Origin: an uncultured Eubacteriales bacterium
GTDB lineage: Bacteria; Bacillota; Clostridia; Oscillospirales; Oscillospiraceae
Reading direction: 5' to 3'
Assembly: GCA_900549405.1 (NCBI GenBank)
Contig: URNZ01000007.1
Location: 4,702-68,701, forward strand
Length of the DNA stretch: 64,000 bases
Position numbers and translations under genes: made by a program. Position 1 is the first letter of the stretch. Each line of letters opens with the position of its first letter. A model generated the notes under the pieces. That model saw only the letters and a program-made list of their open reading frames with translations, made no database searches and was not told the origin of the DNA. Positions 1-64,000 of the stretch are shown here, one piece after another.

Positions 1-513
1 ATCATGACGGCCATGGAGGGCTATACCCAGCCGGGGGAGGAGATCGCCGTGATCGCCGTGGTCACCGACCTGGCGGCGGGGCACCGGAACCTGGAGCTGT
101 TCCGCCGCGAGGTGGAGGAGCTGTGTCGGCGCAAGGGGCTTGTCTGCCCCGGGGTGCAGGTGGTCACGGTGCCGGAGGATGACCGGGTGGCCACCCACAC
201 GGCCACGTTCCAGAAGCTGCTGAACTATGCCGCCGACGGGGACGAGCTGTTCTCCTGCATGACCTATGGCACCAAGCCCATGTCCACCGCCCTGATGATG
301 GCGGTGCAGTATGCCTATCGGGTGAAGAAGCAGACCACCATCTCCTGCATCGTCTATGGCCAGATCCAGCGCCCGGAGCGGGACAGGAGCACCTGGACGG
401 GCCGGGTGTATGACATGACGGCCCTGGTGCAGCTGGACGAGATCGTGCGGATGCTGGCCGACCGGGGCGTGGAAGACCCCAAGGCGGTCATCGACAGCGT
501 GCTGGCCTTGTAA
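1..513 (+). CDS. CARF-like domain protein, 5' end cut by window edge
   Basis: The reading frame is open to the left edge, so the N-terminus is unknown; the first ATG in view is at 4. The visible part alternates strands and helices like a Rossmann-type CARF domain: a hydrophobic first strand (EEIAVIAVVTDL), a second (VQVVTVP), then TYGTKPMS (262-285) followed by a helix and the strand TISCIVYG. The GTKPM segment resembles the GGTKxM motif of CARF proteins that bind cyclic oligoadenylates made by type III CRISPR complexes. No HEPN nuclease motif (RxxxxH) follows; the protein ends about 40 residues later, so this is a CARF with no C-terminal effector in view. It lies 14 nt before the sigma-like gene and upstream of cas6. 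The CARF call rests on motif and context only. Confidence 0.55.
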   Translation: MMTAMEGYTQPGEEIAVIAVVTDLAAGHRNLELFRREVEELCRRKGLVCPGVQVVTVPEDDRVATHTATFQKLLNYAADGDELFSCMTYGTKPMSTALMMAVQYAYRVKKQTTISCIVYGQIQRPERDRSTWTGRVYDMTALVQLDEIVRMLADRGVEDPKAVIDSVLAL

Positions 514-527
514 GGGAGGACGGACCC

Positions 528-1382
528 ATGAAAAAGCAGTATGCCTGGGACCAGGTGGACCGGCTGGCGGAGGAGTGGTACGCCACCCCAGCCGGGGAGG
601 AGCACGCGGCCATAAAGCAGAAGCTGCTGGAGGAGTTTCTGGGCCTGTCGTGCGATCTGCTCAGCGAGTCCATGATGGAGGGCCTGGGGGACTTTTGGGA
701 GCAGGACTTCCAGCGCTTTGACCCCGCCCTGTCCCCCTTCTCCAAATTTTTGCTCAGCCGCCTGAAGCTGCGGGTGCGGGACGGGGTCCGGGAGGACCTG
801 GGCCTGCGGCGGGTGAAGCGGGACGGGGAGACGGTCACGGAGGGGGCTTTCTCCCTGGACGACACCGGGGGGAAGGACGCAGATGATGACATGACCCGCG
901 AGGTCCGGGACCCCAGGGCGGAGGAGGCCCTGGAGGAGCTCTTCCTGGACGAGCGGGCCTATGAGTGCCTGTCCCTGATGCTGGACCTGCCCAACAAGCT
1001 CCAGGGCAAGGCCAACAACCCGGATAAGATCAACTATTACCGCATGTTCTTCACCGACGGCGTGACCGACTATGTCCGCTCCAGCGGCGGCCAGGTGTTC
1101 TTCGCCCACGAGGCCGACCTGTTCCAGGCCGCCAAGCTGCCCTTCCTGGACTTTTTCCTGGACCGGGTCTGCCGGACCGTCCCCCGCCTGGCCAGCAGCG
1201 AGACCAGGCCCTATGGCCAGCTGGTGGAGGGCCGCCCGGACAAGCCCGTGGAGCAGCCCCTGCCCCAGGACGTGTACCGCAGCTATCTGGCCCGGGAGGA
1301 GGGGCGCAGGGCGGGCCTGTCCGCCATCTCCCAGCAGCGGACGGCCTATCGGGCCTTTTTAAAGAGGATGCTGCAATGCTGA
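528..1382 (+). CDS. Sigma-70-like protein in CRISPR operon
   Basis: 284 residues, ATG preceded by AGGGAGGA. Function unproven. Residues 55-85 read like sigma-70 region 2.1-2.2: an acidic/aromatic helix, then FDP (64-66) and PFSKFLLSRLK (70-80), comparable to the FDPxxGxFSTYLxxRIR pattern. A SLDD segment at 109-112, followed by an acidic stretch, resembles the linker that often starts VSLDE in sigma factors. The C-terminus (about 262-282, GLSAISQQRTAYRAFLKRML) looks like the second helix of a region-4-type helix-turn-helix. The middle (about 150-230, rich in F, Y and D) matches nothing I recognise. Its stop overlaps the cas6 start, so the two are translationally coupled. Alternative: a diverged phage- or mobile-element regulator. 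Sigma resemblance is by eye. Confidence 0.5.
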   Translation: MKKQYAWDQVDRLAEEWYATPAGEEHAAIKQKLLEEFLGLSCDLLSESMMEGLGDFWEQDFQRFDPALSPFSKFLLSRLKLRVRDGVREDLGLRRVKRDGETVTEGAFSLDDTGGKDADDDMTREVRDPRAEEALEELFLDERAYECLSLMLDLPNKLQGKANNPDKINYYRMFFTDGVTDYVRSSGGQVFFAHEADLFQAAKLPFLDFFLDRVCRTVPRLASSETRPYGQLVEGRPDKPVEQPLPQDVYRSYLAREEGRRAGLSAISQQRTAYRAFLKRMLQC

Positions 1383-2122
1383 CCCGCTATCAGTTGATCC
1401 TGGAGCCGGACCGGCCCTGTGCCATCGGCCCGGAGTGGGGCTATCGCCTGTATGCCGCCCTGCTCTCCCAGACGCCGGAGGGCTTTGGCGCGGCGCTGCA
1501 CCAGAACGCCGTCACCCCCCTGAGCCAGTTCGTCTGGGCGGAGAAGACCGGCGCCCTGCACTGGACGGTGAGCCTGCTGGGGGAGATCAGCGAGGAGATC
1601 TTGTCCCCCCTGCTGGAGGGCGTCCCATCCCTGTATCTGGAGCGGGACCGGGTGGAGCTGCGCGTCACCGCCATCCGGTCAGACTGGGTCCACGACGTGG
1701 ACGAGCTGTTCGCCCGGGCCGCCCGGCAGGAGGGCCGCCACGCCCTGCGCTTTCAGACCCCCACCGCCTTTAAGAGCCGGGGGCAGTATGTGAATCTGCC
1801 GACGACACGGCTCCTGATGCAGAGCCTGGTGCAGAAGTGGAACGGCAGCTTTTTGGACTGCCCCATCGAGGACGAGGACGGCCTGGGGGTGGAGACCCTG
1901 GCGGCGGGGCTGCGGTGGCGCGGCTTTCAGCTCAGGGACCAGAGCTATCGCCTGAAGGGCAGCGCCATCCCCGGTTTTGTGGGCCGGACGGTGGTGGAAA
2001 ACCGCCTGTCCGGCTTCCACCGCCAGCTGGCCGACGCCCTGCTGCTCTTCTCCGGCTATTCCGGCGTGGGCATCAAGACCGCCCTGGGCATGGGCGGCGT
2101 GATCCACAGCGCCCAACCTTAA
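1376..2122 (+). CDS. cas6: CRISPR pre-crRNA endoribonuclease Cas6
   Basis: 248 residues, within the usual Cas6 range. Cas6 cuts pre-crRNA inside each repeat, leaving an 8-nt 5' handle. The C-terminal glycine-rich loop SGYSGVGIKTALGMGG is the family signature. H42 within ALHQNAVTPLSQF sits where many Cas6 proteins carry the catalytic histidine. The ATG overlaps the upstream stop (ATGCTGA) and has GAGG ahead of it. The gene is followed by a strong bidirectional terminator and then by the array, which is read towards cas6. No cas1, cas2 or effector gene is in view on this side; they may lie to the left or elsewhere in the genome. Confidence 0.9.
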   Translation: MLTRYQLILEPDRPCAIGPEWGYRLYAALLSQTPEGFGAALHQNAVTPLSQFVWAEKTGALHWTVSLLGEISEEILSPLLEGVPSLYLERDRVELRVTAIRSDWVHDVDELFARAARQEGRHALRFQTPTAFKSRGQYVNLPTTRLLMQSLVQKWNGSFLDCPIEDEDGLGVETLAAGLRWRGFQLRDQSYRLKGSAIPGFVGRTVVENRLSGFHRQLADALLLFSGYSGVGIKTALGMGGVIHSAQP

Positions 2123-2135
2123 AATTCAACACGAC

Positions 2136-2180
2136 AAAAAAGCACGCTGTCCGCGTTTTGTACGGACAGCGTGCTTTTTT
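2136..2180. terminator. Bidirectional intrinsic terminator after cas6
   Basis: Perfect stem of 18 bp: left arm 2136-2153 (A-run then GCACGCTGTCCG), loop 2154-2162, right arm 2163-2180 ending in a T-run. It can stop both the cas operon on + and the CRISPR transcript on -. Confidence 0.9.
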
Positions 2181-2182
2181 CG

Positions 2183-2221
2183 TGATGAGTTAGGAGTTAG
2201 GAGTGATGAGTGATGAGTTAA
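2183..2221. repeat. Dispersed GTTAGGA/GTGATGA repeat, family A
   Basis: Short tandem units GAGTTAG and GAGTGAT. The same vocabulary recurs at 40280-40370, 52312-52375 and 57193-57224, always at gene ends or between genes. Confidence 0.7.
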
Positions 2222-2234
2222 GAGCGCGCGCCAC

Positions 2235-2284
2235 TTGTCTCCCCCCGTGGGGGAGCTGTCACGGCGGAGCCGTGACTGAGAGGG
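2235..2284. repeat. Dispersed palindromic element, family B
   Basis: Two adjoining palindromes, CTCCCCCCGTGGGGGAG and TCACGGCGGAGCCGTGA, ending ACTGAGAGGG. A related mosaic lies at 58421-58547. Its last bases run into the first CRISPR repeat (from 2281), replacing that repeat's outer end. Confidence 0.65.
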
Positions 2285-2578
2285 CCGTCCCCGTAAGGGG
2301 CATAGGCTGCGTCCATCACCTTCGTGGATATCAAGCGCAGCTTGACGTTTCCGTCCCCGTAAGGGGTATAGATTGCATCCTGCAACCACTGCGTCAACCA
2401 CTACGGCATCGAGTTTTCGTCCCCGTGAGGGGTATGAGCTGCGTCCGCGCAGATGTTCTACAACCTCCTACTGGACAAGTTACCGTCCCCGTAAGGGGCA
2501 TAGACTGCATCTTGTGCTATATCTGTACGATAAGTACGGAAAAAAGTTTCCGTCCCCGTAAGGGGCATAGACTGCATC
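2281..2578 (-). CRISPR. CRISPR array, 5 repeats and 4 spacers, read on minus strand
   Basis: 33-nt repeats at 2281-2313, 2347-2379, 2413-2445, 2479-2511 and 2546-2578; spacers of 33, 33, 33 and 34 nt. Core: CCGTCCCCGTAAGGGGCATA with a CCCC-GTAA-GGGG hairpin. Read on the minus strand each repeat ends GGGGACGGAAAC, so Cas6 cutting would leave the handle ACGGAAAC, similar to type III/I handles of the form AxxGAAAC. The repeats at 2479 and 2546 are closest to each other; those at 2413 and 2281 are the most changed. Decay away from the right-hand side therefore agrees with a leader on the right and transcription on minus. Confidence 0.93.
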
Positions 2579-2615
2579 GGCAAAACTGCACAAAGATCAG
2601 CCAGCCGATGGGATG

Positions 2616-2644
2616 ATTATAGCACGTGCTGCCCGGCCCTGCAA
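2616..2644 (-). promoter_or_regulatory. Probable CRISPR leader promoter
   Basis: On the minus strand: -35 TTGCAG (complement of 2639-2644), 17-bp spacer, extended -10 TGCTATAAT (complement of 2616-2624). The predicted start, near 2608, is about 30 nt before the first repeat. This fixes the array orientation independently of repeat decay. Confidence 0.7.
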
Positions 2645-2648
2645 GGGG

Positions 2649-2921
2649 TCAGGGCCCGTCGCCCCGGTGGGAGGTGAACAGGGTGGCGATCTTGCCGCTG
2701 TTGAACTGACGGCGGATGGCGTCGTAATTTGTCACATACCAATCCAAAGCATCAATCACAGACAGCAGATGCCGGGCCCGGAGGTCCTTGGCTCTGCTGT
2801 CTGGCTGTTTCATCAGCGCCCGCAGGGCCTGATGGTGCTCCTCCAGCATTCGGCGGGCCAGTTCCAGATTTGCGGGCTGAAAATCCGCCGGTTGAAAGCC
2901 ATATTTCAGTTCCACGTCCAT
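2649..2921 (-). CDS. Hypothetical 90-residue helical protein beside CRISPR leader
   Basis: ATG at 2921, preceded on the minus strand by AAAGGGG about 9 nt away; longer in-frame starts lack such a site. I do not recognise the family. The sequence is mostly helical and charged (LELARRMLEEHHQALRALMK, then HLLSVIDALDWYVTNYDAIRRQF), without signal peptide or membrane segment. It is read in the same direction as the array, and its stop lies about 25 bp upstream of the leader -10 element, so the -35 hexamer is just past its end. It could be an unrelated host gene or a CRISPR-linked small protein; only position supports the latter. Confidence 0.6.
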   Translation of the reverse strand: MDVELKYGFQPADFQPANLELARRMLEEHHQALRALMKQPDSRAKDLRARHLLSVIDALDWYVTNYDAIRRQFNSGKIATLFTSHRGDGP

Positions 2922-2960
2922 GACCGCGCATCCCCTTTCTGCCGCTATTTTTATAGTTTC

Positions 2961-2990
2961 ATTGTACCATCCCCAGCAGAGAACGCACAA
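2961..2990 (-). promoter_or_regulatory. Candidate promoter of the 90-residue gene
   Basis: Minus strand: TTGTGC (complement of 2985-2990), 18 bp, TACAAT (complement of 2961-2966), about 40 bp before the start codon. Confidence 0.45.
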
Positions 2991-3121
2991 GGCCAAAACA
3001 GGCCCCCAAAAATTTTTTCAAAAAAATTTGGCTCATCCCTAAAATCCGACGCCATCCTGCCGATGTGTAGTAGAGGGCGGGAAATGACCCGGCCAACAGA
3101 TCAAGTCAGGAGGAAATTTAC

Positions 3122-3778
3122 ATGGACGACAGGAAAGACAAGAACGAAAACGAAGAAAACGAGAGCGATTTCTGGAGCGACGCCCTGGATGACATCATGC
3201 GGCGGAGAGCGTGGAAGGAGTGGCTGGGAGAGATGTTTGACATGGTCATGTGCGTGATGATTGCCGCAGGCTTCACCGTGGCGCTGACGCGGGTGTTCTT
3301 CTGCATCTCCATTGTCAGTGGACGATCCATGGAACCCACCCTGCAAAACCGGGACCTGGTGGTGCTCCAGCGGGTGGGCCGCCACACGGACTATGGCGAC
3401 ATCGTGGCCTGCAAGGACCGGCAGGGGGAGCTGCTGATCAAGCGGGTCATCGGCCTGGAGGGGGACGTCATTCAGATCGACGGGCCCAACGGCGTGGTTT
3501 ACCGCAACGGCCAGCCCCTGGACGAGCCTTACATCGTCGCCGACAGCTACTACACCGGCGACGAGGAGGGTCCCATCACGGTGGAGGAGGGCTGCGTCTT
3601 CGTCCTGGGGGACAACCGCCCCAACAGCGCAGACAGCCGCCGCGACTACGTCGGCCAGATCCGGGAGAAGGACGTCAAAGGGGAGCTGCTCTTCCGCCTG
3701 GGCAATCTGTCCGGCCTGGAAAAGGACATCCGCCGCCTGCAATTCAAGGCTCGCCGCATGTTCAGCGGGCAGTTTTAA
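3122..3778 (+). CDS. lepB: Signal peptidase I
   Basis: 218 residues. Membrane-anchored serine protease that removes signal peptides from exported proteins on the outer face of the membrane. An acidic cytoplasmic N-terminus is followed by one transmembrane helix (about 39-62). The catalytic serine is S69 in SGRSMEPTL, the general-base lysine is K107 in LLIKRVIGLEGD, and the late conserved box is GDNRPNSADSR. Start: GGAGG 8 nt before the ATG. The gene stands alone between the CRISPR region and mazF, with a G+C-rich hairpin 25 nt after its stop. The long charged N-terminus before the helix is common in Clostridia type I peptidases. Confidence 0.95.
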   Translation: MDDRKDKNENEENESDFWSDALDDIMRRRAWKEWLGEMFDMVMCVMIAAGFTVALTRVFFCISIVSGRSMEPTLQNRDLVVLQRVGRHTDYGDIVACKDRQGELLIKRVIGLEGDVIQIDGPNGVVYRNGQPLDEPYIVADSYYTGDEEGPITVEEGCVFVLGDNRPNSADSRRDYVGQIREKDVKGELLFRLGNLSGLEKDIRRLQFKARRMFSGQF

Positions 3779-3803
3779 AGAAACACAAGAGAGCGCATAT
3801 TTC

Positions 3804-3824
3804 CCCGCCCCCGCTGGGGGCGGG
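3804..3824. other. G+C-rich hairpin between lepB and mazF
   Basis: CCCGCCCCC, 3-nt loop, GGGGGCGGG. No T-run follows, so it is a weak terminator at best. Comparable hairpins occur near 22122 and 45945. Confidence 0.5.
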
Positions 3825-3853
3825 AACGAGAAAAAACATAGGAGGAATACATA

Positions 3854-4222
3854 ATGAAGACCAATCAGACCACCGAGAAGAAGCTGAAGAAGGTCCTGCG
3901 GGGCGAGATCTACTACGCCGACCTGCCCGCGGAGAGCTGCGGCGCGGAGCTGCGGGGGATGCACCCCGTCCTCATCGTGCAGAACGACGTGGGCAACCGC
4001 TTCTCCACCACCACCATCGTCCTGCCCATCACCACTGACCGCCGCACGAAAAAGCCCATGCCTACCCACGTTTATATAGGCTGCTTGGAGCACGAGTCCA
4101 TCGTCCTGGCCGAACAAATGCGCGTCATCGACAAAGCCCGCCTGCACAGCTGGCTGGCCAGCATCGATGACAAGACCCAGGAGCAGGTAGACCGCGCCAT
4201 CAAGATCAGCCTGGCGGTATAA
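3854..4222 (+). CDS. MazF/PemK family endoribonuclease toxin
   Basis: 122 residues, close to NdoA/MazF length plus an N-terminal charged extension of about 12 residues. MazF toxins cleave single-stranded mRNA at short motifs. Family features: RGEIYYADLP near the N-terminus (usual motif RGDIYxADL), the PVLIVQND strand with GNRFSTTTIVLPIT, and TTDRRTKKPMPTHV ahead of the EHESIVLAEQMRVIDKARL core. RBS AGGAGG 8 nt before the ATG. No MazE/antitoxin-like frame lies just upstream; the preceding gene is lepB. It may be an orphan, or its antitoxin may lie elsewhere, as in Clostridia that carry the alr-linked EndoA pair. Confidence 0.9.
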   Translation: MKTNQTTEKKLKKVLRGEIYYADLPAESCGAELRGMHPVLIVQNDVGNRFSTTTIVLPITTDRRTKKPMPTHVYIGCLEHESIVLAEQMRVIDKARLHSWLASIDDKTQEQVDRAIKISLAV

Positions 4223-4287
4223 TATAATGAAGGGTCCTGGGTACAAAGTACCCAGCCCGGGCATCTTAAAACCGGGAGGTGAACAAG

Positions 4288-4479
4288 ATGACCCACAAGA
4301 ACAAAAAACGCTCCGACCACAAGTCCAGCCCCGGTCTATTAAACGACCTGCGGCTGAGCCCCCATGGGCGGCTGTGCGCCCGGTTTGACGGGATGAGCAT
4401 GGCCGACTACCCCACGGGGGTACGCAGCGGCATGGGCTTTCCCGTGGTGGACAACTGCGTGGAGGAGCACATCCAGTAA
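4288..4479 (+). CDS. Hypothetical 63-residue protein
   Basis: Starts at ATG 4288 with GGGAGGTGA at proper spacing; the GTG at 4279 lies inside that ribosome site. The sequence has a basic N-terminus (MTHKNKKRSDHK) followed by a conserved-looking part, LSPHGRLCARFDGMSMADYPTGVRSGMGFPVV. No membrane segment. I do not recognise it. It sits about 65 bp after mazF in the same orientation, but it does not look like an antitoxin (no AbrB/RHH pattern). Confidence 0.6.
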   Translation: MTHKNKKRSDHKSSPGLLNDLRLSPHGRLCARFDGMSMADYPTGVRSGMGFPVVDNCVEEHIQ

Positions 4480-4514
4480 AACGATCAGAAACAACGGCAG
4501 AGAAGACAAAAGAA

Positions 4515-4549
4515 CGCCCGCCCCGTCTGGTTTTCAGACGGGGCGGGCG
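4515..4549 (-). terminator. Terminator shared by hppA and the upstream genes
   Basis: 15-bp perfect stem (CGCCCGCCCCGTCTG against its complement) with a 5-nt loop. On the minus strand it is followed by a T-rich tract (TTCTTTTG), so it most clearly ends hppA. Confidence 0.8.
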
Positions 4550-4585
4550 CGTTAGCAATGACAGAGCGTTTCGTTTGCAGCAGAA

Positions 4586-6697
4586 TTACAGCAGGTGGAA
4601 GTTCACGATCAGGCCGGAGAACACGATGGAAACGGTGGAGACCAACTTGATCAGGATGTTCAGAGAGGGGCCGGAGGTGTCCTTGAAGGGGTCGCCCACG
4701 GTGTCGCCGATAACGGCGGCCTTGTGGTTGTCGCTGCCCTTGCCGCCGTGGTGGCCGGCCTCGATGTACTTCTTGGCATTGTCCCACGCGCCGCCGGCGT
4801 TGGACATGAACACGGCCATGGCGAAGCCGGTGACGGACACGCCGCCCAGCAGACCCACAACGCCCTCAACGGACAGGATCAGGCCGGTGACGATGGGCAC
4901 GATGATGGCCAGCAGAGAGGGCTTGACCATCTCCTTCAGAGCGCCCTTGGTGCACAGACCCACGCAGCTGGCGTAGTCGGGATCGGTCTTGCCCTCCATG
5001 ATGCCGGTGATCTCCCGGAACTGGCGGCGGACCTCGACCACGATGGACTGGGCGGCGCGCTGCACGGCGCTCATGGTGAAGGCGGCGAAGACGAAGGTGA
5101 GCATAGCGCCCACGAACAGACCCACCAGAACGGCGGGGTTGGTCAGGGACAGGTCAGGGGCGTGGTCCATCTTAGACTTGACGATGTCCACATAGCTGAC
5201 CAGCAGAGCCAGAGCGGTCAGAGCGGCGGAGCCGATGGCGAAGCCCTTGCCGGTGGCAGCGGTGGTGTTGCCCAGGGAGTCCAGGGCGTCGGTGCGCTCA
5301 CGGACCTCCTCGCCCAGGCCGGACATCTCGGCAATGCCGCCGGCGTTGTCGGCCACGGGGCCATAGGCGTCGGTGGCCAGGGTGATGCCCAGGGTGGACA
5401 GCATGCCCACGGCGGCGATGCCGATGCCGTACAGGCCCTTGGAGAACAGGTCAGCATAATTCTCGGAAGCGGTGGCCAGAGAGCCGCCGGCAGCCAGGAA
5501 GGAGATAATAACGGCAGCGCCCACGATCAGGATGGGGGCGATGGTGGACATCATGCCCAGGGACAGACCGCCGATGATGGTGGTGGCGGCGCCGGTCTCG
5601 GTGGCGTCAGCCAGGACCTGGGTGGGCTTGTAGGTGTCAGAGGTGTAATACTCGGTGAAGTAGCCGATGGCGCAGCCGCCGATCAGGCCGCACAGGATAG
5701 CGACGTACACGCCCCAGTTGCCCACGGTGAAGTGGGTCAGAGGAGCGGCCAGGATGGCGGCCAGGATGGCGGCGCCGTAAGTACCCTTACGCAGGGTGCC
5801 CAGCAGCTCGCGCTGAGAAGCGCCCTCTTTGGTGCGGATGAGGAAGGAGCAGGCGATGGAGCACAGGATGCCCACAACGGCCAGGGAGATGGGCAGCAGC
5901 ATGGCGGACCAGCTGTTGTCGGGATAGGCGGCCACGCCCAGAGCGAAGGTGGCCAGGATGGAGCCAACATAGGACTCGTACAGGTCAGCGCCCATGCCGG
6001 CCACGTCGCCCACGTTGTCGCCCACGTTGTCGGCGATGGTGGCGGGGTTGCGGGGGTCGTCCTCGGGGATACCGGCCTCGACCTTACCCACCAGGTCAGC
6101 GCCCACGTCGGCGGCCTTGGTGAAGATGCCGCCGCCCACACGGGCAAACAGAGCCATGAAGGAGGCGCCCATGCCGAACATGACCATGGTCTGGGCGATC
6201 TTGGCGGCGTCGAAGTGAGCCACATACTTCAGGATGTGGAACCAGACGGAGATGTCCAGCAGGCCCAGGCCCACCACAGTGAAGCCCATGACGGAGCCGG
6301 AGGAGAAGGCCACGTTCAGGCCCTTGTTCAGGCTCTCGCTGGCAGCCTGCGCGGTGCGGGAATTGGCGGCGGTGGCGATGCGCATACCCACAAAGCCGGC
6401 CAGGGCGGAGTAGATGCCGCCGGTCAGGAAGGCGAAGGGGATGAACCAGTTGTCCAGCATCCCAAAATAGGCCAGAGCCAGCAGGATGACGAACACCACC
6501 ACGAACACCTTAGCCACGGTGGTGTACTGGTGACGCAGATAGGCGTTAGCGCCCTGACGGATGGCGGAAGCGATCTTCTTCATGGTGTCGTTGCCTTCGG
6601 AGAAGGCCAGGACTTTCTGCCGCTGCAGGATGGCAAACAGCAATGCTGCCACCGCACCGACAAGTCCGATCCAGAAATAATTGTCCAAAACTTGCAC
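4586..6697 (-). CDS. hppA: K+-dependent membrane pyrophosphatase (H+/Na+ pump)
   Basis: About 703 residues with some 16 membrane helices, as expected for the family. It hydrolyses cytoplasmic pyrophosphate and pumps Na+ and/or H+ outward. Signature segments: [22 protein letters not shown] followed by [20 protein letters not shown] (PPi and Mg2+ binding), and [10 protein letters not shown] near the end. The segment [10 protein letters not shown] has alanine where K+-independent enzymes carry lysine, predicting K+ dependence. The GTG at 6697 lies only 1-2 nt after GAGGAG; a TTG at 6688 has better spacing, so the true start may be three codons later. Single-gene unit with its own promoter and terminator. 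Confidence 0.96.
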
Positions 6698-6788
6698 TCT
6701 CCTCTTTTACTTACTTCTTTCGATTCTTGCCTGCGCTAGGGAAGGGTTAAAAAAAGCCGCTAGGACCCTAGCGCTATGTTATGTTGTT

Positions 6789-6816
6789 ATTTTACCATAT
6801 AGCACGCAAATTGCAA
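6789..6816 (-). promoter_or_regulatory. Probable hppA promoter
   Basis: Minus strand TTGCAA (6811-6816), 16 bp, TAAAAT (6789-6794). A small CGCTAGG/CCTAGCG hairpin lies between this and the gene (about 6760-6775). Confidence 0.5.
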
Positions 6817-6906
6817 GTGAACATTTTAAACTACTTGCACACTAATACTTTTTAAATTTTTGTAAGTGTTCTCTTAAATGGAACAGGGACCGGATAAGCG
6901 GAAACT

Positions 6907-8343
6907 TCACCCCTTCCGCCAGGTGCTACGGCTGAACAAGACCAGCACGGGCAGGATCTCCAGCCGTCCCACGATCATGCACAGGGACATGACCAGCTTG
7001 GACAGGGGGGAGAAAATGGAGAAGTTCCCCGCCGGGCCGATGAGCTCCAGCCCGGGTCCCACGTTGCTCACACAGGTGAGGGCGGCGGAAAAAGAGACGG
7101 AGAAAGAGAAGTTGTCCAGGGAGATGATCAGGGCCCCGGCCAGAATGACCAGAAAATAGCTCCCTATAAAGGTGAGGACCGAGTGGATGGTCTCCTCCTC
7201 CACCACCTTGCCATCCAGGGTGACCACCTCCACCGAGCGGGGATGGACAATGCGGTGGATCTCCCGCCGGAGAGAGCGGCCCAGGATCAGAATACGGGAG
7301 CACTTCATGCCGCCGCCGGTGGACCCGGCGCAGGCCCCGCAGAACATGATCAGGATCAGGATGAGATGGGACAGCTGGGGCCACAGGGTAAAGTCCGCCG
7401 TGGCAAAGCCGGTGGTGGAGATGATGGAGGCCACCTGGAACACGGCATAGCGCAGAGCTTGGGCAAAGGAGGAGTACAGCCCCCGGATGTTCCAGGCAAT
7501 GAGCAGGGTGGACCCGGCCACCACCGTCAGGAAAAAGCGCAGCTCGTCGCTGGCCAAGATATCCCGGAACTTGCGGGTGAGCAGCAAAAAGTACACGGCG
7601 AAGTTCACCGAGAACAGCAGAATGAACACGGTAATAATGAGGTCGATGGCTACGCTGCCATAGGCCCCCACGCTGGCGTTCCGGTTGGAGAAGCCGCCGG
7701 TGCCGGCGGAGGACAGGGCGTGGATGACCGCATCGTACCAGGGCATCCCGGCGATCTTCAGCAGCACCGTCTCCACCACGGTAAGGCCGAAGTAGATGCT
7801 GTAGAGGATTTTAGAGGTGGTGGACTGCTTGGGCACCAGCTTGGAAAAGACGGGGCCGGGGGTCTCTGCCTGGGTGAGATAGTGGGAGCGGATGCCCATG
7901 GAGGGCAGCACGGCGGTGGCAAGGACCAGCACGCCCATGCCCCCCAGCCAGTGGGTGAAGGAGCGCCAGAACAGCACACCCCTGGGCATAGACTCGATGT
8001 CTGTGAGGATGGAGGCCCCGGTGGTGGTGAAACCGGAGGCCGATTCAAACACGCAGTCCACAAAGGAGGGGAAGCTGCCGCTGAGCCAGAAGGGCAGGGC
8101 CCCGAACAGGCAGGTGGCAAACCAGATCAGGCCCACGGCCACAAAGCCCTCCCGGGCAAAGAAGCGGGCCTTGGTCTTTAACCGGCACAGCCCCTGGCCC
8201 ACCCCCAGCAGGAGCAGGGCGGTGACGAGAAAGGGCAGGGGACTCTCCCCATAGACCAGGGCCACCATTGCCGGCAGAAGCAGAAAGACGGACTCAATGC
8301 GCAGGATATGGCCAAGGACCTTGAAAACCAGCTTTACGTTCAT
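6907..8343 (-). CDS. trkH: Potassium uptake channel subunit TrkH/KtrB
   Basis: 478 residues, polytopic. The channel-forming subunit of Trk/Ktr K+ uptake. The first selectivity-filter loop is SASGFTTTGAS; later pore loops include SSAGTGGFSNRN, ISTTGFATADF and SNVGPGLELIGPAG, giving the four TrkH repeats with their conserved glycines. The ATG overlaps the stop of trkA (ATGA at 8340-8343), so the pair is translationally coupled; the RCK subunit is made first. Located between the pyrophosphatase, which needs K+, and trkA. Confidence 0.95.
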   Translation of the reverse strand: MNVKLVFKVLGHILRIESVFLLLPAMVALVYGESPLPFLVTALLLLGVGQGLCRLKTKARFFAREGFVAVGLIWFATCLFGALPFWLSGSFPSFVDCVFESASGFTTTGASILTDIESMPRGVLFWRSFTHWLGGMGVLVLATAVLPSMGIRSHYLTQAETPGPVFSKLVPKQSTTSKILYSIYFGLTVVETVLLKIAGMPWYDAVIHALSSAGTGGFSNRNASVGAYGSVAIDLIITVFILLFSVNFAVYFLLLTRKFRDILASDELRFFLTVVAGSTLLIAWNIRGLYSSFAQALRYAVFQVASIISTTGFATADFTLWPQLSHLILILIMFCGACAGSTGGGMKCSRILILGRSLRREIHRIVHPRSVEVVTLDGKVVEEETIHSVLTFIGSYFLVILAGALIISLDNFSFSVSFSAALTCVSNVGPGLELIGPAGNFSIFSPLSKLVMSLCMIVGRLEILPVLVLFSRSTWRKG

Positions 8344-9725
8344 TGCGCGCCCCCCACGGGGACCTCGTCCCGATAGATGTCGTTTAAATCCCGGATGCCG
8401 CTGTCCTTAGAGATGACGATGACCCGGTCCCCCGCCTGCAGGAAGGTGGAGCCCTCGGGAATGATGATCTCCTGATCTCGCACCAGCACGGCGATGAGGA
8501 TGTTGGGCTTGAGCCGCAGGTCCTTCAGGGCCACGCCCAGGTTCCGGGTGTTGGGGCTGACGGTGAACTCCATGGCCTCCGCCCCGCCGTCGGCGATGCG
8601 GTAGAGGGCGTTCATCACGCTGCCCTGGGAGTTGGTCAGCCCACGCACCAGCCGCAGCATGTGGGAGGCGGTGATGAACTTGGGGGACAAAACGCTCTCC
8701 AGCCCCACGGAGTGGACGATGCCCGCATAGTTGAGCCGGTTGCACTTGGCGATGATCTTGGACAGGCCCATCTGCCTGGCATAGAGGGAGATGATGATGT
8801 TGTCCTCGTCCTGGTCGGTAAGGGCCACAAAGGCATCGCAGGCGGACAGATTCTCCGACTCCAGCAGCTCCTGGTCGGTGCCGTCGCCGCAGAGGACGGT
8901 GGCCTTGGGGTGCTGGAGCTGGAGAGCCCGACACCGGTCCTCCCGGCGCTCCACCACCTTTACCTGGATGCCCGTGTTCTCCAGCAGGGACATGAGATAG
9001 TTGGAGATCTTGCCGCCCCCCACCAGGAACACCCGGCGGATTTTGGGGGCATAGCGGCCCAGCAGGCGGAAGAACTGGTCCAGGCTGTCCGGCTGGCCCA
9101 CCAGATAGAGCTTGTCCCCCACCCGGGGCACAAAGGAGCCGTTGGGGATGAGCACAGTGCCCTCCCGCTCTACGGCACAGAACAGCAGGGACAGCCGCTT
9201 GACCCCGCTGGACAGGGTACGCAGGGAGGAGCCCACCAGAAAGTCCCCCTCCTGAAGGCGAAAGCCCATCAGCTCCACCCGGCCGCGGCAGAAGGACTCG
9301 ATATTGGCGGCGGAGGGAAAGCGGAGCAGGCGGGAGATCTCCAGGGCGGTGGCCCGCTCGGGGTTGATCACCATGTCGATCTTCAGGTCCTTGCGCAGCT
9401 CGGCCAGGGTGCTGTTATACTCCGGGTTGCGGATGCGGGCGATGGTATATTTTGCCCCCAGATTTTTGGCTACCAGGGAGCAGACCATGTTCACCTCGTC
9501 GGAATTGGTGGTGGCCACCACCAGGTCGGCGCTGTCCGCTCCGGCCTCCCGCAGAACATTGGCGGACACGCCGTTGCCCTGTACCGCCATAATGTCCAGC
9601 ATGTCGGCAGCCCGGCGCAGGGCGGCCTCCTTTAAATCTACAATAGTTACGTCGTGAGATTCCCGCACCAGCTGCTCGGCCAGGGTAAAGCCCACCTTGC
9701 CGCTGCCCGTAATGATGATTTTCAT
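8340..9725 (-). CDS. trkA: Trk system NAD(H)-binding regulatory protein TrkA
   Basis: 461 residues from ATG 9725, which has AAAGGA ahead; the open frame extends 47 codons further but those overlap the leader. Cytosolic gating ring of TrkH. Two tandem RCK units: the first Rossmann motif is GSGKVG (7-12), the second starts about residue 236 (FLVGGGKISNYL), each followed by an RCK_C domain, as in classical 450-460-residue TrkA proteins. First gene of the trkA-trkH operon; preceded by a strong promoter and a leader containing a terminator. Confidence 0.95.
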   Translation of the reverse strand: MKIIITGSGKVGFTLAEQLVRESHDVTIVDLKEAALRRAADMLDIMAVQGNGVSANVLREAGADSADLVVATTNSDEVNMVCSLVAKNLGAKYTIARIRNPEYNSTLAELRKDLKIDMVINPERATALEISRLLRFPSAANIESFCRGRVELMGFRLQEGDFLVGSSLRTLSSGVKRLSLLFCAVEREGTVLIPNGSFVPRVGDKLYLVGQPDSLDQFFRLLGRYAPKIRRVFLVGGGKISNYLMSLLENTGIQVKVVERREDRCRALQLQHPKATVLCGDGTDQELLESENLSACDAFVALTDQDEDNIIISLYARQMGLSKIIAKCNRLNYAGIVHSVGLESVLSPKFITASHMLRLVRGLTNSQGSVMNALYRIADGGAEAMEFTVSPNTRNLGVALKDLRLKPNILIAVLVRDQEIIIPEGSTFLQAGDRVIVISKDSGIRDLNDIYRDEVPVGGAQ

Positions 9726-9756
9726 AAGCGCGTCCTTTCTTAAGATGGCTTCCGGG

Positions 9757-9791
9757 AAAAAGCCCTGCCCAAAGGGAGATTTGGGCAGGGC
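9757..9791 (-). terminator. Attenuator in the trkA leader
   Basis: On the minus strand: GCCCTGCCCAAA, 6-nt loop, the complement, then TTTTT. It lies between the trkA promoter and start codon, so it must be read through for trkAH expression. Upstream leader sequence can form GGAACA/TGTTCC around CATCGG/CCGGTG, suggesting a regulatory 5' UTR. Ligand or signal unknown. Confidence 0.75.
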
Positions 9792-9866
9792 AAAAATCGC
9801 AGCACCGCGCCGCCGGACAGGACCCGGGGCGGAACACCGGAAACCGATGGAAGAAACTGTTCCCAC

Positions 9867-9895
9867 ATTATAGTATAAACGGGGACAAAGGTCAA
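9867..9895 (-). promoter_or_regulatory. trkA promoter
   Basis: Minus strand TTGACC (complement of 9890-9895), 17 bp, TATAAT (complement of 9867-9872): a near-consensus vegetative promoter. Predicted start about 135 nt before the trkA ATG. Confidence 0.75.
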
Positions 9896-9920
9896 GCGGG
9901 AGTGCGGGGAGTCATCGATT

Positions 9921-11216
9921 TCAGATGCAAAATGCGGCATAGAGCGGAACGATCTTCTTGTTGTCCTCAAAGTCGAAGTTCTTTGCAGAGAGCTTGATGG
10001 CGTAGGCGGGCTGATAGGCCTTCATATAGATATTCAAGCTCTTGGCTTTGGTGTTGTCGGCAGATTTGACCTCGATGGGGATGAGCTGGCCGTCGCGCTG
10101 AATGATAAAATCGATCTCAGCGCCGCGCTCAGACTCCCAATAATAGGTGCGGTAGCCGTTGATGGTGAGCTGCACATTGACATAGTTCTCCGCCATGCCG
10201 CCCTTAAAGTCGTTGATCTCCTCCACCATATAGAGAACGTCATTGGCGGCCAGATCTTTCTTGGCGCACAGCAGCCCCAGGTCGGACACATAAATTTTGA
10301 ACGAATCGATGTCGCGGTAGTTTTCCAGGGGCTTTTTGATTTGCTCCACTTTATAGACCTGTGACACGATACCAGACAGGCAGAGCCATTCGATGGCATT
10401 TTCAAATTCAGCGGCCCGTCCGCCCTTTTTGATGAGCTTATATTGGAAACGGGTATTCTTCCTGGAGAGCTGAACGGTGATGTTGTCATAGGCAAGTCTG
10501 GTTTTCTTGATCTCGTTCAGGCTGTTATACTTGCTCATGTCGTTGAGATAGCTGGCAAGGATCGTGTCCTGCGTATGGCGGACAAGGATATGGTCCTTCG
10601 TCTCCACAAACTGCATCACGCACTCCGGCATACCGCCCACCACAAGATACTGCCGGTAAAGCTGCATTGCGGCGTCGTGCAGGGCAGAGGGCAGCGGTGC
10701 ATTGGTGCGAAAGCACTCTTTGATCTGCGCGACCAGCTCGTTCTCGCCCAGGGCCAGCATGAATTCCTCCATATCCATGGGATACAGCGTTTTCATATCC
10801 ACCTTTCCCACAGGAAAAGAGAACTTCGCCCGGTTGACCGCAACGCCAAGCAGGCTGCCCGCGACGATGATGTGATAGTCAGGGGCGTCCTCACAGAAGT
10901 ATTTGAGGGAGGTCAGCGCCCGTTCGCAGAGCTGCACCTCGTCGAATACGATCAGTGTCTTTTCCTTTACGATGGTCTGGCCTGCGATGTGGGACAAGAT
11001 CGGGATCAGATAGTCGGGGCTGATGTTTTCCGCAAAGGTCTCGTTCAGCTTTGGATTGGTCTCGAAGTTGAAGTAGGCCACGTTTTCATAGTGGGTGCGC
11101 CCAAACTCCAGAATGGAATAGGTCTTTCCGACCTGCCTTGCGCCCTGTAGGATCAGGGGCTTGCGATGTTCACTATCTTTCCACGCTTCCAAAAAACCAA
11201 CGATTTTTCGATACAT
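9921..11216 (-). CDS. AAA+ ATPase with DUF4143 / nuclease-like C-terminus
   Basis: 431 residues from ATG 11216, preceded by AAGGAGG. Walker A GARQVGKT (25-32), Walker B-like TLIVFDEVQ, then a winged-helix-type middle and a DUF4143 C-terminus with GAEIDFIIQRDGQLIPIEVKS, a PD-(D/E)xK-like pattern. These ATPases are common as accessory, often horizontally moved genes in gut Firmicutes; their cellular role is not established, though links to toxin-antitoxin and defence functions have been proposed. Base composition is visibly more A+T-rich than the neighbours, and the gene has its own promoter. Probably acquired. Confidence 0.88.
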   Translation of the reverse strand: MYRKIVGFLEAWKDSEHRKPLILQGARQVGKTYSILEFGRTHYENVAYFNFETNPKLNETFAENISPDYLIPILSHIAGQTIVKEKTLIVFDEVQLCERALTSLKYFCEDAPDYHIIVAGSLLGVAVNRAKFSFPVGKVDMKTLYPMDMEEFMLALGENELVAQIKECFRTNAPLPSALHDAAMQLYRQYLVVGGMPECVMQFVETKDHILVRHTQDTILASYLNDMSKYNSLNEIKKTRLAYDNITVQLSRKNTRFQYKLIKKGGRAAEFENAIEWLCLSGIVSQVYKVEQIKKPLENYRDIDSFKIYVSDLGLLCAKKDLAANDVLYMVEEINDFKGGMAENYVNVQLTINGYRTYYWESERGAEIDFIIQRDGQLIPIEVKSADNTKAKSLNIYMKAYQPAYAIKLSAKNFDFEDNKKIVPLYAAFCI

Positions 11217-11245
11217 ACTCAGACCTCCTTGAAGGTGCTGAGTAT

Positions 11246-11274
11246 AGTATAACAAGTATTCGTGTAAAAATCAA
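11246..11274 (-). promoter_or_regulatory. Promoter of the AAA ATPase gene
   Basis: Minus strand TTGATT (complement of 11269-11274), 17 bp, TATACT (complement of 11246-11251). Surrounding bases are A+T-rich and contain the inverted pair TATTCGTGT/ACACGAATA. Confidence 0.55.
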
Positions 11275-11370
11275 CGAATTTAAAATGAAATTTCACATTA
11301 AATGACACGAATATTTTCTTAAATCCAACATTAAACGACGGGAATACGGGAGTCTCTGTATAAAAACGAC

Positions 11371-11423
11371 ACAAAAAGAATACCAACTGTACGAAAGGAA
11401 GGAAAACGTACAGCTGGTATTCT
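11371..11423 (-). terminator. Terminator after mgtC-like gene
   Basis: 17-bp nearly perfect stem (11377-11393 with 11407-11423) followed on the minus strand by TTTTTGT. Confidence 0.8.
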
Positions 11424-11427
11424 AAAA

Positions 11428-12120
11428 TCAAACAGAAAACGCGGTGATCTGGGGGTAGGAGTCCATCATGGCCTGGAACTCCGCGGCCTGGATGGGGCGG
11501 CGGATGCGGATGCACAGGTGATAGCTCATGTCTCCGCTGTCCAGCCGCTTGGTGGAGCAGCCATAGATAAGAGCCCCCCGCTCCTGAAGCATACTGAACA
11601 GCTGCTCCTTCACCTGGGGGCAGTCGTGAAATTGCAGGGTGATGTCCTGGTTGGTATAGGCGTCCGCCCCGATGTGGAGCTTGTGCATCAAAAACTGGAT
11701 GGCCACGATGAAGACGGTGGTCAGCCAGCCGATGAGATACAGCCCCGCCCCAAAGGCCAGGCCAACGGCGGAGGTGGCCCAGATGCCAGCGGCGGTGGTC
11801 AGACCCTTGACGGAGGTGCCGGTGCGGAAGATGACCCCGGCCCCCAGAAAGCCCACCCCCGTGACCACCTGAGAGGCGATGCGGGAGGCGTCCACCCCGT
11901 CGGAGCCATAGAGATAGACCCCGTTTTGGATGATGTCGGCAAAGCCATATTTGGACACCACCATCATCAGGGCCGCCCCGCAGGCCACCACGCAGTGGGT
12001 GCGCACCCCGGCCTCCTTCAGGCGGCGGGTGCGCTCATAGCCGATCATGCAGCCGCACAGGCTGGCCATGAGGATGCGCACAAAACACTCCAGCTCCAAT
12101 GCTATGGAAAGGCCGGTCAT
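11428..12120 (-). CDS. MgtC/SapB family membrane protein
   Basis: 230 residues. The N-terminal half has about five membrane helices with the family pattern GYERTRRLKEAGVRTHCVVACGAAL and the later SQVVTGVGFLGAGVIFRTGTSVKGLTTAAGIWATSAVGLA. The C-terminal about 75 residues form a soluble ACT-like domain (ITLQFHDCPQVKEQLFSML). MgtC-type proteins affect Mg2+ limitation responses and ATP homeostasis; the transported substrate, if any, is unsettled. It follows the isomerase gene after 1 nt in the same direction, so it may be the last gene of the sugar operon, although its function is probably unrelated. Confidence 0.9.
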   Translation of the reverse strand: MTGLSIALELECFVRILMASLCGCMIGYERTRRLKEAGVRTHCVVACGAALMMVVSKYGFADIIQNGVYLYGSDGVDASRIASQVVTGVGFLGAGVIFRTGTSVKGLTTAAGIWATSAVGLAFGAGLYLIGWLTTVFIVAIQFLMHKLHIGADAYTNQDITLQFHDCPQVKEQLFSMLQERGALIYGCSTKRLDSGDMSYHLCIRIRRPIQAAEFQAMMDSYPQITAFSV

Positions 12121-12121
12121 G

Positions 12122-13039
12122 TCACTGCCCCTCCTTCCCCCGGCGGGCGGCCTGCACCTTTTGGATGAGGTGGCGGCCCACCGTCACCTGAAATGCCAGG
12201 GCCTGGTCGGCCAGGGCGTCGTCAAAGGGGGTGAGATAGTTGGTCACCTCAAAGGTGAAGTCCCCCGCATAGCCGATCTCCCCCAGGGCGGAGGTGATGG
12301 CGTTCCAGTCCAGCTTGCCCAGATAGGGCAGGGTGTGGTCGTCGGCCCTGTGGCCGTTGTCGTGGATGTGGACGGCCTTCACCCTGCCGCCCCCCAGGGT
12401 GCGCAGCAGCTCCGCCGGGTCCTCCCCGGCCAGCCCCGCGTGGCCCACGTCCACACAGGCGCAGGCCCAGGGGTCCCGGAGGGAGTCCAGAAAGTCCCGG
12501 AACTCCGTCGGGGTAGAGAACACGTCGCTGTCCCCGCAGCCCCGCAGGGGGTCGGTCTGCCACATGTTCTCCAGGGCGATCTGCACGCCGCACTCTTTTC
12601 CAAGCTCTAAAATGCGGTGGTAATACTCCTGGTTCCAGTCCCACAGCATGGCCTGGTTGCCCCGATAGCGGATGTGGTGGATGGGGTGGACCACGATGCG
12701 GGGGATGCCCAGCAGGGCGGCGCAGCGGAAGGACTGGTGAATTTTCGGCAGGATGTTGGTCTCAAAGGCGGGGGTGAGCCACTCATGATCCCAGTCGAAC
12801 AGGAAGGGGGCGTGGGCCTGGTTGAAGAACACGCCCTGGTCCCGGGCCAGGGTCAGCAGCTCCTTGCCGTACTCCTCCCACCGGGGGGTGTTCCACACGC
12901 AGTCGTCAGAGACCATTTCATTAAAGGTATAGTCCACCGCGTCAAACCCGGCCTTGGCCATGCGGCGGATGGCCTCCCGGTCCCCGAAGCGGGACCGGAG
13001 GGCGGACATGGGGCCGGAGAGAACCATCGACTTAGACAT
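12122..13039 (-). CDS. Sugar phosphate isomerase/epimerase (TIM barrel)
   Basis: 305 residues of the xylose-isomerase-like TIM-barrel superfamily (AP_endonuc_2). Metal-site candidates are IALENMW (glutamate), CACVDVGHAGL (D and H), VKAVHIHDN (HxH/D) and FTFEVTNYL (final glutamate). Members isomerise or epimerise keto sugars or polyols. Its start overlaps the stop of the upstream dehydrogenase by 8 nt, so the two probably act in one catabolic route: oxidation of a polyol or sugar followed by isomerisation. Substrate cannot be told from sequence. Confidence 0.85.
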   Translation of the reverse strand: MSKSMVLSGPMSALRSRFGDREAIRRMAKAGFDAVDYTFNEMVSDDCVWNTPRWEEYGKELLTLARDQGVFFNQAHAPFLFDWDHEWLTPAFETNILPKIHQSFRCAALLGIPRIVVHPIHHIRYRGNQAMLWDWNQEYYHRILELGKECGVQIALENMWQTDPLRGCGDSDVFSTPTEFRDFLDSLRDPWACACVDVGHAGLAGEDPAELLRTLGGGRVKAVHIHDNGHRADDHTLPYLGKLDWNAITSALGEIGYAGDFTFEVTNYLTPFDDALADQALAFQVTVGRHLIQKVQAARRGKEGQ

Positions 13040-14066
13040 GGCCGTTGGGCTCTACCAGCACCTTGATAGACTCGCTGCCCATCTGGGTCAGGATGGCCTG
13101 CTCCAGCTGGTCCATGGGGAAGAAGTGGGTCAGCAGAGGCTCCAGCTGGATGCGGCCGTGGTTGATGAGGGAGACGGCCCGGTCGTGGGTGTCCGGGTTG
13201 ATGAGGGAACCCACGATATTCAGCTCCTTATTATAGATGTCAAAGGGGCTGAACTGGTCCAGCTCGTCCACGGGGTGAACGGCGAAGAGGAGGATGGTGG
13301 TGCCCCGCTTGCAGATCTGAAAGGCCTGCTTCATGGCGATGGCGTTGCCCACGCACTCGATGACCACGTCCACCCCGGGCAGACCGGTGATCTCCCGCAC
13401 CCGGGCGGCCAGGTCCTCGTTCACCGGGTCGATGGCCGCGTCCGCGCCCACTTGCAGGCCAATCTCCCGGCGCATGGCCACCGGCTCGCTGAGCAGCACC
13501 TGGCTGGCCCCGGCCATGCGGGCCAGCTGGACCATCATCAGGCCCACCGCGCCGCCGCCCAGGACGCACACCGTGTCCCCGTGGCGGATGTTGGCCCGGT
13601 CAATGCCATGGACGGCGCAGGCCAAAGGCTCGGTCATGGCCCCATACTTCAGGGGGACGGAGGGGAACAGGCGATAGCACTGCTCCTGCTTGACCACGCA
13701 GGTCTCGGCAAAGCCGCCGTTCAGGTTCACGCCATAGGCTTGAAGCCCGGTACACAGCTGCTTTTTGCCGATGCGGCAGTAGTGGCACTTGCCGCAGTAC
13801 ATGTTGGGGTCCACGGTGACGTGGTCCCCCAGGGCCAGGGTGTCCACCCCGGGACCCAGGGCCTCCACCACGCCGGAGAACTCGTGCCCCAGCACCACGG
13901 GGTGCTTTACGTCGGCAGAGCCCTTGCCGCCGTGGTAGATATGGACGTCGGTGCCGCACACGCCGCAGGCGGCCACCCGCACCCGGACGCAGCCGGGGCC
14001 GGGCTCCTGATCCGGCAGAGGCCGGACCTCAAAGGACTGGTTTCCTAAAAAATAGCTTCCATTCAT
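13032..14066 (-). CDS. Zinc-dependent medium-chain dehydrogenase (sorbitol/threonine-type)
   Basis: 344 residues from ATG 14066, preceded by AAAGGAGA; an upstream TTG lies inside the ribosome site. Catalytic zinc: CGVCGTDVHIY and GHEFSG; structural zinc: CGKCHYCRIGKKQLC. NAD-binding fold: VCVLGGGAVGLMMVQ. It oxidises a secondary alcohol, probably a sugar alcohol, with NAD(P). First gene of the operon divergent from the ROK regulator, with an operator-like palindrome at its promoter. Confidence 0.9.
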   Translation of the reverse strand: MNGSYFLGNQSFEVRPLPDQEPGPGCVRVRVAACGVCGTDVHIYHGGKGSADVKHPVVLGHEFSGVVEALGPGVDTLALGDHVTVDPNMYCGKCHYCRIGKKQLCTGLQAYGVNLNGGFAETCVVKQEQCYRLFPSVPLKYGAMTEPLACAVHGIDRANIRHGDTVCVLGGGAVGLMMVQLARMAGASQVLLSEPVAMRREIGLQVGADAAIDPVNEDLAARVREITGLPGVDVVIECVGNAIAMKQAFQICKRGTTILLFAVHPVDELDQFSPFDIYNKELNIVGSLINPDTHDRAVSLINHGRIQLEPLLTHFFPMDQLEQAILTQMGSESIKVLVEPNGHV

Positions 14067-14153
14067 GGAATCGTCTCCTTTCAAAACGACGCAACGCCGC
14101 AGACGGGAAAACCGGCTGAGGGAAGAACAAAGGGGTCTGATACTTATAAAAAG

Positions 14154-14205
14154 AAACTTTACTTAAGTTTGTAACTAGGATAGCACATTTCAAGATAGTT
14201 GACAA
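14154..14205 (-). promoter_or_regulatory. Dehydrogenase operon promoter with operator palindrome
   Basis: Minus strand TTGTCA (complement of 14200-14205), 17 bp, TATCCT (complement of 14177-14182) with a TG one base upstream. The inverted repeat AAACTT-N5-AAGTTT (14154-14170) falls at the predicted start point, where a repressor would block transcription. The divergent ROK protein is the obvious candidate. Confidence 0.6.
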
Positions 14206-14365
14206 CCATGCAAACAGCATAAGATTTTTTGAAGTTAGTTGTGCAATATTCACGAAGGACCGGCGGACGGAGGGGGCGGCGGGAGACACAAAATAGAATA
14301 TGGACAGTAACTGTTTATGTCGGAGCGAGAAAAAGGGGTACGGACGCGCCCCGATGAAATTTTTA

Positions 14366-14395
14366 TTTACAAATTTTGCTCGGCTATGCTATAGT
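14366..14395 (+). promoter_or_regulatory. Candidate ROK gene promoter
   Basis: TTTACA (14366-14371), 18 bp, TATAGT (14390-14395). Confidence 0.5.
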
Positions 14396-14434
14396 TATAA
14401 GGAAACTACATTTGCAAAAGTTGGAGGACACCCT

Positions 14435-15571
14435 ATGAGCGGGAACGAGAGTCTGACCACCACTGAGATCAAAAAGCAAAACTGCAAAAAGGTCTTTGAC
14501 TATTTATATCAGAACCAGCGTACCTCTAAGCAGACCATTGCCCAGGCCCTGGGGCTGAGCATGCCCACCGTGTCTCAGAATTTAAAGCTGCTGGAGGGGG
14601 CGGGGGTGGTCCGCCGGGACGGGTTTTACGAGTCCACCGGCGGCAGAAAGGCCCACGTGCTGCGCTTTGTGCAGGACGCCCGGGTGGCCGTGGGCGTGGC
14701 CATTCTGGAGGGGAGCGTGCAGCTGTGCGCCGTGGACCTGCTGGGAGAGGTGCTGCGGGAGGAGACCCACCCCCTGCCCTATGAGAACAGCGACGGCTAT
14801 TACCAGCAGGTGGGCCGCCTGGTGCGGGGGCTGATGGCCCATCTGCCCTATGGCAAGGAGCGGGTGCTGGGGGTGGGCATCGCCATCCAGGGCCTGGTGT
14901 CCGCCGACGGCGAGCGGGTGGTGTATGGCGCCATCCTGAACAACAACGGGGTCACCCGGGAGATGTTCCAGCGGTATATCCCCTATCCCTGCCGCCTGCT
15001 CCACGACACCGAGGTGGGCGCCGCGGCGGAGTTCTGGCACAACCAGGAGATCCGTGACGCCATCTATCTGGTGCTGAACCGGAACATGGGCGGCGCCCTG
15101 GTGGTGGACGGCAAGGTCCAGCAGGGCAGCGGCATCATCGAGCACATGACCCTCTTTCCCGGGGGAGAGCCCTGCTACTGCGGCAAAAAGGGCTGCGTGG
15201 AGGCCTATTGCTCGGCCAACAGCCTGCGCCGGGCCACGGGCTTTCCCGTGGAGCTGTTCTTCCAGCGCCTGCGGGCGGGGGACGGGCAGTGCCGCCAGGT
15301 GTGGGATACCTATCTGAAAAATCTGGCCCTGGCCATGGACAACATGCGGATGCTGGTGGACTGCAAGTTCGTCATCGGCGGCTATTTGCAGCAGTTTTTG
15401 ACCGGGGAGGACCTGGAGCGGCTCACCGAATACGCCCACCGGCAGACCGCCTTCCCCGAGCTGCCCATCTGCCTGACCCAGAGCCGCTATGGCCCCAACG
15501 CCGCCGTGCTGGGGGCGGCCATCTATTACATCGACCAGCTGCTGCAAAACATCGAGCCGCTTTTGGAGTAA
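14435..15571 (+). CDS. ROK family transcriptional regulator
   Basis: 378 residues from ATG 14435 with GGAGG 8 nt ahead; the frame extends upstream into the promoter. N-terminal MarR-like winged helix-turn-helix (about 10-70, TSKQTIAQALGLSMPTVSQNL), then an ASKHA sugar-kinase fold with the ROK zinc motif CYCGKKGCVEAYC. ROK regulators of this layout (NagC/XylR type) repress sugar genes and release DNA on binding a sugar or sugar phosphate. Probably controls the divergent dehydrogenase-isomerase operon and perhaps the kinase downstream. Some catalytic residues of ROK kinases look degraded, as usual in regulators. Confidence 0.92.
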   Translation: MSGNESLTTTEIKKQNCKKVFDYLYQNQRTSKQTIAQALGLSMPTVSQNLKLLEGAGVVRRDGFYESTGGRKAHVLRFVQDARVAVGVAILEGSVQLCAVDLLGEVLREETHPLPYENSDGYYQQVGRLVRGLMAHLPYGKERVLGVGIAIQGLVSADGERVVYGAILNNNGVTREMFQRYIPYPCRLLHDTEVGAAAEFWHNQEIRDAIYLVLNRNMGGALVVDGKVQQGSGIIEHMTLFPGGEPCYCGKKGCVEAYCSANSLRRATGFPVELFFQRLRAGDGQCRQVWDTYLKNLALAMDNMRMLVDCKFVIGGYLQQFLTGEDLERLTEYAHRQTAFPELPICLTQSRYGPNAAVLGAAIYYIDQLLQNIEPLLE

Positions 15572-15597
15572 AGGAGTAAAGAAAGAAGGTTTTCCCT

Positions 15598-16389
15598 ATG
15601 GCCTTTCCCATTACCAACTACCACACCCACACATCCCGTTGCAAGCACGCCCAGGGGACGGACCGGGACTATGTGCAGCAGGCCGTGGACTGCGGCTATC
15701 AGGTGCTGGGCTTTACCGACCACGTGGCCTGGCCCTTTTCTGACGGCTTTGTCAGCCCCGTCCGCATGGACGCCAGCCAGATGCCCGAGTACGCCGCCTC
15801 CATTTTAAAGCTGAAGGAGGAGTACGCCGGGCGGCTGTCCATCCACCTGGGGGCGGAGTGCGAGTATTTCCCCGACTACCTCCCCTGGCTGAAAGAGCAG
15901 CAGGAGGCGCTGGGGCTGGAGTATCTCATCCTGGGGGTCCACTATCCCCCCAACGAGGAGGGGTGGCCCCAGTTCGCCGCGGCCACCACGCCGGAGGAGC
16001 TGGAACAATATACCGACGTGGCCCTGGCGGGGATGGAGAGCGGGCTGTTCGCCTGCCTGTGCCACCCGGACCTGCCTTTAAAGAGCTATCCCAAGTTTGA
16101 CGCCCACGCCCGGAACATGAGCGAGATCTTATGCCGCCGTGCCCGGGAACTGGACCTGCCCCTGGAATATAACCTGGCGGGGCACCGGCTGCGGGGGGAG
16201 TCCAAGGGCTGGGGCTATACCAGCGACGAGTTCTGGGCCATCGCCGCCCAATATGGCTGCAAGGCCATCATCGCCCTGGACGCCCACCAGCCGGAAGTGA
16301 TCGGCCAGGTGGCGGACATCGCCGGGGCTAGAGAGAAGCTGGCCGTCCTGGGTATCCAGGTGCTGGACCGGCTGCCCGGACTGGACTGA
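15598..16389 (+). CDS. PHP-domain phosphatase (HisJ-like)
   Basis: 263 residues. PHP-family metal-dependent phosphoesterase; motifs NYHTHTSRCKH, GFTDHV, GAECEYFP, LGVHYPP, CLCHPDL and ALDAHQPE supply the usual metal ligands. The family includes histidinol-phosphate phosphatase, but no other his gene is nearby. Position between a ROK regulator and a fructokinase-like kinase suggests dephosphorylation of a sugar phosphate. Start ATG with GAAGG ahead, 26 nt after the regulator. Substrate uncertain. Confidence 0.85.
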   Translation: MAFPITNYHTHTSRCKHAQGTDRDYVQQAVDCGYQVLGFTDHVAWPFSDGFVSPVRMDASQMPEYAASILKLKEEYAGRLSIHLGAECEYFPDYLPWLKEQQEALGLEYLILGVHYPPNEEGWPQFAAATTPEELEQYTDVALAGMESGLFACLCHPDLPLKSYPKFDAHARNMSEILCRRARELDLPLEYNLAGHRLRGESKGWGYTSDEFWAIAAQYGCKAIIALDAHQPEVIGQVADIAGAREKLAVLGIQVLDRLPGLD

Positions 16390-16410
16390 CCGGAATAAGG
16401 AGGAGTGAAC

Positions 16411-17376
16411 ATGGAACGAACCATCGACGTGACCGCCCTGGGGGAGCTGCTCATCGACTTTACCGAGAGCGGCCTGAGCCCCCAGGGGAACCCCCTGCTG
16501 GAGGCCAACCCCGGCGGGGCCCCCTGCAATCTGCTGGCCATGCTGGCCCGGCTGGGCCATAGGACCGCCTTTTTGGGCAAGGTGGGCCGAGATGCCTTTG
16601 GGGACATGCTCCGCCAGCGGGTGTCCGGCGTGGGGGTGGACGTGTCCGGTCTGCGGGTGGACGAGAATATCCCCACCACTCTGGCCTTTGTCCACACCCA
16701 GCCGGGGGGGGAGCGGGACTTCTCCTTCTATCGCAAGCCCGGGGCCGACCTGATGCTGGGGGAGGACGAGGTGGACTTTGACAAGATCGCCGCTTCCCGG
16801 GTGTTCCACTTCGGCACCCTCTCCTCCACCGGGGAGCCGGCCCGCAGCGCCACCCGGGCCGCCCTGGCCTATGCCAAGGCCCACGGCTGTCTCATCTCCT
16901 TCGACCCCAATCTGCGCCCGCCCCTGTGGGACAGCCTGGACCGGGCACGGGAGGAGATCGACTTCGGCCTGTCCCAGTGCGACGTGCTGAAGATCTCGGA
17001 CAACGAGATCGAATTCATGACCGGGGAGACGGACATCGACGTGGGAGTGGGAAAACTCCTCCAGCGCCACCCCATACCCCTGGTGCTGGCCACCATGGGC
17101 CCCGGGGGCAGCAAGGCCTTCTTCCGGGGACAGACGGTGTTCGCGCCCCCCAAACTCACGGAAAAGACCATCGAGACCACCGGCGCGGGGGACACCTTCG
17201 GCGGCTGCGCCCTGCACTTTGTGCTGAAATATGGCCTGGACGGCCTGAACGAGGACCGGCTGCATGAGATGCTCACCTTTGCCAACGCCGCCGCCTCTCT
17301 GGTCACTACCCGGAAGGGGGCCCTATGCGTCATGCCCACCCCGGAGGAGGTCCGGGACTACATGGCCCGGGACTGA
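16411..17376 (+). CDS. PfkB-family carbohydrate kinase, fructokinase-like
   Basis: 321 residues from ATG 16411, with AAGGAGG ahead; the GTG at 16405 is too close to that site. Ribokinase fold: substrate motif NPGGAPCNLLAMLARLG near the N-terminus, and TTGAGDTFGGCALHF containing the catalytic aspartate near the C-terminus. The opening ALGELLIDFTESG resembles ScrK-type fructokinases. It would phosphorylate fructose or a related ketose. Last gene of the ROK-PHP-kinase unit, ending at a strong terminator. Together with the divergent dehydrogenase and isomerase this fits polyol or ketose use. Confidence 0.88.
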   Translation: MERTIDVTALGELLIDFTESGLSPQGNPLLEANPGGAPCNLLAMLARLGHRTAFLGKVGRDAFGDMLRQRVSGVGVDVSGLRVDENIPTTLAFVHTQPGGERDFSFYRKPGADLMLGEDEVDFDKIAASRVFHFGTLSSTGEPARSATRAALAYAKAHGCLISFDPNLRPPLWDSLDRAREEIDFGLSQCDVLKISDNEIEFMTGETDIDVGVGKLLQRHPIPLVLATMGPGGSKAFFRGQTVFAPPKLTEKTIETTGAGDTFGGCALHFVLKYGLDGLNEDRLHEMLTFANAAASLVTTRKGALCVMPTPEEVRDYMARD

Positions 17377-17391
17377 GAAAGAAAAGACAAT

Positions 17392-17440
17392 AAAAAAACC
17401 GCCGGATGCAGCGTTTGAAACACTGCATCCGGCGGTTTTT
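17392..17440. terminator. Bidirectional terminator between kinase and DUF1576 gene
   Basis: ACCGCCGGATGCAG with its perfect complement, flanked by an A-run on the left and a T-run on the right; ends both convergent genes. Confidence 0.9.
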
Positions 17441-17447
17441 CGTATCT

Positions 17448-18812
17448 TTAGCGGCTCTCCTCCTCGGAGAGGGTATGGGGCGCAGGGGGGACGATGGGCT
17501 CGTCGTGGACCATGGGCTGAAAATAGTCCTGGTCCTGGAGCACAGCCTTCCGCCGCTGGGCCACGTCGATGATCAGGGGATAGAGGACGATGGCGACCAG
17601 TCCGCCGGAGAAGCCGTTGTTATACAGATTCATCCCCGCCACCGGGGAGCTGGTGTACAGCACCACGGAGGAGTGGAGAAACCCGGCCAGCAGGCCATAG
17701 GGCCAGCCGAAATAGCCGGAGATGGGGGCCAGGGTGGTGCAGAACAGACAGGCCAGCTGCACCGACGGGTCGCTGAGGGACCAGTGCATCACCATTCCCC
17801 CCAGGAACACCCCGGCCATCACCGGGATGATGTTGGCCGCGTGCTTGCCAAAGGCGGAAAAACCCATGATGGTGAGAATGCCGCCGATGGTGGGGCCGTT
17901 CAAGTCTCCGCCGCCGCCCAGGACAAAGGCCATGCCGATCAGGCCGTTCACCCCCGTGTTGATGAGCACCGGGGCGGGGCCGAACATGCGCAGAAAGTCG
18001 CTGGGGGAGCGTCCGCTGGTGAGCAGCAGACGGCGATAGCCCGCCCAGGCGGCCCACACCGGCTTGCGGCAGCAGAACAGCCCGCACAGGATCAGCACCA
18101 GGCACAGGCCGGACAGCATCCCGGCAAACAGCCGGTTATACCCCGTGGCCCAGTTATAGTGGACGGTGGGGTCAGCCCCCAGGGAGCTCATCAGGGGCAC
18201 CAGGATCATGGCCACCAGGCCGCAGGCGAACCCGGCGTTGTACAAATTCATGCCGTTTTGGATGCGATAGGTATAGCTGGACAGGGGGGGCATGATAAAG
18301 CCGATGAGCACCCCCACCGCCACGGCGGAATATACGTTCCCCCAGCCGTTGTCCAGGGCAATATAGCTGACCAGAGGGGACAGGGCGGTGGTCAGCAGGC
18401 CGATGTGGATATAGGTGCCCAACGGCTCCCGGCGAAAGCGGGCATAGAGAAAGGACCCGGCCAGAATGGGCCAGATGTTCACAAAATTCTTGCCGAACAG
18501 GGCAAAGCCAGACATCAGCCCCACCTCCAGCTGGGTGGTGCCGTTAAAGGTCTCGTTGGAGAAATAGAGCAGGCACAGGGTGATGGCGGTGACCAGGGCG
18601 GCGTTGCACAGGGCGGCCCCCGGCCCGGCCACGGCGATGTAGTCGGTGATGAGGGCGTCCTCGGTGTACACGATGGTGCGTAGCCCCCGCAGGATGTTGC
18701 CGGGGCTGTCCAGCAAAAAGGCGGCCAGCAGCTGAAGGGCGGCAAACAGCCAGAAATAGCGGGGCATCCGGCGATAGCGGTCATGCTGGTGGGGGTGAAG
18801 GTGGGTGGTCAT
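17448..18812 (-). CDS. DUF1576 family membrane protein
   Basis: 454 residues with about 11-12 membrane helices and two related halves: NGMNLYNAGFACGLVAMI in the first and AGMNLYNNGFSGGLVAIV in the second, the hallmark of this family. Function unknown; the duplicated architecture suggests a transporter. AGGAGGA precedes the ATG. It follows ribF by 64 bp in the same direction, so it may be the tail of the translation operon, or have its own weak promoter. No riboswitch seen ahead of it, so a flavin link is not supported. Confidence 0.88.
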   Translation of the reverse strand: MTTHLHPHQHDRYRRMPRYFWLFAALQLLAAFLLDSPGNILRGLRTIVYTEDALITDYIAVAGPGAALCNAALVTAITLCLLYFSNETFNGTTQLEVGLMSGFALFGKNFVNIWPILAGSFLYARFRREPLGTYIHIGLLTTALSPLVSYIALDNGWGNVYSAVAVGVLIGFIMPPLSSYTYRIQNGMNLYNAGFACGLVAMILVPLMSSLGADPTVHYNWATGYNRLFAGMLSGLCLVLILCGLFCCRKPVWAAWAGYRRLLLTSGRSPSDFLRMFGPAPVLINTGVNGLIGMAFVLGGGGDLNGPTIGGILTIMGFSAFGKHAANIIPVMAGVFLGGMVMHWSLSDPSVQLACLFCTTLAPISGYFGWPYGLLAGFLHSSVVLYTSSPVAGMNLYNNGFSGGLVAIVLYPLIIDVAQRRKAVLQDQDYFQPMVHDEPIVPPAPHTLSEEESR

Positions 18813-18876
18813 GATATCTCGTCCTCCTGGAAACTCAGGCCCCGGCTGGCGGAGCGGCGGGCGGGAAGGGGCGGGA

Positions 18877-19782
18877 TCAGGTCAGCTGGCGGAAATAGTC
18901 CCGGGTCTGCTGGGCGTTGCGGCGGATCTCTGCGGCCAGGGCGTCCATAGAGGGGAAGCACTGCTCGGGCCGGAGGTATTTATAAAACTCCATGCGGATC
19001 TCGTGGCCATACAGGTCGCCGTCAAAGTCCAGGATAAAGCCCTCCACAGTGACGTGGCCGTCGTTGTCCTCCACCGTGGGGCGCACCCCCACGTTGGTCA
19101 CGGCGCAGCGGCACTGTCCGTCGAACCACACCCGGGTGGCGTACACGCCGAAGGCGGGGACGATGACCCCCTGGGGGATGAGCAGGTTCACCGTGGGAAA
19201 GCCCAGGGTGGTGGTGCCGATCTTCTTCCCGTGGGCCACCCGGTTGGTCAGGGTGTGGGGATGGCCCAGGAACTGGTCCGCCCGTTCCACCTCCCCCTGA
19301 GCGATGAGGGTGCGGATATAGGTGGAGGAGATGGTGATACCGTCCTGCTCTACCTTTTGGATGATGTCGCAGCCCATGCCCAGCTCCCGGCACTTCTCCT
19401 GGAGGCGCTGGGGGTTGCCCTTGCCCATATAGCCAAAGTGGAAGTCGTGCCCGGCCACCACGTGGACGGCCCCCAGCTCCTTTTGCAGATATTCCGACAC
19501 AAAGTCCTGCCAGTCCATCTTCTGCATCCCATCGAAGGGGGCCACGATGACCTCTTCGATGCCATAGTACCGGCGCATCAGCCACACCCGGTCCTCCACC
19601 GAGCTGAGCAGGGGGACGGCCTGGCCGGTGATGGCGGCGGTGGGGCTGCGGTCAAAGGTAAAGGCACAGGGCTTGGCCCCCAGCCGGTCGGCCACCTGGG
19701 CCACCGTGCGGAGCAGAGCCCCGTGGCCCTTGTGTACCCCGTCGAAAAAGCCCAGGGCAATGACACGTTTTGGTGTACTCAA
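18877..19782 (-). CDS. ribF: Bifunctional riboflavin kinase / FAD synthetase
   Basis: 301 residues, typical. N-terminal nucleotidyltransferase domain with GFFDGVHKGH (11-20) and ISSTYIR; C-terminal flavokinase domain with TTTLGFPTVNL and GVYATRVW. Converts riboflavin to FMN and then FAD. Starts with TTG at 19782 (AAAGGAG ahead). Standard position downstream of truB in the rimP-nusA-infB cluster of Firmicutes. Confidence 0.96.
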   Translation of the reverse strand: MSTPKRVIALGFFDGVHKGHGALLRTVAQVADRLGAKPCAFTFDRSPTAAITGQAVPLLSSVEDRVWLMRRYYGIEEVIVAPFDGMQKMDWQDFVSEYLQKELGAVHVVAGHDFHFGYMGKGNPQRLQEKCRELGMGCDIIQKVEQDGITISSTYIRTLIAQGEVERADQFLGHPHTLTNRVAHGKKIGTTTLGFPTVNLLIPQGVIVPAFGVYATRVWFDGQCRCAVTNVGVRPTVEDNDGHVTVEGFILDFDGDLYGHEIRMEFYKYLRPEQCFPSMDALAAEIRRNAQQTRDYFRQLT

Positions 19783-19820
19783 AGTAATTTCGCTCCTTTA
19801 TATTGCAAGAGGTAGAGAAT

Positions 19821-20690
19821 TCAAACCTCGTAAAAGCTCTTCACCGTGGTCAGCACGCCGTTCTCCCCCTGACTCAGGGCCAGGAAGGTCCCGTCCTGAC
19901 CATAGACCCGATAGCGCCCGTCGGGCAGCCCGGGCATAGGCAGGGCCGCGCCGTTGCGGATGCGCTTCTCCTGCTCCGGGTCCGCCACCAGGTCGGGATA
20001 GCCGGAGAAATAGGCGTCCACCGGCAGCAGCAGGGCGGCGGGGTCGTCGGCCTGGAGGACGGCGTCCAGGGTGACGCTGTCGGCCAGGGTGAACCCGGCG
20101 GCCATGGTCCGGCGCAGACTGCTCATGCAGCCGCCGCAGCCCACGGCGGCACCGATGTCGTGGCACAGGGTGCGCACATAGGTCCCCTTGGAGCAGCGCA
20201 CCCGCAGCAGGAACTCGTCCGGGCCCAGCTGGTCCTCCAGCTCCAGGGCGTGGATGGTCACCGGGCGGGGGGCGCGCTCCACCTCCCGGCCCTTCCGGGC
20301 CAGGTCATAGAGCTTCTGTCCGTTGATCTTGATGGCGGAGTACATGGGGGGCACCTGCTGGATGTCCCCCCGGAACGTTGGCAGAACGGCCAGCAGGTCC
20401 TCCGCCGTGCCGGTGAAGGGGGTCTGCCGGACGATCTCCCCGGTGACGTCCTGGGTATTGGTGACAACGCCCAGTTTTAAACCGAACTGATATTCCTTTT
20501 CGGATTCACTGGCGAAGGTGACGGCCCGGGTGGCCCGGCCCAAAAAGACGGGCAGCACCCCGGTGGCCATGGGGTCCAGTGTCCCCCCGTGGCCCACCCG
20601 CTTTTCGTGAAACCGGCCCCGCAGCTTGGCGCACACGTCCATGCTGGTCCAGTCAGAGGGCTTGTCAATGACGATGATCCCGCTTGGCAT
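19821..20690 (-). CDS. truB: tRNA pseudouridine-55 synthase
   Basis: 289 residues. Makes pseudouridine 55 in the T-loop of tRNAs. Catalytic aspartate D39 in GGTLDPMATGVLP; YEF-type motif as KEYQFGLKLG; C-terminal PUA-like segment. ATG with GAGAGGA ahead, 33 nt after nrnA. Part of the translation operon. Confidence 0.96.
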   Translation of the reverse strand: MPSGIIVIDKPSDWTSMDVCAKLRGRFHEKRVGHGGTLDPMATGVLPVFLGRATRAVTFASESEKEYQFGLKLGVVTNTQDVTGEIVRQTPFTGTAEDLLAVLPTFRGDIQQVPPMYSAIKINGQKLYDLARKGREVERAPRPVTIHALELEDQLGPDEFLLRVRCSKGTYVRTLCHDIGAAVGCGGCMSSLRRTMAAGFTLADSVTLDAVLQADDPAALLLPVDAYFSGYPDLVADPEQEKRIRNGAALPMPGLPDGRYRVYGQDGTFLALSQGENGVLTTVKSFYEV

Positions 20691-20723
20691 GGGAAAGGTC
20701 CTCTCCTTTTCTGTCAGGTTCTC

Positions 20724-21692
20724 TCAGGTGCGGGCCGCAGCCTTCACCTGGTGGATGGCGTCCAGCACGGCGGCCCGGGTCTCCTCCACGGGCAGGTCCA
20801 GGGTGGCCCCGGAGGCGGCGGCGTGGCCCCCGCCACCCATCAGGGCGCAGACGGTGCTGGCGTTCAGGTCCTGGGGGTCGGTGCGCAGAGAGATCTTGCA
20901 CTTGCCGGGGGCCAGCTCCCGGATGGTCACGCTGGTCTTGACCCCCTCCAGCTGGCCCACCAGAGAGGCGATGTCCTCCGCGTCCCGCTCGTCGGCCCCC
21001 ACGGCGGCCATCATGTCCAGGGTGAGGGCCGCCACGGCGATGGTCCTCTGGTCATAGAGCTGCATCCCGGCGATGATGGCGCTCTCCAGCCGCAGGCGGC
21101 GGATGCTCTTGGTGCGGAAGTGCCGCTTGTTCAGCTGGGAGAGGGGAATGCCGCAGTCGATGAGGTCGGCGGCCACCCGGTGGGTGGCGGCGGTGGTGTT
21201 GCCATAGACAAAGCAGCCGCAGTCGGTGGACACGGCCACATACAGGGCCGTGGCGATGTCGCCGGTGACGGGGCCCAGCAGGCGGAGGATGTCATACATC
21301 AGCTCGCCACAGGCGGCCCGGCCCGCGTCCAGACAGGTGCGCTGGGCGAAGAACTCCTGGGAGGGGTGGTGGTCAATGGCCAGGTCCACTCGGGGAAGAT
21401 ATTTCTGGGCGTTGTCGGGGAACAGCCCCCGGGCGGCGATGTCCACCGACACCACCGTGTCCGGGGCAAAGCCGTCTTCGGCCAGCAGCCCCTCAAAATA
21501 GGGGGTGAACAGGGAGGAGGCCTGGGGATTGGGCAGGACGAAGGCCCGCTTGCCCAGCTGGCGCAGGGCCCGGCACAGGGCGGCGGCGCAGCCCACCGTG
21601 TCCCCGTCGGGGCGGAGGTGGGTCAGAATGAGATAGCCGTCGTGATCGCGGAGAAAGTCGGCGGCAGCCTGAATGGTGATAGAAGCGCTCAT
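20724..21692 (-). CDS. nrnA: Bifunctional oligoribonuclease / pAp phosphatase (DHH family)
   Basis: 322 residues from ATG 21692 (GAGGAG ahead, 5 nt after rbfA). DHH phosphoesterase: THLRPDGDTVG, VSVDIAA, IDHHPS and AVSTDCGCFVYGNT hold the Mn2+ ligands; the DHHA1 part ends with MGGGGHAAASGATL. NrnA degrades short RNA oligonucleotides and dephosphorylates 3',5'-pAp. Conserved between rbfA and truB in Firmicutes. Confidence 0.94.
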   Translation of the reverse strand: MSASITIQAAADFLRDHDGYLILTHLRPDGDTVGCAAALCRALRQLGKRAFVLPNPQASSLFTPYFEGLLAEDGFAPDTVVSVDIAARGLFPDNAQKYLPRVDLAIDHHPSQEFFAQRTCLDAGRAACGELMYDILRLLGPVTGDIATALYVAVSTDCGCFVYGNTTAATHRVAADLIDCGIPLSQLNKRHFRTKSIRRLRLESAIIAGMQLYDQRTIAVAALTLDMMAAVGADERDAEDIASLVGQLEGVKTSVTIRELAPGKCKISLRTDPQDLNASTVCALMGGGGHAAASGATLDLPVEETRAAVLDAIHQVKAAART

Positions 21693-21697
21693 GGCAT

Positions 21698-22084
21698 TCA
21701 CTCCTCGTCCAGATGGATGTGCTCGTTGGCGGGGTTGGCGGGCTTGACCACGTTGGGGTTGCGCAGCATGTCCAGGATGTGGGCGCCCTGGTCGATGGAG
21801 TCGTCCCGGACGAAGGTGAGCTCCGGGGTATAGCGCAGCTGAAGGGCGTGGCCCAGCTCCCGGCGGAGATAGCCGGAGGCGGACTTCAGACCCTTGAGCA
21901 CCTGGGCGCAGTCGCTCTTGTCCAGCACGCTGATATAGATCTTGGCGTACCGCAGGTCGGGGGTGGTGTCCACGGCGGTGACGGAGATGAGCCCGGACAC
22001 CCGGGGGTCCTTCACGTTGGGGATGAGGGAGGCCAGCTCCCGCTGGATCTCCTCGTTGATGCGTCCGATCCGATTGCTTGCCAT
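21698..22084 (-). CDS. rbfA: Ribosome-binding factor A
   Basis: 128 residues, KH-like fold. Binds the 30S subunit for 16S rRNA maturation. Typical MASNRIGRINEEIQRELASLI start, DPRVSGLISVTAV core and LRRELGHALQLRYTPEL. RBS AGGAGG. Downstream of infB after a hairpin. Confidence 0.96.
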   Translation of the reverse strand: MASNRIGRINEEIQRELASLIPNVKDPRVSGLISVTAVDTTPDLRYAKIYISVLDKSDCAQVLKGLKSASGYLRRELGHALQLRYTPELTFVRDDSIDQGAHILDMLRNPNVVKPANPANEHIHLDEE

Positions 22085-22121
22085 AACAGAATTCCTCCTT
22101 TAGGTTCTCGGAGATATGCAA

Positions 22122-22150
22122 ATGGGGGCGGGCGAAAACGCCCGCCCCCA
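22122..22150 (-). other. Hairpin between infB and rbfA
   Basis: GGGGGCGGGCG with its complement and a 4-nt loop. No long T-run, so it may be a processing or partial-termination signal inside the operon. Confidence 0.6.
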
Positions 22151-22176
22151 CAAAATGGTTGGTTTCAGAAATTTGC

Positions 22177-24582
<2,406 letters not shown>

Positions 24583-24603
24583 AGGGGGAAGCCACCTCGT
24601 TTC

Positions 24604-25254
24604 TTAGGAATCGTGCCGGAACTTTCCGGTCAGACGCCGGCCACCGGGGCCGGGCTTGTTGGAACGGCTGGGCCGATCAAAACCGGCCTTGGTGTGGGAA
24701 GCCGTATCCCCGGGGCGGTGCGGCTTCGTATGACGGGGGGGCCGGGACTTCTTCCGGTCCGGGCCGCCCTGGGTCTTGGAATCTTTGGCGGGCTGCTCCT
24801 GCTTGGGCTGGGGGGGCGGAGCCCAGGGCTTGCGCTTGCCCTCCCGCAGGTTTTTCTCGTGCTGACGTTTTTCCCGCTGGCGCTGGAGCATCCGGTCGGC
24901 CTTGGTCCGCAGCTGCTGGGCGGCGGGGCCATAGTGCTCCGGGTCGCGGGCGGAGAGCTTTTCCACAATGGAGGCGGCAAAGCCCGCGTCGCTCAAAGCC
25001 AGCATGGCGCAGGAGGTGCGGCCCAGGCAGAAGCCCAGCTCCGCCTTGGTGGCGGGCACTTCCAGCCACAGCACGTTGCCGATCTCGCCGAAGTGGGCGC
25101 AGCGGCGGCGGGTGTTGGGGGCGGCGTCGCTGGCCAGCAGAATGAGCCGGGCGTGGCGGGCGCGGCACAGGGCCCCCACGGGCTCCTCGCCGATCTCCAG
25201 CCGTCCGGCCTTTTTGGCCAGGCCCAGCAGGTGGAGAATGGGATCGTTAGCCAT
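24604..25254 (-). CDS. rplGA: L7Ae-family ribosomal protein YlxQ with long basic tail
   Basis: 216 residues. Residues 1-100 are an L7Ae/L30e domain ([51 protein letters not shown]); members bind kink-turn RNA. Residues 110-216 form a lysine/arginine/proline-rich, probably disordered tail roughly doubling the usual 100-residue length. Its ATG overlaps the rnpM stop by 8 nt. Confidence 0.9.
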   Translation of the reverse strand: MANDPILHLLGLAKKAGRLEIGEEPVGALCRARHARLILLASDAAPNTRRRCAHFGEIGNVLWLEVPATKAELGFCLGRTSCAMLALSDAGFAASIVEKLSARDPEHYGPAAQQLRTKADRMLQRQREKRQHEKNLREGKRKPWAPPPQPKQEQPAKDSKTQGGPDRKKSRPPRHTKPHRPGDTASHTKAGFDRPSRSNKPGPGGRRLTGKFRHDS

Positions 25255-25522
25255 CAGCGGGCACCTCCTTCATCTGCTCCTCCAGGGCCTGCCACACCTC
25301 GGGGGGCAGGGCGGCGGAGAAGGCGCGCTCCAGGGCCTTGGACTTGTGGGCCCGGGCCAGACAGGCCGGGTCGGGGCACACATAGGCCCCCCGTCCGGGC
25401 AGCTTGCCCTTAAAGTCCAGGCTTACGGCCCCCTCGGGGGAGCGCACCACCCGGATGAGCTCTTTTTTCGGTTTCATCTCCCGGCAGCCGACACACTGGC
25501 GCATGGGAATCTTTTTGGGCAA
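25247..25522 (-). CDS. rnpM: RNase P modulator RnpM (YlxR)
   Basis: 91 residues. YlxR fold: [22 protein letters not shown] and [18 protein letters not shown]. RnpM is reported to bind RNase P RNA and modulate its activity in Bacillus. Starts at TTG 25522 with AAAGGGG ahead; ATG 25504 is an alternative. Between nusA and ylxQ, the usual place. Confidence 0.93.
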
Positions 25523-25545
25523 ACGTCACAACCCCTTTTCATATG

Positions 25546-25568
25546 GTAGGGGCGGCCACTGGCCGCCC
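25546..25568. repeat. Family C palindromic repeat unit
   Basis: TAGGGGCGGCC-A-CTGGCCGCCCG-type hairpin between nusA and rnpM, resembling the units at 48280-48452. Confidence 0.55.
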
Positions 25569-25579
25569 GGGCAGGCAAA

Positions 25580-26764
25580 TTACTCCTCGGTCTTGGCGGG
25601 CTCGCCCTCGACGGTCTCCTCGGCGGAGGCGGGCTCGGTGAACAGGGCCTCGGCCTCGGCAGGGTCCTCGGCGGGGGCGGAGGCGGGCTTGATGTCGATC
25701 TTATAGCCGGTGAGCTTGGCGGCCAGACGGGCGTTCTGGCCCTCCTTGCCGATGGCCAGGGACAGCTGGTCGTCGGGGACCACCACGCGGCAGCTCTTGC
25801 CGTCGGGCAGCTCCTCCACGCTGACCACGTCGGCGGGGGACAGGGCGGCGGCGATGTACTGGGCCGGGTCCTCGGAGAAGCGGATGATGTCCATCTTCTC
25901 GCCCTTCAGCTCCTCCACGATGGTGTTCACCCGCTGGCCCTTGGGGCCCACGCAGGCGCCGATGGGGTCCACGTTGGGGTCGGCGGACCACACGGCCAGC
26001 TTGGTGCGGGAGCCAGCCTCCCGGGCCACGGACTTGATCTCCACAGTGCCGTCGTAAATTTCGGGCACCTCCATCTCGAACAGGCGCTTGACCAGGCCGG
26101 GGTGGGTGCGGGAGATGAGGACCTGGGGCCCCTTGGTGGCGTGGCGGACCTCCACCACATAGACTTTCAGGCGCTGGCCCTCCACATAGTGCTCGCCCTT
26201 CACCTGCTCGTTGGCACCCAGATAGGCGTCGGTGAACTCAGAGCCGGAGTGGATGCGCAGGGTGACGGAGCCGTTGCGGGGGTCGATGCGGGTGACGATG
26301 CCGGTGAGCAGCTCGTGCTCCTTATTGCAGAACTCGTCATAGATCATGCCCTGCTCGGCCTCGCGGATGCCCTGGACGATGACCTGGCGGGCGGTCTGAG
26401 CGGCCACGCGGCCAAAGTTCTTGGGCTTGATCTCCATGCGGACCACGTCGCCCAGCTGGGCCTGGGGCAGGACCAGGCGGGCCTCCTCCAGGCTGATCTC
26501 GGTGGCGGGGTTGTCTACCTCCTCCACGATGTCCTTCTTCAGAAACAGGCGGACGGTGCAGGTGTCGGGGTCGGCGTCGATGACCAGGTTATCGCCCACG
26601 CCCTCGTGGTCCCGGCGATAGGCGGACAGCAGCGCCTGGGTGATCTTCTCCATCATATAGCCGGGCTTGATGCCCTTCTCCTGCTCGATCTGGGCGATGG
26701 CGGCAAAAAACTCCTTGCCGTCCAGTTCGTTGCTGTTTGCGGGTTTTGTCGTTCTCTTAGCCAC
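25580..26764 (-). CDS. nusA: Transcription termination/antitermination factor NusA
   Basis: 394 residues. N-terminal RNA-polymerase-binding domain, S1 (about 135-200), KH1 and KH2 (about 200-345) with [15 protein letters not shown] and [23 protein letters not shown]. The final 45 residues are acidic, without the extra repeats seen in proteobacteria. GTG start at 26764 with AGGAGGA ahead. NusA stimulates pausing and intrinsic termination; the terminator in the operon leader may be its own target. Confidence 0.96.
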
Positions 26765-26785
26765 AGTGTGTTCCTCCTAAACGAA

Positions 26786-27241
26786 TCAGAAGCGGGGGTA
26801 CAGCCGTACCAGCGCGATCTCTTTTTTCTCAAAGGTGATGGGCTCGCCGCCCACGTCCAGGGTCACGTCCCCGTCCCGCCAGGACTGGAGCATGCCCACA
26901 AAGTCCTTTTGGCCGTCCCGGGGGCGATAGAGCTTGACCTCTACCTCCTGCCCCTGTTCCTGGGCGAAGTGCTCGGGCTTTTTCAGCACCCGGTCCGCCC
27001 CGGCGGAGGACACCTCGAAGGTATAGCTGCCCTCGATGGGGTCGGCCTCGTCCAGCAGGTCGGACAGGGGACGGGACACGGCTTCGCAGTCGTCGATAGA
27101 CACGCCGCCCTCCTTGTCGATATACACCCGCAGGAACCACTCCCCGGCCTCCTTCACATACTCCACGTCCCAAAGGGAGCAGCCCGCCTGCTCCACCACA
27201 GGGGCGGCCAGCTGGGCCACAACGTCGGTCACTTTTGCCAT
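26786..27241 (-). CDS. rimP: Ribosome maturation factor RimP
   Basis: 151 residues from ATG 27241 (GGAGGAG ahead). N-domain with EVVQQAGCSLWDVEY-like segment (PVVEQAGCSLWDVEY) and FLRVYIDKEGGVSIDDCEAVSRPLSDLLDE; C-terminal SH3-like domain with SSAGADRVLKKPEHF. Needed for 30S maturation. First gene of the nine-gene operon. Confidence 0.95.
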   Translation of the reverse strand: MAKVTDVVAQLAAPVVEQAGCSLWDVEYVKEAGEWFLRVYIDKEGGVSIDDCEAVSRPLSDLLDEADPIEGSYTFEVSSAGADRVLKKPEHFAQEQGQEVEVKLYRPRDGQKDFVGMLQSWRDGDVTLDVGGEPITFEKKEIALVRLYPRF

Positions 27242-27296
27242 GGAATACTCCTCCCACCGGGCCGAAAAACAGGTGCTTCGGCCCATTTAGTCAATC

Positions 27297-27324
27297 AAAA
27301 AGAGCGGAGCCTTGACCCCACTCT
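27297..27324 (-). terminator. Leader terminator upstream of rimP-nusA
   Basis: Minus strand: AGAGTGGGG, loop TCAAGG, CTCCGCTCT, TTTTTG. The stem contains G-T pairs, so it is imperfect. Lies between promoter and first gene; candidate NusA-dependent autoregulatory attenuator. Confidence 0.6.
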
Positions 27325-27351
27325 TACCAATACTACCTTAATTACAATAAG

Positions 27352-27380
27352 ACTATACCATAACGGGCGTGCAAATGCAA
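27352..27380 (-). promoter_or_regulatory. rimP-nusA-infB operon promoter
   Basis: Minus strand TTGCAT (complement of 27375-27380), 17 bp, TATAGT (complement of 27352-27357). Confidence 0.6.
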
Positions 27381-27460
27381 GGGGAGGGGAAGAGTTTTTT
27401 TGCCAAAGAGGCGGGAACTTTTCGCCGGAAAGCGCAAAATCAGCACAAAACTTTGCTGAC

Positions 27461-27526
27461 TTTACAAAAATGATACAGGCATTTAACACGGGCGGGATAG
27501 CGGCCCGGCGGCGGGCACACTATACT
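27461..27526 (+). promoter_or_regulatory. Pho-box-like triplet and -10 element before ppx
   Basis: TTTACA (27461-27466), GATACA (27472-27477) and TTAACA (27483-27488) are spaced exactly 11 bp apart, matching the TTNACA direct repeats bound by PhoP/PhoB-type regulators. A -10 TATACT is at 27521-27526 with no recognisable -35, as in activator-dependent promoters. Confidence 0.6.
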
Positions 27527-27584
27527 GATAGGACAGCGCCACGAGGGAAACGGGGCGAATTTTCGGGAAAGTAAGGAGAATGGC

Positions 27585-28511
27585 ATGAAACAGGCTGTCA
27601 TCGACATCGGTTCAAACTCCATCCGCCTGACCCTTTACGCCGTGGAGGGGCGGAATTTTAACATTTTATTCCGGGAGAAGATCATGGCGGGGCTGGCGGG
27701 CTATGTGGAGCGGGGCGCCCTGAGCGGCGAGGGCGTGGCCCGGGCCAAAAGCGCCCTGCTGGAGTTCAAGCGGACGCTGGAGCTACTGGACATCCATCGT
27801 GTGGCGGTGATCGCCACCGCGTCTTTGCGCAACGTGACCAACACGGACCAGGCGGTGCGGGAATTGCAGCAGGCCACCGGCTTTCCCGTGACGGTGCTCA
27901 GCGGCCAGCAGGAGGCCCGGCTGGGCTACGCCGGGGCCATGGAGGAGCTGCACCTGAAAAGCGGCGTCTTTGTGGACGTGGGCGGGGCCAGCACCGAGGT
28001 GGTCGCCTTTCAGGGCGGCCAGGTGGTGGACTCGGCCAGCTTCGCCGTGGGCTCCCTCAGCCTTTACCGCACCTGTGTGAAGAAAATTCTCCCCGGCCCC
28101 GGCTCTCTGGAGCGCATCCGCCATACCCTGCGCCGGGAGATGGACGAGAAGGGCCTCGACCCCAAGGAGAAGCGCTCCCCGTTAGTAGGCGTGGGGGGCA
28201 CGGCCCGGGCGGTGTTAAAGCTGGCCCGGCAGCGGTTTGACCTGGACGGGGACTGCCGCACTGTCACCCGGGCGCAGCTGGAGGAGCTGGTCAACCTGCT
28301 GACCCAGGGGGAGTGGGAGGCCGCCGGGCTGATCTTAAAGACGGCCCCGGACCGCATCCACACCCTGGTGCCGGGGCTGATGGTCCTGGTCCATATCATC
28401 AAGGCTTTTCACGCCGACGAGCTGGTGGTCAGCCGCTACGGCGTTCGGGAGGGATATTTATGTCAAATGCTGCAAACACCCGCTGCCCCTACACGCAGAA
28501 CCGGGAACTGA
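27585..28511 (+). CDS. ppx: Ppx/GppA family exopolyphosphatase
   Basis: 308 residues, the short form lacking the C-terminal HD domain. ASKHA fold: AVIDIGSNSIRLTLY, ATASLRN, GVFVDVGGASTEVV, and PLVGVGGTARAV. It removes phosphate from polyphosphate ends and may also act on pppGpp. AAGGAG ahead of ATG. Its last 52 nt overlap the ppk1 start, a tight coupling of polyphosphate breakdown and synthesis. Confidence 0.93.
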   Translation: MKQAVIDIGSNSIRLTLYAVEGRNFNILFREKIMAGLAGYVERGALSGEGVARAKSALLEFKRTLELLDIHRVAVIATASLRNVTNTDQAVRELQQATGFPVTVLSGQQEARLGYAGAMEELHLKSGVFVDVGGASTEVVAFQGGQVVDSASFAVGSLSLYRTCVKKILPGPGSLERIRHTLRREMDEKGLDPKEKRSPLVGVGGTARAVLKLARQRFDLDGDCRTVTRAQLEELVNLLTQGEWEAAGLILKTAPDRIHTLVPGLMVLVHIIKAFHADELVVSRYGVREGYLCQMLQTPAAPTRRTGN

Positions 28512-30631
28512 GCTGGCTGCGCTTTGACCAGCGGGTGCTGGAGGAGGCGGCGGACCCCGCCGTGCCGCCCTTAGAGCGGCTGAAATTCGTGTCCATCTTC
28601 ACCAGCAATTTAGACGAGTTCTTCATGGTCCGGGTGGGCAGTCTGTTCGACATCGCCCGCATGTCCCCCGAGGAGCGGGACAGCAAGACGGGCATGACCG
28701 CCCGGGACCAGCTGCGGGCCATCTATCGGGCCGTGCCCGGCCTGCTGGAGCGGAAAAAGCGGATCTACGCCGGGGTGATGGAGGAGCTGGGCCGCTGGGG
28801 CATCCGGGACATGGAGCCGGAGGCGCTGACGGCGGAGGAGCTGAAGCGCGTCTGGCGCTATTTCAAAACGGAGATGACCCCGGTGCTCTCTCCCATCGTC
28901 ATTGGCCCCCACCACCCCGTGCCCCACTTAGTGGGCAAGCGGCTGTATGCCGCCCTGCTCCTCCAGGACAAGAAGGGGCGGCAGTCCATCGGCATCGTGC
29001 CCATGCCCGACAGGCTGGACCCCTATGTGATGCTGGCGGACGGGCGGCGCTTTGTCCGGGGGGAGAACATTCTGCTGCGCTGGGCGGGCACCCTGTTCGG
29101 AGAGCAGCTGGTGCGGGAGAGCTGCCTCATGTGCGTCACCCGGAACGCGGACATCAGCTTTGACGACGAGAAGTTCGAGGATGACGAGGAGGACTTTCGG
29201 CGGCACATGTCCAAGCTGCTGAAAAAGCGGGACCACCTGTCCGCCGTGCGCCTGGAGCTGGACCGGCGGGTGTCCCCCGACTTTGCCAAAAAGCTGGCCC
29301 AGCTGGCCGGGGTGGAGGACCGCCAGGTCTTTGCCGACCCCTGTCCCCTGAACATGGGCTATGTGTTCAAGCTGATTGGCACTTTGCCCCGGGAGGTGTC
29401 GGTCTCCCTGCTCTATCCCCCTTACGAGGGCCGCTGGCCGGAGGACCTGGACCGGCAGAAGCCCATCCGGGCCCAGGTAGAGCAGCAGGACAAGCTGCTC
29501 TTCTATCCCTATGACTCAGTGGAGCCCTTTCTGCTGCTGCTGAGCCAGGCAGCGGAGGACCCGGAGGTGCTGTCCGTCAAGATCACCATCTATCGCCTGG
29601 CCTCCCCGTCCAAGGTGGCCCGGATCTTGTGCCGGGCGGCGGAGAACGGGAAGGACGTGCTGGTGCTGATGGAGTTGCGGGCCCGGTTTGACGAGGCCCA
29701 TAACTTAGCCTGGGCCAAACAGCTGGAGGAGGCGGGCTGCCAGGTCATCTATGGCATGGAGGGCTTTAAGTGCCACAGCAAGGTCTGTCTCATCACCACC
29801 CGCAGCCGGGGCAAGACGGGCTATCTCACCCAGATCGGCACGGGCAACTATAACGAAAAGACCAACGCCATGTACACCGACCTGTGCCTGATGACCGCCG
29901 ACCAGGCCATCGGGGAGGACGCGGCGGCCTTCTTCCGCAACATGCTGGTCAACGACCTGGAGGGGAAATACCGCCAGCTGCGGGTGTCCCCCTTCGGCAT
30001 CCGGGAGGAGCTGTGCCGCCAGATCGACGGCCAGGCCGCCCTGGGCAGCGAGGGCTACATCTGCATCAAGGCCAACTCCGTCACCCACCGGGCGGTCATC
30101 GACCGGCTGTGCAAGGCCTCCCAGGCGGGGGCGGAGGTGCGGCTCATCATCCGGGGCATCTGCTGCATCCTGCCCGGGGTGCCGGGGTACACGGACAACA
30201 TCCACATCACCAGCGTGGTGGGCCGCTATTTAGAGCACGCCCGGGTCTATGTCTTTGGCCGGGGGGAGGAGGGGGCGGTGTATCTGTCCTCCGCCGACCT
30301 GATGACCCGAAACTTAGACCGCCGGGTGGAGATCGCCTGCCCCGTCCACGACCCCCAGCTGAAGCAGCAGCTGCGGTGGATGCTGGACAGCCAGCTGCGG
30401 GACAACGTGAAGGCCAGCGACCTGCTGCCCGACGGGACCTATGCCCGGCGGCACGGGGCGGTGCCCTTCGACTGCCAGAACTATTTCATGGAGCAGTCCC
30501 CCCACACGCCGCCCCAGCCCCAGCCGGAGAAAAAAAGTCTGGGGGCGAACGCGGCGGGGCTGCTGCACCGGTTTTTCCACGCGCCGCGCAAAAAATTCCA
30601 GCATCGTTCCGCCAAAAACAGCGCACAATAA
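28460..30631 (+). CDS. ppk1: Polyphosphate kinase 1
   Basis: 723 residues from ATG 28460 (MSNAANTRCPYTQNRELSWL); upstream frame overlaps ppx. Makes polyphosphate from ATP. N-domain RELSWLRFDQRVLEEA, head domain, then C1/C2 phospholipase-D-like domains. H439 in GFKCHSKVCLIT is the autophosphorylated histidine; the preceding IGTGNYNEKT segment follows shortly after. The last 50 residues are a loose P/K/R-rich tail. Member of the putative Pho operon. Confidence 0.95.
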   Translation: MSNAANTRCPYTQNRELSWLRFDQRVLEEAADPAVPPLERLKFVSIFTSNLDEFFMVRVGSLFDIARMSPEERDSKTGMTARDQLRAIYRAVPGLLERKKRIYAGVMEELGRWGIRDMEPEALTAEELKRVWRYFKTEMTPVLSPIVIGPHHPVPHLVGKRLYAALLLQDKKGRQSIGIVPMPDRLDPYVMLADGRRFVRGENILLRWAGTLFGEQLVRESCLMCVTRNADISFDDEKFEDDEEDFRRHMSKLLKKRDHLSAVRLELDRRVSPDFAKKLAQLAGVEDRQVFADPCPLNMGYVFKLIGTLPREVSVSLLYPPYEGRWPEDLDRQKPIRAQVEQQDKLLFYPYDSVEPFLLLLSQAAEDPEVLSVKITIYRLASPSKVARILCRAAENGKDVLVLMELRARFDEAHNLAWAKQLEEAGCQVIYGMEGFKCHSKVCLITTRSRGKTGYLTQIGTGNYNEKTNAMYTDLCLMTADQAIGEDAAAFFRNMLVNDLEGKYRQLRVSPFGIREELCRQIDGQAALGSEGYICIKANSVTHRAVIDRLCKASQAGAEVRLIIRGICCILPGVPGYTDNIHITSVVGRYLEHARVYVFGRGEEGAVYLSSADLMTRNLDRRVEIACPVHDPQLKQQLRWMLDSQLRDNVKASDLLPDGTYARRHGAVPFDCQNYFMEQSPHTPPQPQPEKKSLGANAAGLLHRFFHAPRKKFQHRSAKNSAQ

Positions 30632-30675
30632 GCCCCGGATGGAACTTCCGCAGCAACAAGCGGGGGGAATGCACA

Positions 30676-31080
30676 GTGAGCAGACGGGGATACGCGGCGG
30701 CAGTGGCCGCCCTGGTCCTGTCGCTGAGCCTGACGGCCTGCGGCACCGCCGCCAACAGCGGCGACCCCACAGCCAGCCGCACCGGCACAGGCAACAGCGG
30801 CCCGGACCAGCGCAGCGCCCGCAGCGCCTATGACTATCTGGAGGACGGGCACTACTCCGCCGCCCGCACCGGAAAGATCCGGGACCAGGCGGGCAGGGCG
30901 GAGCGGGACTTCACCCAGGACGTGCGGGACATGCTGGGCGACACGGAAAAGGCCGCCAAAGATATGGGGCGGGACGTGAAAAACGCCGGAGAGAAGGCCG
31001 CAGGGGACGTAACAAACGCCGCCAAAGAGGCCAAAAACGGCGTGGAAAACACCGTCCGGGACGCCACCGGATACCGCTGA
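30676..31080 (+). CDS. Small lipoprotein with amphipathic repeat tail
   Basis: 134 residues, GTG start at 30676 with CGGGGGGAA ahead. N-terminal basic signal sequence (VSRRGYAAAVAALVLSLSLTACG) with lipobox LTAC, so it is lipidated and anchored outside the membrane. The second half (about 70-130) repeats A/K/D/N-rich helical units (KAAKDMGRDVKNAGEKAAGD), reminiscent of LEA or YtxH-like amphipathic helices. 44 nt after ppk1. No known function; perhaps envelope-associated with polyphosphate metabolism only by location. Confidence 0.75.
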   Translation: MSRRGYAAAVAALVLSLSLTACGTAANSGDPTASRTGTGNSGPDQRSARSAYDYLEDGHYSAARTGKIRDQAGRAERDFTQDVRDMLGDTEKAAKDMGRDVKNAGEKAAGDVTNAAKEAKNGVENTVRDATGYR

Positions 31081-31090
31081 GAACAAAAAG

Positions 31091-31128
31091 CCAGGGAGGG
31101 CCGACATCCGTCGGCCCTCCCTGGGCGT
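31091..31128. terminator. Terminator between lipoprotein and SLH genes
   Basis: 15-bp perfect stem CCAGGGAGGGCCGAC with a 4-nt loop; short T-run on + and AAAAAG/TTTTT on the other side; shared by convergent genes. Confidence 0.85.
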
Positions 31129-31132
31129 TTAT

Positions 31133-33550
31133 TCAGTTACCCACCACAATGCGCACCTGCTGACCCACGGGGTCAATGTAGATGGTCATGTTCTGGTGAG
31201 ACACCCGGCAGGCGTTCAGGCGCTCCGTGCCGGTGTCCTGCTGGAACCAGTCGTCCTGGGTATAGCGGCTGCCGCCCACCTTTTTGCAGCACTCCACATT
31301 TTCCGATACGGCGTAGGTCTTGCCGCTGATGGTGACGTAGTAGCTGCCGTCCTTCTCGAAGAAGTCCTTGGGGGTGACGTTTCTGATCTCGGTAAGTTCC
31401 TTCACGTCCCGGATCATGGTCCCGCCGCTAAGATTCTGGCCGACGGAAACGCCTACAAAGTCCCCGTTCTTGCCGGAGTAGTCCGTCTCGGTGCTGAACT
31501 GGGTGGACTGGCGGCTGACCAGGGTCCAGGTTTTATGGTCGGTCTTCTTAGTGGTGTATTTCCAGTTTCCGTTCTCGTCCACCACGGGATTGCCGTTCTT
31601 GTCCACCACCAGCACCTCCTCCTCGGTGATGTTGGTCTTGGACACCATGATGCCGTAGATATAAGCATCGCCGGTGACGTCCTTGAGTACGATGTAGTCC
31701 ACCATATTGGAGGAGTTCAGATGGTAGGTGGCGATGGAGGAGGCGGGCACGTCCGCCCCGTTCAGACTGCCCAGGGTGATGCGGCTCATAGCGCCGCTGT
31801 TGGTCTGCTCATAGATTTTCACGCCGGGGGTGACGGTATAGCCGTCCAGCTTCATGGCGCTGACCAAGAAGGCGCTGCTGGCCCGGCGGGTGGGCAGCTT
31901 GCTGGCCCCGATCTGGCCCTTGGTGCCCGAGGTGATGGACACCAGCTGTCCGGCCAGTCTGTCGCCGCTGGACACGGTGCCCTTCAGGCTGAGGGTGCCG
32001 CCGCTGGGCAGGAACACCTCGGCGGAGCTGGCCGTCACGGTGCCGATGGCGGTGGAGCCCACGTCGCCGCTGGGCTTGGCCATTCCGGCCACCTTGCCGT
32101 CGGCGGTGAGCAGCAGGACGACCTGGCTGCCGGTGCTGAAGCTCTCTGTGTTGTCCCACGCCGACTCCAGCACTTCAAACTCGTGGCCCAAAGCGGTGAT
32201 TTTTTCCGGGGCCTTGAAGTTGGGGCTGGCGTTTTCCAGCACGCAGGTCAGGCGCAGGTCAGAGACGATGAGGGTGTTGGACAGGTCGTCATAGGTCACC
32301 ACGTCATAGGGCTTGATGCCGGACAGGCCGATGGTCTGGCGGTTTTTCTGGATCGAGAAGTTTTCCACACCGCCGGTCAATTTGTGGAAAGTGGCCGCAC
32401 TGGCGGGGCCCATGACAACTACCGCGTCCCCGTCGGAGGAGACCGCGCCGCCGCTGACATAGACGGAGACGATCTTGCCCCGCTGGGAGAACAGGGTGAC
32501 CTGACTGCCGGCATACAGGGAGGTGTGGGCGCTGGAATAGCTCTCCCCGTCGCTCTTGCTGGCGGTGTAGACGGGGGTGCTGCCGGAGATGGTGTACTGC
32601 TTGCCGTCGGTGCCCTTCAGATAGGCCGCCTGGGCGTCGGCGGACAGGGTGACGGTGGTGGAGATGCTGTCGTCGGGGACGAAGGTGACGATCTCCTGCT
32701 TGTCGTTGGTGACCAGGGTGCCCCGGCGGCCCTGAAGGCCGGTGGGGGTCACGTTGTCCGCCTTGGGCAGATAGGTCCCGTCAGAGGTGCGGATGGCCCC
32801 CTTTGCCACGCTGCCGTCCTCCGACTCCACGTTCACGGCCAGCAGGACCACGTCGCTCTTGGCGCTGCCCAGGCTCTTATAGTAGTCGCTGCCCTCGCCG
32901 GTCTTACAGGTCAGGGCGTTGACAAACAGCTGGGCGGCCTGGGCGCGGGTGATGGGGCTGTAGGCCCCGGCGCTGATGCCGTCGGTCAGACCGATGGAGG
33001 CGGCCAGGTTCATATAGCTCTCCGGCCATACCGCCCCCACCTGCTGGGTGTTATAGCCCAGCACCCGGATGAGGATGGTGGCCGCCTGGGCCAGGCTGAT
33101 CTTGGCGTCTGGGTCAAAGCGCCCGTTGCCCACGCCGGAGATCAGGGCCGCAGCGGGGGCGCTGTCGCCGCCGCCGTCAGAGGAGCCGGAGCTGCTGCTG
33201 CCGCCCACCGTCAGGCTGGAGGCCAGGTTCACATAGCCCAGGGCCCAGTGGCGGCTGGTCACGTCGGAGAAGATGGTCCGGGTGGCGTTCATAGCCACCT
33301 GGTCCCCCTTCTGCAAAAATTTCACCACCATGGTGCAAAACTCCGCCCGGGTCAGGTTGGCGCCGGGGTTGAAGCGGTTGCCGCCCACCCCGTCCACCAC
33401 GCCCATCAGCCGCAGCACGTCGGCGTTGACGGCGGTGGTCCGGTCAGACACGTCGGAAAAGGACGAGCCGCCCGCCGCCCCGGCGGGGACGGACAGGGAC
33501 AGGGCCAGCGCCGCCGCCAGGGCAAGAGAAAGTACGCGCTTTTGTCTCAT
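31133..33550 (-). CDS. SLH-domain surface protein
   Basis: 805 residues. Signal peptide 1-26 (AxA at VPAGAAG). Three S-layer homology repeats in about 28-220: SFSDVSDRTTAVNADVLRLMGVVDG, IFSDVTSRHWALGYVNLASSL and WPESYMNLAASIGLTDG. They anchor proteins to pyruvylated wall polymer. The second SLH is interrupted by a serine/glycine/alanine-rich stretch (TVGGSSSSGSSDGGGDSAPAAA). The remaining 580 residues are beta-rich with many Thr/Ser/Gly, no enzymatic motif recognised. RBS AAAGGAG. Lies 48 bp after the efflux permease in the same direction, so might be co-transcribed. Confidence 0.88.
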   Translation of the reverse strand: MRQKRVLSLALAAALALSLSVPAGAAGGSSFSDVSDRTTAVNADVLRLMGVVDGVGGNRFNPGANLTRAEFCTMVVKFLQKGDQVAMNATRTIFSDVTSRHWALGYVNLASSLTVGGSSSSGSSDGGGDSAPAAALISGVGNGRFDPDAKISLAQAATILIRVLGYNTQQVGAVWPESYMNLAASIGLTDGISAGAYSPITRAQAAQLFVNALTCKTGEGSDYYKSLGSAKSDVVLLAVNVESEDGSVAKGAIRTSDGTYLPKADNVTPTGLQGRRGTLVTNDKQEIVTFVPDDSISTTVTLSADAQAAYLKGTDGKQYTISGSTPVYTASKSDGESYSSAHTSLYAGSQVTLFSQRGKIVSVYVSGGAVSSDGDAVVVMGPASAATFHKLTGGVENFSIQKNRQTIGLSGIKPYDVVTYDDLSNTLIVSDLRLTCVLENASPNFKAPEKITALGHEFEVLESAWDNTESFSTGSQVVLLLTADGKVAGMAKPSGDVGSTAIGTVTASSAEVFLPSGGTLSLKGTVSSGDRLAGQLVSITSGTKGQIGASKLPTRRASSAFLVSAMKLDGYTVTPGVKIYEQTNSGAMSRITLGSLNGADVPASSIATYHLNSSNMVDYIVLKDVTGDAYIYGIMVSKTNITEEEVLVVDKNGNPVVDENGNWKYTTKKTDHKTWTLVSRQSTQFSTETDYSGKNGDFVGVSVGQNLSGGTMIRDVKELTEIRNVTPKDFFEKDGSYYVTISGKTYAVSENVECCKKVGGSRYTQDDWFQQDTGTERLNACRVSHQNMTIYIDPVGQQVRIVVGN

Positions 33551-33598
33551 AGTCTTATATTCACTCCTTTTGGTCTTCGCTTTTCACGTTTCGCTGGC

Positions 33599-34849
33599 TC
33601 ACTCCGCCCGCAGGGCCACCACCGGCTGCAGACCGGAGGCCTTGATGGCGGGATACATGCCGAAGATCACGCCCAGCACCACCGAGAACAGGAAGGCTCC
33701 CATGGTGATGAAGGGGCTGGGCAGCATGGCCGTCTCGTTCAGCAGCAGCTTTCCGGCCACCAGAGTGCCCACGCAGCCGATGCCGATGCCGATGAGGCCG
33801 CCGATGGAGCAGATCACCGCCGCCTCGATCAAAAACTGGGTGATGATGCTCTTGCGCTCGGCACCGATGGCCTTGCGGATACCGATCTCCCGGGTGCGCT
33901 CGGTCACGGTGACCAGCATGATGTTCATGATGCCGATGCCGCCCACCAGCAGCGAGATACCGGCGATGGCCCCCAGCACCAGGGCCTGCATGGTGTTCTG
34001 GCTCTTGATGTCCTGGGCATAGCTGTTGTCGCTCTGGACATAATAGTCGCCCTGGGTGCTGTTGCCCATCTCGTCCTTGGGGAACAGTCCGGCCAGATAG
34101 GCGTCCAGCAGAGTCATGGCCTCGGTGGTGGCGGAGGCGCTTTTGGCCTTGACCACATAGCTGCTGATGGTGCTGTTCTGGTTCATGGTGCGGTTGAAGG
34201 TGTAGGGCAGGACGATGATGTTGTCCATCTCCGGCCAGCCGTCCAACGACATGGGCTGGTAATAGCCCACCACCAGAAAGGGCTGGCCGTTGATGTTGAT
34301 GGTCTCACCCACCGGGTCGGTGTAGTCGAACAGGGCGGTCTTGGCCCCGGCCCCCAGCACGCACACGGCGTTGGTCTTTTCAATGTCCAGGAAGGACATC
34401 TCCCGGCCCCCGGCCAGGGTATAGTTGTTGCACACCCCGTATTGATCCGAGCCAAGTTTGATGTGCATGGCCTTCTCCCAGTCGTAGTTGCCGTTGCTGT
34501 AGTCGTTGACCGTCAGGGTCTTGGCCCCGTACTGCACGGTGGCCTTGTTGCCCAGCTCCACGTCGGGGGTGATGCCGTCCACCAGATTGCTCAGGGACAG
34601 GCAGTAGTCATACAGCTTTTGGGAGGTCTCGTTGTTGCTGTCGTAATAGGAGTAGGCGGAGACGGTGATCTTGTTGTTGCCCATCTTCTCGAAATACTCC
34701 ATGTTTTTCTTGTTCTGCCCCTGGACCACCGAGACCATGATGACCACGCTGGCCACGCCGATGATGATGCCCAGCATGGTCAGGAAGGAGCGGGTCTTTT
34801 TCATGGCGATGGACTTTAAGGCCATGGTGAATGCCTGCCAGATGTTCAT
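33599..34849 (-). CDS. MacB-type ABC transporter permease
   Basis: 416 residues from ATG 34849, overlapping the ATPase stop (ATGA). One N-terminal membrane helix (RSFLTMLGIIIGVASVVIMVSV), a large extracytoplasmic MacB_PCD-like domain, and three C-terminal helices of the FtsX fold (GAIAGISLLVGGIGIMNIMLVTVTERTREIGIRKAIGA). Works with the ATPase and adaptor encoded just upstream to export a peptide, antibiotic or lipid; MacAB-like systems in Gram-positives often export bacteriocins or resist them. Substrate unknown. Confidence 0.93.
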   Translation of the reverse strand: MNIWQAFTMALKSIAMKKTRSFLTMLGIIIGVASVVIMVSVVQGQNKKNMEYFEKMGNNKITVSAYSYYDSNNETSQKLYDYCLSLSNLVDGITPDVELGNKATVQYGAKTLTVNDYSNGNYDWEKAMHIKLGSDQYGVCNNYTLAGGREMSFLDIEKTNAVCVLGAGAKTALFDYTDPVGETININGQPFLVVGYYQPMSLDGWPEMDNIIVLPYTFNRTMNQNSTISSYVVKAKSASATTEAMTLLDAYLAGLFPKDEMGNSTQGDYYVQSDNSYAQDIKSQNTMQALVLGAIAGISLLVGGIGIMNIMLVTVTERTREIGIRKAIGAERKSIITQFLIEAAVICSIGGLIGIGIGCVGTLVAGKLLLNETAMLPSPFITMGAFLFSVVLGVIFGMYPAIKASGLQPVVALRAE

Positions 34850-35541
34850 GCCCAATCCACCTCCTGGGGGTGATCGGCGATAATTTTGCCGTCGGACAGC
34901 CGCACCACCCGGCGGGCGGTGGCGGCGATGCCGTCGTCGTGGGTGATGAGCAGGATGGTCGTGCCCTCCCGGTAGAGCTCCCGCAGGATCTCCAGCACGT
35001 GCCGCCCGGTCTTAGAGTCCAGTGCGCCGGTTGGCTCGTCGGCCATGATGATGGGGGGATGGGTGGCGATGGCCCGGGCGATGGCCACCCGCTGCTGCTG
35101 GCCGCCGGACATCTGGCTGGGCCGGTGGTGGGCCCGGTCATCCATGCCCACCCGGGCCAGGGCCTCCATGGCGATGTCCTCCCGGTCCCAGACGGACACC
35201 CCCTGATAAATGAGGGGCAGTGTCACGTTTTCCAAAGCGTCCAGCTCCTGAATCAGGTTATAGCCCTGAAAGATAAAGCCGATCTCTTTGTTGCGGATGT
35301 GGGCCAGCTGCTTGTCAGACAGGGAGGTCACATCCACCCCGTTTAAGTGATACTCCCCATAGGTGGGGATATCCAGACAGCCCAGCACGTTCATCAGCGT
35401 GGACTTGCCGGAGCCGGACTGGCCCACAATGGCCACGAATTCCCCACGGTCAATGTCCAGAGATACCCCGTCCAGGGCCCGGACCTCGCTCTCCTGGCCC
35501 TCGTTGTAGATTTTATAAATATCTTTGATGTCAATGAGCAT
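34846..35541 (-). CDS. MacB-type ABC transporter ATPase
   Basis: 231 residues, LolD/MacB type. Walker [10 protein letters not shown]-loop FQGYNL, signature [14 protein letters not shown], Walker [14 protein letters not shown]-loop THDD. AAAGGGGG precedes the ATG. Between adaptor and permease in one operon. Confidence 0.96.
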
Positions 35542-35553
35542 GGCGCGCCCCCT

Positions 35554-37263
35554 TTACCAGCTGCTGCCGGAATCGGTGACGGTGTAGTTCACAAAGACCA
35601 TGTCACCGTCTTCCAAGCCGGAGGTGATCTCCACATTCTGGGCGTCGGACAGGCCGGTGGACACGATGACGGGGTAATAGCCCTCCTTCTCGCTGGGATA
35701 CTCCCGGGTCTCGCCGGGCATGGGATCGGGCAGGTCCAGCTCGGGCACGTCATCGGGGCGCTCATCCCGCTGGACAAAGACCACCGACTGGCGGTTGCCC
35801 TCCAGGTCGCTGACGTATTTCACCGCGCTGGTGGGCACCAGGATACAGTCGTCCGACTGGCTGGTGACGAAGGAGTATTGCAGATAGGCCCCTTCGATCA
35901 GGCTGCCGTCCGGGTTGTCCACCGTGAGCACCACGGGGTAGTTGGTCATGCCCTGGCCGCTCTCCGCCTTGCCCATGTCGATGGAGCTGACCAGGCCCTG
36001 ATAAGTGGCGTCGTTCCACGTCAGGTCCACATAGCTGCCCGGCTTGATGTAAGAGATGTTCCGGTCATCCACCGTAATGGTCACCAGCATCGTCGTGTTG
36101 TTGGAGATGATGATGACGGTATCGCCGCTTTTCACTTCCTCCCCCTCCACCAGACTGCAGGAGGTGACGGTGCCGTCGATGGGGGCGGTGGCGTGGAAGT
36201 TGGCCAGGGCTTTCGTCGCCTCGTCCAGCTTCTTCTGGGCCTCGTCCAGCTGCTCCTGCTTGGCCCGGATGTCGCTGTCCAGGGTGGAGGAGCCAAGGGT
36301 GAGGATGGCCTCCCCGGCGGACACGTTGGCATAGTTGCGCAGGTTGCCGATGGAGGTGACGGGGCCGTTGGCCTTGCACTCGATGGTGCGGCTCTCGTAA
36401 TACTCGGTCTTGCCATTCTGATAGGGGTAAATTTTGCTGCCGTCAGAGGCGGTGAGCACGGCGGCGGCGTCCATCCCGGCGGTCAAAGTGCCGGGGTTGT
36501 CAAAGGCGATGACCGCCTCGAAGTGGACGGCCCCCTCGGGGGAGATGTAGCTCACCTTATGAATTTCGTCCACATAGCCATTGAAGTCGCCCATCACAGC
36601 GGGGACAGACACGGTGACGGCCTGGCCCTTTTTGATGCTGTTTTCATAGGCATAGCTGAAATACAGGGTCAGCTTCAGCTTCTTGTCGTTGACGATGGTG
36701 GCCACGGGGGTGCCCTTGGACACGTCCTGGTCGGTCTGAAAATCCTTCACGTCCATCAGCTTGCCGGAGAAGGGGGCCCGGACGGTGAGGTTGGACACGT
36801 CCTTTTGCAGGTCGGCCATGTCCTTTTGCAGGTCGGTGAGGGTCTTCCGGGCGTTATTGACCTCGTCCTCGGCGGCCTGGCTGTAGATGGTGTACAGGGG
36901 CTGCCCCGCCGTCACCGTGTCGCCGCCGGCCACCAGCACCTCCTGCACGGTGCCGCTCTGGGTCAGGGTGATGGCCGCCGACTCCTTGGCCTTGGCGGTG
37001 CCGCTGCCGGACACGGTGCTCTGGATGCTGCCGATGGAGGCGGGCTGGGCGTAAATTTCCCCCAGGTCGCCGCTGCCGGAATTCAAAAAGCGGTGCAGGG
37101 CAAAGCCGCCGCCCAGACATACCGCTGCGGCCACGGCCAGGGCGATCAGCCGCTTGGCCATTTTCTTCTTCTGCGCCCCCTTCTTTTTCAGCGGGGGCTT
37201 GCCCTGGGCCGGAGCCGGAGCGGGAGCCGGGGCCTGGGGCTGGACGGTGGTCATCTCTGCCAT
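35554..37263 (-). CDS. HlyD/MacA-like membrane-fusion adaptor
   Basis: 569 residues, longer than usual (about 380-450). Proline/alanine-rich cytosolic N-terminus (1-25), one membrane helix (RLIALAVAAAVCLGGGFAL), then two biotinyl-lipoyl-like lobes: QSGTVQEVLVAGGDTVTAGQPLYT, and later APIDGTVTSCSLVEGEEVKSGDTVIII, each with a short coiled-coil arm (ARKTLTDLQKDMADLQKDV; KQEQLDEAQKKLDEATKAL). Beta-barrel and membrane-proximal domains follow. First gene of the adaptor-ATPase-permease operon. In the absence of an outer membrane it probably shapes substrate access on the cell surface. Confidence 0.9.
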   Translation of the reverse strand: MAEMTTVQPQAPAPAPAPAQGKPPLKKKGAQKKKMAKRLIALAVAAAVCLGGGFALHRFLNSGSGDLGEIYAQPASIGSIQSTVSGSGTAKAKESAAITLTQSGTVQEVLVAGGDTVTAGQPLYTIYSQAAEDEVNNARKTLTDLQKDMADLQKDVSNLTVRAPFSGKLMDVKDFQTDQDVSKGTPVATIVNDKKLKLTLYFSYAYENSIKKGQAVTVSVPAVMGDFNGYVDEIHKVSYISPEGAVHFEAVIAFDNPGTLTAGMDAAAVLTASDGSKIYPYQNGKTEYYESRTIECKANGPVTSIGNLRNYANVSAGEAILTLGSSTLDSDIRAKQEQLDEAQKKLDEATKALANFHATAPIDGTVTSCSLVEGEEVKSGDTVIIISNNTTMLVTITVDDRNISYIKPGSYVDLTWNDATYQGLVSSIDMGKAESGQGMTNYPVVLTVDNPDGSLIEGAYLQYSFVTSQSDDCILVPTSAVKYVSDLEGNRQSVVFVQRDERPDDVPELDLPDPMPGETREYPSEKEGYYPVIVSTGLSDAQNVEITSGLEDGDMVFVNYTVTDSGSSW

Positions 37264-37356
37264 AGTAAATATCCTCCTTCAACAGTCCTGCGCATACAAA
37301 GCGTGCAGGGCGGGGTCGTCGTTTCATTCGCGGGGGCGGTGCTCGTCCCCAGCTTC

Positions 37357-37425
37357 ATTATATTCGCCCTCCGCTGTCCCGCACAACTACAAAGCGATTA
37401 CAAAAGTTTAAGATATTCTTAAGAT
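37357..37425 (-). promoter_or_regulatory. Efflux operon promoter with 11-bp regulator repeats
   Basis: Minus strand -35 TTGTGC (complement of 37381-37386), 18 bp, -10 TATAAT (complement of 37357-37362). Further upstream TTAAGAT occurs at 37408-37414 and 37419-37425, period 11 bp, as expected for an OmpR/PhoB-type response regulator dimer. No two-component gene is in the window. Confidence 0.55.
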
Positions 37426-37540
37426 GCCACTGTAACCGCCGGGACAGTTTTGCGCTTCACTGAAATAGACGAACGAGAGCAGGAAAATGTTGCAGGCTTT
37501 TCGTGTTTTTTCAAAAAAACATCCCCAGGGGCAGGAGAAA

Positions 37541-37668
37541 AACGGATTGCCGCGTCGCTTGCGCTCCTCGCAATGACGTGGGCGTCGGTCTCCGCGCCGA
37601 AAGAGAGGCGAGCAGACCTGTTTCCTGTCATTGCGAGGAGGGGCAAAGCCCCGACGTGGCAATCCGTT
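37541..37668. repeat. MITE-like inverted repeat, family D
   Basis: Ends AACGGATTGCC / GGCAATCCGTT (37541-37551 and 37658-37668) and internal CTCCTCGCAATGAC / GTCATTGCGAGGAG (37564-37577 and 37627-37640). Sequences around CATTGCGAGGAG and GGCAATCC recur in many bacterial genomes as short interspersed repeats. No transposase frame inside. Confidence 0.7.
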
Positions 37669-37677
37669 CTTAAATAT

Positions 37678-40158
37678 TTACTTCTTCTCCATATGCGCCG
37701 CGGCGGATTTCATCATCAGGCGCTTGGTGCCCACCTGGTCGAAGGCGATCTCCAGCAGGGCGTCGCCGCCCATCTTCTGGATAGACAGGATCACGCCCTT
37801 GCCAAAGGCCTTGTGGCGCACGGTATCGCCTTTTTTGAAGGAGGCGGCGGGGGCAGGGGCGGGAGCGGGGCGGCCGGCGGGCTTTTGTCCGCTGCCGTTC
37901 ATGGCCCGGACAAAGCCGCCGCCATAGCCGGCGCTGCGGCCCTGGGCGCTCTGTCCGGCGGGGGCGGGGCGGTCATAGCCGCCGTAGCCCGAGTCCCGGC
38001 TGGGGATGCCGCCGCCCCAGCTGTCGCTGTCCCAGCGGTTGGCCCGCCCGGTGCGTTCCAGCAGCTCCTGGGGGATCTCCTCCACAAAGCGGGAGGGGCG
38101 GTTGTTGCTGGTGCGGCCAAACAGCATCCGCTGCTGGGCGCAGGTGAGATAGAGCTTCTCTTTGGCCCGGGTCATGGCCACATAGCACAGGCGGCGCTCC
38201 TCCTCCATCTCGTCCGTCTCGCCGATGGCCCGGATGCCGGGGAAGATGCCCTCCTCGGCCCCCACCAGAAAGACCACGGGGAACTCCAGCCCCTTGGCCG
38301 AGTGCATGGTCATCATCACCACGCAGTCCTCCTCGTCCTGGCGGTCCAGATCGGTGTACAGGGCGATCTCGTCCAAAAATCCCGCCAGGGAGGGCTCGTC
38401 CCCTGCCCCGTCCAGATAGCCCCGGATGGAGGTGAGCAGCTCCCGGATGTTCTCCAGCCGCCCCCGGTCCTCCACGGTGTTCCTGGTCTCCAGCATGACG
38501 GCATAGCCGGTGCGGATCATCAGCTCCTCGTAGAACTGGTCCAGGGGCAGCTCCCCGGCCAGGGCGGCCAGCTCCCCCATGAGATTGGTGAAGGCGGCCA
38601 GCTTGCCCGCCGAGCGCTCCAGCTCCGGGTACAGGCGGGCGTTGTCGATGACGGCGTAGAGGGAGGTCTCCTCCCGCCGGGCGATGGCCTGGGCGGTCTC
38701 GATGGTCTTTGCTCCGATGCCACGGGGCGGGTTGTTGATGATGCGGGTCAGGCGCAGGTCGTCCTCCGGGTTGTTCAGCACCGCCAGATAGGCCACCATG
38801 TCCTTCACCTCCGCCCGGTCAAAAAACCGGGTGCCGCCGATGATGCGATAGGGGATGCCGTTTTTCTTGCAGGCGTTCTCCATCTGGTTGGACTGGGCGT
38901 TCATGCGATAGAGAATGGCGTGGTCCTTCCACCGGCGGCCTTGGCTGTAGTCCTCCAGAATGCGGGCGGCCACGTACTGGGCCTCGTCGTTCTCGTTCAT
39001 GGCGGTGTAAAGGGTCAGCTTGTCCCCGTCCCCGGCCTTGGTCCACAGCTCCTTGCCCTTGCGGCCCTGGTTGTTGCGGATGACGGCGTTAGACGCCTCC
39101 AGAATGTGCCGGGTGGAGCGGTAGTTCTCCTCCAGACGGATGACCCGGCAGCCCTGATACTGCTGCTCGAAGGACAGGATATTCTCGATGGTGGCCCCCC
39201 GGAAGCGATAGATGGACTGGTCATCGTCGCCCACCACGCAGAAATTCTGATACCCCCCCGCCAGCAGGGAGGCCAGCAGATATTGCAGATGGTTGGTGTC
39301 CTGATACTCGTCAATGAGCACATAGCGGAACTTTTTCTGATAGAACTCCCGCACGTCCTGAAACTGCTGGAGCAGACGGACGGTGTGGAGGATGATGTCG
39401 TCAAAGTCCAGGGCGTTGGCCTCCCACAGGCGGCGCTGATACTCCATGTAGATGTTGGCGATCTTGGTCAGGCGAAAGTCCCCGCTGGCCTTGCACTGGG
39501 CCAGATACTCGTCGGCCAGCAGCATGGCATCCTTGGCCCTGGAGATGTAGCCCAGCACGGACCGGGGCGGGAACTGCTTGTCGTCCATGTTCAGGTGCTT
39601 CATGGACTCCTTGATGACCCGCAGGGAGTCGTCGGAGTCGTAGATGGTGAAGGAGGAGGCAAAGCCCAGCTTCTCGATGTCCCGGCGCAAAATACGCACA
39701 CAGGCGGAGTGGAAGGTGGAGGCCCACACGTCCTCCCCGGCGGGGCCCAGCATCCGGGTCAGGCGGTCCTTCAGCTCCCCGGCGGCCTTGTTGGTAAAGG
39801 TGATGGCCAGGATGGTCCAGGGCTGGGCGGGGTCTAGGCAGCACAGCCGCTCCCGCCGGTCCCGGTCCTCCGGGGACAACTCCGTCCCCTGGGCGCAGCC
39901 CTCCAGAAAGGCCAGGTCGTCGGGGGTGACCCACTGGGGGACCTCCGGGCTGTCAGAGCCCCGGCCATAGCGCATCAGGTTGGCGATGCGGTTAATGAGC
40001 ACGGTGGTCTTTCCGCTGCCCGCCCCGGCCAGCAGCAGCAGCGGCCCCTGGGTGGTGAGCACCGCCTCCTGCTGCTGATTGTTCAGCCGGTAAAAGTCCC
40101 GGGCGATGGCCTGGCGGCGGGCGGCGGCAAATCGAATCTCCTGTTCGTGGTCAAGCAT
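37678..40158 (-). CDS. pcrA: ATP-dependent DNA helicase PcrA/UvrD
   Basis: 826 residues from ATG 40158; an upstream GTG at 40200 has no better ribosome site. Superfamily 1A 3'-5' helicase: Q motif LNNQQQEAV, Walker A LAGAGSGKT, motif II DEYQDTN, motif III GDDDQSIYRFRGA, motif VI VAMTRAKEKLYLT. C-terminal linker (glycine/proline-rich, about 730-780) and a Tudor-like end (FKKGDTVRHKAFGKGVILSI) that in PcrA contacts RNA polymerase. Roles: repair and resolving transcription-replication conflicts. Weak ribosome site GGAACG. Confidence 0.96.
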   Translation of the reverse strand: MLDHEQEIRFAAARRQAIARDFYRLNNQQQEAVLTTQGPLLLLAGAGSGKTTVLINRIANLMRYGRGSDSPEVPQWVTPDDLAFLEGCAQGTELSPEDRDRRERLCCLDPAQPWTILAITFTNKAAGELKDRLTRMLGPAGEDVWASTFHSACVRILRRDIEKLGFASSFTIYDSDDSLRVIKESMKHLNMDDKQFPPRSVLGYISRAKDAMLLADEYLAQCKASGDFRLTKIANIYMEYQRRLWEANALDFDDIILHTVRLLQQFQDVREFYQKKFRYVLIDEYQDTNHLQYLLASLLAGGYQNFCVVGDDDQSIYRFRGATIENILSFEQQYQGCRVIRLEENYRSTRHILEASNAVIRNNQGRKGKELWTKAGDGDKLTLYTAMNENDEAQYVAARILEDYSQGRRWKDHAILYRMNAQSNQMENACKKNGIPYRIIGGTRFFDRAEVKDMVAYLAVLNNPEDDLRLTRIINNPPRGIGAKTIETAQAIARREETSLYAVIDNARLYPELERSAGKLAAFTNLMGELAALAGELPLDQFYEELMIRTGYAVMLETRNTVEDRGRLENIRELLTSIRGYLDGAGDEPSLAGFLDEIALYTDLDRQDEEDCVVMMTMHSAKGLEFPVVFLVGAEEGIFPGIRAIGETDEMEEERRLCYVAMTRAKEKLYLTCAQQRMLFGRTSNNRPSRFVEEIPQELLERTGRANRWDSDSWGGGIPSRDSGYGGYDRPAPAGQSAQGRSAGYGGGFVRAMNGSGQKPAGRPAPAPAPAASFKKGDTVRHKAFGKGVILSIQKMGGDALLEIAFDQVGTKRLMMKSAAAHMEKK

Positions 40159-40279
40159 GATGTCACGTTCCGTTCTGTATGAAAATAGCGTCCGGCCCAC
40201 AGAAAGGGCCGGGCAGAAGAGTCTGGATGGTCAGGTGCTTAGTTTATCATGGGGAAAGAAAAATAGCAAGTTGGACAGA

Positions 40280-40370
40280 GTTAGGAGTGATGAGATAGGA
40301 GTTAGGAGTTAGGAGTTAGGAGTTAGGAGTTAGGAGTTAGGGGAAACTCATCTCTCCTAACTCCTAACTC
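40280..40370. repeat. Family A tandem repeat
   Basis: About seven tandem GTTAGGA units (40281-40341), then an inverted set (CCTAACTCCTAACTC, 40356-40370), making a potential long hairpin between pcrA and the next gene. Confidence 0.75.
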
Positions 40371-40425
40371 AAAACTGGCATAGAATGTGCTGCAAGAGCC
40401 ATTCTGAACAGAGGGGGGAGCGCGT

Positions 40426-41016
40426 ATGGCGCAGCAGGAGAGCGGCTGGGTGCTGGAGCAGCATCCCGACCCGGAGACCTTTCGCCGGGTGTGGGCCAGG
40501 GTGATGCCCGACGGGGAGGGCAGCCCCATCGCCCTAGAACGGGAAAGACCGGAAAAACAGGAAAGGCCCCAAGATCCGCCGGAGGAGAAACCGACCCCGG
40601 AGCGGGAACCGGGGGCCGATTTAGAACAACTGATAGACCGGACCCGGGCCGCGGCAGAGAGCGCCCAGAGCCTGGCCCGCCGGGCGGGGCGGTACAGCCA
40701 GAGCATGGGGACCCTGGCCGCCGAGGACCGGACGGCCCTGCGCCGGTTCAGTGCCGCCTATTACCTGGAGACGGGGCGGGCCTACATTCCGCCCAAGCTG
40801 TCCCAAAACCAGGAGCCGGAGATCCTGTCCCTGGCCCCCGCCCTGCGGCGGCAGTATCAGCGGGAGGAGGAACTGGAGGGGCTGTGCAGTGCTCAAATGA
40901 AACGAGCAGAGGGTACCCAGGCCGAGCTGCTGGAGGAGCTGTCCCTCCAGTTCCGCCGCCACTGCCGCACCCTCCGCCAGACCCTGGAGCGCCTGGACCC
41001 GGACCGCCTGGGTTGA
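40426..41016 (+). CDS. Hypothetical helical protein
   Basis: 196 residues, ATG with GGGGGGAG ahead. Unknown family. Proline/glutamate-rich segment (about 40-65) followed by helices: LEQLIDRTRAAAESAQSLARRAGRYSQ, then ALRRFSAAYYLETGRAYIPP and a coiled-coil-like end. The RFSAAYYLxTG part resembles ferritin-like or rubrerythrin-type helical proteins, but I see no metal ligand set. 47 nt before the lipase gene, likely co-transcribed. Confidence 0.7.
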   Translation: MAQQESGWVLEQHPDPETFRRVWARVMPDGEGSPIALERERPEKQERPQDPPEEKPTPEREPGADLEQLIDRTRAAAESAQSLARRAGRYSQSMGTLAAEDRTALRRFSAAYYLETGRAYIPPKLSQNQEPEILSLAPALRRQYQREEELEGLCSAQMKRAEGTQAELLEELSLQFRRHCRTLRQTLERLDPDRLG

Positions 41017-41063
41017 CGGCGGGGGGAGGGTCCGTTACACTAGATGAAAAAGGAGGCGATTCT

Positions 41064-41999
41064 ATGTCTCAACGCAGGACCTTGACCTATCCCTCCGCCG
41101 ATGGGCGGCAGACCATCCAGTCGGTGGAGTGGCTGCCGGAGGGGGAGCCCCGGGGGGTGATCCAGATTGTCCACGGCATTGCCGAGCACATGGGCCGCTA
41201 TGCCCACGTGGCGGAGTTTTTCACCCGGCGGGGCTATGTGGTGTGCGGCGAGGACCACCTGGGCCACGGGGCCACGGTGACGGACGGAAAATACGGCTTC
41301 TTCGCCCCGGAGGGCGGCTGGGATCTGGTGGCCCGGGACGTATACGCCCTGCGGCGGCTGGAGGGGGAGCGGTGGCCCAACTTGCCCTATGTGCTGCTGG
41401 GGCACTCCATGGGGTCCTTTCTGGCCCGGACCTGCCTCATCCGCTGGCCCGGGATGGCGGACGCCGCCGTGCTGTCAGGTACGGGGCAGGAGCGGGTGGC
41501 CCTGGTGGCCTTTGGCCGGTGGCTGTCCGGCCTGCTGTGCCGGTGGCGGGGGCCGGACTATGTCAGCCCCCTGGTCTATGCCCTGTCCCTGGGGGCCTAT
41601 AACGCCCGGGTCCACCCCGCTCCGGGTCAGGGGGACTGGACCACCCGGGACTCTGAGATGGCGGCGGGACGGAAGCAGGACCCCTTATGTAACTTTCGCC
41701 CCACCGTGTCCATGTTCCGGGATATGCTGGGGGGCATCGCCTGGATCGGCCGGGAGGAGAACGTCCGGCGCATGGACGGAGATATGCCCATCTATCTCTT
41801 TTCCGGGGACCGTGACCCGGTGGGGGACATGGGGGCGGGGGTGCGCCGGGTAGCGGCCCTGCTTCGCCGCTGCGGCTGCCGGGATGTGACGGTGCGGCTT
41901 TACCCCGGCGGGCGGCACGAGATGCTAAACGAGCCGGAGCGGGAGCAGGTGATGGAGGAACTGGCCGTCTGGCTGGCTGATCGTCTGGCCAAACCTTAA
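41064..41999 (+). CDS. Alpha/beta hydrolase, monoacylglycerol-lipase-like
   Basis: 311 residues from ATG 41064 with AAAGGAGG ahead. Serine aminopeptidase S33 / Hydrolase_4 type: oxyanion HGIAEHMGRYAHVAEF, nucleophile elbow GHSMGS, acid in FSGDRDPVG, and histidine in GGRHEMLNE. Family members split monoacylglycerols or lysophospholipids; no signal peptide, so cytosolic. Followed by 75 bp of A+T-rich sequence. Confidence 0.9.
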   Translation: MSQRRTLTYPSADGRQTIQSVEWLPEGEPRGVIQIVHGIAEHMGRYAHVAEFFTRRGYVVCGEDHLGHGATVTDGKYGFFAPEGGWDLVARDVYALRRLEGERWPNLPYVLLGHSMGSFLARTCLIRWPGMADAAVLSGTGQERVALVAFGRWLSGLLCRWRGPDYVSPLVYALSLGAYNARVHPAPGQGDWTTRDSEMAAGRKQDPLCNFRPTVSMFRDMLGGIAWIGREENVRRMDGDMPIYLFSGDRDPVGDMGAGVRRVAALLRRCGCRDVTVRLYPGGRHEMLNEPEREQVMEELAVWLADRLAKP

Positions 42000-42074
42000 T
42001 TATTCTTTAACATAATTGCAACTTCTGCCGCCAACTGGTATAATGACCCAAAGCGATCAAAGGGGGAGAGAGCC

Positions 42075-42476
42075 GTGAGAGAGAACAAGGGCGCTCTCCC
42101 GCACTGGCTGGGGGCAGTGTTGGCCGTTGTCCTGCTCTACGGGGGGATGGAGGCCCTGGGCGTCACCTGCCCCATCCGATTTTTCACCGGGATCTCCTGC
42201 GCCGGGTGCGGCATGTCCCGGGCCTGGCTGGCCCTGCTGCGGGGGGACATTTCGGCGGCCTGGGGCTATCACCCCCTGTTCTGGGCGCCCGTTCTGGCGG
42301 CGGGACTGTTTCTGTTCCGGCGGCAGATCCCCCGGCGGGTGCTGCGGGGAGCGGTGTGGGCCGGGGCGGTCCTGTTCCTGGCGGTGTACGCCCTGCGTAT
42401 GGCCAACCCGGGGGACAGCATCGTCACCTTCGCCCCCCAGACAGGTTTTTTGTTTCGTGTTGTGTTTGGAGCATAG
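42075..42476 (+). CDS. DUF2752 membrane protein
   Basis: 133 residues, GTG start with AGGGGGAGAG ahead. Three membrane helices; family motif VTCPIRFFTGISCAGCGMSRAW near residue 30-50 with paired cysteines. Function unknown. Directly precedes the zinc-ribbon/DUF4234 gene by 34 nt, an arrangement common in Clostridia. Confidence 0.88.
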   Translation: MRENKGALPHWLGAVLAVVLLYGGMEALGVTCPIRFFTGISCAGCGMSRAWLALLRGDISAAWGYHPLFWAPVLAAGLFLFRRQIPRRVLRGAVWAGAVLFLAVYALRMANPGDSIVTFAPQTGFLFRVVFGA

Positions 42477-42510
42477 AAAGAAAAAACAGAGAGAAAAGGA
42501 GAGAAACAAT

Positions 42511-43704
42511 ATGTATTGTAAGCATTGCGGCCGAGAGATCGGCGATGACCAGCGGTTCTGCAGCTATTGCGGGGCCAGACAGCAGGAGGAGGGGCCGGAT
42601 CAGGTCCCGCCCCAGCCCGACGAGGGGGCTGCTGCACAGTCCGGCCCCCAGGGGACCCAGTCCGGGAGCTATCACTATGACGCCCCCCAGCCCTCCGGCA
42701 GCACACCTACGGATGGGAACGCCCTGCTGACCATCTTCGCCATCCTGTGCGCCGCGGTCTATGGCTTTCGGGCCATCGTCCGCTTCTTCGGCGCGGTGGG
42801 CAATTTCTTAAACGGCTATTTCTATGGGGCCATGATCCTCACCCGGGTGCTGCTGCCCCTGGTCCAGTCCGGGGCCTATGTGTGCATCTGTCTGCTGCTG
42901 CTGGCCATGGCCCTGAAGAGCACCCGGAAAAACCGGGAGGCCTATTTCTTCGGCGTGAGCTGTCTGGCCCTGGCCACGGTGGCCGTGATGGCGGTGCGGG
43001 TGCTGCTGATGGTGCTCATCGACGGGCTGTTCTATGGCTGGTATTGGAGCTGGGGCGGCTTCGTCACGTCGGTGCTGGGCCTGGTCGTCACCGTGGGCGG
43101 CCTGTGGGTGCTGATGTACTTAGACGGCCAGCAGGCCCTGGTGGGCAAGAGCGCCGACCAGCTGCGCCAGCTGGGCTATGACCTGTCCGACGCCATGAAA
43201 GAGCTGCGCTTCACCGGCGGAAACCAGAATACCTCCGGCCAGGAGGGCGCCCGGCCCCAGTATCAGTCCGCCTCCGCCGACTACGGCGCCGGGGCCGCCT
43301 GGAAGCGCCCGGTGACGGAGAACCGGGACTTTGTCCTCTATGTGATCCTGACCATCATCACCTGCGGCATCTATGGCCTGGTGTTTTTGTATTCTATGAT
43401 CCAGGACGTGAACACCGTGTGCGACGGGGACGGGGAGCACACCCGGGGCTTGATGGGCCTCATCCTGCTCAGTCTGGTCACCTGCGGCATCTACTCCTTC
43501 TATTGGTATTACTGCCTGGGCAACCGGCTGGCCAAAAACGCCCCCCGGTATGGCATGAGCTTTCAGGAGAACGGCACCACCGTCCTGCTGTGGATGGTCA
43601 TCGGCTCCCTGCTGTGCGGCCTGGGCTCCTGGGTGGCCAACTATATCATCATCAAAAACTGCAACCAGCTGTGCGCGGTCTATAACCGGGCCCACGGGAT
43701 CTGA
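42511..43704 (+). CDS. Zinc-ribbon and DUF4234 membrane protein
   Basis: 397 residues from ATG 42511 (AAAGGAG ahead). Zinc ribbon MYCKHCGREIGDDQRFCSYCG (1-21), a disordered P/Q/S linker, four membrane helices (70-200), a second linker, and a C-terminal DUF4234 domain (KRPVTENRDFVLYVILTIITCGIYGLVFLY; GIYSFYWYY). Such proteins are membrane-anchored and of unknown role. Ends at a strong terminator. Confidence 0.87.
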   Translation: MYCKHCGREIGDDQRFCSYCGARQQEEGPDQVPPQPDEGAAAQSGPQGTQSGSYHYDAPQPSGSTPTDGNALLTIFAILCAAVYGFRAIVRFFGAVGNFLNGYFYGAMILTRVLLPLVQSGAYVCICLLLLAMALKSTRKNREAYFFGVSCLALATVAVMAVRVLLMVLIDGLFYGWYWSWGGFVTSVLGLVVTVGGLWVLMYLDGQQALVGKSADQLRQLGYDLSDAMKELRFTGGNQNTSGQEGARPQYQSASADYGAGAAWKRPVTENRDFVLYVILTIITCGIYGLVFLYSMIQDVNTVCDGDGEHTRGLMGLILLSLVTCGIYSFYWYYCLGNRLAKNAPRYGMSFQENGTTVLLWMVIGSLLCGLGSWVANYIIIKNCNQLCAVYNRAHGI

Positions 43705-43714
43705 TTTGCATCAC

Positions 43715-43757
43715 AAAAAATCGTCGTATCCAAGTTCGGATACGACGATTTTTTTAT
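43715..43757. terminator. Bidirectional terminator
   Basis: AAAAAATCGTCGTATCC with perfect complement, 6-nt loop, T-run. Its right end reaches the gluQ stop at 43754, so it serves both genes. Confidence 0.9.
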
Positions 43758-44668
43758 AGCTCAAAGACAAAATCCTGTCGAGGCAGCTTGTCCCAGGCGA
43801 AATGGGGCAGCAGCTCCTGAGGGGTAACGGGGGCGTACTCCGGGAGCAGTCCGGCGGCCAGGGCCAGGCGGCCCACCAGCTGCGGGGCGGTGAAGCGCTC
43901 CTTCAGCTGAGACAGCTCCAGGTCCCGGTCCCGCTTGGCCAGACGGCGGCCATCGGGTGAGAGCAGCAGGGGCACATGGCCATACTCCGGGTGGGGCAGG
44001 CCCAGCTTGCTTTGCAGCCACAGCTGCCGGGGGGCGGAGTCCAGCAGGTCGCTGCCCCGCACCACTTGGGTGACGCCCTGAAAGGCGTCGTCTACCACCA
44101 CCGCCAGCTGATAGGCGTATACCCCGTCGGAGCGGCGGAGGATAAAGTCCCCGCACTCCGCCGCCAGGTTTTGGGCATAGTCCCCCTGAATCTGGTCCCG
44201 GAAGGAGACCGTCTCCTCCGGCACCTGAACGCGCCAGGCGGGGGCGCGCTGGGCAGAGAGCGTCTCCCGCTCTGCCGGGGTGAGATGGCGGCAGCGGCCC
44301 GAGTACAGCACCACCCCGTCAGACCGGTGGGGGGCGGAGGCGGCCAGCCGCTGGGCCCGGGTGCAGAAGCAGGGATAGACCAGCCCCTGGTCCTCCAGGG
44401 CGCGAAAGGCGGCGGCATAGGCCTCGGTGCGCCGGCTCTGATAGATGGGCTGGCCGTCCCAGTCCAGGCCCAGCCACTCTAAGTCCCGCATGACCTGGTC
44501 GCAGAACTCCGGGCGGCAGCGGTCAGGGTCCAGGTCCTCCAGGCGGAGGACCATGCCGCCCCCGGCGCTGCGGGCGGCCAGCCAGGCCAGCAGACAGGAC
44601 CACAGGTTGCCCAGGTGCATCCGCCCGCTGGGGCTGGGGGCAAAGCGGCCCCGGATGGGGGTGTTCAT
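43754..44668 (-). CDS. gluQ: Glutamyl-Q tRNA(Asp) synthetase
   Basis: 304 residues from ATG 44668 (AAGGAGG ahead; ATG 44677 falls within that site). Class I synthetase fragment without anticodon domain; places glutamate on the queuosine of tRNA(Asp). RFAPSPSGRMHLGNL (HIGH-like), CFCTRAQR with a later CRH for zinc, and LAKRD replacing KMSKS. Tail of a minus-strand operon starting at tmk or earlier. Confidence 0.92.
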   Translation of the reverse strand: MNTPIRGRFAPSPSGRMHLGNLWSCLLAWLAARSAGGGMVLRLEDLDPDRCRPEFCDQVMRDLEWLGLDWDGQPIYQSRRTEAYAAAFRALEDQGLVYPCFCTRAQRLAASAPHRSDGVVLYSGRCRHLTPAERETLSAQRAPAWRVQVPEETVSFRDQIQGDYAQNLAAECGDFILRRSDGVYAYQLAVVVDDAFQGVTQVVRGSDLLDSAPRQLWLQSKLGLPHPEYGHVPLLLSPDGRRLAKRDRDLELSQLKERFTAPQLVGRLALAAGLLPEYAPVTPQELLPHFAWDKLPRQDFVFEL

Positions 44669-44690
44669 AGGGCACATCCTCCTTACAGGC

Positions 44691-45911
44691 TCAGGGCGTC
44701 AGGTCGGCCTGGCGGCGGAGCAGGGACAGGGGCGGGGCCTGGCAGGGCAGGTCCAGCTGAAAGACCATCTGGGGCTTACGCACCTGGTCCAGGCTCTGGC
44801 CGTCCTCGTCCCACAGGGCCTTCACGGTGACGGGACAGGGCCGCAGGCCGGGGCCCACCAGCTCCAGCTGGTCACCCACAGAGAACTTGTTGTTCAATGT
44901 GAGCACCGCCCGGCCATCGGGGGTGCAGGAGCGGACCTTGGCCACGATCTGCCAGTCCCGGATATAGCGGGAATCTTCGGTGAACTGCCCCGGCTGGCCG
45001 AAATAGAAGCCGGTGGAGTAGTGCCGGTGGCTGATGTGCTCCACCTCGTCCCGCCACACCGGGTCCAGGGGCTGCCCGGCCAGGGCGGCGTCGATGGCGT
45101 GGCGATAGGCCCCGGTGACGATGGCGGCATAATAGGCCGACTTGGCCCGGCCCTCCAGCTTCAACGAGTCCAGCCCCGCGTCTATCAGCTCGGCCACGTG
45201 GTCGATGGTACACATGTCCCGGGAGTTCATGATATAGGTGCCCTTCTCGTCCTCGGACACGGGGAAATACTCCCCGGGGCGCTTCTCCTCCATCAGGGCG
45301 TATTTATACCGGCAGGGCTGGGCGCAGGCCCCCCGGTTGGAGTCACGGCCCGTCATATAGTTGGACAGCAGGCACCGCCCGGAATAGCTCACGCACATGG
45401 CCCCGTGGGCAAAGGCCTCCAGCTCCAGCTCCGGGGGCGTCTTGGCCCGGATCTCCCGGATCTCGTCCAGTGACAGCTCCCGGGCTAAAATCACCCGGTC
45501 GGCCCCCAGGTCGTGCCAGGCACGGGCCGTCTCATAGTTGACGATGCTGGCCTGGGTGGAGATGTGCCGCTGGACATGGGGGGCATATTTCCCCGCCAGG
45601 GCCATCACGCCCACGTCGGCCAGGATGACGGCGTCCACCCCCACCTGGTCCAGATAGGTCAGCCACTCGGGCAGGCGGGCCACCTCGTCGTTGCGGGGCA
45701 TGGTGTTGCAGGTGACGTGGACCCGCACGCCCTTTTTGTGGCACAGGGCCACCGCCCGCTTCAGCTCCTCCGGGGTGAAGTTCCCGGCGAAGGAGCGCAT
45801 CCCGAAGGTGGTCCCCGCCAGATAGACGGCGTCGGCCCCATAGGCCACCGCCATCTCCAGCCGCTCCATGTCCCCGGCGGGGGCAAGCAGCTCGATCTTT
45901 TTCTCGCTCAT
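44691..45911 (-). CDS. trhP: U32-family tRNA hydroxylation protein (TrhP/YegQ-like)
   Basis: 406 residues from ATG 45911 (AGGAGAG ahead). Peptidase U32 signature EAFAHGAMCVSYSGRCLLSNYMTGRDSNRGACAQPCR with four cysteines likely for a [4Fe-4S] cluster. Members such as TrhP act in 5-hydroxylation of U34 in tRNA, using prephenate-derived chemistry; others were called collagenases. Next to gluQ, another tRNA-modification gene. Confidence 0.88.
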   Translation of the reverse strand: MSEKKIELLAPAGDMERLEMAVAYGADAVYLAGTTFGMRSFAGNFTPEELKRAVALCHKKGVRVHVTCNTMPRNDEVARLPEWLTYLDQVGVDAVILADVGVMALAGKYAPHVQRHISTQASIVNYETARAWHDLGADRVILARELSLDEIREIRAKTPPELELEAFAHGAMCVSYSGRCLLSNYMTGRDSNRGACAQPCRYKYALMEEKRPGEYFPVSEDEKGTYIMNSRDMCTIDHVAELIDAGLDSLKLEGRAKSAYYAAIVTGAYRHAIDAALAGQPLDPVWRDEVEHISHRHYSTGFYFGQPGQFTEDSRYIRDWQIVAKVRSCTPDGRAVLTLNNKFSVGDQLELVGPGLRPCPVTVKALWDEDGQSLDQVRKPQMVFQLDLPCQAPPLSLLRRQADLTP

Positions 45912-45944
45912 GTGTGTCTCTCTCCTGTTTGATGATGGAAGCAT

Positions 45945-45970
45945 CCCCGCCCCCCGAGAGGAGGGCGGGG
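45945..45970 (-). other. Hairpin between mltG and trhP
   Basis: CCCCGCCC with GGGCGGGG; no T-run, so not a clear terminator. Confidence 0.5.
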
Positions 45971-45977
45971 ACAAAAA

Positions 45978-47108
45978 TCAGTTATACCGGGTCTGGGTGC
46001 GCAGGAAGCGCTGCTGCTCGTCCAGGGTCCTGAAGAAGCTGTGGGTGTTGTCGTCGCCCAGGGCGTAGTAGAAGTAGTTGGTCTTCTCCGGCTCCAGCGC
46101 CGCCTTGATGGAGTCAAGACCTGGGTTTGCGATGGGGGCGGGGGGCAGACCCTTGTAGAGATAGGTGTTATAGGGGGAGTCGATGGCCTTGTCCGCCTCG
46201 GTGGGGACCTTGCCGCCGTTGAGGAAGGCCAGGGTGGCGTCGATCTGTAAATAGCCCATGGTCCCGGCGCTGGGGTTGTTCAGGCGGTTATAGATGACGG
46301 AGGCGATGGTGCCCCGGTCCGTGCCGTCGGTCTCCCGCTCCACCAGAGAGGCGATGGTGAGGATCTCCCGGATGGAATAGCCGCTGTCGGTCACCTTCTG
46401 CCGCAGGTCGTCGGTGTACTTCTCGTCGAAGTTTACCAGCATCTTGTTGATGGCATACACCGCGTTGTGGGGGGTGTTGAACTGATAGGTGTCCGGGTAG
46501 AGGAAGCCCTCCAGCCGCTCGGCGTCGCCCAGGGGGATGCCCTGGAGGAAGGAGAAGGCGTAGTCGTGCTCGGCGGCGGCTTGGGTCAGTTCCTCCACCG
46601 TGGCCACATTGTTGTCCTCCAGCAGCTGGAAGATCTGGGTGACGGTATAGCCCTCGGGGATGGTGATGGTGATCTCCGCCTTGGTGGAGGAGTTCACGCT
46701 CATGCCGGAGAGCAGGGCGCGATAGTCCATGTCGGTGTTCAGGGTATAGGTCCCGGGAGAGACCTTGGCCTTGCCCCCGGTGACGGAGGCGAACAGCTTG
46801 AACAGGCCCTTATACTCGATGAGCTCCTCTTTTTTCAGCCGGTCTGCCACCTGGTTAAAGCTGTCCTCTTTGTCCACGGTGATGGTGACCTCTTTTTCCG
46901 GCTTGTTCAGGGCCAGCACGTCGTTGGCGGCGATCCAGCACACGCAGGCCAGCAGAATGGACACGCCGATGACGGCCACCGCATACAGCATACCGGAGCT
47001 GGCGGCAAAGCTGCGGGAGCGCCGCCGCCGGTCATTGCTCCGGCGGGAACTCTGGCCGTCGCCGGAGCGGTCTGCCGGGGTGCGGGAGCTTCTTCTTTCC
47101 TGTGCCAT
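45978..47108 (-). CDS. mltG: Endolytic peptidoglycan transglycosylase MltG
   Basis: 376 residues. R/S-rich cytosolic N-terminus (1-35), one membrane helix (about 40-62), LysM-like domain (EVTITVDKEDSFNQVADRL), then the YceG catalytic domain with E in ILTIASLVERE and the YNRLNNPSAGTMGYLQIDATL and PYNTYLYKGLPPAPIANPG motifs. Cuts nascent glycan strands and sets their length. GAGGAGG precedes the ATG. Confidence 0.95.
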   Translation of the reverse strand: MAQERRSSRTPADRSGDGQSSRRSNDRRRRSRSFAASSGMLYAVAVIGVSILLACVCWIAANDVLALNKPEKEVTITVDKEDSFNQVADRLKKEELIEYKGLFKLFASVTGGKAKVSPGTYTLNTDMDYRALLSGMSVNSSTKAEITITIPEGYTVTQIFQLLEDNNVATVEELTQAAAEHDYAFSFLQGIPLGDAERLEGFLYPDTYQFNTPHNAVYAINKMLVNFDEKYTDDLRQKVTDSGYSIREILTIASLVERETDGTDRGTIASVIYNRLNNPSAGTMGYLQIDATLAFLNGGKVPTEADKAIDSPYNTYLYKGLPPAPIANPGLDSIKAALEPEKTNYFYYALGDDNTHSFFRTLDEQQRFLRTQTRYN

Positions 47109-47141
47109 AGGGTCCTCCTCAAATCAAGTTTGCTTGCAGGC

Positions 47142-47720
47142 TCAGCCGCAGACGATGCTCTCCGTCTCGGTGAGCAGCAGGTCCACCCGGCTGTCGTGGG
47201 GCTCGGTGGGCACCTTGTCCTGGAGCACCGCGTTGCGGCACATGCCCACCCGGAAGCCGTTGAAGTGCTCCAGCCAGCGGTCATAATAGCCGCCGCCAAA
47301 GCCCAGGCGATAGCCCGCCTTGTCATAGCACACGGCGGGGACCAGGATCAGGTCGATCTCGTCCTGGGTCAGGATGGGGCAGGACAGGTCGGGCTCGGAG
47401 ATGCCGAAGGAGACGGACACCATGGGCCGGTCAGGCATGTACTGACGAATCTCCATCAGGTGGCCGGGCAGCATCCGGGGCAGGCCCACCCGCTTGCCCT
47501 GGGACACCAGGGTCTGGATCATGCGGGCGGTCTCCGGCTCCTTGCCGGGGATGCCCCAAAAGGCAAAGATGGTCTTGGCCTGCTGCACCTGGGGCAGAGC
47601 CAGGAACCGGGCGAACAGGGCGTCGTCGCTGCGGGTGAGTTCCTCCTGGGGGATGGTCGCCAGAGTCTTGCGGACGCTGCCGCGCAGCTGCTTCTTTTCT
47701 TCAGCGATAGTAAGTGCCAT
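47142..47720 (-). CDS. 5-formyltetrahydrofolate cyclo-ligase
   Basis: 192 residues. Converts 5-formyl-THF to 5,10-methenyl-THF with ATP. Motifs KKQLRGSVRKTL, FAFWGIPGKEPET, and the signature RLGFGGGYYDRWLE. ATG with AGGAGG; its first 20 nt overlap the end of the DJ-1 gene. Often annotated ygfA/yqgN. Confidence 0.94.
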   Translation of the reverse strand: MALTIAEEKKQLRGSVRKTLATIPQEELTRSDDALFARFLALPQVQQAKTIFAFWGIPGKEPETARMIQTLVSQGKRVGLPRMLPGHLMEIRQYMPDRPMVSVSFGISEPDLSCPILTQDEIDLILVPAVCYDKAGYRLGFGGGYYDRWLEHFNGFRVGMCRNAVLQDKVPTEPHDSRVDLLLTETESIVCG

Positions 47721-48246
47721 GATGAACCTCCTGTTCCCTGGCCCCTCCGGCCAGGGTCTTAATTAAATAGAATCCAAAATCAAAGGCGGAGCCGGGGCCC
47801 TGGGCGGTGATGACCTTGCCGTCCTGCACCAGGCTGACTCCCTGCTGGGGGATGGCCCCGGTGAGCCGGTTCTCCAGCCCGGGGTAGCACACCGCCTTTT
47901 TGCCGTTCAACAGGCCCCAATGGGCCAGCAGGGTGGGGGCGGCGCAGATGGCGGCCACCCAGACCAGCTCGTCCGCCGCGGCCTGACGCACCAGGGTCTC
48001 CACCCCGGGGCAGGCGGCCAGATTCTCCACGCCGGCGCCGCCGCCGGGCAGAACCACCATGTCCCCGGCCTTCAGCTGCACCTGGTCCACGGCCAGGTCA
48101 GACTGGACGGTGATGTGGTGGGCGCCGGGGACCATGGTGGGCCCCACGGTGGTCAGAGCCACCTCCAGCCCCGCCCGGCGCAGCAGGTCGGCGGGCACCA
48201 GGGCCTCCATCTCCTCAAAACCGGGGGCGAGCAGGATATAGACCAT
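47701..48246 (-). CDS. DJ-1/PfpI family protein
   Basis: 181 residues. Opening VYILLAPGFEEMEALVPADLLRRAG and the nucleophile cysteine in VAAICAAPTLLAHWGLL match the YajL/ThiJ branch. Proposed roles: glyoxalase III-like or chaperone activities; disputed. RBS AAGGAGG. First gene after the repeat cluster, likely co-transcribed with the cyclo-ligase. Confidence 0.92.
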   Translation of the reverse strand: MVYILLAPGFEEMEALVPADLLRRAGLEVALTTVGPTMVPGAHHITVQSDLAVDQVQLKAGDMVVLPGGGAGVENLAACPGVETLVRQAAADELVWVAAICAAPTLLAHWGLLNGKKAVCYPGLENRLTGAIPQQGVSLVQDGKVITAQGPGSAFDFGFYLIKTLAGGAREQEVHHGTYYR

Positions 48247-48279
48247 AGAATGACCTCCTTATGTTCAAATCCGTTTTAC

Positions 48280-48452
48280 GTAGGGGCCGATGTCCTCATC
48301 GGCCCACGTTACCTTGGTGGTCATCGACGGGCGGACACAGAGGTCCGCCCCTACGAGAGCCATCGTAACAGAATGTAGGGGCCGACCTCTGTGTCGGCCC
48401 GCGACAAACATCCTGCCATCGTTTGGGCGGATGAGGACATCCGCCCCCTACA
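48280..48452. repeat. Four-unit palindromic repeat cluster, family C
   Basis: Hairpin units GTAGGGGCCGA...TCGGCCC at 48280-48306 and 48375-48401, and inverse units GGGCGGA...TCCGCCCCTAC near 48328-48354 and 48425-48451. Loops alternate CCTCTGTG and TGTCCTCA-like sequences, so units 1/4 and 2/3 are inverted copies of each other. Confidence 0.75.
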
Positions 48453-48456
48453 TGAT

Positions 48457-49125
48457 TTACAGCTCTTTTTCGACCAGCGCCCAGATCTCGCTGTGAATGT
48501 CCTCAATAGAGCGCAGGCGGCCTGCGTCGTCCAGACAGTGGACCATGTGCCAGCCCAGCTGCTCCGCCGCCTGGAGGGCACAGGCGCGGCAGGCGGCCAG
48601 ATAGGCGGTGTCCAGCTCGTGGATGTCCGCCTTGGTGTTTGTAGACGCCTCACGGGAGCGGAGCAGCTCCACCGCCTTCTCCGTGGGCATGTCCAGATAG
48701 ACCACTAAATCCGCCCGGGGCAGACCCAGCTTGTCGTGCTCGAACTCGTCCAGCCAGCGGAAAAAGGCCTGCCGCTCTTCCGGGGCACACTTGGCCCCCT
48801 GGTGGACGGCGTTGGAGGTGGTGTAGCGGTCTGCCAGGATCAGCCCGCCGTTCTGATAGTCCTCCCCCCATACTTTTCGCCAGGAGGCATAGCGGTCCAC
48901 GGCGTAGAAGGCGGAGGCGGCGTAGGGGCTCACGTCCTGGGGGTGGGTGCCGAACTCCCCGCCCAGGTACATGCGGATGAGGGCGGAGGAGGGCTGGTCA
49001 TACTGGGGGAACACCAGCCGCCGATAGCCCCGCCCCATGCCGTCCAGCCGGTCACACAGCTTTTGGAACTGGGTGGACTTGCCCGAGCCGTCGGTGCCCT
49101 CGAATACGATAAGCTTGCCGTTCAT
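48457..49125 (-). CDS. tmk: Thymidylate kinase
   Basis: 222 residues from ATG 49125; the frame extends upstream over the TagA-like gene, but this start has GGGGGAC ahead and gives the normal length. P-loop FEGTDGSGKST, DRYTTSN and DLVVYLDMPTEKAVELLRSR. Phosphorylates dTMP to dTDP. Two nt after the preceding gene. Confidence 0.95.
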   Translation of the reverse strand: MNGKLIVFEGTDGSGKSTQFQKLCDRLDGMGRGYRRLVFPQYDQPSSALIRMYLGGEFGTHPQDVSPYAASAFYAVDRYASWRKVWGEDYQNGGLILADRYTTSNAVHQGAKCAPEERQAFFRWLDEFEHDKLGLPRADLVVYLDMPTEKAVELLRSREASTNTKADIHELDTAYLAACRACALQAAEQLGWHMVHCLDDAGRLRSIEDIHSEIWALVEKEL

Positions 49126-49127
49126 GC

Positions 49128-49865
49128 TTATGCGTCCCCCTTTTTGTCGGGGCGGATGCGCTGGCCGGCGGCCTTCACCAGGACCAGGGGCAGCTTGGCC
49201 ATGCGGCCAATGCGTTTTGGCTCTTTTTTCAGACGATAGGCCCACTCCAGCCCCAGCTTCTGCCACCGCTCCGGGGCCCGCTCCACGTTCCCGGCGAACA
49301 CATCTAGGCAGCCGCCCAGGCCGATGGCCAGCTTGGCCCCGGTGTGCTGGCCCCAGCGGGCCATCCATTTCTCCTGCTTGGGCGCGCCCAGGCAGACGAA
49401 CAGCAGGTCGGGCTTGGCGGCGGCGATCTGGGGCAGGATGGCCTGCTCGTCCTTGAAATATCCGTCGTGGGTGCCGCACAGGACCAGAGCGGGATAGCGG
49501 GCGCAGATGCGGCGGCCTGCCTCCTCCGCCACGCCGGGCTTGGCCCCCAGCAGATAGAGCCGCCCGCCCATCTCGTTCAGGGCGGAGAGCATGGCCTCGG
49601 CAAACTCGATGCCGGGGACCCGCTCCTTCAGGGGCGTGCCTAAAATTTTGGCGGAGTAGACCACGCCGATGCCGTCGGGCAGGACCAGGTCGGCGGCGTT
49701 TAGGACCCGGCGGAACTCCGGGTCCTTCTCTGCGGCCAGCAAAAATTCGGGGTTGGGGGTGACAACATAGTGGAACTTGTCCTCCTCCAGCAACTGCCGC
49801 CCCTGCTGGGCCGCCTCCTGCTGGGTCAGGTCGTCGAATCGGACCCCAAGAATCTCAGTTTTCAA
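49128..49865 (-). CDS. WecG/TagA/CpsF glycosyltransferase
   Basis: 245 residues from TTG 49865 with GGGAGGGG ahead. GT26 family: TPNPEFLLAAEKDPEF, LPDGIGVVYSAKILG, RVPGIEFAEAML, LFVCLGAPKQEKWM and GLGGCLDVFAGNVERAPERWQKLGLEWAYRL. TagA adds ManNAc to the lipid-linked GlcNAc in wall teichoic acid linkage units; other members act in polymer synthesis. No other tag gene nearby. Confidence 0.93.
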   Translation of the reverse strand: MKTEILGVRFDDLTQQEAAQQGRQLLEEDKFHYVVTPNPEFLLAAEKDPEFRRVLNAADLVLPDGIGVVYSAKILGTPLKERVPGIEFAEAMLSALNEMGGRLYLLGAKPGVAEEAGRRICARYPALVLCGTHDGYFKDEQAILPQIAAAKPDLLFVCLGAPKQEKWMARWGQHTGAKLAIGLGGCLDVFAGNVERAPERWQKLGLEWAYRLKKEPKRIGRMAKLPLVLVKAAGQRIRPDKKGDA

Positions 49866-50000
49866 ATCGTTTCCCCTCCCAGGGTGATGATCGGTGACGC
49901 GCAGGAAAATCAAGCAGCGGTCACTTTTGGTATTTTACCATGGCGCAGGCAAAAAGTCTATGAAAAAACAAAAGCGCTGGCCTATTCCAACATTTACTTG

Positions 50001-50029
50001 TTGCGCGGTGGGGTGAAAAAGGTTACAAT
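50001..50029 (+). promoter_or_regulatory. Candidate promoter of the SleB-like gene
   Basis: TTGCGC (50001-50006), 17 bp, TACAAT (50024-50029). Not an obvious sigma-G or sigma-E pattern. Confidence 0.45.
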
Positions 50030-50055
50030 TTGGTTACAAAAACAAGGAGGAACCA

Positions 50056-50856
50056 ATGATGGACCGACGATGGAAGCGCCGCGCCGCCGCTCTTTTAGCC
50101 GCGCTGGCTTTGACCATACCCGCCCGGGCCGCCCAGATCGAAGCGGACGGACAGACCCTGAACGCAAAGGACGCCTGGGTGGAGGAGGGGACCAGCTATG
50201 TGACCCTGCGGGCTTTTTCCGCCCGCACTGGAAGATCCCTGACCTGGACGGGGGAGAAGGCCCGGCTGGCCGGGACTGGACTGGAACTGGAGGCCGCCCC
50301 CGGAGCGCTCTACGTCACCGCCAATGGCCGGGCCCTGTATGTCCCCGGCGGAGTGCGGGTGGAGGATGGCGTGACGATCCTGCCCCTGTCCGTGCTGGCA
50401 AACGCCGCCGGGGCGGAACTTACTTGGGACGGGGAAAATGCCGCCGCCCGACTGAAGTTAGACGGGGCCGTGCCGCCCCAGGCCGACTATGACCAGACGG
50501 ACCTATATTGGCTCTCCCGCGTCATCTCCGCCGAGAGCCGGGGGGAGCCCCTGCTGGGGCAGATCGCCGTGGGCAACGTGGTGCTGAACCGGGTGGCCAG
50601 CGGCCAGTTCCCCAACACGGTGAAGGAGGTGGTCTTTGACCGGAAATACGGCGTGCAGTTCGAGCCGGTGTCCAACGGGACCATCTATGACCAGCCCACC
50701 GACTCGGCGGTGCTGGCCGCCAAGCTCTGCCTGGAGGGGGCCGCCCCCGTGGGGGACAGCCTGTATTTCTACGCTCCCGCCCTGTCCGCCGGGACCTGGA
50801 TATCCACCAGCCGCGCCTATTACGGCACCATCGGGTGTCATAAGTTTTACGAATAG
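50056..50856 (+). CDS. Cell wall hydrolase, SleB/CwlJ type
   Basis: 266 residues. Signal peptide 1-26 (ALTIPARAAQ), a copper-amine-oxidase-like N-terminal stalk domain in two repeats (about 30-125, VEEGTSYVTLRAFSARTG; VEDGVTILPLSVLANAAG), then Hydrolase_2 (about 145-266): YWLSRVISAESRGEPLLGQIAVGNVVLNRV with the catalytic glutamate. Acts on peptidoglycan, in spore-formers usually on cortex during germination. AGGAGGA before the ATGATG start. Divergent from the TagA-like gene. Confidence 0.92.
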   Translation: MMDRRWKRRAAALLAALALTIPARAAQIEADGQTLNAKDAWVEEGTSYVTLRAFSARTGRSLTWTGEKARLAGTGLELEAAPGALYVTANGRALYVPGGVRVEDGVTILPLSVLANAAGAELTWDGENAAARLKLDGAVPPQADYDQTDLYWLSRVISAESRGEPLLGQIAVGNVVLNRVASGQFPNTVKEVVFDRKYGVQFEPVSNGTIYDQPTDSAVLAAKLCLEGAAPVGDSLYFYAPALSAGTWISTSRAYYGTIGCHKFYE

Positions 50857-50883
50857 GGATCAAACTCAAGATAAATACAAAAT

Positions 50884-50925
50884 CAGCCGCCGGAGCATAG
50901 CTAAATGCCTCCGGCGGCTGGTTTT
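50884..50925. terminator. Terminator between hydrolase and amylase
   Basis: CAGCCGCCGGAG with its complement (one extra base in the right arm) and TTTTG; serves convergent genes. Confidence 0.8.
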
Positions 50926-50926
50926 G

Positions 50927-52237
50927 TTATCGTTCCATTTTCCAGAAGAAGGCGGAGCAGGGGGGCAGCTGGCTGCCGCCGCCGAAGTCGTGGCTCTGGC
51001 CGGAGATCAAATCCACCGCCTGGCCGCATCCGGCGTCGAAGTGGGCGTGGAAGGGCTGGTGGTCGGCGTTGATGGCCACCAGCACCCGCTCCTCCGGGCA
51101 GGCCCGCTCGAAAATCAGCTGCCGGTTGGTGAGCAGCACATTCCGATAGCCGCCATAGCACAGGGCGGGGCTGTTTCGTTTGGCGTGGGCCAATTTGGCG
51201 AGGAAATCGGTGAGGTCGTTCCACTCGGGGCGCTCCAAAGCGGGGCGCAGGGCGGCGTCCCCGTCCTTTTTCTCCCCCCGGATGCCCCACTCGCTGCCAT
51301 AGTACACCGCCGGGACCCCGGGCATACCGAACATCAGGGCATAGGTTGGGCGCAGGTGGTCCGGGTCGTTCAGCTGGCTGGCGATGCGGGTCACGTCGTG
51401 GTTGTCCAGGAAGGACAGCAGGTGGGCGCCCTTGTACAGGGTCCACTGCTCCGGGCCAAACTGGCGGTTTAAGGAGTGGGCGATCTCGAACAGATTCAGG
51501 GAGTTGAAGCTGGACCACAGGCCCTTATAGCACTCGTAGTTGGTCACGCTGTGGCACAGCTCCGGGCCCATCCAACGGTTATAGTCCCCGTGGAGGGTCT
51601 CGCCCATCAAAACGAAGTCGGGCTTTAGGCTCTGAGTGAAGCCGCGCAGCTGCTTTAAATACTCCGGGGGCAGGCAATAGGCCACGTCCAGCCGCAGACC
51701 GTCGATGTCAAAGCGCTCCACCCAGGAGCGGATGGCCTGGAACTGGTGCTCCACCACGGCGGGGTTGAAGAGGTTCAGCTTCACCAGCTCGTTGTGGCCC
51801 TCCCAGCCCTCGTACCAAAAGCCGTCGTTGTAATTGGTATTGCCGCCGAAGTCCAGGCGGAACCAGTCTTGATAGGGGCTGTCCCACTTCTTCTCCTGCA
51901 CGTCCCGAAAGGCCCAAAAGCCCCGGCCCACGTGGTTGAACACCCCGTCCAGCAGCACCCGCAGCCCCGCCCGGTGGAAGGCCCGGCACACCTGGGCCAG
52001 GTCGTCGTCCGTGCCCAGCCGGGGGTCTAAGTGAAAGTAGTCCCGGGTGTCATAGCCGTGGCGGTCACTGTCGAACACCGGGTTCAGCAGCACCGTGTCC
52101 GCACCAAGAGAGCGGATGTGCTCCGCCCAGTCCACCAGACGGAGAATGCGGTGCTCCAGACGCCCGTCGTTTTCTGCCGGGGCCCCGCACAGACCCAGCG
52201 GGTAAATTTGATAGACCACAGCTTGCTCAAACCACAT
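50927..52237 (-). CDS. GH13 alpha-amylase family glycosidase
   Basis: 436 residues from ATG 52237 (AGGGAGG ahead). TIM barrel with GH13 regions: LLDGVFNHVG (I), GLRLDVAY with the nucleophile aspartate (II), FVLMGETL with the acid/base glutamate (III), LSFLDNHD (IV). No signal peptide, so intracellular. Length and the EGWEGHNELVKLNLFNP insertion resemble cyclomaltodextrinase- or neopullulanase-like enzymes lacking the N-domain. Probably degrades maltodextrins or glycogen. Confidence 0.93.
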   Translation of the reverse strand: MWFEQAVVYQIYPLGLCGAPAENDGRLEHRILRLVDWAEHIRSLGADTVLLNPVFDSDRHGYDTRDYFHLDPRLGTDDDLAQVCRAFHRAGLRVLLDGVFNHVGRGFWAFRDVQEKKWDSPYQDWFRLDFGGNTNYNDGFWYEGWEGHNELVKLNLFNPAVVEHQFQAIRSWVERFDIDGLRLDVAYCLPPEYLKQLRGFTQSLKPDFVLMGETLHGDYNRWMGPELCHSVTNYECYKGLWSSFNSLNLFEIAHSLNRQFGPEQWTLYKGAHLLSFLDNHDVTRIASQLNDPDHLRPTYALMFGMPGVPAVYYGSEWGIRGEKKDGDAALRPALERPEWNDLTDFLAKLAHAKRNSPALCYGGYRNVLLTNRQLIFERACPEERVLVAINADHQPFHAHFDAGCGQAVDLISGQSHDFGGGSQLPPCSAFFWKMER

Positions 52238-52311
52238 GATAAAAACCTCCCTGCGCCCACGCGCCTTTGGCCCCATCATACGCCGTTTGCGGGAAAAGCG
52301 CAAGCGGTAGA

Positions 52312-52375
52312 GAGTTAGGAGTTAGGAATTAGGAGTTAGGAGGTGGGACTTAACTCATCACTCATCCTTCCTAAC
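52312..52375. repeat. Family A repeat overlapping the end of a TSUP gene
   Basis: GAGTTAGGAGTTAGGAATTAGGAG then TAACTCATCACTCATCC. The minus-strand gene ending at 52358 takes its last codons and stop from this element. Confidence 0.75.
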
Positions 52376-52726
52376 TTTTGAAAAGATCTCGTGGAGGCCG
52401 ATGACAATCAGAAACGCTCCGAAGAGCTTGCGCAGGAGGGTCACCTCCAGTCCGGCGGACAGCCAGGCGGCCAGGGCGGCGCAGATGAGACCGGAGCCGA
52501 TGAGCCAGGGCAGGGCCTTTGTGTCCAGATAGCCGTTTTTCCTGTGAGCGGGCAGGGCCAGCAGGGCGGCGGGGAGGAAGTAGAGCAGGTTGATCCCCTG
52601 GGCCAGGTGCTGGTCCGCCCCGGCCACAGCGGTGAGATAGACCAGCAGCAGGGTCCCACCCCCCACGCCAAAGCCGGACAGCACCCCCGTGGCCGTGCCC
52701 ACCGCCAGGGGAATAAGCCAGGCCAT
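52358..52726 (-). CDS. Half-size TauE/SafE (TSUP) transporter subunit, second half
   Basis: 122 residues, four membrane helices. Typical half motif: IPLAVGTATGVLSGFGVGGGTLLLVYL (the G-GGG motif of TSUP). TSUP proteins export sulfite or sulfonates. ATG overlaps the stop of the partner gene (TGATG), so the two are coupled. The last residues (VRKDE) and stop are encoded within a family A repeat, so the natural C-terminus may have been altered. Confidence 0.85.
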   Translation of the reverse strand: MAWLIPLAVGTATGVLSGFGVGGGTLLLVYLTAVAGADQHLAQGINLLYFLPAALLALPAHRKNGYLDTKALPWLIGSGLICAALAAWLSAGLEVTLLRKLFGAFLIVIGLHEIFSKVRKDE

Positions 52727-53091
52727 CACAGCAGACACCGCACGCCGCCCCAGATGAGCAGCGCCCCGAACAGCCGCCGCAGCCAGTCTACCCGGGTCTT
52801 TTGGAACCACCGGCCCCCCAGCCAGCCTCCCAGGGTCCCGCCCAGCAGATAGGGCAGGGCGGCCATCACGTCCAGCCGCCCCCGGGCCAGATAGATGGCG
52901 GCGGAGAGCACGCACAGGGGCAGGATCACCGCCACCGACGTGGCGAAGGCCCGCCGCTGGTCCAGTTTACACAGCTGGGTGAGCAGGGGGACCAGCACGC
53001 TGCCGCCCCCGCCGCCGAAAAAGCCGTTCACCAGCCCCGCCAGTCCCCCCGCCAGCAGCCAGCGAAACTTTTCTCGGGATAGGTTGGACAT
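52726..53091 (-). CDS. Half-size TauE/SafE (TSUP) transporter subunit, first half
   Basis: 121 residues, four membrane helices, motif LAGLVNGFFGGGGGSVLVPLL followed by KLDQRRAFATSVAVILPL. Full TSUP proteins (about 250 residues, two such halves) appear here as two separate genes. Probably forms a heterodimer with the downstream half. Confidence 0.85.
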   Translation of the reverse strand: MSNLSREKFRWLLAGGLAGLVNGFFGGGGGSVLVPLLTQLCKLDQRRAFATSVAVILPLCVLSAAIYLARGRLDVMAALPYLLGGTLGGWLGGRWFQKTRVDWLRRLFGALLIWGGVRCLL

Positions 53092-53148
53092 GAGAATACC
53101 GCCCCCTTTTGCCCATAGTATGGCGAAAAGGGGGCGGCGTTATGTGAG

Positions 53149-53370
53149 TTAAAGCTGTTCCAGCTCCTTCAGCGTGTCCTGAATGGTCTTTTGGGGCAGA
53201 TATACCGCCGCCATCTCGCTCAGCTGCTTCAGGGTCAGCACCCGGGCGGCCCCGGCCATGGGATGGCGCAGCAGCTTGCCAAACCGCCGCTGAAACACCG
53301 CCTTAGAACGGGGGTCATCCAACAGCTCCCCCACGGTGATGGTCTTGTTCCGCAGGTCCAAGTTTTTCAC
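53149..53370 (-). CDS. Small hypothetical protein
   Basis: 73 residues; AGGAGGTG before the ATG. Helical: ITVGELLDDPRSKAVFQRRFGKLLRHPM then LTLKQLSEMAAVYLPQKTIQDTLKEL, with two repeated short helical motifs. Resembles short proteins found with glycosidases in Clostridia, but I cannot name the family. No membrane segment. Confidence 0.65.
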   Translation of the reverse strand: MKNLDLRNKTITVGELLDDPRSKAVFQRRFGKLLRHPMAGAARVLTLKQLSEMAAVYLPQKTIQDTLKELEQL

Positions 53371-53496
53371 CTCCTACAGGGTAATCTATGCGGGGAGGGC
53401 AAAGAGTGTGTGTCAGAATAGCTTTTACTGGAAGCTGCCCTGGTCATAACCCCGCAGCAGTAAAACTGGAAGAGATGTCAGCGTTCTTTGCTCGGT

Positions 53497-53874
53497 TTAC
53501 GTAAGTATATATTTCTCATGGTCGCGTTCCAACCTCTCCCCCCACTGCCCTTCCTTAAATCCAACCAGGACAAAGTCCTCGCCAACCAGCAGGGGGCGCT
53601 TGACCAGCATGCCGTCTGTGGCCAGGAGCTTTATCATCTCCTCCTCGCTCATGCCGGGCAGCTTGTCCTTCAGGGCCATGGACTTATAGAGCAGGCCGCT
53701 GGTGTTGAAAAATTTCTTCAGGGGGAGGCCGCTGCGCTCATGCCATGCGGTCAGCTCCTCGGCAGTAGGGTTGTCCAGCTTGATGTCCCGGAGGTCATAG
53801 GCGATCTGGTGGTCATCCAGCCACTTTTTGGCCTTTTGGCAGGTGGTGCACTTGGGGTAGCAGAGAAAGATCAT
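53497..53874 (-). CDS. ArsC/Spx-family thioredoxin-fold protein
   Basis: 125 residues from ATG 53874 (AGGAGGA ahead). Motif YPKCTTCQKAKKWL gives the CxxC of the ArsC/Spx group; RDIKLDNPTAEELTAW follows, and near the end KRPLLVGEDFVLVGFKEGQW matches the YffB/Spx family. May be an arsenate-reductase-like or regulatory protein. Single gene. Confidence 0.88.
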   Translation of the reverse strand: MIFLCYPKCTTCQKAKKWLDDHQIAYDLRDIKLDNPTAEELTAWHERSGLPLKKFFNTSGLLYKSMALKDKLPGMSEEEMIKLLATDGMLVKRPLLVGEDFVLVGFKEGQWGERLERDHEKYILT

Positions 53875-54018
53875 GAGTTTCGTCCTCCTAAAGCAAACTT
53901 TGACGATACGTCCATTATATCGGCCCCACCGGCAAAAGGCAATATGGCGCTGTGCCCCTTGCGCATCCACGGCCAAACTGCTACAATGACGAAAAAGACC
54001 ACCTGAGGAGGACACAAG

Positions 54019-54429
54019 ATGGTTCGTGATATCTGCAAGGACGAGGGCTTTCTGGCCCAGAAGGCCCAGCCCGCCACGTTGGACGACCTGGACACGGCCC
54101 GGGATCTGCTGGACACTCTGATCGCCCACAAGGCGGGCTGCGTGGGCATGGCGGCCAACATGATCGGCATAAACAAGCGCATCATCGCCTTTGACAATGA
54201 GGGGACTTACACGGTCATGCTCAACCCTGTCATCGTCAAGCAGTCCGGGCCCTATGAGGCGGAGGAGGGCTGTCTGTCCCTGACCGGCACGCGGAAGACA
54301 AAGCGCTTTCAGACCATCAAGGTCCAGTGGCAGAACGAAAAGCTCCAGACCCGGCTGAAGACCTTCACCGGCTGGACGGCGGAGATCATCCAGCACGAGA
54401 TCGACCACTGCGAGGGCATCCTGATCTGA
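54019..54429 (+). CDS. Peptide deformylase-like protein with altered motif 1
   Basis: 136 residues, shorter than usual deformylases (about 150-190). Metal motifs EGCLS (83-87) and HEIDH (126-130) are intact. Motif 1 reads CVGMAANM (41-48) where GxGxAAxQ is standard: C41 replaces glycine and M48 the oxyanion glutamine. This variant is seen in a deformylase-like subgroup of Firmicutes; catalytic activity is uncertain. AGGAGGA precedes the ATG. Confidence 0.85.
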   Translation: MVRDICKDEGFLAQKAQPATLDDLDTARDLLDTLIAHKAGCVGMAANMIGINKRIIAFDNEGTYTVMLNPVIVKQSGPYEAEEGCLSLTGTRKTKRFQTIKVQWQNEKLQTRLKTFTGWTAEIIQHEIDHCEGILI

Positions 54430-54442
54430 ATCATTTTTTTAG

Positions 54443-54475
54443 TTCAAAACCACCGGTCAAGCCGGTGGTTTTGAG
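54443..54475 (+). terminator. Terminator after the deformylase-like gene
   Basis: CAAAACCACCGG, 5-nt loop, CCGGTGGTTTTG. Confidence 0.7.
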
Positions 54476-54496
54476 CTGTTCTGCAAGTTTTTTCGC

Positions 54497-54679
54497 TTAC
54501 AGGTCCATGGCGTCGGCCAGATTGTCCACCGCCTGGTTCACCCGCTTGGCGGCCATGCGGGCGGCGCGCTTGAGCTGGCGGTGAGAGGGGGCCATGGTCA
54601 TGCCCAGGGCCGTCCCCGCCGCCACCCCCAAGGTCATGCCGGCGATAAATTTTCCGGCTCCGCAGCAGTGCTCGTTCAT
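54497..54679 (-). CDS. Small YtxH-like protein
   Basis: 60 residues. HCCGAGKFIAGMTLGVAAGTALGMTMAP forms one glycine/alanine-rich helix, then a basic amphipathic tail (LKRAARMAAKRVNQAVDNLADAM). Similar to small YtxH proteins. GGGAGGAAAG precedes the ATG. Function unknown. Confidence 0.7.
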   Translation of the reverse strand: MNEHCCGAGKFIAGMTLGVAAGTALGMTMAPSHRQLKRAARMAAKRVNQAVDNLADAMDL

Positions 54680-54760
54680 GTTCTTTCCTCCCTTCCCGCG
54701 GCGCGTCGCAGCTGAAAGCGCCGCTGATGATTATTCTCTCCCAAAGGGCGGAAAAATCCG

Positions 54761-54789
54761 TTGCTAAATCCTGCTGTTTCCGCTATAAT
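54761..54789 (+). promoter_or_regulatory. pyrC operon promoter
   Basis: TTGCTA (54761-54766), 17 bp, TATAAT (54784-54789). Start expected near 54796, giving a leader of about 125 nt. Confidence 0.75.
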
Positions 54790-54802
54790 TTATCTTGTTA
54801 TA

Positions 54803-54849
54803 GTGTGGGTATTCCCGGGCATTTTTCTGTCGGTCCCGGCGTTCCACAC
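54803..54849 (+). promoter_or_regulatory. Structured leader before pyrC
   Basis: Outer stem GTGTGG (54803-54808) with CCACAC (54844-54849), inner stem CCGGG (54815-54819) with CCCGG (54835-54839). A T-run (ATTTTT) lies in the loop. No PyrR-binding consensus seen. Possible regulatory element. Confidence 0.5.
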
Positions 54850-54921
54850 AGACAACAGCGCAAACAAGCAACAGCACTCACGTTTTTTGACTTTCTGACA
54901 CATTTCGGAGGAACGAAAACC

Positions 54922-56199
54922 ATGAAAATACTGATCCAACATGGCCGGGTGGTCCACCCGGTCACGGGAACGGTCCTGCTGCAGGACCTGCTCATCGAGG
55001 ACGGCAAGATCGCCCTGCTGGACCGGGGGCTGGAGACGGACGCCGACCTGGTCATCCCCGCCAGCGGACTGGTGGTCTGCCCCGGATTGGTGGACATGCA
55101 CGTCCACCTGCGGGACCCGGGTCTCACCTATAAAGAGGATATTTTGACCGGCACCGCCGCTGCCGCCCACGGCGGCGTGACCTCGGTGGCCTGTATGGCC
55201 AACACCGACCCGGTGGTGGACAGCCCCGAGCAGATCGAATACATCCTGAACCGGGCCAGATTCGGCTCCGGCGTCCACGTCTATCCCATCGGCGCGGTGT
55301 CCATGGGCCTGCGTGGGGAGGAGCCCACCGACGCCGAGGCCCTGAAAAAGGCGGGGGCCATCGCCCTGTCTGACGACGGCTGCAACGTGGACAACGCCAA
55401 CCTGATGCGGGACGTGCTCATCCGGGCCCGCCGCCTGGATATGCCCGTGCTGTGCCACTGCGAGGACACCTCTATGGTAGAGGGCCGGGCGGTGAACGAG
55501 GGCAGTGTGTCCCGCCAGCTGTGGCTGGAGGGCCGCCCCGCCATCGCCGAGGAGCTGATGGTCATGCGGGACGCCATGCTGGCCGAGGAGACTGGGGCCC
55601 ACGTCCACATCTGCCACGTGTCTACCGCCCGCAGCGTGGACATCATCCGCAAGATGAAGAAGAAGGGCGTCCACCTGACCTGCGAGACCTGCCCCCAGTA
55701 TTTCTGGCTCACCGAGGACGAGATCCTCACCCAGGGTTCCATGGCCCGGGTCAATCCTCCCCTGCGCACCGCCCAGGACGTGAAGGGCATCATCGCCGGA
55801 CTGAAGGACGGCACAATCGACGTCATCGCCACCGACCACGCCCCCCACTCCGCCGAGGAGAAGGCCCGCCCCCTCACCCGCGCCCCCAGCGGCATGGTGG
55901 GGCTGGAGACCTCCCTGGCTCTCACCCTCACCGGCCTCTATCACTCGGGCAAGATGGAACTGCCCGACATCATCCGCCGCATGTCCACCAACCCCGCCGA
56001 CATCCTGCACCTGCCCAAGGGCCGCATGTCCATGGGGGTGGCCGCCGACCTGACCATCTTCGACCCCGACCAGGAGTGGACCATCGACCCGGAGCAGTTC
56101 GCCTCCAAGGGCCGGAACACCCCCTTCGCCGGAAAGACGGTGAAGGGCCGGGTGAAGTATACCATCGTGGACGGCCAGATCGTTTATCAGGACGAGTGA
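54922..56199 (+). CDS. pyrC: Dihydroorotase
   Basis: 425 residues from ATG 54922 (GGAGGAACG ahead), class I size. Closes carbamoyl aspartate to dihydroorotate. Zinc site: VDMHVHLRDPG, HCEDTSM, HICHVSTA and IATDHAPHS. First gene of the pyrimidine operon; pyrB and carbamoyl-phosphate synthetase genes are not in the window. Confidence 0.95.
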   Translation: MKILIQHGRVVHPVTGTVLLQDLLIEDGKIALLDRGLETDADLVIPASGLVVCPGLVDMHVHLRDPGLTYKEDILTGTAAAAHGGVTSVACMANTDPVVDSPEQIEYILNRARFGSGVHVYPIGAVSMGLRGEEPTDAEALKKAGAIALSDDGCNVDNANLMRDVLIRARRLDMPVLCHCEDTSMVEGRAVNEGSVSRQLWLEGRPAIAEELMVMRDAMLAEETGAHVHICHVSTARSVDIIRKMKKKGVHLTCETCPQYFWLTEDEILTQGSMARVNPPLRTAQDVKGIIAGLKDGTIDVIATDHAPHSAEEKARPLTRAPSGMVGLETSLALTLTGLYHSGKMELPDIIRRMSTNPADILHLPKGRMSMGVAADLTIFDPDQEWTIDPEQFASKGRNTPFAGKTVKGRVKYTIVDGQIVYQDE

Positions 56200-56267
56200 G
56201 CTTGGCCCGATAAACTCAAAACTTTTCGATATAAAAGATAAATTTATAACAGAGAGGACTGTTTTTC

Positions 56268-57194
56268 ATGTCTTTTGACGTTCTGCAAGAGAAGATCCGC
56301 GCCATGAAGAACCCCACCGTGGCCGGACTGGATGCCCGCATCGAGTATGTGCCCGAGCACATCCGCCAGGCCGCCTATGCCCAGTATGGCGTGGGCCTGA
56401 AGGGGGCCTGCGAGGCCATCTATCAGTTCAATGTGGGGCTGATGGACGCCCTGTGCGACATCGTCCCCGCCGTGAAGCCCCAGGCCGCCTATTACGAGAA
56501 TCTGGGCTGGCAGGGCATGGAGATGCTGGAGCGCACCATCCGCTATGCCAAGAGCAAAGGCCTGTTCGTCATTGCCGACATCAAGCGGGGGGACATCGGC
56601 TCCACCGCCACCGCCTATGCCGAGGGCTGGCTGTCCGGGGCCAGCATCGAGGGGCAGCAGTTTAAGTCCTTCGACGCCGACTGTGTCACCCTGAACGGCT
56701 ATATGGGCTCTGACTCTATTAAACCCTTCCTGGAGGCCGCCAAGGCCGAGGACAAGTGCGCCTTCGTCCTGGTAAAGACCTCTAACCCCGGCTCCGGGGA
56801 GCTTCAGGACGTGAAGACCGACGACGGGCGCACCGTGTACCAGGTGATGGGCGCGCTGAACGAGTCCATCGCCGCCGGGACGGAGGGCAAGTATGGCTTC
56901 ACCATGGCCGGCGCCGTCACCGGGGCCACCTATCCCGAGCAGATCCGCCAGCTGCGGGCTGATCTGCCCCACACCTTCTTCCTGGTCCCCGGCTATGGGG
57001 CCCAGGGGGGCACCGCCGCCGACGTGAAATATGCCTTTGACCAGCAGGGCCACGGGGCCATCGTCAACTCCTCCCGGGGCATCATGTGCGCCTGGAAGAA
57101 GACCGGCGGCGACGGCCACGACTTCGCCCAGGCCGCCCGCAGCGCCGCCATCGCCATGCGGGACGACATCGCCCAGTTCGTGACGGTGGAGTAA
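56268..57194 (+). CDS. pyrF: Orotidine-5'-phosphate decarboxylase, type 2
   Basis: 308 residues, long form. Active-site motif VIADIKRGDIGST with catalytic K and D; VAGLDARIEYVP at the N-terminus. Makes UMP. Its stop codon abuts a family A repeat (57193-57224). RBS AGAGAGGA. Confidence 0.96.
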   Translation: MSFDVLQEKIRAMKNPTVAGLDARIEYVPEHIRQAAYAQYGVGLKGACEAIYQFNVGLMDALCDIVPAVKPQAAYYENLGWQGMEMLERTIRYAKSKGLFVIADIKRGDIGSTATAYAEGWLSGASIEGQQFKSFDADCVTLNGYMGSDSIKPFLEAAKAEDKCAFVLVKTSNPGSGELQDVKTDDGRTVYQVMGALNESIAAGTEGKYGFTMAGAVTGATYPEQIRQLRADLPHTFFLVPGYGAQGGTAADVKYAFDQQGHGAIVNSSRGIMCAWKKTGGDGHDFAQAARSAAIAMRDDIAQFVTVE

Positions 57195-57224
57195 CTCCTA
57201 ACTCATCCCTCATCACTCCCAACT
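57193..57224. repeat. Family A repeat after pyrF
   Basis: TAACTCCTAACTCATCCCTCATCACTCCCAACT-like; first bases are the pyrF stop. Confidence 0.65.
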
Positions 57225-57241
57225 GAACAAAGGAGGTCCCA

Positions 57242-57841
57242 ATGGCGAAACGCTGTGTTTTCTGCGGAAAGACCCTCTCGTTTTTCGACGAAAAGACCCT
57301 CCTGTGCGGCAACGCCCTCCAGCGGGTCTGCACGGCCTGCTGGGCCGAACTGCAGGACCTGGACCAGGAGGAACGGGCCCACCGGGCGCTGGACACGGGC
57401 CGGGCGGAGGAGCCGGAGGTCATCCAGGCCTATCTAGACAGACTGGAGCAAACGCGTCAGGCCCAGGCCCGGGCCCGGGAGGCCCTGAAGACGGATAAGC
57501 GCTGTCTGCGCTGCGGCGGTGTGATGGAGCGCTATGGCCGCAAGAAGTTCCACCTGGGGGAGGAGAGCCTGTTCGGCACCGTGGCCCGGGACGGACTGTT
57601 CGCCAGCTGGCTGACGGTGGATATTCTGCGCTGTGCCGACTGCGGCCGGGCGGAGTTCTTCCTTCCCGAGCCGCCGGAGATGGGGAGCATCCCAAAGGCC
57701 CCGGAGGAGCAGGTGGTCTGCCCCGCGTGCGGAGCCAAGCACAGCCCCCTCATCAACTGCCCCAACTGCGCCCTGAACCGCCGCCCAGCCCAGAGCGAAC
57801 CGCCCCGGGGCGGCGGAAAGAAGCCGCCGTGGGAGAAGTGA
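57242..57841 (+). CDS. Zinc-ribbon protein, paralog 1, in pyr operon
   Basis: 199 residues, AAAGGAGG ahead. Multiple cysteine pairs: CVFCGKTL, VCTACW, RCLRCGG, RCADCGR, VCPACGAKH and NCPNCA, so several zinc ribbons; a charged helix (about 60-85) separates the first from the rest. C-terminal tail GGGKKPPWEK is shared with the next gene. No known function. Between pyrF and pyrK, so co-transcribed with pyrimidine genes. Confidence 0.75.
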   Translation: MAKRCVFCGKTLSFFDEKTLLCGNALQRVCTACWAELQDLDQEERAHRALDTGRAEEPEVIQAYLDRLEQTRQAQARAREALKTDKRCLRCGGVMERYGRKKFHLGEESLFGTVARDGLFASWLTVDILRCADCGRAEFFLPEPPEMGSIPKAPEEQVVCPACGAKHSPLINCPNCALNRRPAQSEPPRGGGKKPPWEK

Positions 57842-57856
57842 GAAAGGGAGGTCCTT

Positions 57857-58411
57857 ATGGGCAACGTATGTGTTCTCTGCGGAGAGAGCCTGGGACTGCT
57901 GGAGCGCTATTCCTGTTCCCTGTTCCAGACGAAGCAGACCCTTTGCGCCCAGTGTATGAAGCAAATTTACGCCCTCTCCGGCCCGGCGCTGGAGGAGAAG
58001 CGGGCACAGATGCTGGCCTCGCCCTATCTGGAGGAGGTCGACACGCTGCGGGCCTACGCCGCCCTCAGCCGCCCCTGCTCCACCCCCGGCTGCGGGGGAA
58101 AGCTGGAGTGTGAGCGGGAAAACGTCCGGCTGGGACGGGAGGGCCTGCCCGATGAGTCGTACAGCGTGGACGTTTTCGCCTGTCCCCGGTGCGGCAAGGT
58201 GGAGCTGTTCACCGCCGGGACCGTCCGCCATGCCCTGCGGCCCAAGAAGCCTGAGAAGAAAGAAGAACCGACTGTGCCCACCGTCCTCTGCCCCGTCTGC
58301 GGGACCCGACACGAGGAGGGCGAGCCCTGCCCCGTCTGCGCCGCGGAGTTGGCCCGCCAAAACGCCCGCCCCGCCCGGCGGAGGGAGAAAAAGCCGCCGT
58401 GGGAGAAGTGA
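57857..58411 (+). CDS. Zinc-ribbon protein, paralog 2, in pyr operon
   Basis: 184 residues, AGGGAGG ahead, 15 nt after paralog 1. Same plan: VCVLCGESL, LCAQCMKQ, then CSTPGCGGKLEC, ACPRCGKVELF, LCPVCGTRH, PCPVCAAEL, and the same ending KKPPWEK. A tandem duplication that has diverged. The repeated tail suggests a shared binding site. A cytosolic nucleic-acid- or protein-binding role is plausible but untested. Confidence 0.75.
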   Translation: MGNVCVLCGESLGLLERYSCSLFQTKQTLCAQCMKQIYALSGPALEEKRAQMLASPYLEEVDTLRAYAALSRPCSTPGCGGKLECERENVRLGREGLPDESYSVDVFACPRCGKVELFTAGTVRHALRPKKPEKKEEPTVPTVLCPVCGTRHEEGEPCPVCAAELARQNARPARRREKKPPWEK

Positions 58412-58420
58412 GGGGATGAC

Positions 58421-58547
58421 CCTCTCAGTCACGGCTGCGCCGTGCCAGCTCCCCCAAAGGGGGAGCCAAGGATGCGCCATCGGTCCTCCGCCTCTTGCCT
58501 CCCCCTTTGGGGGAGGTGCCCAGTGCGCACACTGGGCGGAGAGGGCC
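58421..58547. repeat. Family B repeat mosaic
   Basis: Four palindromes in a row: CACGGCTGCGCCGTG, CTCCCCCAAAGGGGGAG, CCTCCCCCTTTGGGGGAGG and GCCCAGTGCGCACACTGGGC. Related to 2235-2284. Located inside the pyr operon between the zinc-ribbon genes and pyrK. Confidence 0.7.
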
Positions 58548-58581
58548 CTAACTACTAACTGATAAAAAGGTGATGCCTGCC

Positions 58582-59358
58582 ATGAAAGTTGAACGTAAAT
58601 GTACCATTGTCGCCCGGGAGGAGATGGGCGACGCCATCTATCTGGTGCTGGAGGCCGGGGACATGGTCCGCACCAGCTATGCCGGACCTGGGCAGTTTGT
58701 CCACGTGAAGTGCGGCGAGGGGCTGCTGCTCCGCCGCCCCATCTCTGTCTGCTCCTGCCAGGAGGACGTGCCCAATGACTTCATCGCCATCGCCTTTGAG
58801 GTCCGGGGGGACGGCACCCGCTGGCTGGCCCAGCGGAAGGTGGGGGACACCCTGGACGTGATGGGGATGCTGGGCAACGGCTTTTCCGTCAAGCCCAAGG
58901 GCCGCTATCTGCTGGTGGGCGGCGGCATCGGCATCCCACCCATGCGGGGCTGCGCCCAGGCCACTGAGGGCCGGTCCACCGCCATTCTGGGCGGGCGGTC
59001 CAAGGACAAGATCATTTTGCAGGACTGCTTTAAGGACGAGTGCGCCAAGGTGCTGATCGCCACCGACGACGGCTCGCTGGGCCACCACGGCTTTGTGGAC
59101 GCCCTGGTCCGCCAGGAGCTGGAGCAGGACAAGGGCTATGACGGCGTGCTGGCCTGCGGCCCCAAGCCCATGCTGCGGAACGTGGCGAAAGTGGCCGAAG
59201 AGTTCGGCATTCCCTGCCAGGTGTCTATGGAGGAGCGCATGGGCTGCGGCGTGGGCGCCTGCCTGGTGTGCGCCTGCGACATGGCCGACGGCAGCCGCAA
59301 GCACGTGTGCAAGGACGGCCCTGTGTTCGATTCCAAGGAGGTGGACTGGAATGCCTAA
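58582..59358 (+). CDS. pyrK: Dihydroorotate dehydrogenase electron-transfer subunit
   Basis: 258 residues from ATG 58582, AAAAGGTGA ahead; earlier ATG 58573 is too close to it. FAD/NAD domain (RRPISVCSC, LLVGGGIGIPPM) and a C-terminal [2Fe-2S] site MGCGVGACLVCAC...HVCKDGPVF. With PyrD it forms the NAD-linked class 1B enzyme. Confidence 0.96.
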   Translation: MKVERKCTIVAREEMGDAIYLVLEAGDMVRTSYAGPGQFVHVKCGEGLLLRRPISVCSCQEDVPNDFIAIAFEVRGDGTRWLAQRKVGDTLDVMGMLGNGFSVKPKGRYLLVGGGIGIPPMRGCAQATEGRSTAILGGRSKDKIILQDCFKDECAKVLIATDDGSLGHHGFVDALVRQELEQDKGYDGVLACGPKPMLRNVAKVAEEFGIPCQVSMEERMGCGVGACLVCACDMADGSRKHVCKDGPVFDSKEVDWNA

Positions 59359-60277
59359 CGAGAAGATCGACCTCTCCGTCAATCTGGCGGGGATGACCAT
59401 GAAGAACCCGGTGGTGGTGGCCTCGGGCACCTTTGGTTTTGGCCGGGAGTACGGCCAGTTTTATGACCTGGGCCAGCTGGGCGGCATCTGCGCCAAGGGC
59501 CTGACCCTGAACCCCCGCCAGGGCAACCCTGCCCCCCGCATTGCCGAGACCCCCATGGGCATTCTCAACTCCGTGGGCCTGCAAAACCCCGGCGTGGACG
59601 CCTTCATCGCCCACGAGCTGCCCTTCCTGCGCAACTTTGACGTAAAAGTGATCGCTAACATCTCCGGCAACACCCCGGAGGAGTATGGCATCATGTGTGA
59701 AAAGCTGGCCGGGGCCGGGGTGGACATGATCGAAGTGAACATCTCCTGCCCCAACGTAAAGGCGGGCGGTCTGGCCTACGGCACCCGGCCTGAGCTGGCC
59801 GCCGAGGTCACCCAGATGGCCAAGTCCCATGCGGGCAAGGTGCCCGTGATGGTGAAGCTGTCCCCCAACGTCACCGATATCACCCTCATCGCCCGGGCGG
59901 TGGAGGAGGCCGGCGCAGACGCCGTGTCCCTCATCAACACCCTGCGGGGGATGCGCATCGACGTGAACACCCACCGGCCCATTCTGAAGATGAACACCGG
60001 CGGCCTGTCCGGTCCCGCCGTGCTGCCTGTGGCGGTGCGCATGGTGTGGGAGGTGGCCCAGGCGGTGGACATCCCCATCTTAGGCATGGGCGGCGTGAGC
60101 CGGGGCGAGGACGCGGCCCAGCTGATGCTGGCCGGAGCCACCGCCGTGGCCGTGGGCACCGCCCTGTTCGCCGACCCCTATGCCCCCATCAAGGTCCGGG
60201 ACGAACTGGGCCAGATCGCCCAGCGCCAGGGCCTGACCGCCGTGAAGGAACTCACCGGGCAGGTAAAGCCCTGGTAA
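59351..60277 (+). CDS. pyrD: Dihydroorotate dehydrogenase catalytic subunit, class 1B
   Basis: 308 residues from ATG 59351, overlapping the pyrK stop by 8 nt. FMN enzyme: NPVVVASGTFGFG, EVNISCPNVKAGG with the class 1 active-site cysteine, and GMGGVSRGEDA. Oxidises dihydroorotate to orotate. Confidence 0.97.
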   Translation: MPNEKIDLSVNLAGMTMKNPVVVASGTFGFGREYGQFYDLGQLGGICAKGLTLNPRQGNPAPRIAETPMGILNSVGLQNPGVDAFIAHELPFLRNFDVKVIANISGNTPEEYGIMCEKLAGAGVDMIEVNISCPNVKAGGLAYGTRPELAAEVTQMAKSHAGKVPVMVKLSPNVTDITLIARAVEEAGADAVSLINTLRGMRIDVNTHRPILKMNTGGLSGPAVLPVAVRMVWEVAQAVDIPILGMGGVSRGEDAAQLMLAGATAVAVGTALFADPYAPIKVRDELGQIAQRQGLTAVKELTGQVKPW

Positions 60278-60316
60278 GAGCTAATTTCCATTCCAGGAAC
60301 AAAGGACTGTTTGCCA

Positions 60317-61477
60317 ATGACCACCATTTATCTCATCCGTCACGCCGAGGCCGAGGGGAATCTGTACCGCCGCATCCACGGCTGGTATGACGCGCTCATC
60401 ACCGACAACGGCTTTGCCCAGATCGCCGCCCTCCAGCGCCGCTTTCAGGATATCCCCATCGATGCGGTGTGGTCCAGCGACCTCTATCGTACCATGACCA
60501 CCGCACGGGCGGTCTATGTCCCCAAGGGCCTGGAGCTGCACACTGACCCCGGCCTGCGGGAGGTCCACATGGGGGACTGGGAGGACAAGCCCTGGGGCGA
60601 GGTGTATCACTTCGACGGAGACCGCATCGCCCTCTTTAACCGCAGCGACCCCACCTGGCAAGCCCCCAATGGGGAGAGCCTGGGCCAGGTGGGAGAGCGT
60701 GTCCACGACGCCCTGTGCCGCATCGCCGGGGGCTATCCCGACAAGACCATCGCCGTCTTCTGCCACGGCACGGCCATCCGCCAGCTACTGGCCATGGTGA
60801 AGGGCGTTGCCCCCCAGGACTGGCACAAGATGGGCCACAGCGAGAACACCGCCGTGACCCGCCTGTTCTATGACGGGGGCCGCCTGACCCTGGACCCCGA
60901 TCTGGAGCTGGATGCCTCTCACCTGCCGGAGAGCATCCACACCATGGCCCGGCAGAACTGGTGGCGGAAGGACCGCTCCGTCCAGGACGTGAACCTGTGG
61001 TACCGCCCCCTGGACTGGGAGACTGAGAAAGAGTCTATTTATCTGGCCGCCCGGGAGGAGGCCTGGCGCACCACCCACGGCACGGAGTTGGCCTTTGACG
61101 GGGAGGGCTTTCTGCACGACGCCAAAGAGCACCTGTCCCGCTCCCCCTGGGGGGTGACGGTGGCCATGTCCGGGGACGAGTTTGCCGGGCTGCTCCAGCT
61201 GGACACCCAGCGCTATCAGGAGCTGAACGCCGGATACATCCCCTTCTGCTACATCGCCCCCAGCCGCCGGGAGCAGAATCTGGGCGTGCAGCTCATCGGC
61301 CAGGCGGTGTCCTTCTTCCGCCCCCTGGGCCGGGACAAGCTGCGCCTGCGCTGCGCCCCTTACAATGACCGTGCCCAGCACTTCTATCAGAAGTATGGCT
61401 TTGTGAAGGTGGGCGAGGAGCAGGGCAGCCGGGTCCCCCTGGACATTATGGAAAAATACATCGGCTATGACAGATGA
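60317..61477 (+). CDS. Histidine phosphatase - GNAT acetyltransferase fusion
   Basis: 386 residues from ATG 60317 (AAAGGAC ahead). Residues 1-200: phosphoglycerate-mutase-like phosphatase with LIRHAEAEGN, SSDLYRTMTTA, EVHMGDWED and FCHGTAIRQ. Residues 240-386: GNAT fold (FAGLLQLDTQRY, YIAPSRREQNLGVQLIGQAV, LRLRCAPYNDRAQHFYQKYGFVKVG). Substrates unknown; follows pyrD by 40 nt, so may be a house-cleaning enzyme for the operon. Confidence 0.88.
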   Translation: MTTIYLIRHAEAEGNLYRRIHGWYDALITDNGFAQIAALQRRFQDIPIDAVWSSDLYRTMTTARAVYVPKGLELHTDPGLREVHMGDWEDKPWGEVYHFDGDRIALFNRSDPTWQAPNGESLGQVGERVHDALCRIAGGYPDKTIAVFCHGTAIRQLLAMVKGVAPQDWHKMGHSENTAVTRLFYDGGRLTLDPDLELDASHLPESIHTMARQNWWRKDRSVQDVNLWYRPLDWETEKESIYLAAREEAWRTTHGTELAFDGEGFLHDAKEHLSRSPWGVTVAMSGDEFAGLLQLDTQRYQELNAGYIPFCYIAPSRREQNLGVQLIGQAVSFFRPLGRDKLRLRCAPYNDRAQHFYQKYGFVKVGEEQGSRVPLDIMEKYIGYDR

Positions 61478-61506
61478 GCTGTCCGCCGGAAAAAGAGAGG
61501 CACATC

Positions 61507-63618
61507 ATGGAGTTTGACCGCGACCTGTTCCTTCCCGTCAGCCTGGCAGACATGCAGCGCCGGGGCTGGGAGGACTATGACTTTCTGCTCATCACTGGGG
61601 ACGCCTATGTGGACCACCCCTCCTTCGGCCCCACCATCATCGGGCGGCTGCTGGAGGCGGAGGGCTATCGGGTGGCCATTCTGGCCCAGCCCGACTGGCG
61701 GGGACCGGAGGCCTTCCGGTCCTTGGGCCGCCCCCGGCTGGGGGTGCTTATCTCCGCAGGCAACATCGACTCTATGGTGGCCCACTACACCGCCGCCCGC
61801 AAGCGCCGCCACGACGATGCCTATTCCCCCGGGCGGAAGGCCGGGCTGCGCCCCGACCACGCCACCATCGTCTATTCCAACCGGGTGCGGGAGGCCTTCG
61901 GGGACATCCCCATCATCATCGGCGGGCTGGAGGCCTCTCTGCGCCGCTTCGCCCACTATGACTATTGGGAGGACAAGGTCCGCCGCTCCATCCTCTTCGA
62001 CGCCCAGGCGGACATCCTCACCTATGGCATGGGGGAGACGGCCACCCTGGACATCGCCGCCCGCCTGAACTCCGGCACCCCGGTGAGCGAGATCACCGAC
62101 GTGCGGGGCACCTGCGTGGCCGCCGACTACCCCGGGGTGTGCGCCTATCCCCGGGTGGAGGTTCCCTCCTTTGAAGAGGTGTCCTCCTCCAAGCGGGCCT
62201 ATGCCCAGGCCAACATGATCGAGTATCAGGAGCACGACGCCGCCGTGGGCAAGGCCATCATCCAAAAGCACGGGCGGCAGTTCCTCATCGTCAATCCCCC
62301 CGCCTATCCCCTGCCCACCGAGGAGCTGGACCGGGTGGCCGAGCTGCCCTATGTGCGGGAGCCCCACCCCATGTACGACGACATGGGCGGCGTGCCCGCC
62401 ATCGAGGAGGTCCGCTTCTCCATCACCCACAACCGTGGCTGCTTTGGGGCCTGCAACTTCTGCTCCCTGGCCTTCCACCAGGGGCGCACCGTCACCTCCC
62501 GCAGCCACGAGAGCGTGATTCGGGAGGCCAAGCTGCTGATCCAGCACCCGGGCTTTAAGGGCTATATCCACGACGTGGGCGGCCCCGCCGCCACCTTCCG
62601 CCGCCCCAGCTGCCAGAAGCAGCTGAAGCACGGCATGTGCAAAAACCGCGCCTGTCTGGCCCCGGAGGCCTGCCCCAACCTGGACGCGGACCACACCGAC
62701 TATATGATGCTGCTGCGGAAGGTCCGGGCCCTGCCCGGCATCAAAAAGGTCTTCATCCGCTCGGGCATCCGGTTCGACTTTTTGATGAAGGACCCCAGCG
62801 GAGAGTTTTTCACCGACCTGGTGCAGTATCACATCTCCGGCCAGCTGAAGGTGGCCCCAGAGCACTGCGTGGACCACACCCTGGACTACATGGGCAAGCC
62901 CCATGTGGAGGTGTATGAGAAGTTCCGGGATAAGTATTATAAGCTCAACCGCCGCTATGGCAAGGACCAGTATCTGGTGCCCTATCTCATCTCCTCCCAC
63001 CCCGGCTGCACCCTGGAGGACGCGGTGCAGCTGGCCGAGTGGCTGAATAAGGAGGGCCACATGCCAGAGCAGGTGCAGGACTTCTATCCCACCCCGGGCA
63101 CTCTGGCCACCTGCATGTGGTACACGGGCATCGACCCCCGGACCATGCAGCCGGTGTTCGTCCCCAAAACGCCCCACGACAAGGCTCTCCAGCGGGCGCT
63201 GATGCAGTGGCGCAAGCCCCAAAACCGGGCTCTGGTGCTGGAGGCCCTCCACAAGACGGGCCGGGAGGACCTGATCGGCTATGGCAAGCACTGCCTTATC
63301 CGTCCGGGCAAGGGTCCCGGCGCAGACCGCTATGGCCACGGCCAGGACCAGCGCCAGAATGCTCAGCATTCTAATGATCGCCGTCCGGGCCAGAAATCCG
63401 GCCAGAGCGGCAGATATGGCAAGCCCGGAAAGCCGGACCAGAATGCCAGACCGGGCCAGAACGGCAAATACGCCAAGGGTCCCCAGGGCGGCAGACCCGC
63501 CCAGGGCAAGCCCGATGGCCGCCACGCCGTCTCCCGCCCCACGGCTCAGAAACCGGTGAAGAAAGCCGGCTGGGCCAAGGCAAAGCCCAGCAAGAAGCCG
63601 GGCAAGAAAAAAGGCTAA
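61507..63618 (+). CDS. YgiQ family radical SAM protein
   Basis: 703 residues from ATG 61507 (AGAGAGG ahead). N-terminal UPF0313 domain (LITGDAYVDHPSFG, VLISAGNIDSMVAHYTA), radical SAM cluster CFGACNFCS (about 315), then a DUF3362 C-terminus with extra cysteines. The last 100 residues are low-complexity G/Q/K/P-rich (RYGHGQDQRQNAQ onwards), basic and probably disordered. Substrate unknown. Confidence 0.9.
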   Translation: MEFDRDLFLPVSLADMQRRGWEDYDFLLITGDAYVDHPSFGPTIIGRLLEAEGYRVAILAQPDWRGPEAFRSLGRPRLGVLISAGNIDSMVAHYTAARKRRHDDAYSPGRKAGLRPDHATIVYSNRVREAFGDIPIIIGGLEASLRRFAHYDYWEDKVRRSILFDAQADILTYGMGETATLDIAARLNSGTPVSEITDVRGTCVAADYPGVCAYPRVEVPSFEEVSSSKRAYAQANMIEYQEHDAAVGKAIIQKHGRQFLIVNPPAYPLPTEELDRVAELPYVREPHPMYDDMGGVPAIEEVRFSITHNRGCFGACNFCSLAFHQGRTVTSRSHESVIREAKLLIQHPGFKGYIHDVGGPAATFRRPSCQKQLKHGMCKNRACLAPEACPNLDADHTDYMMLLRKVRALPGIKKVFIRSGIRFDFLMKDPSGEFFTDLVQYHISGQLKVAPEHCVDHTLDYMGKPHVEVYEKFRDKYYKLNRRYGKDQYLVPYLISSHPGCTLEDAVQLAEWLNKEGHMPEQVQDFYPTPGTLATCMWYTGIDPRTMQPVFVPKTPHDKALQRALMQWRKPQNRALVLEALHKTGREDLIGYGKHCLIRPGKGPGADRYGHGQDQRQNAQHSNDRRPGQKSGQSGRYGKPGKPDQNARPGQNGKYAKGPQGGRPAQGKPDGRHAVSRPTAQKPVKKAGWAKAKPSKKPGKKKG

Positions 63619-63637
63619 AAAAACAGAACAAAAAATC

Positions 63638-63670
63638 GCCGCGCAGACGGGGCTTTCTCGTCTGCGCGGC
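63638..63670. terminator. Terminator after ygiQ
   Basis: GCCGCGCAGACG with complement; A-rich left and T-rich right flanks; shared with the convergent DUF1540 gene. Confidence 0.85.
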
Positions 63671-63686
63671 ACTGTTTTCTTGTCCC

Positions 63687-63860
63687 TTACTTCAGCTGGA
63701 AGGAGGCACACTCGGTGCCCTCGCAGCGGGTGGGGGAGCTGTCGCAGCAGCCCACGCGGATGGACTGGAGGGAGCAGCAGTTGTTGGGCTGGTTGTGGTG
63801 GGCACAGCTGGCCACGGTGCAGTGGATGTTGTTGTTGCAGTTGCAGGTATTGCGTTCCAT
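63687..63860 (-). CDS. DUF1540 cysteine-rich protein
   Basis: 57 residues, ATG 63860, GAGGAGG ahead. Reads MERNTCNCNNNIHCTVASCA, HHNQPNNCCSLQSIRVGCCD, then a TRCEGTECASF end: ten cysteines in the DUF1540 spacing (CxVxxCxxH...IxVGxxxxxxxxxTxC). Many are found as paired short repeats in spore-forming Firmicutes; role unknown, perhaps metal binding. Confidence 0.88.
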   Translation of the reverse strand: MERNTCNCNNNIHCTVASCAHHNQPNNCCSLQSIRVGCCDSSPTRCEGTECASFQLK

Positions 63861-63911
63861 AAGAAAACCTCCTCACATCGGATGGCTTTAGTATGGCCCG
63901 CGCTCCGGCGG

Positions 63912-64000
63912 TTATTCCTTGGTCGGCTGCTGTTTTTCGGTTTTGACGCCCGTCTCCTCCACTCTGGGGATGAACCGGCGGGCGAAGCGGCCCTTGCCCC
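63912..64000 (-). CDS. C-terminal end of an unknown gene
   Basis: Frame open to the right edge; visible end GKGRFARRFIPRVEET then GVKTEKQQPTKE and stop TAA. Basic tail, no family recognisable. Plausible only from position and the open frame. Confidence 0.35.
   Translation of the reverse strand, partial: GKGRFARRFIPRVEETGVKTEKQQPTKE

Follow-up and report, generated by a model that had tools for sequence, protein, structure and literature searches.

A stand-alone CARF protein with a partner of sigma-70 ancestry: a candidate cyclic-oligoadenylate-gated switch of type III-D CRISPR operons

Analysis of a 64,000-nucleotide stretch of DNA from an uncultured Eubacteriales bacterium (the window), together with its relatives, revealed two adjacent genes that encode a stand-alone CARF protein and a protein of 284 amino acids, hereafter gene 2, which is very probably of sigma-70 ancestry, as traced through the sequences of its relatives. 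We moderately favour the interpretation that the two proteins form a two-part sigma switch, gated by cyclic oligoadenylate and operating without a protease, mainly in type III-D systems. The arrangement suggests a CRISPR alarm that switches gene expression directly, with no proteolytic step, and a new case among CRISPR-controlled sigma factors.

The pair lies at the left edge of the window, where three open reading frames on the + strand were found at 1-513, 528-1382 and 1376-2122, the packed unit that a sequence-only reading of this DNA had described; a gap of 14 nucleotides separates the CARF gene from gene 2, and gene 2 overlaps the third gene by 7 nucleotides (ATGCTGA). The window starts inside the CARF gene (1-513, +), so that the 5' end of this gene lies outside it, as would any cas10 that the source genome carries. 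Its 170 amino acids, open at the left edge, matched the PADLOC stand-alone family CARF2--CARF (PDLC01821) with an E-value of 1.5e-60 and could be aligned with 15 other CARF sequences, so that the profile search confirmed the CARF identity proposed earlier and the TYGTKPM motif was recovered around the GTKPM pointed out then. The match spans profile positions 39-202 of 203, indicating that about 36-38 N-terminal residues lie to the left of the window, and full-length relatives are 200-220 amino acids long (the L012 and L013 sequences being trimmed to the common start). Neither HEPN nor any other fused effector domain follows the CARF domain, a stop codon standing directly behind it in the window and in its relatives, also as anticipated. 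CARF domains of type III systems are sensors of cyclic oligoadenylate. In several loci a CARF-HEPN effector gene adjoins the CARF gene, and none was found in the 19.9 kb examined at L019, where both the CARF gene and gene 2 are present. The window CARF is thus a member of a family known to PADLOC, which lists no model for gene 2.

The third gene (1376-2122, +) encodes the Cas6 crRNA-processing endoribonuclease (248 amino acids) that had been expected there, with matches to PF10040 (2.6e-17; 63.7 bits against a gathering cut-off of 25) and PADLOC Cas6_IIIa (2.8e-38), and with a score of 39.3 bits for NCBIfam TIGR01877, below its cut-off of 58.65. In the interval between cas6 and the array, a terminator-like inverted repeat with runs of A and T was read from the sequence at 2138-2180; a terminator scan detected part of it (2160-2174, +), with 2 sites in the region against a chance expectation of 1.3. 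A CRISPR array of five 33-nt repeats and four spacers of 33-34 nt at 2281-2578 (- strand) can be added to the gene set described earlier. Repeats of type III CRISPR arrays are known to end in GAAAC, and the reverse complement of the window repeat has GGAAAC at its 3' end, indicating that the array is probably transcribed from the minus strand and runs towards cas6; the same repeat type also adjoins cas6 in L002 and L013. Further along the window, a 122-aa open reading frame (3854-4222) looks like a MazF/PemK toxin by eye.

The 7-nt overlap between gene 2 and cas6 is common to six loci (the window, L001, L002, L011, L012 and L013), that is, six of the seven in which cas6 comes after gene 2. At these six loci the last codon of gene 2 is TGC, and the terminal cysteine may be imposed by the cas6 start codon. 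In P0042, a protein of 531 amino acids encoded on a single contig, gene 2 (99% identity across 77% of the query) is continuous in frame with a Cas6 domain; this may be either a genuine gene 2-Cas6 fusion or an assembly artefact.

Gene 2 itself (528-1382, +) consists of a helical part resembling sigma region 2 (residues 1-93; 528-806, +), a segment resembling the finger of sigma region 3.2 (residues 109-128; 852-911, +), for which hhalign and MAFFT gave alignments with RpoD and SigI, and an all-helical C-terminal domain for which no relative was found (residues 139-284; 942-1382, +). The window protein gave no match at an E-value of 1 against Pfam, NCBIfam and PADLOC, did not reach PF04542 (sigma region 2), and gave none against the PDB by sequence. 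Its sigma relationship becomes visible through relatives. In a test of ten proteins, gene 2 of L011, L012, L013, L014 and L019 had E-values between 1.4e-5 and 5.9e-4 with models of SigI or RpoD, and P0043, the tenth protein, scored like L014; L020, L010, L001 and P0028 had no sigma match or only one above 0.01. The five relatives reached 19-25 bits, and the scores of the test as a whole, 12-25 bits, are far below the curated cut-offs of 185-498: the best against the SigI model TIGR02895 was 21.4 bits for L012 (cut-off 185), and the best relative against PF04542, L019, had 17.7 bits, below the gathering score of 24. Among the 28 gene 2 members of set A1, one matched Sigma70_r2 at 0.063, and in other members non-sigma models did equally well or better (MsyB 0.0011, AvrBs2 0.0099). 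The window protein is connected to the matching relatives by a full-length alignment with L011 (6e-33), and its N-terminal half alone reaches L011 only via L002.

The gene 2 family was also compared as a profile. With A2, a profile of 26 rows built solely from gene 2 proteins, hhalign returned P-values of 3.3e-6, 2e-5, 4e-5 and 3.7e-4 against four sets collected from the same genomes by PF04542 or TIGR02895 search, which we take to be RpoD, SigI, sporulation-type and ECF-type sigma factors, respectively, and six cas families used as decoys gave 0.27-0.7. The alignment of A2 with RpoD extends from region 2 through the finger. The best independent evidence comes from the reverse direction: A2 searched over 86 genomes found three true gene 2 proteins plus weak single matches (8.5e-7 to 1e-3), and all 17 of the weak matches that were fetched share 74-85% identity with RpoD from L022. 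The outcome depends on six bridging rows (L011-L014, L019 and L020); after their removal, no sigma factor was found among 2318 open reading frames, and hhalign gave P-values of 0.0009-0.024, with decoys at 0.18-0.85. Foldseek on gene 2 had no match at an E-value of 0.001, and the predicted structure lends weak support to the region 2-like part and the finger. The second protein had thus been related correctly to sigma factors, in that region 2 and the 3.2 finger with its SLDD are recognisable in the gene 2 family by way of relatives; the terminal HTH-like helix claimed in the same reading was not confirmed, as no significant profile match to region 4 was obtained in the C-terminal part. This C-terminal domain has a confident predicted fold, with invariant positions in common. 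SigI is the best curated sigma match for the relatives and is alike in region 2 and finger, but the C-terminal part of gene 2 is without a match to it.

A protein search with gene 2 returned 40 homologues, several of which are fragments or chimaeras, and when 84,980 species genomes were scanned, gene 2 was located at two loci, both in Oscillospiraceae assemblies. Whole-genome searches found it in 7 of 400 genomes from the family of G001, in 4 of 394 from the order (two of them new), in 1 of 391 from the class (G001 itself) and, as strong matches, in 3 of 86 from the genus (two new), giving 11 genomes in addition to the window. The CARF gene stands directly upstream of gene 2 in all 11 and in the window (12/12 loci), which bears out the co-occurrence expected from the window; the gap is 9-16 nucleotides in nine of the loci, the other three having an unsettled start codon. 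Linkage to cas genes was also seen elsewhere, since in eight of the 11 genomes the pair sits inside a contiguous type III-D operon (cas10d, csx10/cas5, csx19, cas7); none of the outcomes that would have spoken against the earlier reading was obtained. In L002 the locus is complete and reads Cas10d, Csx10/Cas5, Cas7, Csx19, long Cas7, CARF-HEPN, CARF, gene 2 and Cas6, followed by the array; the operon of G248 (L011), counted among the eight, has broken cas10 and cas7 genes.

Cas10 was found in 10 of the 11 gene 2 genomes, on the contig of the pair in nine. In G386 (L014), Cas10d lies on the same contig apart from the pair and on the opposite strand, in G587 (L020) Cas10 lies on a different contig, and in G016 (L010) two models gave no Cas10 match although the pair is present. 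In seven loci including the window the pair is placed before cas6; in L127 it follows cas6 and CARF-HEPN, in L128 it precedes cas10, and cas6 does not adjoin it in L010, L014, L020, L127 and L128. This varying place indicates that the CARF-gene 2 pair is an accessory module of type III-D operons and not a fixed operon part. In the sample of 400 genomes from the family, gene 2 occurs in seven, Cas10d in 14 (13 of them clear) and both in six, a co-occurrence with a hypergeometric probability of 4e-9 that is not corrected for kinship; seven of the 13 clear Cas10d genomes are without gene 2. At such loci the long cas7 runs directly into cas6 (L067) or the contig ends (L068); the pair is also absent at the Cas10d locus L066, and a complete or partial CARF gene stands close to cas10 in L069, L070, L071 and L072. 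G295 was rejected as a type III-D genome, its Cas10d match being weak (1.1e-4) and no type III-D operon being seen. Other genes near the pair include a reverse transcriptase-Cas1 fusion and Csx20 in L014 (2-1852 and 6280-6714), and an Argonaute-like 496-aa open reading frame (PADLOC pAgo 1.7e-17) and a recombinase (NCBIfam XisF 7.9e-43) in L010 (5623-7113 and 7502-9004), whose genome is the one lacking a Cas10 match.

Gene 2 diverges more than its neighbours. In comparisons among nine type III-D loci, with one pair excluded for sharing fewer than three families, conservation was lowest in gene 2 for 34 of 35 locus pairs, and the CARF protein was mostly well conserved; between L002 and L013, for instance, identity is 75% for CARF, 71% for Cas6 and 30% for gene 2. 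For the gene 2 copies of L011 (11461-12282) and L012 (10902-11723), dS reaches 1.50, a value close to saturation, compared with 0.23-0.55 in five other genes, and the dN/dS of gene 2 in this one pair is 0.16. Gene 2 is therefore under constraint as judged from codon substitutions, and fast evolution was set aside as the cause of its divergence, at least in this pair, because the difference in dS between L011 and L012 fits recombination better. It looks as if a constrained gene 2 has been exchanged by recombination within a similar operon, at least between these two loci.

The CARF family was also searched in 280 genomes. Seven had a match at 1e-12, of which the four strongest (G001, G016, G093 and G248) carry gene 2 and the seventh is G228, with a partner of no clear affiliation. 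In G024 (L145:7131-11443) and G255 (L146:7685-12064) a distant CARF gene precedes a sigma-like gene for 292-293 amino acids. The partner in G024 matched sigma region 4.2 (hhalign P 1.1e-5) and region 3 (P 4.3e-4), and that in G255 matched the gene 2 profile (P 7.9e-5) and the sigma sets weakly (P 0.006-0.40). The genes next after the partner are vWA-, PP2C- and protein kinase-like by eye; the 18 kb examined showed no cas gene of type III-D, and the model used found no Cas10 in either genome. L146 further on has open reading frames of 1094 and 737 amino acids and coiled-coil-looking ones, which recall CoCoNuT operons as these are described in the literature. Among the Cas10d loci, the CARF gene of L072 is followed by a 486-aa protein whose C-terminal domain is shared with gene 2 (hhalign P 2.9e-7; hmmsearch E 0.0015). 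The CARF partners of L069 (323 aa; NCBIfam SigBFG 0.086, best hhalign P 0.038, with RpoD) and L070 (413 aa; NCBIfam ArpU 0.059, with a decoy reaching P 0.029) are sigma-like by eye but gave no convincing match and were not counted. Beside cas10 in L071, a 169-aa open reading frame (3437-3946) has the look of a CARF start fused to a gene-2-like tail (P 0.011) and is perhaps a deletion remnant.

The usual palm motif of Cas10 is GGDD, and [A/D]GDD, with both palm aspartates, was kept in all seven copies examined (L001, L002, L012, L013, L019, L128 and L073), so that by their sequence cyclase activity is likely for the Cas10 proteins of gene 2 genomes. We propose that a Cas10 complex meeting its target RNA would make cyclic oligoadenylate, and that binding of this ligand by a dimer of the stand-alone CARF protein would alter its grip on the sigma-like protein. 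That the sigma-like partner is co-encoded with CARF suggests such an anti-sigma-like, ligand-altered hold, and in the simplest case ligand-bound CARF would free its partner in the fashion of an anti-sigma factor. The freed protein would then dock on RNA polymerase via region 2 and the finger, with the C-terminal domain replacing region 4 either in promoter choice or in docking on the CARF protein. A protease would not be required: PADLOC listed no SAVED-Lon protease among the nine operon genes of L002, and with no protease seen in that operon direct allostery is the simplest mechanism. In this scheme, ligand binding, contact between CARF and gene 2, the way in which control runs, the docking on polymerase and the existence of target genes are all predicted. 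A fuller version can be advanced tentatively, at somewhat short of even confidence: CARF binds and controls the sigma factor directly, without proteolysis, as a reversible transcription switch responding to cyclic oligoadenylate, and the CARF-sigma pair is mobile, its sigma part being swapped between similar type III-D operons and its distant versions heading predicted vWA/PP2C/kinase operons in genomes that gave no Cas10 match.

Known systems offer partial parallels. PMC11417357 describes CalpL/CalpT/CalpS of type III CRISPR as a SAVED-Lon protease sensor, an anti-sigma factor and an ECF sigma factor, which likewise joins a cyclic-oligoadenylate sensor to a sigma factor in a type III context. 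By contrast, its SAVED-Lon cuts a separate anti-sigma factor, whereas the window sensor is a bare CARF and gene 2 differs by its unrecognised C-terminal domain. In the Csx29/Csx30/CASP-sigma system of type III-E, according to PMC10028731, a target-RNA-activated protease cuts the inhibitor Csx30, and CASP-sigma strongly resembles ECF sigma factors; the shared feature is a sigma factor under CRISPR control, whereas the pair here belongs to type III-D, has a CARF, shows no protease and carries a far weaker sigma signal. L002 carries cas10 and individual cas7 genes, the latter matched only weakly by the models for the type III-E Cas7-11 (gRAMP) (8e-11 and 1e-15), and PADLOC did not list Csx29 in it. 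CARF sensing is also tied to transcription in Csa3, a CARF with a winged HTH, and RtcR, where CARF acts via sigma-54, both single polypeptides according to PMC4012209; here two genes are involved, and it is to sigma-70 that the partner traces its ancestry. A literature search of incomplete coverage, which also drew on PMC11229360, PMC12409355, PMC12830947 and PMC11090510, brought up no account of a CARF-sigma-70 pair.

The unrecognisable region 4 raises the possibility that gene 2 is a toxic effector which, freed or activated by CARF, occupies core RNA polymerase through region 2, lacks a functional region 4 and halts host and phage transcription, leading to dormancy. Type III effectors are typically damaging and non-specific as portrayed in the literature, and the excess divergence of gene 2 over its neighbours in nearly all locus pairs would agree with such a role. 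However, a C-terminal domain with a confident fold and invariant positions argues for a conserved function, a region 4.2 HTH seems to persist in the partner of the L145 CARF, and both known CRISPR sigma factors act as transcription factors; we consider this explanation unlikely. We give still less credence to the idea that CARF ends the signal as a ring nuclease or as a sink for the ligand, with gene 2 a neighbour doing a separate job. Stand-alone ring nucleases with a CARF fold are known, and the CARF-HEPN protein encoded beside CARF in several loci would need turning off; but the adjacency of CARF and gene 2 is unbroken over the 12 loci, including L010, L014 and L020 outside a contiguous type III-D operon, and also holds in L019, where no CARF-HEPN was seen.

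Finally, gene 2 could be a sigma descendant that has left RNA polymerase to serve as an adaptor linking CARF to Cas6, to the Cas10 complex or to another partner. That the window protein shows its sigma relationship so weakly, and that the overlap with cas6 recurs, would fit, yet the parts that have been kept, region 2 and the finger, are those facing the polymerase, and cas6 is not beside the pair in five loci; we consider such an adaptor improbable.

If the sigma-switch interpretation is true, control would be simpler than that of CalpS and CASP-sigma, which proteases set free, and would be reversible. The C-terminal domain of gene 2, having no recognised relative, may represent a new mode of promoter choice or of docking on a CARF dimer, and the pair is small enough, at two genes, to be testable in E. 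coli. An antiviral second messenger would then be a direct regulator of RNA polymerase.
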